From an uncultured Lachnospiraceae bacterium (GTDB lineage: Bacteria > Bacillota > Clostridia > Lachnospirales > Lachnospiraceae): 42,914 nucleotides of DNA. Positions 1 through 42,914 of the stretch are shown piece by piece. The stretch is taken from NCBI GenBank assembly GCA_947650005.1, contig CANSTU010000021.1:1-42914 (forward strand), read 5' to 3'. The notes beneath the pieces were generated by a model. It did no database searches. It saw only the letters and a list, made by a program, of their open reading frames with translations, and was not told the DNA's origin. The number at the start of each line of letters is the position of its first letter. Within the stretch, counting starts at the first letter, position 1. Position numbers and translations under genes: made by a program.

Positions 1-84
1 CGCTCCGGATGGTTCTGCCGGGATATGGGCGGCAACGGTCTGCATGCGGCTGGCGTGGCTTGGGCTTTCACAAACATGGCGCAG
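1..84. other. window edge, no gene recognised
   Basis: This short stretch lies downstream of the minus-strand regulator stop codon. Short open frames cross it on both strands, but none has a ribosome binding site or a recognisable sequence. It may hold the start of a neighbouring gene cut by the window edge. Confidence 0.3.
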
Positions 85-1887
85 TCAGGATTGCCGCAAA
101 ATCCGCCAGAGCGTGGTGCGGCTGATCCCCAGGCGCCTGGCTGCTGCGCTTTGATTGCCGTTTTCCTCCTGTACGACGATTTCCACGATCTCCCGGTTGA
201 TATCCTCCAGGGTTTTGTGTAGATTTAGCCGGTCCTGCTGCCCAGACGTATCTGCGGAAACATATCTTTTCGAGAAACGGAATTCCTTTGTTTCCATGTG
301 CAGGATCTCCTTCACGGCCGGGCTTTTGATGAACAGGTCGTCGGCCTGGGTCACGAGACGGCTGATGACCCGTTTGAATTGGGCATAGTTGGAGGGCCAG
401 TCATACTCCTGAAGGAGCTGGAGGGCTTCCGGCTCTAATCCCGCCACCTCCTTTCCGGATTCCACGTTGAAGAAACCGATGGCGAGTCCGGCCATATGGG
501 GGATGTATTCCCGCGTATCCCTCAGGGGCGGGATTTCTATAGTAATACAGTTCAGAAGATTTTTGACGGACAGATATCGGCTGGGATAGGGCTCGTTCAC
601 CTTGTGGGGAAGCGCAAAGAATATGCGGTTCCGTTTGTGCAGGTCGGTATCCTTGATCGTATGCAGGAGTTCGCGGAAATTGGCCTCCGGGAGCAGGTCA
701 ATATTGCGTATATAAATGGTTGTGTTGGTGTCGCTCAGGGGCGACCCCATGTCTTGCATCAGGTAATCCCAATTTTTGGAGTTGATCAGACGGGAACAGT
801 CAATTACAGCCAGGGGATTGTTCTGGTCAGCTCCCCGGACATAAAACATTTCCACGAAATTCTGTTTGTCCAGCCCCCGTTCGCCCAATATGAATATGGG
901 AGAACGGGAAGCGTCAGCTTCCCGGGTGAGATCATCGATGAACTGCCGGGGGACGGCGTTGAGATAAAAATTTTCCATGTTGTTGAGCAAGTCTTCTTTT
1001 TCCAGATAGTGCAGACCGTTTTTGAGCAGGGAGAGGGGAACTTTCCGAAAATTGATATAAAATTGGATCAGGTCTTCACCATCGATCTCTTTGCGGGTGC
1101 CTGCGATGGCGGCCAGGATGCCGGAATGCTTCCGATAAACTTTTTTATGGCCATCCTTCAGCACGGAAGGGACGAGGGAAGACATGATGTTTACCAGCTC
1201 CTTTGAATACAGCTCGTCCCTGGAATGGTAGAGCATCTCTGCGTCGGGAGCGAACATATAGACGTCAAAGGGGTGTGTTTCCAGGAGGCTCCGGAAGATC
1301 TTGCTCTGATGCAGGGTTTCTTTATACATGTTGCCATAGGATACTACCTGTTCCAGCGTTTGATCGACGCTTTCCATTCCGGAAGTGATGAGGATGGAAT
1401 GAAAGTCGTACATCTTGGCCAGGGAATTGCTGATGGAATCGCTTAGGATCACGTCATAATCGGACTGGGAGATCTTTTTCAGGATGGTTTCCGCCTCTTT
1501 CTGGTTATGTATGGTGAAGACGTCCATGTCGTAGTTCAGCAGGGTGCTCAGAAAGTGGGTATTCCTGGTAATATTGGGGAAACCGATCAATGCATAATGG
1601 CTGGAAGAACTTTGGGCGAGTTGCATACAGCGCAGTAGATCGTAAAGGGAAACCGTGATCTCTACAACAGGAATGCTGCTGACCTGGCGGATGAGCTGGG
1701 CGGTGCCTCCTCTGGAGATGATGAAGTCAAAGTTGTTCTGGGTAAATTTAGATGCAATCTCCGCTCCGGTCTCCAGGTCGCCGGTAAATGCGGTCATCTC
1801 AATATCTTTTCTGTGGGATGCAGCCTGTACCATGAGGAGTCTCATGCTTTCATAAGGGGCGATCCCGAGTATCTTGATTTTGTTCAT
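85..1887 (-). CDS. PrpR-type transcription regulator with a degenerate AAA+ domain
   Basis: This is probably the transcription factor for the divergent catabolic operon. Residues 1 to about 185 match the PrpR N-terminal sensor fold (start MNKIKILGIAPYESM). A PAS-like linker follows, then a sigma54-activator-like AAA region (about 315-520), then a Fis-type helix-turn-helix at the C-terminus (NQSAAARRLGISRTTLWRIL). The AAA domain is broken as an ATPase: the Walker A position reads GERGLDKQN instead of GESGTGKE, and I see no GAFTGA loop for contacting sigma54. I infer that it acts as a DNA-binding, ligand-sensing regulator with ordinary sigma70-family promoters. An upstream in-frame ATG at 1918-1920 exists. 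I prefer the ATG at 1885-1887 because GGGAG lies six bases before it. The length, 600 residues, is normal for the family. Confidence 0.82.
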   Translation of the reverse strand: MNKIKILGIAPYESMRLLMVQAASHRKDIEMTAFTGDLETGAEIASKFTQNNFDFIISRGGTAQLIRQVSSIPVVEITVSLYDLLRCMQLAQSSSSHYALIGFPNITRNTHFLSTLLNYDMDVFTIHNQKEAETILKKISQSDYDVILSDSISNSLAKMYDFHSILITSGMESVDQTLEQVVSYGNMYKETLHQSKIFRSLLETHPFDVYMFAPDAEMLYHSRDELYSKELVNIMSSLVPSVLKDGHKKVYRKHSGILAAIAGTRKEIDGEDLIQFYINFRKVPLSLLKNGLHYLEKEDLLNNMENFYLNAVPRQFIDDLTREADASRSPIFILGERGLDKQNFVEMFYVRGADQNNPLAVIDCSRLINSKNWDYLMQDMGSPLSDTNTTIYIRNIDLLPEANFRELLHTIKDTDLHKRNRIFFALPHKVNEPYPSRYLSVKNLLNCITIEIPPLRDTREYIPHMAGLAIGFFNVESGKEVAGLEPEALQLLQEYDWPSNYAQFKRVISRLVTQADDLFIKSPAVKEILHMETKEFRFSKRYVSADTSGQQDRLNLHKTLEDINREIVEIVVQEENGNQSAAARRLGISRTTLWRILRQS

Positions 1888-1901
1888 AGTCTGCTCCCAA
1901 T

Positions 1902-1919
1902 TGCGCGCTGGAGCGCGCA
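1902..1919 (-). promoter_or_regulatory. perfect hairpin in the regulator leader
   Basis: TGCGCGC and GCGCGCA form a perfect 7-bp stem with a TGGA loop, 15 bases upstream of the chosen start of the PrpR-type gene. It could limit access to the ribosome binding site. The function is inferred. Confidence 0.4.
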
Positions 1920-2022
1920 TACAAATCAGGGGAGTGTGAAAAATCTATCACTTTTAACTCCCGTCTGTGTTTTTTACAGGATGTTGTTTCCATGCATGTA
2001 TTTCGATTTCTACTACACATCT

Positions 2023-2051
2023 ATTGTATACTTTTTTAAAACATGTTTCAA
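2023..2051 (-). promoter_or_regulatory. candidate promoter of the PrpR-type regulator
   Basis: On the minus strand TTGAAA is followed after 17 bases by TACAAT. The -35 box lies inside the palindrome at 2043-2061, so a protein bound there would cover the promoter. This suggests autoregulation. Confidence 0.5.
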
Positions 2052-2061
2052 TATAAAACAT
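2043..2061. promoter_or_regulatory. operator-like palindrome 1 (TGTTTCA half-site)
   Basis: ATGTTTCA, then ATA, then TAAAACAT. This matches the second site at 2224-2248 in the core pattern TGTTTCA-N3-TGAAACA with one mismatch. It lies between the two divergent promoters, about 30 bases upstream of the forward -35 box, where an activator would bind. The PrpR-type regulator next door is the obvious candidate ligand-controlled binder. Confidence 0.5.
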
Positions 2062-2089
2062 TTATTTCATGTTTCCCTGTTTTGTTTTC

Positions 2090-2118
2090 TTGTTGATCAA
2101 AAAGAAACTTGTTAAGAT
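2090..2118 (+). promoter_or_regulatory. candidate promoter of the catabolic operon
   Basis: TTGTTG, a 17-base spacer, then TAAGAT. No sigma54 -24/-12 pair with correct GG-N10-GC spacing was found upstream of the kinase gene, which fits the degenerate AAA domain of the regulator. Confidence 0.4.
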
Positions 2119-2223
2119 AAGCATACTTCAAACAAAAGAAAAGCCTTTCTATTCTATAAATTGGAACTACTGCACAAAAATGGAAAGAATAGAGAGAAAA
2201 TAAAGAATAAAAAAAGAGAGAAT

Positions 2224-2248
2224 AATGTGTTTCAAAATGAAACACATT
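2224..2248. promoter_or_regulatory. operator-like palindrome 2 (perfect)
   Basis: AATGTGTTTCA and TGAAACACATT are perfect 11-base inverted arms around AAA. The site lies about 55 bases upstream of the kinase start codon and downstream of the candidate promoter. From there it could block elongation, or it could serve a second promoter that I cannot see. It shares its core with palindrome 1. Confidence 0.55.
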
Positions 2249-2303
2249 GGGCAAGTTGGAAGGCTCAAGAAGAATGCTTTCAACCTCCCTGAGGAGTATA
2301 CAT

Positions 2304-3563
2304 ATGGAAAGACTTCTGGTATTAGCTGATGATTTCACCGGTGCGCTGGATACGGGGGTGCAGTTTGCGACGTATGGGGCCAGAACGGAGATTATAACGG
2401 ATCTGGGGATTGATCTTTCCCAATATCCGCGGGCTGATGTTCTTGTCATCGATACGGAGACCCGTCATGTGAGTGAGAAGGAGGCTTATGAGACCGTCTA
2501 CCGGCTTACCCGGAATGCGATGGAAGCAGGGATTACCTGCTTGTACAAAAAAACGGATTCCGGACTGCGGGGGAATATTTCCGGGGAAGTGAGGGCAGTA
2601 TTGGATGCCTCGGGAGAGGATTTCTTGGCATTCCTGCCGGCATTTCCTAAGATGAACAGGATCGTAGCAGGGGGCATCAGTTACGTGGATGGAACGCCGA
2701 TTGAACAGAGCGTGTTTGGACGGGATCCGTTTGAACCCGTTACCTGTTCCAGGATCCGGGATTTCTTTAGGGGATATGAAGGGATGGTTCAAGAATATGC
2801 CCGGCCGGAAGAGCTGGTGATACAGGAAGGCGGGAAGCAGATCGCGGTTTTTGATTCCGAAACGGATGAAGACCTGCATGAAGTGACGGATTATCTGCAT
2901 GGGAAGGGGAGGCTGAGGATTCTGGCGGGTTGTGCAGGATTTGCCGCTGCCATGGCAAAATATCTGCAGATCTCCTGTGCGGAGAAAAAGGCGGAAAAAT
3001 TAGAAAAACCGTTCCTGATCGTGTGCGGGAGTATCAATGATATTTCTAAGAGACAGGTGTCCCATGCAAAGGAAAAGGGAATCAAAGGCATTACGCTGAC
3101 CCTGGAACAGTTGTTGGAAAAGGACTATCTGAAGACAGGGGAAGGACGGAAGCTGGTAGAGGAAGTGACATCAACATGCGGACGGGAGGGCGTGTGTATC
3201 CTGGATACCAGTTCTGATCGGGAAGAAGTGAACCGGTATCTGACACGGGAATTAATTCCCCTGGAAGAGGCCAGAGTCTATATAGCGGATAGAATAAGCG
3301 AGATATTGGAATGTGTCATGGATACGGGGGTGATTCCCACGATCATGGTGATCGGAGGAGATACTTTGATTCATTTCGTGAGGAAGATGAAGTGTCGGCA
3401 GATCTCGTTGCTCTATGAATTGGAAAAAGGAGTGGTCTACTCCAGCATGAGATCAAAGGGAAGAACGTTGAAGGTGATCTCCAAGTCAGGCGGGTTCGGA
3501 GAGGAAGATTTGTTGATTCGACTGATCGGGATGGCAAAGGAGTCTGAAGAAGGGATTCTCTGA
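2304..3563 (+). CDS. DUF1537 four-carbon acid-sugar kinase (OtnK/DtnK family)
   Basis: The family phosphorylates C4 aldonic acids such as D-threonate, D-erythronate or 3-oxo-tetronate at O4, using ATP. The N-terminal domain begins with ADDFTGALDTG, followed by the substrate motif KTDSGLRGN (near residue 80) and a PAFPKMNR...DG segment. The C-terminal nucleotide domain contains VIGGDTL. The length of 419 residues is typical. The open frame extends upstream to 2247, but the ATG at 2304 has GAGGAG seven bases before it and starts exactly at the family N-terminus. It is the first gene of the operon. With the PdxA-like gene at 6037 it forms the known kinase/4-phosphate dehydrogenase pair that yields dihydroxyacetone phosphate and CO2. 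The exact C4 acid cannot be told from sequence. Confidence 0.88.
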   Translation: MERLLVLADDFTGALDTGVQFATYGARTEIITDLGIDLSQYPRADVLVIDTETRHVSEKEAYETVYRLTRNAMEAGITCLYKKTDSGLRGNISGEVRAVLDASGEDFLAFLPAFPKMNRIVAGGISYVDGTPIEQSVFGRDPFEPVTCSRIRDFFRGYEGMVQEYARPEELVIQEGGKQIAVFDSETDEDLHEVTDYLHGKGRLRILAGCAGFAAAMAKYLQISCAEKKAEKLEKPFLIVCGSINDISKRQVSHAKEKGIKGITLTLEQLLEKDYLKTGEGRKLVEEVTSTCGREGVCILDTSSDREEVNRYLTRELIPLEEARVYIADRISEILECVMDTGVIPTIMVIGGDTLIHFVRKMKCRQISLLYELEKGVVYSSMRSKGRTLKVISKSGGFGEEDLLIRLIGMAKESEEGIL

Positions 3564-3616
3564 TCCAGGCTTCAGGAGGCGACGGAAGGATTGACAGGAA
3601 AGGAAGGGATGGCAAG

Positions 3617-4768
3617 TTGGAACAATATAGTCTGAGAATGCCTGGAAACGTGCACTGCGGAGAAGGGGCCATGGAGCATATGGGATCGATCCTGCAGGGA
3701 CATAAGAAAGTCGCAGTCTTTACGGATAAGGGGATTGAGGCATCCGGTGTGCTGGATTATCCCTTGGAACAGGTGAGAAAGGCCGGGGTGGACAGTGTGA
3801 TTCTGGATGATCTTCCGGCGGAACCCACCTATGGACAGGCGCAGCGGGTGATAGACAGCTTCCGGGAGTCTGGGGCTGATCTGATCGTGGCGGTGGGCGG
3901 AGGAAGCGTGATGGATGCCGCGAAGCTGGCTTCCATCACGGGGGACGATCTTACGGTAAAAGGTCTCCTGGATGACCCGCTCGCAGGAAAGAAAAGGGTG
4001 GCGAGCCTCATGATCCCCACCACGGCGGGAACGGGTGCGGAAGCTACCCCCAACAGCATTGTAGCCGTTCCGGAAAAGGAACTGAAGGTTGGTATCGTCA
4101 ATCCGGAGATGATCGCCGATCATGTGATCCTGGACGGAAGGATGATCAAAAAACTTCCCGCCTCCATTGCCGCAGCCACCGGCGTCGATGCCCTGTGCCA
4201 TGCGGTCGAGTGCTTCACGTCTAACAAGGCGAATCCGTTCAGCGATCTATTCGCCCTGGAAGCTGCCCGGCTGATCTTTGAGAATATAGAATTGGCCTGT
4301 TTGGATCAGAACGCTATGGAGGCCAAGAATAACATGCTCCGCGCTGCCTTTTACGCAGGTGTGGCTATCACCGCCTCCGGAACCACAGCGGTTCATGCGC
4401 TTTCCTATCCTTTGGGGGGAAAATACCATATTGCTCACGGCGTATCCAATGCGATTCTTCTCCTGCCGGTGATGCGATTCAATCAGGATGCTTGCCTTGC
4501 GGAATTCGCCCGGATTTATGATGCGGTATGGGCGGGTGAAAGCAGGCCGGAAGGTCCAAGGGAAGAGAAGGCAGAGGTGGTTCTAAGAAGGATGGAAGAG
4601 ATCCTTCGGAAACTACGGATCCCCACGTCCCTTACCAGTTTTGGAGTGGATTCAGAGGATCTGGACACACTGGTGGAAGCGGGGATGCAGGTGACCAGAT
4701 TGTTGGTGAACAATAAGAAGGCCGTCACCCCGGAGGATGCAAAGGAAATCTATGGGCAGGTACTGTGA
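3617..4768 (+). CDS. iron-type (group III) alcohol dehydrogenase
   Basis: This is an NAD(P)-dependent, metal-containing dehydrogenase of 383 residues. The nucleotide loop GGGSVMDAAK lies near residue 95. The metal ligands of the family are all visible: Asp and His in GVDALCHAVE, the His of HALSYPLG, and 14 residues later the His of HGVSNA. The start is unusual. The frame opens with TTG at 3617, preceded by AGGAAGGGA at a normal distance. The closer ATG at 3609 is out of frame and ends after eight codons, and the next in-frame ATG is eight codons in (3638). It probably interconverts an aldehyde or ketone with an alcohol or acid-sugar intermediate of this pathway. The substrate is not predictable. 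The gene lies 53 bases after the kinase gene. Confidence 0.88.
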   Translation: MEQYSLRMPGNVHCGEGAMEHMGSILQGHKKVAVFTDKGIEASGVLDYPLEQVRKAGVDSVILDDLPAEPTYGQAQRVIDSFRESGADLIVAVGGGSVMDAAKLASITGDDLTVKGLLDDPLAGKKRVASLMIPTTAGTGAEATPNSIVAVPEKELKVGIVNPEMIADHVILDGRMIKKLPASIAAATGVDALCHAVECFTSNKANPFSDLFALEAARLIFENIELACLDQNAMEAKNNMLRAAFYAGVAITASGTTAVHALSYPLGGKYHIAHGVSNAILLLPVMRFNQDACLAEFARIYDAVWAGESRPEGPREEKAEVVLRRMEEILRKLRIPTSLTSFGVDSEDLDTLVEAGMQVTRLLVNNKKAVTPEDAKEIYGQVL

Positions 4769-4777
4769 GTTTTGTTT

Positions 4778-5110
4778 GCCTGCTAAAGCAGGCGGACGGG
4801 AGCAACGCGAAATCTGCGATTTCACAGTCTTGATTTGAGTGCCTGCTAAAGCAGGCGGACGGGAGTAATGCGAAATCTGCGATTGCACGGTCCTGATTTG
4901 AGTGCCTGCTAAAGCAGGCGGGCGGGAGCAATGTGAAATCTGTGATTTCACGGTCCTGATTTGAGTGCCTGCTAAAGCAGGCGGACGGGAGCAATGTGAA
5001 ATCTGCGATTTCACAGTCCTGATTTGAGTGCCTGCTAAAGCAGGCGGGCGGGAGCAATGCGAAATCTGCGATTTCACGGTCCTGATTTGTTTGCCCGCTC
5101 TAGCGGACAG
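4778..5110. repeat. five tandem 63-bp repeats with two small palindromes each
   Basis: Units begin at 4778, 4841, 4904, 4967 and 5030, exactly 63 bases apart, with a degenerate sixth start at 5093. Each unit carries hairpin A (GCCTGC-TAAA-GCAGGC), then GGACGGGAG, then hairpin B (usually GAAATC-TGC-GATTTC). Units differ at a few positions, and some stem changes are compensated (GCAGGC to GCGGGC is not, for example). The array fills the gap between the dehydrogenase and the aldolase gene and ends in the aldolase ribosome binding site. A related single copy occurs at 32657-32717. It could tune mRNA stability or expression within the operon. Confidence 0.9.
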
Positions 5111-5122
5111 ATGGGAGTTGGT

Positions 5123-6016
5123 ATGAAAGAGATAAGAGGAATTATTCCTCCTGTGATCACGCCCATGTATGAGGATGGGGCGGTCAATGAGGAGGAGTTG
5201 GCGAATCAGGTGGAACGGCTGATCGGAGCCGGCGTGCATGGGATCTTTGCCTTCGGAACCAACGGAGAGGGCTATATCTTGGATGAGGAGGAAAAGGAGA
5301 GGGTTCTTTCCATCGTCATTCGGACGACTGCGGGGAGAGTGCCCGTCTATGCGGGAACCGGATGTATTTCCACGAGGGATACTATCCGGATGAGCCGTAT
5401 GGCGGAAGAGATGGGAGCGGACATCCTGTCCATCATTACGCCTTCCTTTGCAGCGGCTTCTCAGGAGGAACTCTACCTCCATTATAAGAAAGTGGCGGAG
5501 GCGGTGAGTATGCCGATCGTGTTGTACAATATTCCCGCCAGAACCGGGAACTCCTTGGCGCCTGCTACGGTGGCGAGGCTGGCTGAGATCGACAACATCG
5601 TGGGAGCAAAGGACAGCAGCGGAAATTTTGACAACATGCTTCAATATATCGAACTGACGCGCAACCGGGAATTTGCGGTGCTTTCAGGAAACGATTCCCT
5701 GATCCTGTGGAATCTCTTGGCCGGGGGCGCAGGCAGTATCTCGGGATGTGCCAACGTATTTCCGGAAAACATGGTGGCCATCTATGAGAACTTCGTGAAA
5801 GGGGATATGGAGGGAGCCAGAAAGGCGCAGGATGCGATCCGCAGCTTCCGCAATACGTTCCGGTACGGAAATCCCAACACGGTGGTGAAGACGGCGGTGG
5901 AGCTGTTGGGCTATCCCGTGGGAAAATGCCGCAGCCCGTTCCACCTCATCTGCGAGGAAGGGATTTGCGCCATCAGGCAGGTGCTGGAAGCGTGTAAGGA
6001 AGCAGGAATCAGATAA
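5123..6016 (+). CDS. DapA-family aldolase/lyase
   Basis: This is a (beta/alpha)8 Schiff-base enzyme of the dihydrodipicolinate synthase / N-acetylneuraminate lyase superfamily, 297 residues. The pyruvate-binding loop reads GTNGEG (canonical GTTGE). The catalytic tyrosine is in VLYNIPARTG and the Schiff-base lysine in VGAKDSSGN. The frame extends back to 5057 inside the repeat array, but the ATG at 5123 has GGGAG five bases before it and matches the family N-terminus. Its place between a dehydrogenase and a PdxA2-type gene in a sugar-acid operon argues against lysine biosynthesis and for aldol cleavage or dehydration of a keto-deoxy sugar acid. The actual substrate is unknown. Confidence 0.85.
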   Translation: MKEIRGIIPPVITPMYEDGAVNEEELANQVERLIGAGVHGIFAFGTNGEGYILDEEEKERVLSIVIRTTAGRVPVYAGTGCISTRDTIRMSRMAEEMGADILSIITPSFAAASQEELYLHYKKVAEAVSMPIVLYNIPARTGNSLAPATVARLAEIDNIVGAKDSSGNFDNMLQYIELTRNREFAVLSGNDSLILWNLLAGGAGSISGCANVFPENMVAIYENFVKGDMEGARKAQDAIRSFRNTFRYGNPNTVVKTAVELLGYPVGKCRSPFHLICEEGICAIRQVLEACKEAGIR

Positions 6017-6036
6017 GATAAGGAGGCGGGGAATTT

Positions 6037-7149
6037 ATGAAACCCATTATCGGGATTACGATGGGAGATCCTTCTGGAAACGGGCCGGAGATCAGCATCA
6101 AAGCGCTGTTGGATCCGAAGGCCTATGAACGCTGTAATCCATTGGTGATCGGCGACGCGGCTTGTCTGGAAGAAGCGGTTAAGGCAGTGGGGGCCGAAGG
6201 GAAGATCAGGATCAATCCTGTAAAGAGGCCGGAGGACGCCGAATTTTGCTACGGATGCGTAGATGTGTTGGATATGGGCCAGGTTGACATGGGCAAGAGG
6301 CTGTTCCGGAAGGACAGAAACGCTTTGGCGCAGACTATGTCCGCGGAAAAGCTGGCGGAGGCGTATGAAGAAAGCGACCGTATGTGTGGGGAAGCGGCTT
6401 TCCAGTACGTGAAGGAAGTGATCGAGCTGGCTATGGCCGGAAAAGTGGATGCCACAGTGACCAATGCCCTGAACAAGGATCATATCAATCTGGCTGGCCA
6501 TCACTATTCGGGGCACACTGAAATATATGCACATTATACCGGGACGGAGCATTATACCATGATGTTGGCCCATGAAGGGCTGAGAGTGGTACACGTTTCC
6601 ACCCATGTATCCCTGAGTGAGGCATGCAGACGCGTGAAAAAGGACAGGGTACTGGAGGTGATTCGGATTGCTGATGCAGGATGCCGGGCGCTAGGGATTG
6701 AGAAGCCTAAGATCGGTGTTGCCGGATTGAATCCGCATTGTGGGGAAAACGGCATGTTCGGCCGGGAGGAGATTGAAGAGATCCAGCCGGCAATAGATGA
6801 GGCCATGGCGGAAGGCATCTGCATTCCAGAAGGGAAACCTACCCCGCCGGATACCGTATTTTCCAAGGCGCTGGGCGGTTGGTATGACATTGTGGTGGTT
6901 ATGTACCATGATCAGGGGCATATCCCGCTTAAGGTGAAGGGATTTGTCTATAATAAGGATTTGAAGAAATGGGATGCGGTGGCGGGGATCAACGTAACGT
7001 TGGGCCTTCCCATCATTAGGGCTTCCGTGGATCACGGCACCGGAGAGGGACATGCCGGCGATGGAAGCGCCAATGAACTGAGCCTGGTGAATGCAATCGA
7101 TTATGCGATCCGCATGGCAGAGGCAGGTGCGAATAAGGACCGTTCTTGA
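6037..7149 (+). CDS. PdxA2-type 4-phospho-acid dehydrogenase
   Basis: This belongs to the 4-hydroxythreonine-4-phosphate dehydrogenase superfamily. In DUF1537 loci these enzymes oxidise D-threonate or D-erythronate 4-phosphate, with decarboxylation to dihydroxyacetone phosphate. Visible motifs are the N-terminal ITMGDPSGNGPEI, the metal-site histidines in SGHTEIYA, VSTHVSL and MYHDQGHIP, and a DHGTGEGHAGDGSAN tail. It is 370 residues long, somewhat longer than classical PdxA. AAGGAGG precedes the ATG and the gene follows the aldolase by 20 bases. Because the kinase is in the same operon, catabolism is far likelier than vitamin B6 synthesis. Confidence 0.88.
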   Translation: MKPIIGITMGDPSGNGPEISIKALLDPKAYERCNPLVIGDAACLEEAVKAVGAEGKIRINPVKRPEDAEFCYGCVDVLDMGQVDMGKRLFRKDRNALAQTMSAEKLAEAYEESDRMCGEAAFQYVKEVIELAMAGKVDATVTNALNKDHINLAGHHYSGHTEIYAHYTGTEHYTMMLAHEGLRVVHVSTHVSLSEACRRVKKDRVLEVIRIADAGCRALGIEKPKIGVAGLNPHCGENGMFGREEIEEIQPAIDEAMAEGICIPEGKPTPPDTVFSKALGGWYDIVVVMYHDQGHIPLKVKGFVYNKDLKKWDAVAGINVTLGLPIIRASVDHGTGEGHAGDGSANELSLVNAIDYAIRMAEAGANKDRS

Positions 7150-7254
7150 CATACGGCTTTCATTGATACAGATTCAACGGATTGATCCTGGCGCAGGTAT
7201 GAGCCCTGTGCCTGATCATAGATAACTGTTCATATGTAAAAGGAGGACAAAGTG

Positions 7255-8934
7255 ATGAAGAAACAGAAGTTCTTATCCCTTTTTCTGGCGCTCGCAATGA
7301 CAGCGGCGACTTTGACAGGCTGCGGGTCCGGAAGCGGGAACACAGATTCCAGCACGGATTCTGCTGCGACGGAAAGCGCGCCTGCGGAAACGACGGAAGA
7401 GTCTGCAGAGACGGAAGAAGAAGGAAGCGAAACCCCTGCAGAGGGAGAGGAAGTGGCCGATGGTTATGTGGGCGAAGGCGGTTCCTTCAGCATGTATCTG
7501 CGTGCCACGTTCATCGACTGGATCAACGACCTGGAGTGGTATAAGGAAGCGGAGAAGAGAACGGGCGTAACCGTGGAATACCAGAAGGGTACCGATTCGG
7601 AAGAGGATGTTTATTCGGAAGTGGACCAGCTGGTGCTGAGCAATACTTTGACAGACTGCACCATGTGCAGACAGGCCCAGGCGAACGTATACGGCGCACA
7701 GGGCGCGTTCTACGATCTCAGGCCTCTGATCGATGAGTATGCACCCCATATCAAGGCCTATTTGGAAGCCAATCCGGATTATGAAGCTCTGGTAACCAAC
7801 AGCGATGGTTCCATCTATGGACTGCTGGTGGAAGACGCTCTGAAGAGCAGCTTCATCTTCTACCGCCAGGATCATTTTGACAAAGCTGGCGTGGATGTGG
7901 CTTCCGTCAAGACGATAGATGATTTTACAGATGCGCTGCGTAAACTGAAGGAGCATTACAGCGACGTGCCTAACTATTATCCTTTGCAGGGACGTGAAGC
8001 TGTGATCCGCTTCCAGGCCTTCTTCAATGCTGCGAACAGCATTTCTGCAGAAGAATCCAATGGTTTCTACTTTAATAACGTAGACGTCGGATATGATATT
8101 CATGCGGATGGGGCCTATACAATGGTTGAGACCATGAAGACCTGGTATGATGAAGGGCTGATCAATCCGGAATGGGTTGCCGGCGCATTCTCTGAAGGCG
8201 ACTGGGAAGCGGCCATGTGGGAAGGAAGAGGTTCTGTGAGCTTCGACTTCTATACCAGACCCGCTGCGTTCAACCTGGAAGGAAAGAACTACGATCCTGA
8301 TTATAACATGGCAGTCATGGATTACCTAGTGGATGATGCCGGTAACCCGCTGCAGGTACAGACGCCGCCTAAATATAACCAGAGAAGGGCTACCGTCATC
8401 AACGCCCAGGCTTCCGAAGAGACGGCGAAGACGATCATCCAGTTCATCGATTATTTCTACAGTGACGAAGGACAGACCCTGGCCAACTGGGGCGTGGAAG
8501 GCGTGAGCTACGAAGAGGGAGCTGACGGAAGAAAATATCTGATCAGCTATGACGACGAGCTGGCTAAGCCTGACGGCGAGATGGAATGGAGCTTCTTAAG
8601 TGACCGTTACACGGTCTGCAAACCGCTGGATCCCACAGCGTTCTTCTCCTTCAATGCGGATATCGTAAGGGATGCGGCATTGAAACTGTTCGATGACGAT
8701 CATTTGCAGTACGGAATCAACATCAACTATACGGATGAACAATCCGAAGAGCTGACCTCCATCATCGCTTCCCTGAAAGAAAGTTGTGATGCGGGCATCA
8801 TTTCCTTCATCATGGGAAGGACCGAGTTGAACGAGGCGAACTGGCAGGCGTTCCTGGATGAAATGGACGCGGCAGGTTATACCAGGATGGAAGAACTCCA
8901 GCTGGAAGCTTACAAGAACACTTATGGGAACTGA
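7255..8934 (+). CDS. extracellular solute-binding lipoprotein, CUT1 importer 1
   Basis: This is a sugar-binding protein of the LipO/YtcQ class, 559 residues. A type II signal peptide ends in the lipobox LTGC, so it should be a lipid-anchored surface protein. A Ser/Thr/Glu/Ala-rich linker (about 25-65) leads to the binding domain. GTG at 7252 is also possible; the ATG at 7255 lies eight bases after AGGAGG. It is followed by two permease genes without an ATPase gene. It should capture the oligosaccharide or sugar acid that feeds the upstream enzymes. A strong hairpin directly after the gene may raise its transcript level over the permeases. Confidence 0.88.
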   Translation: MKKQKFLSLFLALAMTAATLTGCGSGSGNTDSSTDSAATESAPAETTEESAETEEEGSETPAEGEEVADGYVGEGGSFSMYLRATFIDWINDLEWYKEAEKRTGVTVEYQKGTDSEEDVYSEVDQLVLSNTLTDCTMCRQAQANVYGAQGAFYDLRPLIDEYAPHIKAYLEANPDYEALVTNSDGSIYGLLVEDALKSSFIFYRQDHFDKAGVDVASVKTIDDFTDALRKLKEHYSDVPNYYPLQGREAVIRFQAFFNAANSISAEESNGFYFNNVDVGYDIHADGAYTMVETMKTWYDEGLINPEWVAGAFSEGDWEAAMWEGRGSVSFDFYTRPAAFNLEGKNYDPDYNMAVMDYLVDDAGNPLQVQTPPKYNQRRATVINAQASEETAKTIIQFIDYFYSDEGQTLANWGVEGVSYEEGADGRKYLISYDDELAKPDGEMEWSFLSDRYTVCKPLDPTAFFSFNADIVRDAALKLFDDDHLQYGININYTDEQSEELTSIIASLKESCDAGIISFIMGRTELNEANWQAFLDEMDAAGYTRMEELQLEAYKNTYGN

Positions 8935-8953
8935 CAGGCATTCGTTGTAATAT

Positions 8954-8986
8954 ACCGGGTCCGGACGGCTTGCGTCCGGACCCGGT
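8954..8986 (+). promoter_or_regulatory. 14-bp perfect intergenic hairpin after the binding-protein gene
   Basis: ACCGGGTCCGGACG and CGTCCGGACCCGGT pair perfectly around GCTTG. The following bases are AAAG, not a T run, so it is not a simple terminator. In importer operons such hairpins protect the upstream binding-protein mRNA from 3' decay. The function here is inferred. Confidence 0.7.
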
Positions 8987-9004
8987 AAAGAAAGAGGTGT
9001 GTAT

Positions 9005-9973
9005 ATGGCAGGTACTAAAACACTGGCAGCCCACAGCCCGCAGCCCAAAAGACCGCTGGGAGAGCGGATCAAGAAGGATCTGAAGAAAAATTATCTTCTC
9101 TACCTGCTGTTGCTGCCTGGTATCTTTATTTTGATATGTTTCAAGGCGGGACCGGTGGGCGCCATGGTGATCGCTTTCCAAAAGTTCAGCGCTTTCAAGG
9201 GCATTTCCGGAAGCGAATGGGTAGGCCTGGATCAGTTTGTAAAAATATGCCAGGATCCCTACATGCTGAAATTGGTGAAGAATACAGTCATTCTGGCGGT
9301 TCTGTCCATTGTAGTGGTCTTTCCTTTTCCGATCATCTTTTCTCTTTTCCTGAACGAGGTCAGGATCAAGAAAGTGCGCCATACGGTGCAGTCTTTAAGC
9401 TTCCTGCCCTACTTTATTTCCTCCGCAGTCATGGTGAGCATTCTGTATACGCTGGTATCGCCGTCTTACGGATTGGTGAACAAGATCATCGAATTTTTTG
9501 GAGGGGAGTCGATCTTCTTTATGGCTGAGCCGGGGTGGTTTAGGCCATTATACATCATCCTTCAGATCTGGCAGACCTTCGGATATTCCACGGTGATCTA
9601 TATTGCCGCGATGATGTCCATCGATACGGAACAGTATGAAGCGGCGGACATGGACGGGGCGAGCCGGTGGCAGAAGATGTGGTTTATTACACTGCCTTCC
9701 ATATCCAGCTCGGTGGTGGTTATGCTGATCATCAGCATCGGCAATATCTTTTCTGTGGATTTGGACAGGATCCTGCTGATGTATAATTCCAGCGTCTATG
9801 AGACGGCTGACGTGATTCAGTCCTATGTGTACCGTATCGCGTTCCAGTCCACCGGATTCCCGGATTACAGCTATGGTACGGCGGTGAACATGCTCAAGTC
9901 GATCATCGCGTTTATCCTGGTAATCGTAGCGAATAAACTGGCGGCAAAGTTTTCTGAGACGAGACTATTCTAG
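9005..9973 (+). CDS. ABC permease, LplB/YtcP-type, importer 1
   Basis: This is an inner-membrane permease subunit of a CUT1 sugar importer, 322 residues. Six hydrophobic segments are visible. The cytoplasmic EAA loop that docks the ATPase reads EQYEAADMDGASRWQKMWFI. GTG at 8999 is also in frame; the ATG at 9005 is seven bases after AGAGG. It sits between the binding protein and the second permease, which begins 20 bases later. Confidence 0.88.
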   Translation: MAGTKTLAAHSPQPKRPLGERIKKDLKKNYLLYLLLLPGIFILICFKAGPVGAMVIAFQKFSAFKGISGSEWVGLDQFVKICQDPYMLKLVKNTVILAVLSIVVVFPFPIIFSLFLNEVRIKKVRHTVQSLSFLPYFISSAVMVSILYTLVSPSYGLVNKIIEFFGGESIFFMAEPGWFRPLYIILQIWQTFGYSTVIYIAAMMSIDTEQYEAADMDGASRWQKMWFITLPSISSSVVVMLIISIGNIFSVDLDRILLMYNSSVYETADVIQSYVYRIAFQSTGFPDYSYGTAVNMLKSIIAFILVIVANKLAAKFSETRLF

Positions 9974-9992
9974 GAAGGGGGAAAGAGCAAGA

Positions 9993-10871
9993 ATGAAAAA
10001 GAAAAAGATAGATCTGTTTGAGATCATAAATGACACGATCCTGTGCATAATCGCATTCATCTGTATCTATCCCTTTTTGTATGAGGTTTTCATCGGCATC
10101 AGCGATGGCAGATATTTGGCGGCAGGTCAGGTGACATTCCTTCCCAAGGGGATTAATCTGGAGGTTTTTAAATACGTATTGTCCAATCCCAAGCTGGACA
10201 TCGGCCTGGGCATGAGGAATTCTTTTGTATACACGCTGTTCGGCACATTGGTGGGGATTCTGGCCACATACATCACGGCGTACGCCCTTTCCAGGCCTCA
10301 GGTCAAGTCCAGATTTGTGCTGATGGCGCTCTTCACCATGACTTGGGTATTCGAGGCAGGTATTATTCCCAACTATATCATCCTCAACAAATTTGGATTC
10401 ATCGATAATCCCCTGGTGATGATCATTCCCGGCGCGATCAATACACAGTATCTGATCATCTGTAAGACCTATTTGGAGGGGCTTCCCTATGAACTGGAGG
10501 AGGCTGCTACGGTGGATGGGGCGAATCAGTTTAGGATCCTATGGAACGTATATCTTCCGATTTCCAAACCGATCGTTGCCACTATCGGAACCTTCTATGC
10601 GGTGAACATTTGGAACCAGTACCTGCTTCCCCAGATCTATCTGAAATCGCCTCAATACAAGGTGATTCAGCAGGTGCTGCAGTCGGTGGTTATTTCCTCC
10701 AATAGCGCGGGAGAGACGATGCAGACCGTTATCCGCAACGGCATCTCGATCAACCAGTATAATATGAAGGGAGCGGCAGTGGTAATCGCGATGGCCCCGA
10801 TCATCTGCGTCTATCCATTTGTACAGAAATATTTTAAGTCAGGTATCCTGATCGGGTCTGTAAAGGGCTGA
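9993..10871 (+). CDS. ABC permease, YtcP/AraQ-type, importer 1
   Basis: This is the partner permease of importer 1, 292 residues, with six predicted membrane segments. The EAA loop reads ELEEAATVDGANQFRILW. The C-terminus (FVQKYFKSGILIGSVKG) is typical of YtcP-type permeases. GGAAGGGGG precedes the start. No ATPase gene follows, so a shared MsmK-like ATPase elsewhere is expected. The 174 bases after it hold only a 12-bp palindrome (10982-10993) and no clear gene. Confidence 0.88.
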   Translation: MKKKKIDLFEIINDTILCIIAFICIYPFLYEVFIGISDGRYLAAGQVTFLPKGINLEVFKYVLSNPKLDIGLGMRNSFVYTLFGTLVGILATYITAYALSRPQVKSRFVLMALFTMTWVFEAGIIPNYIILNKFGFIDNPLVMIIPGAINTQYLIICKTYLEGLPYELEEAATVDGANQFRILWNVYLPISKPIVATIGTFYAVNIWNQYLLPQIYLKSPQYKVIQQVLQSVVISSNSAGETMQTVIRNGISINQYNMKGAAVVIAMAPIICVYPFVQKYFKSGILIGSVKG

Positions 10872-11045
10872 ACAGAAGCGTGTCCCTTTACGGATTTCAC
10901 AGGGGGCAGGCGCCGGACGGGGTTGTGGATGGGATAAAAGAGGAGTACGATAGTTGGAGTAGGGAAAGGAAGAAAGGGTCCATGCCGCGGCATTGGCCCG
11001 TTCCCGATTATAAGGCCGTCCGCAGGCGGCAGAATGTGAGGAAAT

Positions 11046-12200
11046 ATGGCAAGAGAAATAAAAGTATTGAAAACGATGGAGGAGGACGGTACACTCTACA
11101 GGAATGAACTGCTGGGCACGGTGGAGAGCCTGATACCCAATCCTTATAACAGTTGTCATGCGGCTGATCTGCTGGAGCTGCCCAACGGGGATATGCTCTG
11201 CTGCTGGTTCGCAGGGTCGGACGAAGGGAATGCGGATATCAGCATTGCTGTTTCCAGGCTCAAGGCGGGAGAGAGCCAGTGGGGCATGCCCGAGATCGTC
11301 TCTGACGACAAAGAACGGTCAGAGCAGAATCCTTCCCTTTTCCTCACGCCGGAAGGGGAAGTGTGGCTTATGTATACCGCGCAGATATCCCGCAGCGCCA
11401 TGCCAGGCAAAGAGAGCCTGCAAAGCACGGCGGAGATACGCAGGAAGATATCTAAGGACAATGGATATACCTGGGGAAAGACGGAGACCATATTCGGCCG
11501 GGAGGGTTCTTTCTGCAGACAGAAGATTCAGGTGCTCTCAAACGGCAGATGGCTGTTTGGAAACTGGATCTGCTTTGACGATGATACCCACTATGGCAGC
11601 GATATTACGGTGGTTCAGATCTCCGATGATAAGGGAAAGACCTGGAGGGGTGTGGAGATCCCGGGGAGTCGGGGACGGGTACATGCCAACTTGATCGAAA
11701 TGGAGCCGGGCAAATTGATTGCGTTGTTCCGGAGCCGTTCGGCGGACAACATCTATATTTCCCATTCCGAAGACTGGGGAGATACCTGGTCCGAACCTGT
11801 CAGGACGGAGCTTCCCAACAACAATTCCAGCATTTCAGCCGTCAAGCTACACTCCGGTGCGGTGGCTGTGGTTTACAATCCGATTCGCGCCAATGATGAT
11901 CCTTCGCTTACCGTATGGCCCCGTCTGAGATGTCCTGTGGCCGTAGCGATTTCGGATGACGGAGGTCAGACTTGGCCTTATATCAGGCTGGCGGAGCCGG
12001 GAGACGGATTCCTGGGCGAAAGCAATTCGGTGAACAACCGCAGGTATGAATATCCTGTGATGATGCAGGCAAAGGATGGGAGCATTCACATCGCATACAG
12101 CTATGCAGACCGCCGCTGTGTGAAGTACGTGGTGGTGACGGAAGAATGGGTACGCGGAGGGAAGACCGAAAAAGAAGGGGAACTCAACCCCACAGCATAA
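11046..12200 (+). CDS. cytosolic sialidase-fold (BNR/Asp-box) protein, COG4692-like
   Basis: This 384-residue protein has the six-bladed propeller pattern of sialidases. Asp-box repeats (S-x-D-x-G-x-T-W) occur as SKDNGYTW, SDDKGKTW, SEDWGDTW and SDDGGQTW. The N-terminal ELPNGDMLCCWFAG and C-terminal HIAYSYADRRCVKYV segments resemble the predicted-neuraminidase group COG4692. There is no signal peptide, so it should act in the cytosol, after import. True GH33 sialidase activity is not assured, because many members act on other glycosides or as lyases. The gene ends the operon, 68 bases before a strong terminator. GAGGAAAT precedes the ATG. Confidence 0.72.
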   Translation: MAREIKVLKTMEEDGTLYRNELLGTVESLIPNPYNSCHAADLLELPNGDMLCCWFAGSDEGNADISIAVSRLKAGESQWGMPEIVSDDKERSEQNPSLFLTPEGEVWLMYTAQISRSAMPGKESLQSTAEIRRKISKDNGYTWGKTETIFGREGSFCRQKIQVLSNGRWLFGNWICFDDDTHYGSDITVVQISDDKGKTWRGVEIPGSRGRVHANLIEMEPGKLIALFRSRSADNIYISHSEDWGDTWSEPVRTELPNNNSSISAVKLHSGAVAVVYNPIRANDDPSLTVWPRLRCPVAVAISDDGGQTWPYIRLAEPGDGFLGESNSVNNRRYEYPVMMQAKDGSIHIAYSYADRRCVKYVVVTEEWVRGGKTEKEGELNPTA

Positions 12201-12267
12201 CGGAAAGAGAAAGCAGCTATTTTTATATAGCGCAGATACAACAAACCAACGCCTATTCATAAAGCGC

Positions 12268-12301
12268 AGGCCGCCGGGAAAACCGGCGGCCTGATTCTTT
12301 T
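12268..12301 (+). terminator. intrinsic terminator of the catabolic operon
   Basis: AGGCCGCCGG and CCGGCGGCCT pair perfectly around GAAAA and are followed by GATTCTTTT. It ends the transcription unit begun near 2120. Confidence 0.85.
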
Positions 12302-12363
12302 ATATGTGCACGTTTCCTTACGGGCAGTATCCTGGCAGGTGTGAAAAAAAACTATCAGGTAGC

Positions 12364-12425
12364 GATTCAGACGCCCGTTAGGATCTTAACCTTTTTCGAT
12401 CGGAGGATCAGCGGGCGTCTGAATC
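12364..12425. repeat. 14-bp perfect inverted repeat with a 34-base loop
   Basis: GATTCAGACGCCCG at 12364 and CGGGCGTCTGAATC at 12412 pair perfectly, and pairing continues outward with mismatches. It lies between the operon terminator and the toxin-antitoxin promoter. It may be a mobile-element remnant or a long-loop RNA structure. No T run follows. Confidence 0.6.
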
Positions 12426-12471
12426 ACTGCCATATTGGATAAAATATCATATGAATATATTAGCTAACATC

Positions 12472-12500
12472 TTGACGGAGTAGATAAAACCGATTATAAT
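12472..12500 (+). promoter_or_regulatory. strong sigmaA-type promoter of the toxin-antitoxin pair
   Basis: TTGACG, exactly 17 bases, then TATAAT. Transcription should start near 12507, about 26 bases before the antitoxin gene. Confidence 0.8.
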
Positions 12501-12532
12501 TAAACGAGTTAAGGGGAAGAGGAGGCGGTTCT

Positions 12533-12754
12533 ATGACAATGGCTACTGCTACGGATGTTCAAAACAATTTTGGCAAATATCTGAATATGGTACAGACGGG
12601 CAGAGATGTTATTATAATGAAAAACGGCAAAGAGGTTGCGAGGCTGATGTCTTATGATAAAAGCGTATCTTTCCTGACGGATTCGCTGGTGGGCGTGTTA
12701 AAGGGCGATTATAATGAAAAGGAAGCCAGGTCGGAGCGCATGCGTAAATTATGA
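12533..12754 (+). CDS. Phd/YefM-family antitoxin
   Basis: This is a 73-residue DNA-binding antitoxin. The N-terminal half (ATDVQNNFGKYLNMVQTGRDVIIMKNGKEVARL) has the Phd/YefM fold pattern: alignment of a helix, a strand and the NGKEVA turn. The charged C-terminal tail (DYNEKEARSERMRKL) would wrap the toxin. GGAGG lies seven bases before the ATG. The gene overlaps the toxin start by four bases (ATGA), so the two are translationally coupled. The antitoxin usually represses its own promoter, here at 12472-12500. Confidence 0.85.
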   Translation: MTMATATDVQNNFGKYLNMVQTGRDVIIMKNGKEVARLMSYDKSVSFLTDSLVGVLKGDYNEKEARSERMRKL

Positions 12755-13158
12755 AAGTAATGATTGATACAAACGTAATTTTAGACGTGCTTTGTAAACG
12801 TCCGGATTTTTATGAGGATTCAGCAAAAATTTTCAAACTTTGCGAGGTTAAGAAAATATCAGGGGTGATGTCTTCCCTTACCGTATCGAATATTTATTAT
12901 ATTCTAAGGAAGGAGTTGGATGCAGTCAAAACAAAGGAAATTTTGGATATACTGTTCCTGATTTTTTCCGTTGCTGATTTGAAGGCGGACGATTTGAAGA
13001 AAGCGGTCGATACGAAATTTAGGGATTATGATGATGCCGTACAGAGCGCCTGCGCAGTACGGATAAAGGCAAATTATATTATAACCAGGAATACCGGGGA
13101 TTTTACGGAAAGCAAGGTGGCTGCCATAAATCCTGCGGGGTTTCTGGAACGTATCTGA
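12751..13158 (+). CDS. PIN-domain toxin (VapC-like ribonuclease)
   Basis: This is a 135-residue PIN-domain protein, expected to cut RNA when free of its antitoxin. The first acidic site is MIDTNVILD, the second the YDDAVQSACA segment, the third TRNTGDF. At the usual position of the second-strand Glu it has Asn (SSLTVSNIYY), as occurs in the PF13470-like subgroup. It overlaps the antitoxin gene by ATGA. The regulator gene starts 33 bases later, so read-through into it is possible. Confidence 0.85.
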   Translation: MKVMIDTNVILDVLCKRPDFYEDSAKIFKLCEVKKISGVMSSLTVSNIYYILRKELDAVKTKEILDILFLIFSVADLKADDLKKAVDTKFRDYDDAVQSACAVRIKANYIITRNTGDFTESKVAAINPAGFLERI

Positions 13159-13191
13159 TTTTTTATTTCCATCCGGGAGGACAAGGCTTAG

Positions 13192-14766
13192 ATGAAAAAC
13201 GGACGGATTACTGCAATTATACTGGACGACGAAATATCCGTGAGGAACGGCCTGCTACGGCATATCCGATGGAAACAGCTCGGCGTTGATTCGGTGGAAA
13301 CTTTTGAATCTGCGGAAAAGGTGGTTGTATATCTGGAGAACCATGCGCCTGATATCATCATTTCGGACATCCGTCTGCCAAAGATGGACGGGATTCGGCT
13401 TGTGGAATACGTCCGGGAAAAGGAGCTGCGGTGCAGGATCATCTTCATGAGCGCCTATTCGGATCTGGAGTACTTCAAGGAGGCGATCCGTCTGGAAGCG
13501 GAAGCGTATATCGAGAAGCCTATCCGTCCGGAACAGATGGAGGAAGCCGTCAGGAAGGCGGTGGGGAAGATACGAAGAGACAGAAATCAGGAAGAGAAGG
13601 CGGCCCTGGCGGCAGATATCCTGAGCGAATATACGGATCAGATGGGGAAGCGCGTCTTTAAAAATCTTGTGCATGGTATCTGGGAAGAGGGCCTGATGGA
13701 GAGTGTGGGGGGGGGTAAAAGGCAGATTGGCAGAGGGGACGATTTCCTTTGCATGATCATAAAATATAAACGCCTTTCCGGTGAAGCGGAAAAACTGAAG
13801 GGGTTGTTGGAGGCGTATTTTGGCCGGACAAGGCGGGTTTATGACGAAAGCCGCGCAGGAATCTTGGCCTGCCTGTTCGCCTTTTCCAGGGATGAATATT
13901 ATACGAAGGCATTCGCAGACTTGGAAAGGTTTCTGGTAGATTTTGAGGAAGGGCGGTTCGGACCGGGCTCCTATTTCATTGCGGTGAGCGACAGAAGAAG
14001 CGGCTATGGGGAGGCTGCAAAGCTGTATACGCAGGCGGCCTGTCAGCTCCAAAAATTCTTTTTCCTGGGATATGGCGGCCTGGTGAGGCAGGAGGCCGAG
14101 GGAAATAGGGTGGCCGATCCTGCCAAAATCCCTGTGAAGGAATTTGAACTGGCGCTTCTGGAGGAGGAGGCAGGACAGGCCCTGCGGATTGCGGAGGAAA
14201 TCTATCTCTATCTGAAGGAGCAGACGGATTCCCTGCCGGATCAGGCAAAAAATATTTTTTTCACCCTGCAGCTCTCCCTTCTGCAGGAATCCGGAATGAA
14301 AGACGAGCTGTTGGGAGGGGAGACGGGAACGGATTACCTATGGACGCGTTTCGGCGATTTTGAGACCATTGAGGAATGTTACGGTTATCTGCAGGAAAAT
14401 ATCCGCTCTTATTTTCAGAATAAGGAAAGCTTCCTTTCCGGCAACCTGAAAATCGATCGGATCGTCCGATATGTCCGCTCTGGATTTGGGAATGTGAACC
14501 TTTCGGTCCGGGATATCGCGGAAGATGTAGGGCTTACCCCGCAGTATATGACGGCTGTTTTTAAGGAAAAAACAGGCATCACCCTGGGGCAGTTCATACG
14601 CAGCACCCGTCTGGAGCATTCCAGAAGGCTCCTTATGGCCTCGGAATCGCCGTTGGGCGCCATTGCGCAGGCTTCGGGCTATGGAGATGCCAACTATTGG
14701 ACAAAGGCGTTTCGGAAGGAATACGGCATGACGCCCTCGGAGTACAGGAAACGGGGGCGGAAATGA
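13192..14766 (+). CDS. YesN-like response regulator with AraC output domain
   Basis: This is the DNA-binding half of a two-component system, 524 residues. The receiver domain covers about 1-120: acidic pocket DDE at 12-14, phospho-acceptor Asp59 in IIISDIRLPKMDG, and the conserved Lys in YIEKPIRP. A long middle segment leads to a C-terminal AraC-type double helix-turn-helix (VNLSVRDIAEDVGLTPQYM through YGMTPSEYRK). AAGG lies five bases before the ATG. The histidine kinase gene overlaps its stop. The pair most likely senses a sugar and controls the importer at 17125-20704. Confidence 0.9.
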   Translation: MKNGRITAIILDDEISVRNGLLRHIRWKQLGVDSVETFESAEKVVVYLENHAPDIIISDIRLPKMDGIRLVEYVREKELRCRIIFMSAYSDLEYFKEAIRLEAEAYIEKPIRPEQMEEAVRKAVGKIRRDRNQEEKAALAADILSEYTDQMGKRVFKNLVHGIWEEGLMESVGGGKRQIGRGDDFLCMIIKYKRLSGEAEKLKGLLEAYFGRTRRVYDESRAGILACLFAFSRDEYYTKAFADLERFLVDFEEGRFGPGSYFIAVSDRRSGYGEAAKLYTQAACQLQKFFFLGYGGLVRQEAEGNRVADPAKIPVKEFELALLEEEAGQALRIAEEIYLYLKEQTDSLPDQAKNIFFTLQLSLLQESGMKDELLGGETGTDYLWTRFGDFETIEECYGYLQENIRSYFQNKESFLSGNLKIDRIVRYVRSGFGNVNLSVRDIAEDVGLTPQYMTAVFKEKTGITLGQFIRSTRLEHSRRLLMASESPLGAIAQASGYGDANYWTKAFRKEYGMTPSEYRKRGRK

Positions 14767-16538
14767 TGAGGGCGCGCGCAAAGGCAGGGGGCATCAGACA
14801 GAAGCTGTTGCGAAAATATCTCTATACCTTCTTAACCTGTTTTCTGGCCGGTATGGCGGTCATTGCCCTGTGGACCAGGGAAACGGTCTATGACAGCATC
14901 CGGGAAACTTCCCTGCGGGAGTTCGTCCAGATCAAAAACGCCGTGGAGCATCGGGTTTCGGAATATTATTATGTGTCGTATATGATACAGAACTCCCGGA
15001 TCGTGATCGAATCGATGCAGGAAAAGGGAGAGGATAAGGTCGGAAAATACTACGCCAAGCGGAATATCGAAGCGCAGCTGGCGGTCCTAACAGAGGCGTT
15101 GTCCCTGTACCCGATCACCCTTTATCTGGACAAGGAAACGCTGTACCAGGACAATATTACCTTCCGCTCCATCGAGGAGCTGGAGAACTATCCGGAATTT
15201 GCCGAATTCCGTCAAAATAACGCTTCCTATATCTGGCTTGCGCCGGAGAAAATCCACATGACGAACCTGTCCAGGCCTGTGGAGGTGTTCCCGTTCCTTC
15301 GCAAGATCGGGGACAATACGGCGCCCATCGCCTTTCAGAAGGCATGTATCAGAAAAGAGGAAATCCAGGATCTGATCGCCCTGGGGAATCCGGATGCCGA
15401 GATCTTTCTCTACTCCAGGGGAAAGGGTCTCGTAATGCTTCGGGAGGGAGCGGACTATTTTGCAGGCAATGAGGAAGAAATCCTCTCGGAAGCGGCGCAA
15501 AAGTGGGAGGAAGGCAATGATTGGATGACGCTCCGGAGCCGTCAGGGGGACTATTTGTATCATATGCAGCGGATCCGGGGGACGGACTGGCTGATCATAA
15601 TGATGATTCCGCGTCTGTTTTTTCTGGATGGTTTCCTGCAGATTTTCATGATATGGCTCGTCCTGTTTTTCGTGCTGGCGTTCATCTATCGCAGATTTGA
15701 GAAAAAATATTCTGCAAACATCGTAGACAGGATCCGGTGCCTGCAGCAGGAGATGGGGGAATATCTGGAGGGCGGGATAGAGGATCCTGCCAAAAACGAG
15801 ATTGCCGGCAGGGATGAACTGGATGTGCTGGGAGACTACTATAAGGACATGCTCGGCAGGGTAAAGGCCCTTCTTACCTCCAGGCTCGAGGATGAAAGGG
15901 AGAAACGAAGGCTGGAACTGAGCCTGTTGCAGGCCCAGATCAACCCCCATTTTCTATATAACACGCTGGACCTGATCAACTGGAAGGCGCGGGACGAAAA
16001 CGTATCGGAAATCAGCGACATTGCCTGTAAACTGGCGGACTTCTACAGGCTGAGTCTGAATCGGGGCAGGCAGATCATCCGGATACGGGACGAGGTCGAG
16101 CAGGTGCGTAATTACGTGGATCTGCAGAATTACAGGTTTGATACGGATATCGATCTGATCATTGAAATCCCGGAGGAAATGATGGATGCGTCGCTCCCGA
16201 AGGTTACGTTGCAGCCGCTGATCGAAAACGCGGTGCAGCACGGCTTCTTGGTAAAGGAAGACAGGGAGGGCTGCGAAATCGAGATCTATGGATGGCAGGA
16301 GGAGGGCAGGATGCTTCTGCTGATACGGGATAACGGGGAAGGGATGGAAGCGGAACGGCTGGAGAGCCTCTTGGAGGAGCAGCGGAGCGAACAACACGGG
16401 TACGGGGTTAAGAATATCGACGAAAGGATCAAGCTCTACTGCGGGAAGGAATACGGGCTGCGCTTCGAAAGTTTCCCGGGCGGAGGGACGAGCGTATATG
16501 TGAGTTTTGGGTGCGTTTTTCGCAACGCTGCCGAATGA
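14763..16538 (+). CDS. YesM-like sensor histidine kinase
   Basis: This is a membrane kinase of 591 residues. A membrane segment lies near 14-36, an extracytoplasmic sensor region up to about 275, and a second membrane segment near 280-310. The phosphorylated His is in the HisKA_7TM-independent His_kinase motif QINPHFLYNTLD near residue 396. The ATP-binding domain shows LIENAVQHG, IRDNGEGM and GYGVKNIDERI. The open frame reaches back to 14697, but the ATG at 14763 overlaps the response-regulator stop as ATGA and begins the family N-terminus. A second ATG follows directly at 14766. It should phosphorylate the regulator at 13192. Confidence 0.9.
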   Translation: MMRARAKAGGIRQKLLRKYLYTFLTCFLAGMAVIALWTRETVYDSIRETSLREFVQIKNAVEHRVSEYYYVSYMIQNSRIVIESMQEKGEDKVGKYYAKRNIEAQLAVLTEALSLYPITLYLDKETLYQDNITFRSIEELENYPEFAEFRQNNASYIWLAPEKIHMTNLSRPVEVFPFLRKIGDNTAPIAFQKACIRKEEIQDLIALGNPDAEIFLYSRGKGLVMLREGADYFAGNEEEILSEAAQKWEEGNDWMTLRSRQGDYLYHMQRIRGTDWLIIMMIPRLFFLDGFLQIFMIWLVLFFVLAFIYRRFEKKYSANIVDRIRCLQQEMGEYLEGGIEDPAKNEIAGRDELDVLGDYYKDMLGRVKALLTSRLEDEREKRRLELSLLQAQINPHFLYNTLDLINWKARDENVSEISDIACKLADFYRLSLNRGRQIIRIRDEVEQVRNYVDLQNYRFDTDIDLIIEIPEEMMDASLPKVTLQPLIENAVQHGFLVKEDREGCEIEIYGWQEEGRMLLLIRDNGEGMEAERLESLLEEQRSEQHGYGVKNIDERIKLYCGKEYGLRFESFPGGGTSVYVSFGCVFRNAAE

Positions 16539-16663
16539 GGAAGGACCAGCCTCAAATAGGCCTTCGGATGACCGCCGGCCCTGTGGGCGTCGTTCACAAA
16601 TATTGCCTGGAAGATATTTGGCGGTTTCCAAGATCTCTTAAAGGATGTAAAATTACTTCGGAT

Positions 16664-16767
16664 CCCAAGTACCGTATTGGGACGGCTGGCAAGGCAATGT
16701 CAATCGGCGTACGTCAAGTACGCCGATTGACATTAACGCCCCTAGCCGCCAAAATACGGCACTTGGG
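16664..16767. repeat. 104-bp imperfect hairpin element (MITE-like)
   Basis: The arms are about 50 bases each. The inner 17 bases pair perfectly (AATGTCAATCGGCGTAC with GTACGCCGATTGACATT) around GTCAA. The outer arms (CCCAAGT, CCGTATT, CGGCT and their complements) pair with mismatches. It carries no gene. It could be a miniature inverted-repeat element or a structured regulatory RNA ahead of the importer. Confidence 0.75.
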
Positions 16768-16970
16768 GGATATCCCCTCATCCATTAAAGGTATGGCCTC
16801 ATTATAAAGGTTATATCTTCAGCATAACCCCTGAAGATGGGAGCTTAGATGCGGTTACTTTTCAGACAATAGTCTGGCATGTCATTTTCATTTCACGATT
16901 CATATTGCCTATATCTCCCTATGGAAAGAATAGATCATGACGAAGATGTAAAGTCTATTGATTCATCAAG

Positions 16971-17008
16971 GAAAAATGCGCCATGCATGTTGGGATCGAA
17001 AAATGCGC
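16971..17008 (+). promoter_or_regulatory. direct repeat pair, candidate response-regulator site
   Basis: GAAAAATGCGC occurs at 16971-16981 and again at 16998-17008, 27 bases apart, ending 53 bases upstream of the -35 box of importer 2. AraC-type regulators commonly bind direct repeats at such positions. The link to the regulator at 13192 is inferred. Confidence 0.45.
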
Positions 17009-17061
17009 AAGTTCCTTAGGGACGGTCTTTCTTTTTTCCCCATAATCCATGTTTTTTCCTC

Positions 17062-17090
17062 TTTTTGCGTCTGCTTTGTTTTCTTATAAT
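17062..17090 (+). promoter_or_regulatory. promoter of importer 2
   Basis: TTTTTG, 17 bases, then a perfect TATAAT. TTCTTAT at 17081 and ATAAGAA at 17097 form an inverted repeat over and just after the -10 box, so a repressor could also act here. The weak -35 box fits an activator-dependent promoter. Confidence 0.6.
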
Positions 17091-17124
17091 AAATTCATAA
17101 GAAAAGGAAAGGCAGAAACGAAAG

Positions 17125-18072
17125 ATGGGAAAGGTTATTAAACTTAAATGGAAAAAGTTCCGAAAACAATGGCAGCTGCAGGTGATCGCATTGGCTGGAA
17201 TGGCGATCCTGTTTTTATTCTCTTATATGCCCCTGTTCGGCATTATCATTGCTTTTAAGAATTATTCCATCAACATGGGATTTGCCGGGATCTTTGAAAG
17301 CGAATGGGTGGGGCTGAAATGGTTCAAGGAATTCTTCAGCTTCTATCGGTTCGGGGAAATTCTGAAAAACACGCTGGTGCTCAGCATATCGAAGCTGGCG
17401 TTGTCCTTTCCCGCCCCCATTCTGCTCGCGCTTTTGCTCAGTGAAATGCGCTGTACCTGGTTTAAGCGGTTGGTGCAGACGGTCAGTTATCTGCCGAATT
17501 TTATTTCCTGGGTGCTGCTGTACACAATCGCTACGGCTTTTCTAAATGCGGACACGGGCATTGTCAACAAGCTTCTTCTGAACCTGGGGCTGGTGGATAC
17601 GTCGGTTCCCTTTCTCACCTCTCCGGACTATTTCTATGGAGTTTCCGTTTTCCTGGCGGTCTGGAAGAATTCCGGATACTGGGCGATCATTTTCCTGGCA
17701 GCCATTGCGGGGATCGATTCCCAGCTCTATGAGGCGGCGGACATCGATGGGGCAGGAAGGCTGGCCAAGATCTGGCATATTACCCTGCCGGGGATCCGGG
17801 CAAGCATTATCACGGTCCTGATCCTGTCCATAGGAAGCCTTTTGGGAGGCGGTATGGGCGGATCCAACTTTGAACAGGCCTATATTTTCGGGAATACCTT
17901 TAATAATTCCACATCCGAGATCCTACAGACCTATTCGTTTAAGACAGGGCTATCAAACGGAAGGTTCGCCTATGCCACGGCGGTGGATCTGATTCAGTCT
18001 GTAATTTCCGTACTGCTGATCCTGATCAGCAATTGGGGGGCCAAGAAGACGACTGGTGATGGGATTTTCTGA
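17125..18072 (+). CDS. ABC permease, LplB-type, importer 2
   Basis: This is a CUT1 permease of 315 residues with about six membrane segments. The EAA loop reads SQLYEAADIDGAGRLAKIWHI. It is the first gene of an operon in the order permease, permease, binding protein, esterase. The order differs from importers 1 and 3, in which the binding protein comes first. The ribosome binding site is weak (AGGAAAGG about 12 bases upstream). Confidence 0.88.
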   Translation: MGKVIKLKWKKFRKQWQLQVIALAGMAILFLFSYMPLFGIIIAFKNYSINMGFAGIFESEWVGLKWFKEFFSFYRFGEILKNTLVLSISKLALSFPAPILLALLLSEMRCTWFKRLVQTVSYLPNFISWVLLYTIATAFLNADTGIVNKLLLNLGLVDTSVPFLTSPDYFYGVSVFLAVWKNSGYWAIIFLAAIAGIDSQLYEAADIDGAGRLAKIWHITLPGIRASIITVLILSIGSLLGGGMGGSNFEQAYIFGNTFNNSTSEILQTYSFKTGLSNGRFAYATAVDLIQSVISVLLILISNWGAKKTTGDGIF

Positions 18073-18079
18073 TTAAAAT

Positions 18080-18093
18080 GCCGCTTATGCGGC
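18080..18093 (+). repeat. small hairpin before the second permease of importer 2
   Basis: GCCGC-TTAT-GCGGC, followed by GGAATGAGAGG. The layout (GC-rich stem, A/T-rich four-base loop, then purine-rich ribosome binding site) resembles hairpin A of the 63-bp repeats. Kinship is possible but unproven. Confidence 0.4.
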
Positions 18094-18108
18094 GGAATGA
18101 GAGGAAAG

Positions 18109-19002
18109 ATGAAAGAAAATGCGGTTGGAAGAAAATACAAATGGACAAAGGAGAATGTGATCTTCGACGCAGTGGTGTGGGTCGTGCTGCTGGCAGTCTT
18201 TGCACTGATCGCTTATCCATTCTATTACATTATCTTGGCTTCTTTTAATGAAGGCTATGATTTTATGCGCGGAGGCGTCTATTTCTTCCCCAGGAAATTT
18301 ACGTTTTTCAATTATGTGAACCTACTGGCCCAGGAGAAATGGATCAAGGCTTTTCAGGTCTCCTTTTTCCGGACGATCCTCGGGGCATTATTGACGGTTA
18401 CGGCAACCTGTTTTGTTTCCTATGTATTATCCCGGGAAGAGCTGATTTTCGGGAAAATATATAAATTCCTCGTCATATTTGCTATGTATGTGTCGGGGGG
18501 ATTGATTCCGTACTATATTACGTTACGCAATCTTCATCTGTTAAATACGGTATGGGTCTATATCATACCGTCCATGTTGAATCTGTTTTTTATCATGGTG
18601 GGAATTAACTTCTTTGCGTCCATACCGGTTTCGTTGATCGAGTCGGCAAGGTTGGACGGGGCCTCTGAGTTTACGATCCTTTTTCGTATCGTGAGGCCGG
18701 TATCCACGCCGTTTATCGCCACATTGGCCCTGTTTTCAGCGGTAAACCAGTGGAACGCCTGGCTGGATTCCGCCTACTATGTAAACGGGGAAGGGCTGCG
18801 GACGATCGCTTATCGGATGCTGACCGAGGTGAACCAGACGCTGGGTTCCACATCCACGGGCGGCTCCATGGTGACCACGTCCACATCCATGACCACCCAG
18901 GCATCCGCCATGGTGGCATCCATGCTTCCCATCATGTGTGTCTATCCCTTCCTGCAGAAGTATTTCGTGCAGGGAATCATGATCGGGGCGGTAAAGGAAT
19001 AG
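18109..19002 (+). CDS. ABC permease, YtcP-type, importer 2
   Basis: This is the partner permease, 297 residues. The EAA loop reads SLIESARLDGASEFTILF, and the C-terminus (LQKYFVQGIMIGAVKE) is typical of the family. An in-frame ATG at 18097 is possible. I prefer 18109, which has GAGG four bases before the AAAG spacer, but this choice is not firm. Confidence 0.87.
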   Translation: MKENAVGRKYKWTKENVIFDAVVWVVLLAVFALIAYPFYYIILASFNEGYDFMRGGVYFFPRKFTFFNYVNLLAQEKWIKAFQVSFFRTILGALLTVTATCFVSYVLSREELIFGKIYKFLVIFAMYVSGGLIPYYITLRNLHLLNTVWVYIIPSMLNLFFIMVGINFFASIPVSLIESARLDGASEFTILFRIVRPVSTPFIATLALFSAVNQWNAWLDSAYYVNGEGLRTIAYRMLTEVNQTLGSTSTGGSMVTTSTSMTTQASAMVASMLPIMCVYPFLQKYFVQGIMIGAVKE

Positions 19003-19063
19003 CCCAAACGAGAGAGTTGCATGTCATGTATTTTTAATTTATTATAAAGGAGGTATCTTGCTT

Positions 19064-20704
19064 ATGAAAAGGAAAACAGTGAAAAGGTTGCTGGCTGCCG
19101 TGCTTACCGCGGGGCTGCTTCTGAGCGGCTGCGGAGGCGGAGCGGGGACGGAGCCGTCCGACGAAGCGAAACCCGAGGCAGAGACTGGAACCGAAAGCGA
19201 GGCTGATGCGGAAGGCGCGCAGGCCGATGCGGAAGGGAGCGAGGGAGAAAAGACTTGGTCGGAGGATGAAATCATCACCTTGAAGCTGTTCTGTGATGAA
19301 ATCTGGTGGCCTTATGACGAATGGTCAGGAAGGATCCCGGACATCGTAACGGAAAAGTTTGGGATTAAATTTGAGGTCACCGTTCCGTCCGATGTGAACC
19401 AGCTGAACATGATGATTGCCTCCGGCGATCTGGGCGACCTGGTCTGCTCCGGGAAATTCACCCGTCTGTCCGATTCCAACATCTGCTATTCCCTGGATGA
19501 GCTTGCGGAGGAATATAATACGGATCTGGACATTCATTCTGTGATGCGTTTCGTCAATACGGCCGACGACGGGAAGCTCTATACCCAAATGGTGGGATAT
19601 TCCCCTAACTCCGTTCTGGCTGATTGGGACAAGGTGGTCTACGAACAGGCTGGAATGGTAATTCGGACGGATATTTATGAGGAGCTGGGTTCTCCTGCCT
19701 TGAATAACCTGGACGACTTTAGCAATCTTCTGCAGAGCGTGAAGGAGAACTATCCGGACATCGTTCCGTTTGCCTACAATTATAGTTTTACCAATGACTA
19801 TATTAAGATTCTGTGCGGCGCAACGCCCAATGAGGACGGATTCGTGGATGTGGACGGAAAAGCTGTTCCGTTTATTATGGATCCCAATCTGCTCGGATAC
19901 TATGAACAGATGAATGACTGGTATCGGAAAGGTTACATGACGGATGAGAATTTCGCATGGACGGGCAATGAGGATCAGGATTTGATGATCAGCGGAAAAC
20001 TGTTCGCGGACAGCTTTTACAGCAATGCAGGAGATGTATTCAATCCGAAGCTGGAACAGGCAGGTGTGGATTTTAGAGTACAGCTGCTGATCGATATGAC
20101 CAGGGGACAAGAGGGCGCGCACTGGACGCAGACAACGGCAGGCTGGAGAGGCTTGTTCATTCCCAGAAGCTGTTCGGATCCGGAAAGAGTCCTGGAATTC
20201 TGTAAATGGGCCTGGTCCGACGAGGGACAGGAGCTCCTGCTCTGGGGTGAAGAGGGGAAAGACTGGGATTGGGACGAAGACCATAGCTATCCGATCCTGA
20301 ATTATGATTTCGAGGCGCCCAACACAGAGGATGGTGTGAAGTTCTGGGGATGGATGTGTCATGACGGCAAGACCAACGTGCTGCCGGGATACGGAAACGG
20401 CGGCTATACCTATGACGCCAGAGTGGCCCTGACGGAGATCAGCGATGCCAATCCGGTTCTGGGCATGTTGCGGATGGGAGCCGATTCCAACGAACAGGTG
20501 ATTATGGACAATTTGAGGGAATTATATATGAACGAGTCCACCAATATCATCACGGCTGGGAGCGCGGAGGAATGCAAGGCCAAATATGAAAGCATGCTGG
20601 AAACTGCGAAAAAGATGGGGGCCGATCAGCTGACCGAGTGGGCGAACGAAAAATATGTTTCTCTTAAAACGGAATACGATAAGATTAAAGACAACGTGGA
20701 ATGA
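19064..20704 (+). CDS. extracellular solute-binding lipoprotein, importer 2
   Basis: This is a lipid-anchored sugar-binding protein of the LipO/YtcQ class, 546 residues. The lipobox is LSGC after a short Lys/Arg-rich start and a hydrophobic core. An acidic Glu/Ala/Asp linker (about 25-65) follows. TTG at 19058 is in frame, but the ATG at 19064 is preceded by AAAGGAGG and fits a lipoprotein start. It ends the transport genes of the YesMN-linked operon. The esterase that follows hints at an acylated oligosaccharide ligand. Confidence 0.88.
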   Translation: MKRKTVKRLLAAVLTAGLLLSGCGGGAGTEPSDEAKPEAETGTESEADAEGAQADAEGSEGEKTWSEDEIITLKLFCDEIWWPYDEWSGRIPDIVTEKFGIKFEVTVPSDVNQLNMMIASGDLGDLVCSGKFTRLSDSNICYSLDELAEEYNTDLDIHSVMRFVNTADDGKLYTQMVGYSPNSVLADWDKVVYEQAGMVIRTDIYEELGSPALNNLDDFSNLLQSVKENYPDIVPFAYNYSFTNDYIKILCGATPNEDGFVDVDGKAVPFIMDPNLLGYYEQMNDWYRKGYMTDENFAWTGNEDQDLMISGKLFADSFYSNAGDVFNPKLEQAGVDFRVQLLIDMTRGQEGAHWTQTTAGWRGLFIPRSCSDPERVLEFCKWAWSDEGQELLLWGEEGKDWDWDEDHSYPILNYDFEAPNTEDGVKFWGWMCHDGKTNVLPGYGNGGYTYDARVALTEISDANPVLGMLRMGADSNEQVIMDNLRELYMNESTNIITAGSAEECKAKYESMLETAKKMGADQLTEWANEKYVSLKTEYDKIKDNVE

Positions 20705-20712
20705 TCCCGATG

Positions 20713-20745
20713 CCATGGCCTGCGCAGCTGCTGTGCAGGCCATGG
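20713..20745 (+). promoter_or_regulatory. intergenic hairpin after the importer 2 binding protein
   Basis: CCATGGCCTGC and GCAGGCCATGG form a perfect 11-bp stem. GAAAGG follows, not a T run. It separates the transport genes from the esterase and is the same kind of structure as at 8954 and 31666. Confidence 0.6.
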
Positions 20746-20860
20746 GAAAGGCGTGCCGGCCGGATCTGGAACGGTGTATTTCCGCAGTCCGAATATTCGG
20801 ACAAAAGGAAGGGCGCGGCAGGCAATTGTGGGACAGGGTTGGAGAGGAAGGAGCCGTCAT

Positions 20861-21718
20861 ATGAATTTAAATGAAGAGCCTTTAGCAAAGGTGGTAACCC
20901 CGCCGATGATCGATTATGAAAAGGAAGGGTTGACGTTTACGGAAGGCGTGGTCTATACCGTCAATAACGGAAGGGAGTACCGGATGGACATCGTCTACCC
21001 GGCTGATGCGCAGGGCGCACTGCCTACGGTGATTTGGGTGCACGGCGGCGGCTGGTCGGATGAGAACTTAACCAGGAAGTATCTTCCAAGCCGGGAGCTG
21101 GCGGAGCTCGCCAAAAAGGGTTATGTGACGGCCAGCATCGATTACCGTCTCTGCCAGGTGGCGCCGTTTCCAGCGCAGATCATAGACTGTAAAGCAGCGG
21201 TTCGGTTTCTACGCGCCAATGCGGAATTATACCATGTTGACGTTGCGCATATCGGAGCCTGGGGGGAATCGGCCGGCGGACATCTGGTTGAGCTGATGGC
21301 CTACAGCGACGATGCGGAGTTCGTGGACGAGCATAACAGCGGCTATTCCAGCCGGATACAGGCCGTGGTGCCCTGGTATGCCCCTGCTGATCTGCGCAAG
21401 CCGAGAAAGAGTGGAGAGGAGATGCCTCAGCTTTACCGGAATCTGTTCGGAAGCGACGATGTGGAGGAATGCCATCGTATGGCTGAAATAGCCAGCCCGG
21501 TGACCTACACGGGCAGGAAGAACCCGCCTACTCTTCTGATGCATGGGGATGTGGACCGCCTGGTCAGCCTGGAGGAGAGCAAGGTGATGGAACAGGCCCT
21601 GCGGGAAGCTGGAAATGAGGTAAGCCTTGTAATAGTGCCTGGCCAGGGACACGGGTTCTTTGACGGAGACGAATATTACCAGGAGATCTACAGATTTTTT
21701 GAGAAAACATTAAAATAG
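20861..21718 (+). CDS. alpha/beta-hydrolase esterase (BD-FAE/acetyl-esterase-like)
   Basis: This is a 285-residue serine esterase without a signal peptide, hence cytosolic. The oxyanion motif is HGGGW, the catalytic Ser lies in GESAGGH, and Asp and His are in HGDVDRLV and GQGHGFF. The frame extends back to 20753, but the ATG at 20861 has AAGGAG seven bases before it. Placed after importer 2, it probably removes acetyl or feruloyl groups from imported plant oligosaccharides. The ester type cannot be read from sequence. Confidence 0.82.
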   Translation: MNLNEEPLAKVVTPPMIDYEKEGLTFTEGVVYTVNNGREYRMDIVYPADAQGALPTVIWVHGGGWSDENLTRKYLPSRELAELAKKGYVTASIDYRLCQVAPFPAQIIDCKAAVRFLRANAELYHVDVAHIGAWGESAGGHLVELMAYSDDAEFVDEHNSGYSSRIQAVVPWYAPADLRKPRKSGEEMPQLYRNLFGSDDVEECHRMAEIASPVTYTGRKNPPTLLMHGDVDRLVSLEESKVMEQALREAGNEVSLVIVPGQGHGFFDGDEYYQEIYRFFEKTLK

Positions 21719-21737
21719 GTTTTGGTTTTGCTTTCAG

Positions 21738-21766
21738 GTATAAAATACCTCCATTTACAGATACTA
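21738..21766 (+). promoter_or_regulatory. sigmaF/sigmaG-like forespore promoter of spoVT
   Basis: GTATA, 17 bases, then GATACTA. The consensus is G-H-ATR with a CATNNTA -10 box, so one position differs. In Bacillus subtilis spoVT belongs to the sigmaG regulon. A small AGGTAT/ATACCT stem overlaps the -35 box. Confidence 0.45.
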
Positions 21767-21818
21767 GGATTACGTTTACGGCGTGAATTTCTACTATGTG
21801 CAAATGGAGGTTTTTTAT

Positions 21819-22364
21819 ATGAAGGCGACGGGAATCGTGAGAAGGATAGATGATTTAGGGAGGATAGTCATACCGAAGGAGATCCGCAGGACGCTGCGCA
21901 TCCGGGAGAGCGATCCGCTGGAAATCTTTACCGACCGGGAAGGGGAAATCATCCTGAAAAAGTATTCCCCCATCGGAGAGATGAGCAGTTTTGCCAAGCA
22001 ATATGCGGAAAGCCTGGCCCAGGTTTCCGGCCAGATGGCGCTGATCTCGGACCGGGATCAATTCATCGCAGCGGCCGGAGGCTGTAAGGCCCTGGTGGGA
22101 AAAGGGATCAGCAAAGCCCTGGAAGCCGCCATAGAGGGCAGGGAAAGCGTCTTGGCGGTTAAGGGCGACCGGAATTTCATTGAAATGACGGAAGAAGGGG
22201 AGCCGGAATGCCTCAATGAGGCCATCTGCCCCATCATCTGCGAGGGGGACGTGATTGGGTCGGTTGCCCTGCTGAACAATGAAGCCAGAGGAAAGATGGG
22301 CGAGGTAGAGCAGAAGCTCATCCAATCCGCGGCAGGGTTTCTGGGGAGACAGATGGAGCAGTAA
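21819..22364 (+). CDS. spoVT: stage V sporulation protein T
   Basis: This is a forespore transcription regulator of 181 residues. The N-terminal AbrB-type swapped-hairpin DNA-binding domain (MKATGIVRRIDDLGRIVIPKE...) is followed by a GAF-like C-terminal domain. In Bacilli and Clostridia it tunes the sigmaG regulon during spore maturation. The frame extends back to 21783; the ATG at 21819 has GGAGG eight bases before it and is the conserved start. It stands alone between the esterase and the hydratase, with its own promoter. It marks the return to core genome. Confidence 0.92.
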   Translation: MKATGIVRRIDDLGRIVIPKEIRRTLRIRESDPLEIFTDREGEIILKKYSPIGEMSSFAKQYAESLAQVSGQMALISDRDQFIAAAGGCKALVGKGISKALEAAIEGRESVLAVKGDRNFIEMTEEGEPECLNEAICPIICEGDVIGSVALLNNEARGKMGEVEQKLIQSAAGFLGRQMEQ

Positions 22365-22542
22365 ACGGGTGGAGAGGGCCGGGAGGTCTTCTCCATTTCT
22401 GTATCCAGGGCAGAGAGTTCCTTTTTCTTTTGCTGCTGCGGCTAAACTATAACATGAAGGCAACATCTGTGCTTTTAAGACGCAGTTGTAACACATATCT
22501 TGTAATCGGAGCGCACTATTTCGTGCGTAGCATAATTTCCCG

Positions 22543-22571
22543 TTGCATCCCTCTTTCCTTTCCATTATAAT
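22543..22571 (+). promoter_or_regulatory. sigmaA-type promoter of the hydratase gene
   Basis: TTGCAT, 17 bases, then TATAAT. A second TATAAT lies at 22580-22585 without a good -35 partner. A leader of about 120 bases results. Confidence 0.65.
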
Positions 22572-22601
22572 GAAACCGTTATAATAAAAGCTCAATTTTT
22601 T

Positions 22602-22644
22602 CCGCGGCCATCCTGTCAACCTGCAGGAGATGGCCGGCGGTTTT
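22602..22644 (+). terminator. possible attenuator hairpin in the hydratase leader
   Basis: CCGCGGCCATC pairs with GATGGCCGGCGG (one bulge) and is followed by TTTT. It lies between promoter and start codon, where it could end transcription conditionally. The T run is short. Confidence 0.4.
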
Positions 22645-22702
22645 GCGAATGTATGTGTTTTGATTATACCGTTTCTTAAAACAAGAAAACAGGAGGGAAC
22701 CC

Positions 22703-24991
22703 ATGGTAAAATTACTGGACGGCGGCGCATATCTGGCAGGCGGAGAGATTATTCCCGATTCCCGGGATGCGGCGGCAGCAATAGAGGCGAAGACCGGAAA
22801 AAAGGTAACCAGACAGGATGCGGCGAAGGAGACGATCGCCTATCGCATCCTTGCGGCGCACAATACTTCCGGGAATATGGACAACCTGAAAATTAAATTT
22901 GATAAACTCACCTCCCACGACATCACCTTCGTGGGCATCATCCAGACAGCGCGGGCCTCAGGGCTGGAGAAATTCCCCATCCCTTATGTGCTCACCAACT
23001 GCCATAATTCGCTGTGTGCGGTGGGCGGCACCATTAACGAGGATGATCATATGTTCGGCCTCACGTGTGCGAAAAAGTATGGCGGCGTGTATGTGCCCCC
23101 CCATCAGGCAGTGATCCATCAATTCGCCAGGGAGATGATGGCGGGCGGCGGGAAAATGATTCTGGGCTCCGACTCCCATACCCGTTACGGGGCGCTGGGA
23201 ACCATGGCCATGGGAGAGGGCGGGCCGGAGCTGGTGAAGCAGCTCCTGAACCAGACTTATGATATCAGAATGCCCGGCGTGGTGGGCGTATACTTAACGG
23301 GAGAACCCGTCCCGGGCGTAGGCCCGCAGGACGTGGCTCTGGCTATTATCGGCGCGGTATTCGCAAACGGTTACGTGAAGAATAAGGTGATGGAATTCGT
23401 GGGCCCTGGCGTGGAAAGGCTTAGCGCGGACTTTAGGATCGGCATTGACGTGATGACCACGGAAACCACCTGCTTATCCTCCATCTGGAAGACGGATCGT
23501 ATTATTGAAGAATTCTATGAGATCCATGGCAGAAAAGAGGAATATCAGGAACTCGTTCCGGGAGAAGCGGCATATTATGACGGTATGATTATGGTGGATT
23601 TATCCGCCATAAGGCCTATGATCGCCATGCCCTTCCACCCCAGCAATACCTATCCCATAGAGGAAGTGAATGCCAACCTTACGGATATCCTCCACGACGT
23701 GGAGAAGCGTGCGGCGGTGAGCCTGGACGGAGCGGTGCCCTACTGTCTACAGGACAAAGTGCGGGACGGAAAATTCTGTGTGGATCAGGGGATTATCGCA
23801 GGCTGCGCGGGCGGCGGGTTTGAAAACATTTGCGCGGCGGCGGATATTCTTAAGGGCAGATATATTGGGTCAGAGGGCTTTACGCTCAGCGTCTACCCCG
23901 CGTCCATGCCCATTTATATGGAATTGATTAAAAATGGGACTGCTGCGACGATTCTGGAGACGGGGGCAGTGATGAAGACGGCCTTCTGCGGGCCCTGCTT
24001 TGGTGCGGGCGATACGCCGGCCAATAACGCGTTTTCCGTCCGCCACTCCACCAGGAACTTCCCGAACCGGGAGGGAAGCAAGCTTCAGAACGGGCAGATT
24101 GCGTCCGTGGCGTTGATGGACGCTCGTTCCATTGCGGCCACTGCGGCCAATCAGGGTGTGCTGACTCCGGCCACGGAATTTGACGGGAATTTCGGCAGAT
24201 ATCAGTATCACTTTGATGCGAAGATCTATGAAAACAGGGTTTTCGATTCCAAAGGAATGGCGGATCCGGAGGTGGAAATCCAGTTCGGGCCCAATATCAA
24301 GGATTGGCCCGCCATGGGCGAACTGCCTGAAAACCTGCTTCTGCAGGTGGTATCCGAAATCCATGATCCTGTCACCACCACGGACGAATTGATTCCCTCC
24401 GGAGAGACGTCCTCTTACCGTTCCAATCCGCTGGGCCTGGCGGAATTCACCCTTTCCAGAAAAGATCCCGCCTATGTGGGCCTGGCAAAGGAAATACAGA
24501 AGGCCCAGGCCGCGGTGATGAAGGAAGAATGCCCGTTGGAGGCCCTTCCTGCCATTCGGCCGGCTATGGAACGGATCGCGGAACGATTCCCGGGAGTTGG
24601 AAAAGGAAATCTGGGTTTTGGTTCCACGATCTTCGCGGTGAAGCCGGGAGACGGTTCCGCCAGGGAACAGGCGGCGAGCTGCCAGAAAGTGCTGGGCGGC
24701 TGGGCCAATATCGCAAACGAGTATGCTACCAAGAGATATCGTTCCAATCTGATCAACTGGGGCATGCTTCCTTTCCTCATCGAAGAGGGGGAGCTTCCCT
24801 TTACGAATAAGGATTACCTTTTCTTCCCCGGTATACGCCAGGCGGTGTCGCAGGCGCAGGAGCGCATCACGGCATATGTGGTAAAGGAGAATGGGATGGA
24901 GGAATTCACCATGACCCTGGGCGAGCTGACGGAGGAAGAGCGCCAGATCATCCTGGACGGATGTCTGATCAATTATAACCGGGTTTCCTAA
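22703..24991 (+). CDS. aconitase-superfamily hydratase (YbhJ-like)
   Basis: This is a 762-residue [4Fe-4S] hydro-lyase-like protein. The first half carries [21 protein letters not shown]. The cluster cysteines are probably those in [10 protein letters not shown] and [10 protein letters not shown] (single Cys, then CxxC about 70 residues later), as in aconitase. The nearest characterised relative I recognise is the uncharacterised YbhJ group and not AcnA or AcnB. The true substrate, citrate or another hydroxy-acid, is therefore open. It has its own promoter. The sigmaE-like promoter for spoIID overlaps its stop codon. Confidence 0.8.
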
Positions 24992-24992
24992 C

Positions 24993-25019
24993 ATAACACA
25001 GGCTTCCTCTTCATACAAT
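24993..25019 (+). promoter_or_regulatory. sigmaE-like mother-cell promoter of spoIID
   Basis: ATA, 16 bases, then CATACAAT. The -10 box matches the sigmaE consensus CATACANT fully. In Bacillus subtilis spoIID is a sigmaE gene. The position about 150 bases upstream of the start leaves a leader containing a hairpin. Confidence 0.55.
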
Positions 25020-25114
25020 AAGACATAAGGGATACGATTCGCGCGGCCGGGGCAGACCAGGGCCATGTCTGTAAAAAGAATAGGCGGCCGGCTGCTTTGC
25101 CGGTGGATCGTGAC

Positions 25115-25139
25115 ATGGGCGCTTAAAATCGGCGCCCAT
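25115..25139. promoter_or_regulatory. hairpin in the spoIID leader
   Basis: ATGGGCGC and GCGCCCAT pair perfectly around a nine-base A/T-rich loop, shortly before the spoIID ribosome binding site. No T run follows on the plus strand. On the minus strand it could not terminate a known gene. Confidence 0.45.
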
Positions 25140-25168
25140 CTATGCCGGAAGGGAGGAGGAAATGGCCC

Positions 25169-26179
25169 ATGAAAGGAATGGGAATAAAGGGACTTAAAAA
25201 GAAAGGATGGCTTTTGTCGGAAACGGGAGGAAGCCTGAATCATAGAAGTACCGCACGAAGACAGCGTTTTGGGGATCTTTGTGCGGTACTTTTATTTTTG
25301 CTGCTGCTCCCCTATGTATGCAGCCTGTTGTTTCGAAAGGAGGGGACGCAGACCATGGGACGAGTACTTCCCGAGGGGGAGGAGGGAATCGTGGTGATCT
25401 GTCAGGAGGAGACAGGCGCGCGCGCCCTCCCCCTGGAAACCTATGTGACCGGGGCTCTGGCGGCAAGCATTCCCATAGGCTGTCAGGAAGAGACATTGAA
25501 AGCCCAGGCCGTCATCCTGCGTACGCTGTGTATGTGGGCCTATGAAAACAGCAAAGACGGGAGGATAGACGCACAAGATTTGGGACAGGAATATCTGGGG
25601 ATGGAGGAATTACAGAAGGCGTGGGGAGCGGACTTTGAGGTAAACCGGGAAAAGCTGGAGCAGGCTGTGTCCGCCACGGCAGGAATCTATATGACCTATG
25701 AGGGAGGGCCTATGGAGCCGGCCTATTTTTGGCTCAGCGCGGGAAGCACCCGGGACGGCGGGGAAGTGTTGGGGGAGGGATACGGTTATCTCTCCCAGGT
25801 GGACTGCGGCCATGATATGGAGTCGGATGCGTATCTGAGCAGCCTGGAGATGGAGGAGGAAAGATTTTGGGAGCTTTTAGAAATTCCGAGGCAGTCCAGA
25901 CTGGCCCTTACCCGGGACAGCGCAGGATATGTGCTGTGGATGGAAGCTGGGGAAGAACGGATATCCGGGGAACGGGTTCGAAGCCTTTTTGGGCTGGCAT
26001 CTTCCTGTTTTGATGTGGTTTCCAAAGATGGAAGGGTGGAATTTACCTGTAAGGGGGTGGGGCACGGACTTGGGTTCTGTCAGTATGAAGCAGATAGGAG
26101 AGCAGGGGGAGGCGCGGATTATCTGACGCTTTTAAAGGCTTTTTTCCGGGACGTGGAAATGGAGAAAATCGCTGAATAA
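25169..26179 (+). CDS. spoIID: SpoIID-like engulfment protein, catalytic Glu apparently missing
   Basis: SpoIID is a mother-cell membrane lytic transglycosylase that cuts peptidoglycan during forespore engulfment. This 336-residue protein has a membrane segment at about 36-55 and the SpoIID domain (LETYVTGALAAS...LKAQAVILRTLCMWA; later GVGHGLGFCQYEA). The family motif VxAAEMP, whose Glu is the catalytic residue, here reads LAASIP, with Ser in that place. GGAGGAGG lies nine bases before the ATG at 25169; the ATG at 25142 has no such site. It is followed by a spoIIQ-like gene, the same order as in Clostridioides difficile. A sigmaE-like promoter precedes it. Confidence 0.85.
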   Translation: MKGMGIKGLKKKGWLLSETGGSLNHRSTARRQRFGDLCAVLLFLLLLPYVCSLLFRKEGTQTMGRVLPEGEEGIVVICQEETGARALPLETYVTGALAASIPIGCQEETLKAQAVILRTLCMWAYENSKDGRIDAQDLGQEYLGMEELQKAWGADFEVNREKLEQAVSATAGIYMTYEGGPMEPAYFWLSAGSTRDGGEVLGEGYGYLSQVDCGHDMESDAYLSSLEMEEERFWELLEIPRQSRLALTRDSAGYVLWMEAGEERISGERVRSLFGLASSCFDVVSKDGRVEFTCKGVGHGLGFCQYEADRRAGGGADYLTLLKAFFRDVEMEKIAE

Positions 26180-26269
26180 AGGAATTTAAAACGGGAAAGA
26201 ATAAGCTTGAAGGATTTCAAACAACGATTGGCCTCGGCCAAAATGTATAGGAAAGAGAAGGAATGGCCT

Positions 26270-27250
26270 ATGAGAAGAAGGAGATCAAGCTTAAAGAAGG
26301 AAAAGGCGATTATGCTGGTATCCAGCGCATTGGTGCTGACGGCCCTGACGGCCACGGGATTGTACGTAAGAAGTACCAGAGAGAAAGAGGAAGACGGATA
26401 TATCGTCGATTTTACTGCTTTGGAGGACGGGGACGAAGACCTGGAGGATTTGGCGGACGTTGGGGAATTGGATTATGACCCCAGTTTTACGGAAGTGGGT
26501 TCCGGAAGGGTGGACAACCCAGGAATGAATATGCTGGGCAGCATGGCCGATCAAAACTTGGCTCAGGGAGAGGAACAGGCCGAAGCGGCGGAACCTGCGT
26601 CCGGAACGGCTCTGGCGGATGGGGCAAGCCCGGAGGGAGAAGATCTGACAGCGGATGGTGCGTCTGAGAGTAACGAGCAGGCTGCGGCCGACGGTGGGGA
26701 ACTGGCGGCAGCAGATGCAGCGGCGCCAGAGGACGGAGAGAAGGCCGCCGCTTCTTCTTCTGAAGAAAAGACAGAAACGGCCGAATTGGATGAACAAAAG
26801 GATGAGGATGCCATGAGCACCCTGCCGCCTCTTGACTTTACGGAAGGGGATGTGCTGGTATGGCCGATCGTGGGAAATGTGCTGGTAAACTATAGTATGG
26901 ACAAGACCGTCTATTTCGCTACCCTGCAGCAATATAAGTACAGCCCTGCCATTGTGATTGCCGCCGTGCAGGGAGAAGGAATTACGGCCGCTGCAGACGG
27001 ACAGGTGAGCAGAATCTATTCGGATCCAGAAATCGGAACAGCCGTGGTCATGGATCTGGGAGACGGTTATGAACTCACGTATGGGCAGCTTACGGATCTG
27101 ACCGTTTCTGAAGGTGATTACGTGAATTGTGGAGAGGTCATCGGGAAGGTAGCCCAGCCCACCAAATATTACAGCGTGGAGGGCAGCAACGTTTACTTTA
27201 AACTGACAAAAGATGGACAGCCTGTGAACCCGTTGAACCGGCTGACTTAA
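26270..27250 (+). CDS. spoIIQ: SpoIIQ-like M23-fold protein with no zinc ligands
   Basis: SpoIIQ sits in the forespore membrane and binds SpoIIIAH of the mother cell, forming the channel across the septum. This 326-residue protein has one N-terminal membrane segment (about 14-33), a long acidic Ala/Glu/Asp linker (to about 190), and a C-terminal M23 (LytM-like) beta domain (AADGQVSRIYSDPEIGTAVVMDLGDGYELTYGQL). The peptidase ligands are absent: the HxxxD region reads QYKYSPAI and the YxHL region reads YGQL. It should be purely structural. The frame could begin at TTG 26207; the ATG at 26270 has GAAGGA seven bases before it. It follows spoIID by 90 bases. Confidence 0.8.
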   Translation: MRRRRSSLKKEKAIMLVSSALVLTALTATGLYVRSTREKEEDGYIVDFTALEDGDEDLEDLADVGELDYDPSFTEVGSGRVDNPGMNMLGSMADQNLAQGEEQAEAAEPASGTALADGASPEGEDLTADGASESNEQAAADGGELAAADAAAPEDGEKAAASSSEEKTETAELDEQKDEDAMSTLPPLDFTEGDVLVWPIVGNVLVNYSMDKTVYFATLQQYKYSPAIVIAAVQGEGITAAADGQVSRIYSDPEIGTAVVMDLGDGYELTYGQLTDLTVSEGDYVNCGEVIGKVAQPTKYYSVEGSNVYFKLTKDGQPVNPLNRLT

Positions 27251-27360
27251 CGGGCAGGATTCGATGCGCTCTGCTGCAAAGGGCGCGGTACTGCACAGGA
27301 AACGAAGGTTTCCAGTGTTGGAATCAGATATTTGCTGAAGCAGCCAGATGGGGATTTTGC

Positions 27361-28635
27361 ATGAAAAACAGACTCTTAATTCATTCCGGCCATGTGTTGA
27401 CCATGGCCGGACCGGCCCATCCGGAGGGCTGTGTCTATATTGAGGACGGGAAGATCATGGAGGTGACGGGCGGGCTTGACCGGTTAAGAAGTCCTGCAGG
27501 ACGAAGGATGGCGGAGACGCTTGCCCGGGAATGCGTTGCCGGAAAGAAGGGTAGGGGACGGATCGTGCCTCTGGAAGGCAGCAGTCGGGAGAGCTCGGAA
27601 GCGTCTATGCTTCTGGACGCTTCGGGCTGTCTAGTCATGCCTGGCCTGATAGAGGCGCACTGCCATATGGGTATTACGGAGGAGAAAAAGGGGACGGAGG
27701 GAGACGACTGTAATGAGAACGTTTCGCCTGTTACCCCATGGCTTCGGGCCATAGATGCGGTGAATACCATGGACGCAGCTTTTGACGATGCGGTGCGGGC
27801 CGGAATCACTTCGGTGATGGCGGGCCCGGGAAGCGCTAACGTGGTGGGCGGACAATTCGCTTTTATCAAGACAAAGGGCCGATGTATTGATGAACTGATC
27901 GTGAAGGCGCCCGCCGCCCTGAAAGTGGCCTTTGGGGAGAATCCCAAGGTAAATTACTCCGGACAGGGAAAATCTCCATCCACCAGGATGGCCATTGCGG
28001 GAATCCTGCGGGAAGAACTGACAAGAGCGTTATCCTACAGGAAGAAAAAGAGGGAGGCGGCAGACGGGTTTGAACCTGACTTCCGAATGGAACCCTATCT
28101 TCCGGTTTTGGATGGGGAAATCCCGCTGAAGGCACACGTGCACCGGGCGGATGATATTTTCACCGCGATCCGGATCGCACAGGAATTTGGGATAAGAATG
28201 ACGCTGGATCACTGTACGGAAGGCCATCTGATCGCTGAGGAAATTGCAGTATCCGGATTTCCCGCCATTGTGGGCCCGGATCTGAGCAGCCGAAATAAGA
28301 TTGAAGTACAGAATATGGCATTCAAGACCGCAGGCGCCCTGCATGAGGCGGGAGTGAAGGTGGCGATTACCACGGATCATCCGGTTTCCCTCATCTGGTC
28401 TCTGCCCATCTGTGCCGGCCTGGCGGTGAAAGCCGGCCTGCCTATGGAAGCGGGATATGCGGCCATTACCTGCAACGCCGCTCAGATCTGCGGCGTAGAT
28501 GAGCGGGTGGGAAGCCTGGAGACTGGAAAGGACGCGGATATCGCCATTTTTTCCGGGAATCCTATGGAGACGTTTACCAAGACCATGTGTACGATTATTG
28601 ACGGACAGATTGTGTATCAGGATGAAATGTTTTGA
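27361..28635 (+). CDS. imidazolonepropionase-like amidohydrolase
   Basis: This is a metal-dependent hydrolase of the amidohydrolase superfamily, 424 residues, cytosolic. The metal site HxH is in EAHCHMG, further His residues in KAHVHRADD and LDHCTEGH, and the catalytic Asp in TTDHP. A typical C-terminal beta-sandwich ending (LETGKDADIAIFSGNP) is present. Substrates in this group vary: cyclic imides, dipeptides and modified bases. Sequence does not decide. It stands alone, followed by a terminator. The ribosome binding site is weak (GGGG about seven bases upstream). Confidence 0.82.
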   Translation: MKNRLLIHSGHVLTMAGPAHPEGCVYIEDGKIMEVTGGLDRLRSPAGRRMAETLARECVAGKKGRGRIVPLEGSSRESSEASMLLDASGCLVMPGLIEAHCHMGITEEKKGTEGDDCNENVSPVTPWLRAIDAVNTMDAAFDDAVRAGITSVMAGPGSANVVGGQFAFIKTKGRCIDELIVKAPAALKVAFGENPKVNYSGQGKSPSTRMAIAGILREELTRALSYRKKKREAADGFEPDFRMEPYLPVLDGEIPLKAHVHRADDIFTAIRIAQEFGIRMTLDHCTEGHLIAEEIAVSGFPAIVGPDLSSRNKIEVQNMAFKTAGALHEAGVKVAITTDHPVSLIWSLPICAGLAVKAGLPMEAGYAAITCNAAQICGVDERVGSLETGKDADIAIFSGNPMETFTKTMCTIIDGQIVYQDEMF

Positions 28636-28658
28636 AGGAAAGTTTTCCCATTTACACA

Positions 28659-28720
28659 AGAAGAAAGGGGATATTGCTCAAGCATCGACTTGGATGAATG
28701 AGCAATGCCCCTTTTCTTCT
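28659..28720 (+). terminator. terminator of the amidohydrolase gene
   Basis: AGAAGAAAGGGG...ATTGCTCA and TGAGCAAT...CCCCTTTTCTTCT pair over about 20 bases with small bulges. The descending arm is T-rich, and the mirror A-rich arm suggests it could work on both strands. Confidence 0.7.
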
Positions 28721-28739
28721 ACTTACGGCAGAATGAGCA

Positions 28740-28767
28740 TTGCAATTTGTTATCCAAGTGGTACAAT
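28740..28767 (+). promoter_or_regulatory. candidate promoter of the LacI-family gene
   Basis: TTGCAA, 16 bases, then TACAAT with an extended -10 TG one base before it. Confidence 0.45.
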
Positions 28768-28782
28768 GAAAAATATAATTAC

Positions 28783-28822
28783 AAAAATTCCAGAAAGACA
28801 GAGAATGTCAGCTGGAATTTTT
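28783..28822 (+). terminator. terminator-like hairpin in the LacI gene leader
   Basis: AAAAATTCCAG and CTGGAATTTTT pair perfectly, with GACA/TGTC nested inside. It lies between the candidate promoter and the LacI gene, so it is either an attenuator or a second terminator for read-through from upstream. Confidence 0.6.
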
Positions 28823-28893
28823 GCTATAGCCGAAATTTTTCCATTCTGCGCTGAAGGCCATTGATAAGCGCCCTGTGAAAGGAGTGATTCCTC

Positions 28894-29922
28894 ATGGTAC
28901 GCTACAAAGAAATTGCAAAAGAGGCTGGGGTAAGTATTGCTACAGTTTCAAGGGTAATGAATAACAATGGTTATGTTTCAGAAAAAAATAAAGAAAAGGT
29001 TAAGGATTCTCTGATAAAATTGAACTATAAACCTTTGTCATACATTCCGGACCGCGAAGAGAGAGGAGTAAAGGAAGTCGTCTTTTTTGTGGAAGACCTG
29101 GTAAATCCTTTTTATATCATGGTATATAGAGGTATGATAAGAAGAGCCCAGAAATATGGCATGCGGGTGGTGCTATGCGGAAAATTCGATTTTGATAACA
29201 TAGAATATCTATCCGATGGAGTCATTTTCTCAAATGAATTTTTGGCTCAATATTATCTTAAAAATTATAAAAAAAGAAACGACATTTTCATGATATATTT
29301 ATATACGGGTTCTTCCTTTAAGCTTTATCAGCCAATGCCTTGTGTCACAGTGGATATGTTGGAGGTTTTAAATAAGGCGATACAATATTTAAAAAAAAGA
29401 GGAAAGAAAAAAATCTGGTTTGCATCGGTTGCCGATGATTTCGATGACATTCGCATAAAAGCTTATTTAAGCAAAATGGAAGAGAATATGCTGGCACCGC
29501 GAATTCTGTTTCTCAATAGCATGGATATTTACAATTCGGATATCAGCATACTTCAATCAATAAAAGATTTATATTTCATAGGCAGAAACGCCTTTTTTAT
29601 CGGTCAGGAAATTGCCAAAAAGTATATGAAGGAATTGGCTGCGGAAAGGATTGCCGTGATTTGTTTTAACGATGAATTGGCTTTGGGGATGTATACCTTT
29701 TTGGTTGGAAATGGATATAAGATTCCTGAGGAAATAGCTCTGCTTGGAATCGACGGCTGTAATGGCAGAAAATATATAAACAATAAATTGACTACTATTA
29801 ATCTTTTCCCAGAGCGGCAGGGCGAAAAATGTATCGATCTTATCTATGAAAAAGCTTCCGGAAAAAAGATACATTATAAAAATTATATAAGACCCCAGAT
29901 TATCAATGGGGAAACCGTATAG
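28894..29922 (+). CDS. LacI-family transcription regulator
   Basis: This is a sugar-responsive repressor of 342 residues. The N-terminal helix-turn-helix and hinge helix are clear (YKEIAKEAGVSIATVSRVMNNNGYVS). The periplasmic-binding-like core follows, with VKEVVFFVEDLVNPFY at about 60 and ICFNDELALGMYTF near 255. AAAGGAG lies ten bases before the ATG. Codon use is A/T-rich compared with the genes to its left, which suggests acquired DNA. It probably controls the importer and GH172 genes downstream via the palindrome at 30190. Confidence 0.9.
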   Translation: MVRYKEIAKEAGVSIATVSRVMNNNGYVSEKNKEKVKDSLIKLNYKPLSYIPDREERGVKEVVFFVEDLVNPFYIMVYRGMIRRAQKYGMRVVLCGKFDFDNIEYLSDGVIFSNEFLAQYYLKNYKKRNDIFMIYLYTGSSFKLYQPMPCVTVDMLEVLNKAIQYLKKRGKKKIWFASVADDFDDIRIKAYLSKMEENMLAPRILFLNSMDIYNSDISILQSIKDLYFIGRNAFFIGQEIAKKYMKELAAERIAVICFNDELALGMYTFLVGNGYKIPEEIALLGIDGCNGRKYINNKLTTINLFPERQGEKCIDLIYEKASGKKIHYKNYIRPQIINGETV

Positions 29923-30015
29923 CCCAACGACTTCCGTTTGAAACCGGTGAAGTACGCTGAAAAGTTTGGCATTACCAAGGATGTCATCAAGCACAAATCT
30001 AACAGACGATATATT
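29923..30015 (+). pseudogene. transposase helix-turn-helix scrap
   Basis: Directly after the LacI stop, in the same frame, about 27 codons read FRLKPVKYAEKFGITK followed by DVIKHKSNRRY. This resembles the N-terminal helix-turn-helix of IS3-like transposases (K-x-YAxxxGxTKxxxxxKxNRxY). No start or remaining domain is found. It is probably a remnant of an insertion element. Confidence 0.35.
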
Positions 30016-30058
30016 ATAGCTAACAAGGCTGTAAAAATTTTTGTGTCTATAAAACAAT

Positions 30059-30105
30059 GGCTTTTCCAGAAGTATATTCAATAGTTCTGGATAAAGCCGT
30101 TTTTT
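30059..30105 (+). terminator. terminator after the LacI gene
   Basis: GGCTTTTCCAGAA pairs with TTCTGGATAAAGCC (one bulge) and is followed by GTTTTTT. It separates the regulator from the importer operon. Confidence 0.75.
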
Positions 30106-30175
30106 CATAAGCGCGTCAAATTCATGTGAAATTTTTTTCATATTTTTTCCCGTAGTAATTGCAGAATCGCCATAC

Positions 30176-30203
30176 TATAATTTTTATAAACAATGATCAT
30201 TGT
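30176..30203 (+). promoter_or_regulatory. -10 box and LacI-type operator of importer 3
   Basis: A TATAAT box at 30176-30181 lacks a clear -35 partner. From 30190 to 30203 the sequence ACAATGATCATTGT is a perfect 14-bp palindrome, centred near the expected transcription start. That is the classical position for a LacI-family repressor site. The leader to the first gene is about 110 bases. Confidence 0.55.
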
Positions 30204-30303
30204 ATGGCGCAACATGTTTACCTCGTCTTGCAAATATTGTTCCTGCGGTAATGGGCTACCTACACAATTAAGTTGCAATTTACGGAAAGGTATGGTTATT
30301 AAA

Positions 30304-31650
30304 ATGGAGAAATTTTTCAGATCAATTGCACTATTCCTGATTGTCCCGTTCGTGTTGTCAGGATGCAACTCTTTGCCTTCCAATACGGAAAATCAGGGAA
30401 CTGATATCCAAACAGAAACAGCATTGCCCGCCGATGCAAACGAAAATACTTCCGCCGTTGCATCTGAAGAACAGATCACGCTGACATTCAGCTACTGGGG
30501 CGATAAAAACGAACTGGCATGTAAAGAAGAATTAATCAAAGATTTTGAAGCGGCACATCCAAATATTAAAATTGAAGCTACATATACGGATGGAGTAACA
30601 TATCATACAAAACTTCAGACATTTTTTACTTCCCAAACGGCGCCTGACGTTATAAGCATCGCAGGTGATATCATGTATGATTTTGTTGAAGAAGGTGTGT
30701 TTGAAGACCTCACTCCATACATAGAAAGAGATCGGGCGTCTGAAAAATGGGTAGACGGTTCCCTAAATATTTTTACTAAAAACGGAAAAATATATGCAGC
30801 TCCATACGTCAGTAAGGTTTTTGCCATGGCGTATAATAAAGATATTTTCGATGCGGCAGGACTGGCTTATCCGACAGAATCCTGGACGGAAGAAGATTTT
30901 GTAAATATCGCTTGGCAGTTAACAGAAGGGGAAGGAGTTAATAAAATATATGGGACAAAACTTACAGACGGAGCAAAGATGATACGGGATCTCTATGGGC
31001 AGATGCCCTTATACGATGTGGATAATAAAAAAATGCAGGCGGAAGGAAATGAATATTTTAGACATGCATTTTCTTTGTATACAGACCTGGTAATTGGCGG
31101 ATGTTCTCCTTCCGAGTTGGAAACGGACTCCATTGGAGGCGGGTTTGAGACTGGAAAGTTTGCAACGGCGATCTGCGCTACATGGGATATGAACAGTTGG
31201 GAAAAATTAATTGGAGACTCTTTTGAGTGGGATATTGTACAATTACCTTCGAATACGGTATACGGTTCATGGACATATCCTTCTTATATTGACGGGATGG
31301 CTATTTCCAGCACGTCTGAGCACAAAGAGGCTGCATGGGAATTTATAAAATGGAATACGCTTTCGGAAGAATCTCAGAAAAAGGTTTCAGAAATCGGAGT
31401 CCCTGTTTTAAAAAGTTATGTGGAAAGCGAAAGCTATCTGAATGATTTTCCGGATTCGTACGCAGTCAAGTACAACAAGAAAGCTTTTGTTGATATGATG
31501 GATCGCGTCGCAGGCCAGGAAAGCCTTGGCATATGGGCTAAAATAAACGATGAGTTAACAAAACAATATAATGCTGTTTCGCTATCCCAAACAACCATAG
31601 ACGATGCCATTGCAGTATTGCAGGAAAAGGGAGAAAGCGTCCTCAAGTAA
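30304..31650 (+). CDS. extracellular solute-binding lipoprotein, importer 3
   Basis: This is a CUT1 sugar-binding protein of the UgpB/MalE class, 448 residues, shorter than those of importers 1 and 2. The lipobox is LSGC near residue 20. The domain begins ITLTFSYWGDKNE. An ATG four codons upstream (30292) is also in frame. GGAAAGG precedes both, and the closer start would leave only one base between, so 30304 is preferred. It is the first gene of a LacI-controlled operon with two permeases and a GH172 enzyme. Confidence 0.88.
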   Translation: MEKFFRSIALFLIVPFVLSGCNSLPSNTENQGTDIQTETALPADANENTSAVASEEQITLTFSYWGDKNELACKEELIKDFEAAHPNIKIEATYTDGVTYHTKLQTFFTSQTAPDVISIAGDIMYDFVEEGVFEDLTPYIERDRASEKWVDGSLNIFTKNGKIYAAPYVSKVFAMAYNKDIFDAAGLAYPTESWTEEDFVNIAWQLTEGEGVNKIYGTKLTDGAKMIRDLYGQMPLYDVDNKKMQAEGNEYFRHAFSLYTDLVIGGCSPSELETDSIGGGFETGKFATAICATWDMNSWEKLIGDSFEWDIVQLPSNTVYGSWTYPSYIDGMAISSTSEHKEAAWEFIKWNTLSEESQKKVSEIGVPVLKSYVESESYLNDFPDSYAVKYNKKAFVDMMDRVAGQESLGIWAKINDELTKQYNAVSLSQTTIDDAIAVLQEKGESVLK

Positions 31651-31665
31651 CTTTTCCCAGGAGCG

Positions 31666-31703
31666 GATGAAGCCATACGCTGCCACTGCCATATGGCTTC
31701 GTC
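31666..31703 (+). promoter_or_regulatory. intergenic hairpin after the importer 3 binding protein
   Basis: GATGAAGCCATA and TATGGCTTCGTC pair over 12 bases with one G-U pair. No T run follows. It repeats the pattern of a stable hairpin directly after a binding-protein gene. Confidence 0.6.
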
Positions 31704-31745
31704 CCAATTGAGCCAAGTTTGTACGCCGTTATGAGGATTATGAGT

Positions 31746-32648
31746 ATGATGAAAAAGAAAATCCGTCAATCCGCAGTTTTTAAAAAAGAAGAACGGGCAT
31801 TTTGGATATTTATTTCGCCTTGGTTAATCGGATTTCTCTTATTAACCTTTGGCCCGATGCTTTATTCTTTCTATGCGTCCTTTACGAATTGGAATGGCAT
31901 CAGGGCGCCGGAGTTTATCGGATTGGGAAATTACAGAAGAATGTTTATGGACGATGAAAAGTTTATAATAAGCTTAAAAAACACCGCGGTATATACTTGC
32001 ATATCGGTCCCGCTAAATCTGATGTTGGCTCTTGTTCTGGCAGTACTATTAAATCGTCCATACCGCGGCAGGACAATATTCAGATCCCTTTTATACTTGC
32101 CTTCCGTCTGTGCAGGCGTTGCCATATTTATAGTCTGGACCAACTTGCTGAACCCATATCAGGGATACCTAAATTATCTGCTTTCGCTAATAGGAATAAC
32201 AGGGCCGGAATGGCTTCAGTCACCTGGATGGGCTATGCCTTCATTGATATTAATGAATATTACATTTTGCGGTTCAACTATGCTGATTTTCTTGGCAGGC
32301 CTGCAGAACGTCCCGGAAATGCTTTATGAAGCTGCAAGGGTAGACGGCGCCAATTCGTTACATATGTTTTTTAAAATCACGCTTCCGATGATAAGCCCCG
32401 TTCTTTTCTATAATCTTATTATGTCCATGATAAGCGCTTTACAAATTTTTGCGCAGCCTATGGTTATGACGGAGGGCGGGCCGATCGATGCGACTTATGT
32501 ATACGGACTTCATCTGTATAATAACGCCTTCCGCTATTTCGATTTTGGATATTCTTGTGCCTTATCGTGGGGATTATTCCTTGTAATCATGCTGCTTAGC
32601 CTGGGGATCATTCGTTCCTCGAATGCATGGGTCTATTCAGAAAAATGA
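31746..32648 (+). CDS. ABC permease, UgpA/MalF-type, importer 3
   Basis: This is a CUT1 permease of 300 residues with six membrane segments (first: FWIFISPWLIGFLLLTFGPMLY). The EAA loop reads EMLYEAARVDGANSLHMFF. Several in-frame starts cluster between 31719 and 31749. I chose ATG 31746, eight bases after AGGA. Confidence 0.87.
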   Translation: MMKKKIRQSAVFKKEERAFWIFISPWLIGFLLLTFGPMLYSFYASFTNWNGIRAPEFIGLGNYRRMFMDDEKFIISLKNTAVYTCISVPLNLMLALVLAVLLNRPYRGRTIFRSLLYLPSVCAGVAIFIVWTNLLNPYQGYLNYLLSLIGITGPEWLQSPGWAMPSLILMNITFCGSTMLIFLAGLQNVPEMLYEAARVDGANSLHMFFKITLPMISPVLFYNLIMSMISALQIFAQPMVMTEGGPIDATYVYGLHLYNNAFRYFDFGYSCALSWGLFLVIMLLSLGIIRSSNAWVYSEK

Positions 32649-32656
32649 AGAAAATT

Positions 32657-32717
32657 GTGAAATCTCCGATTTCGCGACCTTGAATTGAGAGCCCGCTAAA
32701 GTGGGCTTACGGAAAGG
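32657..32717 (+). repeat. dispersed single copy related to the 63-bp repeats
   Basis: Hairpin B (GAAATC-TCC-GATTTC, 32659-32673), a spacer like that of the tandem units (CCTTGAATTGAGA against CCTGATTTGAGT), and hairpin A (GCCCGC-TAAA-GTGGGC, 32691-32706) occur in the same order and spacing as at 4778-5110. It lies again between two genes of an operon and runs into a ribosome binding site. Confidence 0.75.
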
Positions 32718-32729
32718 CATGGTTATCTA

Positions 32730-33572
32730 ATGAAACATACATTTAAGCGTATTTTTTTCAAAGTATTATGGTACATTTTAATGATCATAGTTGTATCCTT
32801 TTTTTGCTTTCCCGTCCTGTACCTGATTTTTACCGGGTTTAAAACACCTCAGGAAACCGTTGCTTTTCCCCCGACGTTAATTCCTGAAAAATGGACCTTA
32901 TCCGCATATAGAGAGGGACTTTCATCAGGAATTTTCAGTAAGTATCTGCTGAACAGTATGTTTGTCTCGGGTCTGATCGTTCTAGGTACTGTCAGCAGCG
33001 CAGCATTGGTTGGATTCGGCTTTGCCCGTTTACGTTCCAGGCTACGGAACATTCTATTCATGCTGGTATTGGCTACAATGATGATTCCAGGCAGCGTAAC
33101 TTTGATTCCTGTATATTCGATTTATTCCAAAATAGGCTGGATTGACACTTACCTGCCTTTAATTGTTCCTGCTTTTGCCGGCGGGGGTGCATTCTCCATT
33201 TTCCTAGTAAAACAGTTCTTTGAGGCAATTCCCAATGAGCTGGTGGAATCTTCCAAAATAGATGGCGCTGGGTGGTTCACCATTTTTGGGAAAATGTTCC
33301 TTCCAAATTCAAAGCCTGTGCTTTTGGTAGTAACGATCTTTGCATTTGTGAACAGCTGGAATGATTTTTTTGCGCCCCTGATATTTTTAGTGGATCCTGA
33401 TAAATTTACCGTTGCCATCGGATTGAATACTTTCAGGAATTCATATGGCGCCGCTATGGATATTGCTCCCCTTATGGCAATGGCAACTTTGTCCGTTCTG
33501 CCGATTCTGCTTCTGTTTATCTTTGCTCAAAAATATTTTGTTCAGGGGATTACAACTACAGGTTTAAAGTGA
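32730..33572 (+). CDS. ABC permease, UgpE/MalG-type, importer 3
   Basis: This is the partner permease, 280 residues. The EAA loop reads ELVESSKIDGAGWFTIFG; the C-terminus is QKYFVQGITTTGLK. GGAAAGG lies 12 bases before the ATG. In between, ATG GTT ATC TAA forms a three-codon frame whose stop overlaps the gene start (TAATG), which could couple initiation. Confidence 0.88.
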   Translation: MKHTFKRIFFKVLWYILMIIVVSFFCFPVLYLIFTGFKTPQETVAFPPTLIPEKWTLSAYREGLSSGIFSKYLLNSMFVSGLIVLGTVSSAALVGFGFARLRSRLRNILFMLVLATMMIPGSVTLIPVYSIYSKIGWIDTYLPLIVPAFAGGGAFSIFLVKQFFEAIPNELVESSKIDGAGWFTIFGKMFLPNSKPVLLVVTIFAFVNSWNDFFAPLIFLVDPDKFTVAIGLNTFRNSYGAAMDIAPLMAMATLSVLPILLLFIFAQKYFVQGITTTGLK

Positions 33573-33718
33573 TTTGGAAGGCTTCATCTAAATATGGAAT
33601 GGTATGAGTAAAAAACTTTTTTCGGAAAGGTAGTAACTTACTGTGAAAAATAAATTTTTCATAGGCAAATTTATGCTTGCGCACGGATTCGCAGGTGTAT
33701 CAAGAATGGAGGATTATT

Positions 33719-34789
33719 ATGGAACTTTTTACGTATTGTGACAGCGAACCCAGATGGTTTACTTTTGAAAATCCCGAAGCACGAAAGGGCGCTGCTTCGA
33801 AAGAAAATTATGGCGCGAAGGGTCATGCATGCGAATATTTTGCACAAAACGAAGTTAAAACGCTTGCTGATTTTTCCGGGATGGGTATCATCCGAAGGAT
33901 CTGGATGACCTTTGACGGCCTTGAGAGCAAAGACATTGCGGAAAGGATCCTGAATAAAGTCTTCATACAAATGTATTGGGATTACGAAACAGAACCGGCC
34001 GTCGATGTGCCTGTGGGGAATTTTTTCCTGTTTGGCGCTGATATTTTGAAGCCCTATGAAAACGAGCTGTTTTCTTCTCCCGAAGGCCGGTCTTTTGTCT
34101 GCCTCATTCCGATGCCTTTTTGTAAACATGCCAGAATACAGTTGGTGAATCGGACCGGCTTTGACATCAAACGTCTGTTTTATGATATAGATATGACTTT
34201 GGAAAATGTCAAAGATGCATTATACTTTCATGCGGTCTATAAAGAAGTTTCAAACGAACTGCTGCATGATATCACCATTTTTGAAAAATGTTCAGGAAAA
34301 GGGCGTTTCCTGGGAATGAATGTGACTGCCCTATTCAATCCGGTTTATGAACAATACTGGTTTGGAGAAAGCGAAATCAAGGTCTATTTTGACGGGGATA
34401 AGGACTATCCTACTTTGGCCGGAACTGGAGTTGAAGATTACATTGGCACTGCGTGGGGACAGAATGAATTTACCGGCCGCTATCAGGGCTGTATCACTTT
34501 TAATTCTGAAAAGACCAGCTTCTATCGTTTTCACATTGTGGACCCAATTTTTTTTAGAAATAGTTGTAAAGTCATGATGCAGACGATCGGAGGAGCTCCT
34601 AAAAAAGAAGTTCTGAGATTTTTGGGGGAAAAGAAACCGCTCTGCCCTGTGACCGCAGATATCAACGGTCGCATTTTGCATCTTTATAAACAGGAAATTG
34701 AATGGGATAAAATACCGGAGGATTCCTGGGTGAATTTCTATAGATGTGATACTTACCGGACCGTTGCGTATTTATATTTGGAGCATTGA
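33719..34789 (+). CDS. GH172 (DUF2961) family glycoside hydrolase
   Basis: This 356-residue protein carries the DUF2961 pattern: RRIWMTFDG near residue 60, PVGNFF near 100, a PMPF motif, and GTGVEDYIGTAWG near 240, followed by the YRFHIVDPI strand. Known GH172 members act on difructose dianhydride or D-arabinofuranosides. There is no signal peptide, so the substrate is probably imported by the preceding importer. The frame reaches back to 33677; the ATG at 33719 has GGAGG six bases before it. It closes the LacI-linked operon. Confidence 0.85.
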   Translation: MELFTYCDSEPRWFTFENPEARKGAASKENYGAKGHACEYFAQNEVKTLADFSGMGIIRRIWMTFDGLESKDIAERILNKVFIQMYWDYETEPAVDVPVGNFFLFGADILKPYENELFSSPEGRSFVCLIPMPFCKHARIQLVNRTGFDIKRLFYDIDMTLENVKDALYFHAVYKEVSNELLHDITIFEKCSGKGRFLGMNVTALFNPVYEQYWFGESEIKVYFDGDKDYPTLAGTGVEDYIGTAWGQNEFTGRYQGCITFNSEKTSFYRFHIVDPIFFRNSCKVMMQTIGGAPKKEVLRFLGEKKPLCPVTADINGRILHLYKQEIEWDKIPEDSWVNFYRCDTYRTVAYLYLEH

Positions 34790-34885
34790 TGGAAGGAATA
34801 ATGGATTAGTGCAATCCTTTGCCTTGTGAACATGTGAACAGCGCTGGTTAGGCCTTAATACAGGCGCAGTGTGGTCAATTTAATG

Positions 34886-34965
34886 CCATGGCCGTCTCCT
34901 GCCAGGCGCTTCCCGAGCTATAGGCGAAAACGGCATGTCCCGGATCAGGCAGGGGAGGGCCATGG
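34886..34965. repeat. imperfect 18-bp inverted repeat
   Basis: The arm CCATGGCCGTCTCCTGCC pairs with GGCAGGGGAGGGCCATGG with two mismatches around 44 bases. It may be the folded end of the GH172 transcript or an element border. No T run follows. Confidence 0.5.
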
Positions 34966-35296
34966 GATATGTCTCGTCTATAATTATATGGATTGTTTAA
35001 ATGAACTATTTGGAAACTATTTTTTATTGATTTGGTAGCGGAAAATCTTCTGATACGTCTTTGCAAGTATTTATAGAAAATGCTTGAAAGCGGCTTAAGG
35101 GGGTTCAGCGTTTGCCGCCGTCTATTCAACTCCTTTTCCAAGTTGAAATATGACGAGAAAATGATGAAAAAAGGAGACTATTACATTAACGACAAAATTG
35201 AATAGTGCCAGCGGCTCGGCATTTTGTCTGACCGTAGTTTTTCTTTGATGACCGCATAAAAACTAGCATATATTTGAGAAAAAAACTCAAATAGAT

Positions 35297-35324
35297 GTTG
35301 GTTTTTATGAAATTATGCGTATAA
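35297..35324 (+). promoter_or_regulatory. promoter of the RloA/RloB operon
   Basis: TTGGTT, 16 bases, then TATAAT, with AGGAGG only seven bases after the -10 box, so the leader is very short. The palindrome TATTTGAG/CTCAAATA just upstream of the -35 box could be an operator. Confidence 0.55.
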
Positions 35325-35346
35325 TAGAAGCAGGAGGTAATGCGTC

Positions 35347-36609
35347 ATGTTGATACAATTTCGTTTCAAAAATTTTAAATCTTTTAGAGATGATACGATT
35401 TTAGACCTTTCTGCTACTAAAATTACGGAATATTCTGACAGGATTATTTCTGCAGGATATGAAAAACTATTGCCTACAGCAGCTATTTTTGGTGCAAATG
35501 CAAGTGGTAAATCAAATGTGATTGAAGCTTTTCGTTATATGATGACTTATGTGATAGAGTCTTTTTCATATGGTGGAGATCCGGATGATAAAAAAACGAA
35601 AAGCAAAAAATTGAAATATACGCCTTTTTTGTTTGATAGCAAAAGCAGGGATGCTGAATCTTCTTTCGAAGTTTACTTTATGGATACGCAAGAACATGGG
35701 TATAAATCATACAACTACGGATTTACACTGAATCAGGATGGTGTTATTGAAGAATGGTTAAATTCAAAAGCCAAGACTGCCCGGGAGTATAAACAAGTTT
35801 TTTATCGCAACGTAGATGAACTGGATTTGTCAGGACTTCCCGCTAAGAGCCAGGAACTTATTCGAATTTCTTTGAATAAAGAAGCACTTATTGTTTCTTT
35901 GGGTGCAAAACTAAAAGTTATGAAATTGAAATCCCTTCGAGACTGGTTCTATAAGACAAATTTTGCCAATTTCGGAAATCCATATGAGAACGTTTTTCTT
36001 TCTTCTCTCATTCCAGAGGGTTTTGCAGAAAATAAATCTGTTCAAGATAAAGTTGTTGCTTATCTTTCATCCTTTGATTCATCTATTATGGGATTTCATG
36101 TTGAGGTTATGAAAGGTGAAGATGAAGATCGCAGGCATGTTAAAATAGACGCGATTCATCGTATGGTTAACGGTGGAACAGCCTCTATACCATTGGCGGA
36201 GGAATCCGATGGAACCTTGAAAATGTTTGCACTCTACCCTGCTTTGCAAGACACTTTGGAAAATGGTGGAGTGTTGTTTGTTGATGAATTGAATGCCAGA
36301 TTGCATCCTTTGTTAGTTAGAAGCTTTTTGATTACTTTTTTGAATCCGGAAATCAACTCGAAACATGCCCAATTAGTATTTACAACCTATGATTCCTGGC
36401 AGCTTTCTAATAATCTTCTTCGAAGAGATGAAATTTGGTTTACTGAAAAAGATGATAGTGGCGTTTCTGCACTTTACTCACTAGCAGATTTTGTGGATGA
36501 GGATGGCATAAAAATTCGTAAAGACGAAAGCTATGAGAAAAACTATTTGCTTGGAAAATACGGTGCGATTCCTACATTGAAATATTTTGACATGTTCAGG
36601 GAGGGATAA
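35347..36609 (+). CDS. RloA-like AAA ATPase (defence system)
   Basis: This is a 420-residue ABC/SMC-type ATPase (AAA_15/AAA_21 group). Walker A is FGANASGKSN (about 48-57). A signature-like EESDGTLKM lies near 285. Walker B is GVLFVDELNARLHP (about 306-319). The family ending LLGKYGAIP is present. The N-terminus MLIQFRFKNFKSFRDD is typical for this group. With the RloB-like gene two bases later it forms the RloAB pair, related to AbiL-type abortive infection. The ATPase is expected to sense phage and control the partner. Its base composition is unlike that of the core genes. Confidence 0.85.
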   Translation: MLIQFRFKNFKSFRDDTILDLSATKITEYSDRIISAGYEKLLPTAAIFGANASGKSNVIEAFRYMMTYVIESFSYGGDPDDKKTKSKKLKYTPFLFDSKSRDAESSFEVYFMDTQEHGYKSYNYGFTLNQDGVIEEWLNSKAKTAREYKQVFYRNVDELDLSGLPAKSQELIRISLNKEALIVSLGAKLKVMKLKSLRDWFYKTNFANFGNPYENVFLSSLIPEGFAENKSVQDKVVAYLSSFDSSIMGFHVEVMKGEDEDRRHVKIDAIHRMVNGGTASIPLAEESDGTLKMFALYPALQDTLENGGVLFVDELNARLHPLLVRSFLITFLNPEINSKHAQLVFTTYDSWQLSNNLLRRDEIWFTEKDDSGVSALYSLADFVDEDGIKIRKDESYEKNYLLGKYGAIPTLKYFDMFREG

Positions 36610-36611
36610 GC

Positions 36612-37271
36612 ATGGCAAAAGCAGATAGAAAAGGAAAACGTAAAGGGAGAGACAATTTTCGCACAAGGGTTCCAGATTTAGGGTATTATTTTATAGTAAC
36701 TGATACAAGGGAAACCGAAGAAAACTATATGTATGGGCTCCGGGACTCTCTCCCTAAGGATTTACAAGGGCGAATTGTAATTAAAGTTTCTAAAGCTAAA
36801 ACAGATGAACTTGTTACTGCATGTAAAGAACAAGCTGCCATGGAACCTCAATATGGAGAACCTTGGATTGTATTTGACCGTGACCGGGTTGTTCATTTTG
36901 ATCAGATTATAGAAACTGCCAAACAGGAAGGGGTTAATGCTGGCTGGTCAAATCCTTGCATTGAGATTTGGTTTGATGCTTACTTTGGAAGAATGCATGG
37001 CTATCAGGATTCTGTTACATGCTGTCGCGAGTTTTCCAATACTTTCGAAAAGAAAACCGGACAGGAATATAAAAAGTCCAGTAAACAGATTTATACGATG
37101 CTGAATCGTTATGGTAATGAGACAGAAGCTATTAGAATAGCAGAATCCCGTCTCGCACAGTATTTGAGAGACGGGATAAACAAGCCATCAGAAATGAGCC
37201 CGTGTACAACGGTACATAGGTTGGTCGATGAAATAAGAGATAAAATAGAAAGGATTACTTCAAATGAGTGA
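36612..37271 (+). CDS. RloB-like protein (putative toprim-type effector)
   Basis: This 219-residue protein matches the RloB family. After a basic N-terminus (KADRKGKRKGRDNFRTR) comes YYFIVTDTRETEENY, where the family usually reads CEGxxTExxY, so the first acidic residue is Asp in place of Glu. The DxD motif is IVFDRDRV, and the SNPCIEIWFDAYF segment is typical. Toprim-like nuclease activity is inferred from these acidic motifs. The gene starts two bases after the ATPase stop, with GGGAGGG inside the ATPase end, so the two are made together. Confidence 0.82.
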   Translation: MAKADRKGKRKGRDNFRTRVPDLGYYFIVTDTRETEENYMYGLRDSLPKDLQGRIVIKVSKAKTDELVTACKEQAAMEPQYGEPWIVFDRDRVVHFDQIIETAKQEGVNAGWSNPCIEIWFDAYFGRMHGYQDSVTCCREFSNTFEKKTGQEYKKSSKQIYTMLNRYGNETEAIRIAESRLAQYLRDGINKPSEMSPCTTVHRLVDEIRDKIERITSNE

Positions 37272-37289
37272 TATTTTCAAACTGAAAAG

Positions 37290-37721
37290 TATATATTAGC
37301 AATGCCAATATTGAATTAGAAGGAGAAGGGAACCTTGTACATACAATCTTTTCTGAATTGAGAGAGGATGGTTTGGGGAAACGATCTGATTCAGTTCCTG
37401 TGGAGTTAAAGAATGATGTGTCCGATAAGGGGATGTTTTGAGCGATATGGTTTGGAAAGTGATGTAAAAGATTCTAAAGGGGTATTTCTCTACTTGAGTG
37501 ATTTAATTCCTCACTTCCTTAACTCCCCAAAATGGAATTCCAGTCGTAATATAAACAAAGGTCTCTTAGCTGTAAAACACTTCGGTGATTTGAGTGCTCA
37601 TAATCGGCGATATTTAGCAAAAAAGAGTGATATTGATGGTATGAAAACAGATTTAAGACAAGCATTACAGGAAATCGTATTAACCATTGATTATCTACAT
37701 TGGAAAAAAGATCAAGAATAG
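37290..37721 (+). pseudogene. frameshifted HEPN/DUF4145-like remnant
   Basis: Two frames together give one broken product. The first (about 37290-37440) has no start codon and ends at a TGA. The second (37413-37721) carries GLLAVKHFGDLSAHNRR and a helical end, resembling the C-terminus of DUF4145/HEPN-like proteins. A frame change near 37410-37445 would join them. The N-terminal part is missing. It may be a decayed third component of the RloAB locus. The assignment of the family is tentative. Confidence 0.4.
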
Positions 37722-37725
37722 TAAG

Positions 37726-37769
37726 AAATGCTCAACATCCTTTGATTTATAAGATGTTGAGCATTTTTT
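37726..37769 (+). terminator. terminator of the RloAB unit
   Basis: AAATGCTCAACATC and GATGTTGAGCATTT pair perfectly over 14 bases and end in a run of six T. Confidence 0.9.
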
Positions 37770-38358
37770 GCTGTACTTAATTCCAATATATTAATCACAA
37801 AACCAGTAATTATAGTTGCCTTCATTTTTTAAGTTGTTCTTTATAAATTTGTATTCATGAGCTACATCTAGAATTTAATGTTTATGTAAGGCTGTCGACA
37901 AAACGGTATTTGTAGTACTTTTCTGCAATTAATTAAGTAAAGATCTGAAACCAAAGAAGTTTTTTTACACGTTGTTTTTATATTTTATGGAGCAAATTGT
38001 ATATAAAATTTCGGTGATAATACTTGTGAATTTAACTGAAATGAAGAAAACTTGTCGAAATTTCGTATGTGTGTGACGGAGATTGTGGCGGCAAGATTCG
38101 ATAGAGTACGGCAATATAGATTATAAAACGTTAAACAAAACTGTCGAATGAATAGAGATTAATAAAGAATTATAAGCACTTTTTAACATAGCCCAAATTA
38201 TGGGAAATAGAAAATTGTCAAATAACTTCTAAAAACAATGACTTTTTAGAAGTTATTTGATATTATATGAGCAGTATATATCTTAAATTTGAGTGTAAGT
38301 ATTACTTTCGGTCCCAGAAGATATATGATTCTAGCAGAGAGGATGTGAATCGATAAAC
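37770..38358. other. about 590 bp A/T-rich gap between defence units
   Basis: No gene is recognised. TGTCGA occurs three times (37893, 38053, 38142). A perfect 18-bp inverted repeat lies at 38218-38260 and a weak promoter at 38302-38329 (TTACTT, 16 bases, TATGAT). Confidence 0.5.
38218..38260. repeat. perfect 18-bp inverted repeat upstream of the Dam gene
   Basis: The arm TCAAATAACTTCTAAAAA pairs perfectly with TTTTTAGAAGTTATTTGA around CAATGAC. It may be a bidirectional terminator or a binding site for a control protein. It lies about 100 bases before the Dam start. Confidence 0.7.
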
Positions 38359-39183
38359 GTGCATCCATTTTTAAAATGGCCAGGAGGAAAAAGATGGTTG
38401 ATTGCAAATTACCGACACATTTTTCCTGCCGAATACAATCGCTATTATGAACCGTTTCTCGGTGGTGGATCCGCTTTTTTTTCCTTAATACCAAAACAAG
38501 CCACCATATCCGATATCAACGGTGAATTAATCAATACATATCGTGTTATGGCAAGAAATCCAGAACAGCTCCGTGAGCAATTAATTCAACATCAAGAGCA
38601 TCATTCGGCTACTCATTACTATGCTGTAAGAGCGAATGTGCCTAATAATGCTGTTGAGCGTGCCGCCAGATTTCTTTATTTAAATAGGGCATGTTTTAAT
38701 GGCATGTACCGTGTTAATCGTTTAGGAGAGTTCAATGTGCCCATTGGCACGAAACAACAGTTTATTGATGATGTACAGCAGTTTGAAGAATATTCTGAAG
38801 CGTTACACAGTGTCCACATACGAAAACAGGATTTTGTTGATACAATACGTGAAGCGACCGTTGGCGATCTTGTTTTTGCTGATCCGCCTTACACAATAGC
38901 ACACAATCAAAACGCTTTTATTAAGTATAATGAGAAACTATTTTCATGGAAAGATCAAAAGCGCTTGCTTAATGCTTTGACACGAGCAAGAGATAGAGGT
39001 GCAATCATTATTGCAACTAATACTAATTATCCACCTTTACAACAGATGTATGATGATAACTACTTTTATACACAAGCCTTACATAGGTTCAGTTCAATAT
39101 CTGGGCTGGCGGCCGGACGAGGTACACAGAAAGAGTTGTTGGTATCTTCATACCCTATTAACTTACAGGAGGAAAGACGATGA
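38359..39183 (+). CDS. D12-class (Dam-like) DNA adenine methyltransferase
   Basis: This is an N6-adenine methyltransferase of 274 residues. The AdoMet motif FLKWPGGK stands at the N-terminus and the catalytic DPPY near residue 174 (VFADPPYTIAHNQ). RYYEPFLGGGSAFF is also typical. GATC is the usual target of the class, but the target of this enzyme is unproven. It starts with GTG at 38359. The frame is open only to 38335 and offers no other start, and GAGG lies rather far upstream. The end overlaps the HerA gene by ATGA. It would mark host DNA for the HerA-NurA pair. Confidence 0.88.
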   Translation: MHPFLKWPGGKRWLIANYRHIFPAEYNRYYEPFLGGGSAFFSLIPKQATISDINGELINTYRVMARNPEQLREQLIQHQEHHSATHYYAVRANVPNNAVERAARFLYLNRACFNGMYRVNRLGEFNVPIGTKQQFIDDVQQFEEYSEALHSVHIRKQDFVDTIREATVGDLVFADPPYTIAHNQNAFIKYNEKLFSWKDQKRLLNALTRARDRGAIIIATNTNYPPLQQMYDDNYFYTQALHRFSSISGLAAGRGTQKELLVSSYPINLQEERR

Positions 39184-41177
39184 ATACGTTGACGGGCCTC
39201 ATTGACAGGTCAATTTATCAGGACAACCCCATTTCTGTGTTAATGTCCTTTATTGAACAAGAGAAACGACATAAGAATGCGCGTGAAGTCGAGAAAATGC
39301 GCTTTATAGGTTATGTATTGGAGTTAGGGTTTGACAGAGCAAAAATCATTACCTCTGATCAATACAAGATTATAGTTGGCGGCGTTCCAAGAGGTTCTTT
39401 TTTGATTATGGTTCCCAGCGAGTTCGGAAGCGCGCCTCCCCATTTTTCATTGCTCCGCGTCAGAGGCGTCTCGACTACACCATTGAGCAGCCAAGTTCAA
39501 CAAACTTATTTTGAGCTACATAAAAAGGCTATGCCAGAGCTTGACATTTGGACACAAAACGAACTTCAATGGGGTGCTTTGGAGTGCGATGTATTAGGCA
39601 TGTTTTATGCAAATCCCAAGGCTTCCAGTAAACTAGAGTTTTCAGGAGACGTGAATAACATAGTAAGTGCCCACAGATATGAAGTCTATGCTCCCAGTGA
39701 TGAGCTGTTAAAGGTAATCATAAATGGCATTGTACCGGAAAAATCCAGATTTGAACTAGGTGATCTACGCACAATGGAATGTCGGCTAATTGAAGGTGAT
39801 ATTACTTCAAGTATTATTCCGGTGTATGTATCAATGGAGGATTTTAAGGGACGTCGTACAGCCATGTTTGGTAAAACAAGATTGGGCAAATCCAACGTAG
39901 TCAAACTTCTTGCTCAAGGGATGATTAATGCAACGAATGGACTGCCCAATGATCAAACTGTTGGACAACTGATTTTTGATATAAACGGAGAATATGCTAA
40001 TGACAACCCGCAGGATGGTAATAAATCTTTGCGCTCATCTAATGAGAACCGTTGTATCGTATATGCGCTCACTCCGCGAGAAGGAACTCCATCAGAAGTT
40101 CTTCGTATGAACTTCTATGAATACCCTTCTGCAGGACTTGGACTATTAGCATCTTTTCTTAGTACTGATAAAAGAAATTCGATTTATATTACAAGTTTCA
40201 CAAGTTCAGCTATTATAGACTTTGATGAATTGGAATTGCTGGAAGAGGGTGACAAAACTAGAGCAGCAAGAAAAATATTGTTTTATTGGGCTATCTTGAA
40301 AAAAGCTGGGTATCCTGCGGATGAGAGAAAAATTCGTTCTATGGTTAAGAGTAGAAATGCAACTGGATTTGATCCCGGCTTTGGAGAAAAACTTCGTATG
40401 GCAGCTCATGGCGTGGCAGATCCGAGAATGCTACCGGATGTAAATTCTTTAGATGCACTTGTCGAAGAGTTGGGCAAGATAAATGCCTTTCGACTGAACC
40501 ACCCAAAGGAAAACGATAAACTTTTCATTACAACCTCTTCAAAAAAGCCGATCTTTGATTCGGATGACTGTGCCTTGCTGGATTTTTTATTCCCAAAGGC
40601 CGGGGCCGGGCCGGACATGATACGTAAGTATCGTATTTATCATGATGCAAGAGCAAGTGACTTCACCGTTGATATTCTGAAATCTTTAGATGAAGGAAAA
40701 ACTGTCATTCTGGACCTTGGTAATGCACAAGATGCTATACGGCAATACTTTTCGGATATTTTATCGATAGCCGTTTTTACTCACCAAGAGCAGAAATTCG
40801 TCAGCAATTCGCTAAAAAGTCATTATATACAGCTTTATTTTGAAGAGGCACACAACTTGTTCCCGGTAACATCAAATAGTATGGCAGATATTTATTCCCG
40901 TTTCGCGAAAGAAGGTGCCAAATTCCATATTGGAATGATTTATTCCACACAGTCACCGTCAACGATTAGTAAGGAACTGTTGGCGCAGACTGAAAACTTT
41001 TTTGTAGGGCATCTTTCATCACAGGATGAAGCTCATGCTCTTGCGCGTTTGCAGGTTGCCTTTGACGGGATTGAGCAAGATATTTTGCGTGCAAAAACAC
41101 CTGGATTTATGCGGATGCTTACAATGTCGAACCGATTTGTTGTTCCGGTTCAGGCTAAATTATATGAGGGAGTTTAA
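39180..41177 (+). CDS. HerA-like hexameric ATPase/DNA translocase
   Basis: This is a 665-residue FtsK/HerA-superfamily motor. The N-terminal HAS-barrel-like segment (EKMRFIGYVLELGFDRAKII) is followed by Walker A GKTRLGKSN near residue 230, LIFDINGEYA near 265, and Walker B LYFEEAHNLFP near 555. IGMIYSTQSPSTISKELL is the typical HerA sensor region. AGGAGG lies six bases before the ATG, which overlaps the Dam stop. HerA proteins drive DNA through a bound NurA nuclease in end resection and in several bacterial defence systems. Confidence 0.88.
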   Translation: MNTLTGLIDRSIYQDNPISVLMSFIEQEKRHKNAREVEKMRFIGYVLELGFDRAKIITSDQYKIIVGGVPRGSFLIMVPSEFGSAPPHFSLLRVRGVSTTPLSSQVQQTYFELHKKAMPELDIWTQNELQWGALECDVLGMFYANPKASSKLEFSGDVNNIVSAHRYEVYAPSDELLKVIINGIVPEKSRFELGDLRTMECRLIEGDITSSIIPVYVSMEDFKGRRTAMFGKTRLGKSNVVKLLAQGMINATNGLPNDQTVGQLIFDINGEYANDNPQDGNKSLRSSNENRCIVYALTPREGTPSEVLRMNFYEYPSAGLGLLASFLSTDKRNSIYITSFTSSAIIDFDELELLEEGDKTRAARKILFYWAILKKAGYPADERKIRSMVKSRNATGFDPGFGEKLRMAAHGVADPRMLPDVNSLDALVEELGKINAFRLNHPKENDKLFITTSSKKPIFDSDDCALLDFLFPKAGAGPDMIRKYRIYHDARASDFTVDILKSLDEGKTVILDLGNAQDAIRQYFSDILSIAVFTHQEQKFVSNSLKSHYIQLYFEEAHNLFPVTSNSMADIYSRFAKEGAKFHIGMIYSTQSPSTISKELLAQTENFFVGHLSSQDEAHALARLQVAFDGIEQDILRAKTPGFMRMLTMSNRFVVPVQAKLYEGV

Positions 41178-41192
41178 CTTGGAGGTGGAAGC

Positions 41193-42524
41193 ATGGCGTA
41201 TTCCTCAACTGGAAAACTACCCGATGAACATGCCTCAAAATTAGGTCACTTGTCAGTTATCCAGAGCCAATGGGTACAATCACTGATAGAAGATTTTGAG
41301 GATAATCAATCTCGGGAGACAGACTACGATATGTCTTTATGGCATGATTTCGATGTGGGTCAATTAGAAAAACTAAAGTATATTTGGGCTGTTGACGGCT
41401 CTTTTGTTTCTGTAAAAACAAACCCGACTACGGGTAAGGAAGTTGCATTTATAAAGACTGCTTTGATTTCTGTTGATAAAAAGAATCTGGAGAAGATTGA
41501 CAAGAAAAATCCACATCCACTCTTGCTACAAGACATTATGGCTGGTAGTGCTTTATTTCATGCAACTGTTTTACCGCTGAAAAATGTAAAAACGAGTTTA
41601 GGCAGCAACTATGATGCAATTCGGCATATTATATACGACTCTATGCGTGTCGATGAGGATGGTCAGTATTTTCAGACACTCAAGTGGCTTTCATACAAAA
41701 AGTGGGAAGACAGCAAAGGTTGCTCTCCAAAGTTTGATTGCCCTCATTGCTCCAATGAGATCCCAGGATTACCATATGATTCATCAAAAGGTGAATGCCC
41801 TCACTGCCACAAAGAAGTGCTATTGACTGACATGATAGGGTTTCATCTTGATATGGAGGAAGATAGTGCTTCCGAAAAAATAGTATCCTCCTATATGCTT
41901 TTGATGGAACATCTAATGCTATTTACAATTGTACGACTTATGTGGCATCATACAGATAAAAGTGTTTTTTCGGATACGCTTTTTATAAAGGATGGGCCTT
42001 TAACATTGCGTAGTCAGTATGCGAAGTTTGTTCCCTTAATCCGTGATTTCATTGAATACACAAAACGAGTGCAAAGGCCCATACATATCATTGGGCAAGA
42101 AAAAAGTGGCGTTTTTCATGATCATCTGACCGTACTTTCCAAATATGTTTCTCCTAAACAATTGGGCGAAACACCTACGGTAGCTGTACTCACTCATGAA
42201 TATGTGAGAAAGGAAGTCTATCGAACAGGAGATCTTGCTAATCCGTATGGCTCAAGAACCAATTGGGGCGAAAAGGTATATGTTAAGTTGGAGCCCGATA
42301 CCTCACTTGTCTTAAATATTCCAACAGGAAAATATAACGAGAATCCACAATTTCCGAAACAGGATGATCTTGTCGGGTTAGAGCGCATAATGGCAACTCT
42401 CCCAGATTTGATCAGCAGGAGACATGAAGGGGCATTGTTTCCGGTAGAACTAGCTAATGGAGTAGCATCAATGTCCAGCTATCCATCAGCGAAAATATTA
42501 CAGCGCTTTATTGAAAGCAAATAA
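41193..42524 (+). CDS. NurA-domain nuclease with a zinc ribbon
   Basis: This is a 443-residue nuclease of the NurA type. The N-terminal metal-site Asp is in WAVDGSF near residue 67, and a later acidic site is FIKDGPL near 266. Further segments (IIGQEKSG, NPYGSRTNWGEKVYVKLE) fit the family. Between them a CPHC...CPHC zinc ribbon (about 183-208) is inserted, which archaeal NurA lacks. TTGGAGG precedes the ATG, 15 bases after the HerA stop. It should degrade DNA when driven by the HerA ring. Confidence 0.82.
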   Translation: MAYSSTGKLPDEHASKLGHLSVIQSQWVQSLIEDFEDNQSRETDYDMSLWHDFDVGQLEKLKYIWAVDGSFVSVKTNPTTGKEVAFIKTALISVDKKNLEKIDKKNPHPLLLQDIMAGSALFHATVLPLKNVKTSLGSNYDAIRHIIYDSMRVDEDGQYFQTLKWLSYKKWEDSKGCSPKFDCPHCSNEIPGLPYDSSKGECPHCHKEVLLTDMIGFHLDMEEDSASEKIVSSYMLLMEHLMLFTIVRLMWHHTDKSVFSDTLFIKDGPLTLRSQYAKFVPLIRDFIEYTKRVQRPIHIIGQEKSGVFHDHLTVLSKYVSPKQLGETPTVAVLTHEYVRKEVYRTGDLANPYGSRTNWGEKVYVKLEPDTSLVLNIPTGKYNENPQFPKQDDLVGLERIMATLPDLISRRHEGALFPVELANGVASMSSYPSAKILQRFIESK

Positions 42525-42537
42525 GTAATCATGCTAT

Positions 42538-42576
42538 AACAAAAGTCGATGTGTAATTGATACATCGGCTTTTGTT
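42538..42576 (+). terminator. terminator of the Dam-HerA-NurA operon
   Basis: AACAAAAGTCGATGT pairs with ACATCGGCTTTTGTT (one G-U pair). The descending arm ends in a T-rich run. It can also serve the minus strand. Confidence 0.7.
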
Positions 42577-42577
42577 G

Positions 42578-42914
42578 CGGTATGATATAAAAATATTTTT
42601 GTCGTGGACTTGACATATGGGTGCCTTAATGTGTGGAAGTGGAAATTCTCTAACTCAGGTACTTTCCTTGCCGCTGTCCGGCAGGCTGTTTCTACGGTGG
42701 CGGGAAGTTCCAGACAGCCATCTTTCCTCAGACATACAAAGGAGATTTTAAGCTGCTGTTTCTTTGAGTTTTTCAAGATGTCAGCAAGGGTATTGCCAAA
42801 GATCAACAATCCACACTTTCTGCCGCTTTGTAGGACCTATCTCATGTTTATGGGTAGCCCCGTTGTAACGGACGCTCCTGCGGACTGTCAGATATTGTTC
42901 CTCAAGGTTGATGT
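42578..42914 (-). pseudogene. broken tyrosine recombinase (integrase), 3' part
   Basis: Read on the minus strand, the window edge begins INLEEQYLTVRRSVRYNG and EIGPTKRQKVWIVD, typical of integrases of Firmicutes elements. A one-base insertion near 42821 shifts the frame; the other frame goes on with FGNTLADILKNSKKQQ. Further on, FHFHTLRHPYVK contains the H-x-L-R-H box, but the sequence then jumps to STTKIFLYH, which resembles the STTMNIYAH end of the family. The helix with the GHSDV motif and the region of the catalytic Tyr are damaged. It is a dead integrase at the edge of the defence island, and it continues beyond the window. Confidence 0.75.

Follow-up and report, generated by a model that had tools for sequence, protein, structure and literature searches.

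The 42,914-nucleotide stretch of DNA from an uncultured Lachnospiraceae bacterium that we analysed (the window) contains a three-gene operon encoding a D12-class DNA adenine methyltransferase, a HerA-type motor and a NurA-like nuclease, and this trio probably constitutes a compact Tdp-type restriction-modification system in which a methyl group takes the place of the sulphur mark. The preliminary description of this DNA had proposed a restriction-modification-like system, and homology supports that proposal well, since the operon is conserved and its motor and nuclease appear to be kin of TdpA and TdpB. It had also named no known system of exactly this composition, and we found none in PADLOC 2023, Pfam, NCBIfam or the searchable open literature; in the parts available to us, PMC11291478, PMC12977600, PMC10853773, PMC12839542, PMC3506569, PMC5737866 and PMC10273834 do not describe the trio. 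The features of the locus are as follows.

38218..38260, no strand: perfect 18-nt inverted repeat with a 7-nt loop in the leader (fold z -5.9)
38359..39183, + strand: D12-class DNA adenine methyltransferase (putative writer), GTG start, 274 aa
39180..41177, + strand: HerA/FtsK-type ATPase, TdpA-like (motor), 665 aa
41193..42524, + strand: NurA-like (TdpB-like) nuclease, 443 aa
42528..42586, + strand: hairpin 3' of the last gene, probable shared terminator (-33 kcal/mol, z -8.4)

Operon layout and protein families

The operon is as tight as first described, the methyltransferase and motor genes sharing a 4-base ATGA overlap and the motor and nuclease genes being separated by 15 bases. The proposed shared terminator also held up, in the form of the strong hairpin behind the last gene, which is absent from the output of the repeat finder and the terminator scan. 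The proposed shared promoter fared less well: 19 promoter-like matches lie in 37700–42914 against 15.8 expected, which is chance level, and a shared promoter is therefore unproven. The inverted repeat in the leader perhaps terminates the preceding gene or serves as an operator. Because an inverted repeat exceeding the best of 20 mononucleotide shuffles is found in 7 of 73 loci, the window included, and the leader repeats listed for those loci differ in sequence by eye, we do not regard it as a conserved part of the system.

All three family assignments were borne out. The methyltransferase matches Pfam MethyltransfD12 (6e-47) and the NCBIfam dam subfamily (2e-67), both above cut-off, and its closest PDB entry is DpnM (2dpm, 4.6e-54), with EcoDam at 7e-25. 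The window copy belongs to recognition class N (FNGMYRVN..FNVP) and has an intact catalytic DPPY motif at residues 175–178; with the window included, DPPY is present in 77 of 77 aligned rows and R118 in 76 of 76. It is the sole D12 match in the draft genome of the window, and GATC would be its likeliest target. The motor is matched by Pfam DUF87 above cut-off (2.1e-11) and carries a Walker A motif, GKTRLGKS, at residues 231–238 and FEEAH at 554–558, the columns of both motifs being invariant among relatives. A PDB search with the HerA profile returned TdpA as the best match (5.6e-37; next 2.5e-14). With the AF2 model of the motor (pLDDT 84.5), the top six fold matches were chains of TdpAB entries (2e-28 to 2e-29; next 2.6e-21), the best of them TdpA (2.4e-29; 8wet_A, named TdpA). 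Because identity to TdpA is 20–21% in the fold alignment, we describe the motor as a relative of TdpA, orthology not being established.

The nuclease was identified through its relatives and its predicted fold. Pfam and NCBIfam gave weak zinc-ribbon-type matches only (best 0.008), and the curated NurA profile PF09376 does not match the window nuclease; the same profile matches the nuclease of a relative (L016) at 4e-05, its 23.7 bits exceeding the cut-off of 21. Of the five plasmid relatives, three (H1–H3) carry a NurA annotation, and the AlphaFold (AF2) model of the nuclease (pLDDT 86.4) best matches TdpB, with 8wfd_G and 8wet_G as the top two fold matches (best 2.3e-10), then Deinococcus NurA (7f6d). 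Since the model shares 12–13% identity with TdpB, at a TM of 0.44–0.64 by entry and normalisation, the chemistry of the nuclease may differ from that of TdpB. The conserved residues D68, D213, E239, D267 and K304 occupy invariant columns and are common to 26 of 26 rows, four TdpB-like ones included. The nuclease also contains a zinc-ribbon-like insert (C183/C186/C202/C205), and 65 of the 77 rows show two CxxC pairs. When run against the PDB, the NurA profiles yielded zinc-finger and other chance matches only and did not find TdpB; in a small set, NurA profile A1 found two TdpB-like ORFs weakly (5.5e-4 and 1.9e-3) and profile A4 found none.

Kinship with TdpABC and other HerA-based systems

TdpABC is a phosphorothioate-linked antiphage system of heat-loving bacteria that relies on a sulphur mark. 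In all five Thermus-family loci examined, a gene with an SGGKDS motif comes first, a TdpB-like gene second and a TdpA-like gene third, and a PAPS_reduct domain is present in the first gene of L129, the one Thermus-family locus scanned; we take this PAPS-reductase-like gene to be the sulphur-mark writer TdpC. Because the genes resembling TdpB and TdpA come after such a gene in the Thermus family, the trio can be viewed as a Tdp architecture with a methyltransferase as its writer. Judged by the motor profile and by both predicted folds, TdpA and TdpB are the solved structures nearest to the motor and the nuclease. TdpABC (PDB 8wet, 8wfd, 8y1k) and the trio have in common a HerA-type motor and a NurA-like nuclease beside a presumed DNA-modifying gene. 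They differ in the writer, a D12 methyltransferase here and a PAPS-reductase-like protein there, in gene order, writer-motor-nuclease here and writer-nuclease-motor in Tdp, and in the zinc-ribbon-like CxxC insert of the nuclease, which none of five TdpB-like proteins carries.

Other known systems resemble the trio in single parts. MADS, BREX, DISARM and Dnd-DndFGH also possess a writer that marks self DNA, but comprise many more components. DpnII-type Type II restriction-modification shares a methyltransferase of the Dam/DpnM family, whereas the present operon lacks a DpnII-like endonuclease and has a NurA-like nuclease with a motor ATPase instead. SIR2-HerA and HerA-DUF4297 likewise join a HerA-type motor to an effector (fold matches of ~1e-18 to 1e-21), but the effector here is NurA-like and accompanied by a DNA writer, and Pfam detects no SIR2 or DUF4297 domain in the three proteins. 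A HerA-like ATPase, DndH, occurs in some modification-linked systems (PMC10853773), and the word 'NurA' is absent from that paper in the text available to us. For the comparison with MADS, the PADLOC mad8 model gave a match of 1.1e-10.

Both protein families also make up the archaeal and Deinococcus HerA-NurA pairs, for which end resection has been proposed; we know of no methylase part in the pairs that have been studied. The trio could be a DNA-repair or end-processing module, with HerA-NurA resecting broken ends and the Dam methylase either labelling strands or regulating that process. End resection by HerA-NurA has been a subject of study (PMC12977600), and Deinococcus NurA is the third fold match of our nuclease; however, that same paper itself doubts resection and proposes an antiviral role, and motor and nuclease are nearer to TdpA and TdpB than to the repair HerA and NurA. 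The spread is also sporadic for a repair module: among 391 genomes of the class, ~1000 bits were reached only in the window's own genome and two others exceeded 350, and the phylum label switches 33 times on the HerA tree, whose 76 labelled rows represent 19 phyla, archaea included. We consider a repair function unlikely.

A proposed mechanism and its significance

The restriction-modification idea gains a mechanism because the motor and the nuclease most resemble TdpA and TdpB, and our proposal follows what is generally known of how Tdp works. The Dam-like methyltransferase encoded by the first gene would N6-methylate the adenine of a short sequence in the host's own DNA. The HerA ring, with the NurA-like nuclease docked, would load onto double-stranded DNA and pump it through, and methylated sites would either halt translocation or hold the nuclease off. 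Unmarked DNA, such as that of a phage or plasmid, would instead be threaded through the ring and degraded, which is how the operon may protect its host from phage.

Some more distant HerA-NurA pairs adjoin N6/N4-methylases of the PF01555 kind. We lean slightly towards a broader model in which HerA-NurA (TdpAB-like) would be a general mark-reading shredder coupled to D12 writers (of two classes), PF01555-kind N6/N4 writers or PAPS-reductase-like writers, its Dam form being a new and widespread class of restriction-modification in which a translocating ring, rather than a site-specific endonuclease, checks the mark. If the proposal is true, an ordinary Dam-type m6A mark gates a processive ring motor-nuclease, which ties classical restriction-modification to the phosphorothioate machinery of Tdp. 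One setting in which Dam-like methylases persist in operons of patchy distribution would then be explained, and HerA-NurA would gain a defence role beyond heat-loving hosts. The proposal would also add a new system to defence annotation, as PADLOC 2023 matches the methyltransferase with generic methyltransferase models, the motor weakly with HerA models (best 7e-19) and the nuclease with none. With two methyltransferase recognition classes at hand, one can directly ask whether the motor recognises a particular methylated site.

Conservation, co-inheritance and distribution

The genome search envisaged in the preliminary description finds the trio conserved elsewhere, in many phyla. Relatives were gathered with the HerA alignment, and our counts cover the closest 80 of 388 HerA relatives: a D12 methyltransferase lies immediately 5' of HerA in 76 of these 80 and a NurA-like nuclease immediately 3' in 76, and seven of the eight exceptions are contig edges or cases in which the D12 gene is two genes off. 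Given this degree of conservation, the arrangement is more than chance. Median intergenic gaps are ~3 bases, and 20 of the 76 overlap by 4 bases, when starts are taken as the first possible.

The methyltransferases divide into 48 of class N and 28 of class K, and the class changes once on the HerA tree and once on the NurA tree, the lowest values of 50 shuffles being 19 and 17; the operon therefore evolves as a unit. A single ancestral split into two classes followed by plain vertical inheritance fits this pattern equally well as functional matching. Kurthia huakuii (L073), for example, carries class N, and Meiothermus hypogaeus (L061) class K. Distances over 70 loci correlate at 0.74 between methyltransferase and HerA, 0.72 between methyltransferase and NurA, and 0.90 between HerA and NurA. 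The L033 methyltransferase shares 31–35% identity with its counterparts in loci that match L033 at 70–75% identity in HerA (15 pairs listed), and nonetheless carries the class N residues. Class-fixed residues number six in HerA and none in NurA, too few to locate the mark reader. Besides the window, the structure alignments cover 59 NurA rows out of 69 listed and 40 HerA rows out of 73 listed.

Patchy distribution over phyla, together with the presence of writer and cutter within one tight operon, would also suit selfish addiction, in which HerA-NurA can attack the chromosome of a host that loses the methylase and phage defence is a by-product. The Deferribacter copy (L015), where a tnpA-TnpB element interrupts the motor gene and the methylase frame is whole, points the same way, but it is a single anecdotal case. 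Since the machinery is the same, addiction differs from the best explanation in selection and not in mechanism, and we assign it a low probability. Orphan Dam methylases exist, and no writer adjoins HerA-NurA on three cyanobacterial plasmids or in L101, whose 9.2 kb contig lacks a D12 match; the idea that a regulatory orphan of this type merely neighbours an unrelated HerA-NurA defence sensing, for instance, free DNA ends is nevertheless the least probable, in view of adjacency in 76 of 80 relatives and the class-matched evolution of all three genes.

For the restriction-modification system that we favour, PADLOC tallies of flanking genes are only suggestive of a location in defence islands. 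Among loci with both methyltransferase and NurA, the nearest flanking genes gave 248 families for 116 proteins and genes 6–9.5 kb away 59 for 76 (families overlap; the scan took in 116 of the 123 near proteins and 76 of the 78 far ones). A search of the phage collection gave no match. One of ten large neighbours has a PADLOC match at 1e-60. The neighbours are not always defence genes, and include gyrB in L049 and a P-type ATPase in L106.

A conserved methyltransferase, motor and nuclease unit

The window, which is the entire 42.9 kb contig of a draft genome totalling 3.59 Mb, carries three ORFs at the positions given in the preliminary description, the first two sharing a 4-base ATGA overlap and the last two separated by 15 bases:

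38359–39183, plus strand, D12 adenine methyltransferase (MTase)
39180–41177, plus strand, HerA-type motor
41193–42524, plus strand, NurA-like nuclease

The trio is a genuine three-gene unit that is both conserved and widespread, and its sequences are best explained as those of a methyl-gated, Tdp-like restriction-modification system. The assignments of the first gene to the D12 MTases (Pfam 6e-47, NCBIfam dam 2e-67; closest PDB relatives DpnM, then E. coli Dam) and of the second to the HerA-type ATPases were borne out by profile matches. Domain profiles gave only weak, Zn-ribbon-type matches for gene 3 in Pfam and NCBIfam and none in PADLOC. However its AlphaFold model, built from a 60-row alignment (pLDDT 86.4), had as its two top PDB fold matches 8wfd_G and 8wet_G, both TdpB, the NurA-like nuclease of the phosphorothioate-linked TdpABC system, with NurA of Deinococcus third and TM1739, a putative nuclease from Thermotoga, next. 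Because these are the top fold matches, we regard gene 3 as a NurA-like nuclease, and the original NurA call is correct on predicted folds. A strong hairpin lies 3' of the operon, in agreement with the proposed terminator; consensus promoter matches number no more than chance, and the proposed promoter cannot be claimed.

The preliminary description had suggested searching other genomes for the trio, and it recurs. Scanning one genome per species with the HerA alignment gave 434 pattern matches, 388 of which encode a relative; the best 80 of the 388, the closest relatives, were analyzed here. A D12 MTase lies immediately upstream on the same strand in 76 of the 80 loci, and NurA immediately downstream in 76 of 80 (73 plus loci L038, L039 and L065, recovered with longer frames). 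Among the upstream exceptions, the gene run ends at the contig edge in L100 and L102, in L063 a D12 gene (350 bits) stands two genes ahead of HerA, and no D12 gene was found on the 9.2 kb contig of L101; in the four loci without downstream NurA (L070, L075, L082, L088), HerA extends to the contig end. Intergenic gaps have a median of about 3 bases. Five searched genomes each hold between 1 and 4 D12 matches, and 4 of 14 control genomes have any; the MTase–HerA adjacency is therefore beyond chance.

Catalytic motifs and co-inheritance

DPPY is present in 77/77 MTase rows, every residue of the HerA Walker A and FEEAH motifs is kept in 80 or 81 of 81 rows, and nuclease residues D68, D213, E239, D267 and K304 are kept in all rows reaching those columns. 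MTase R118, found in 76/76 rows, aligns with the DNA-contacting EcoDam R124. The MTases fall into two recognition classes: class N (48 rows, including the window's), with FNG..RVN..FNVP, a pattern shared by the DpnM and Dam rows, and class K (28 rows), with K and G at two class positions, mostly as FKGMWRHN. The unreadable L067 row is outside both. On the trees of HerA (76 rows) and NurA (72 rows) the recognition class switches a single time each, compared with no fewer than 19 and 17 switches, respectively, over 50 shuffles per tree, and pairwise distances of the three genes correlate at 0.72 to 0.90 (70 loci). The L033 MTase is 31–35% identical to the MTases of loci whose HerA is 70–75% identical to its own, and at most 38% identical to any MTase of the set, yet despite this divergence it bears class N residues. 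This single case fits a swapped writer that would have been constrained to retain its target.

Likeness to TdpABC and the wider HerA–NurA family

The HerA profile found TdpA best among PDB sequences (5.6e-37; runner-up 2.5e-14), and the six best fold matches of the HerA model are all chains from TdpAB entries. TdpAB degrades unmarked DNA and is blocked by phosphorothioate marks; our main inference, by analogy, is that this mechanism would carry over to a methyl mark in the window's trio. The two systems have a common architecture of writer, motor and nuclease but differ in writer type and gene order. Among 50 genomes from the family of Meiothermus hypogaeus, 9 have HerA profile matches: the Meiothermus trio, one weak match (6e-15) and seven TdpA-like matches at 2e-29 or below (one in pieces), the seven genomes being taken to be Thermus. 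In all five of the seven TdpA-like loci examined, an SGGKDS-motif gene, a TdpB-like gene and a TdpA-like gene follow in that order on one strand. In L129, the one locus scanned, gene 1 is PAPS_reduct and gene 2 matches TdpB at 1.7e-110; the first gene is presumably TdpC. At L133 (2879–5133), the TdpB-like frame is only 265 aa and other ORFs intervene before the TdpA-like gene; its nuclease gene possibly carries an insertion.

In a small sample of more distant HerA–NurA loci, the D12 model finds a gene adjoining the pair in five, either on the opposite strand beyond NurA (L005, L006) or before HerA (L026, L027, L166). Four others have an N6_N4_Mtase (L007, L015, L019, and L134, a presumptive HerA–NurA locus), and two or three more a methylase-motif gene by motif alone (L008, L165, perhaps L021). 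An adjacent writer is absent in three Nostocales cyanobacterial plasmids (L016, L017, L018). This small sample suggests that HerA–NurA may be a modular mark-reading shredder with varied writers. The Nostocales plasmids have the order small helix-turn-helix regulator, HerA, NurA. On the Deferribacter megaplasmid (L015, 5126–8924), an IS200/IS605-family element (tnpA and TnpB) splits HerA, while the frames of the DNA methylase before it and of NurA after it seem intact.

Genomic neighborhood and spread

Further features flank the trio in the window:

35347–37271, AAA_21 ATPase (AbiLi-like), then RloB-like protein (AbiLii); PADLOC 8.7e-88 and 8e-20
42534–42809, minus strand, short ORF at the end of the contig; its HTLRH motif resembles that of tyrosine recombinases (weak Pfam Phage_integrase match, 0.079)

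The pair immediately upstream is likely a second, separate defense pair, and the short ORF a possible integrase remnant at a mobile-island edge. In L046, L055 and L057, a methylase-motif gene (561–614 aa) and an 866–911 aa protein with a TnsA-like endonuclease domain (ResIII match in L046 only; no PADLOC match at 1e-60) immediately precede the trio, possibly as a Type III-like pair. UvrD helicases are among the neighbors in L047 and L098, and an AAA protein in L048. In L049 and L106, however, the neighbors include gyrB and a P-type ATPase, respectively, and linkage to defense islands is thus partial.

The 76 phylum-labelled rows cover 19 phyla, and six rows among the HerA relatives are archaeal. 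A HerA match at E≤0.001 is present in 14 of 391 genomes of the window's taxonomic class; the genome of the window is alone in scoring about 1000 bits, and two others score above 350. Phylum labels switch 33 times on the HerA tree versus at least 47 in 100 shuffles, and thus phylogenetic signal is present, yet with much transfer.
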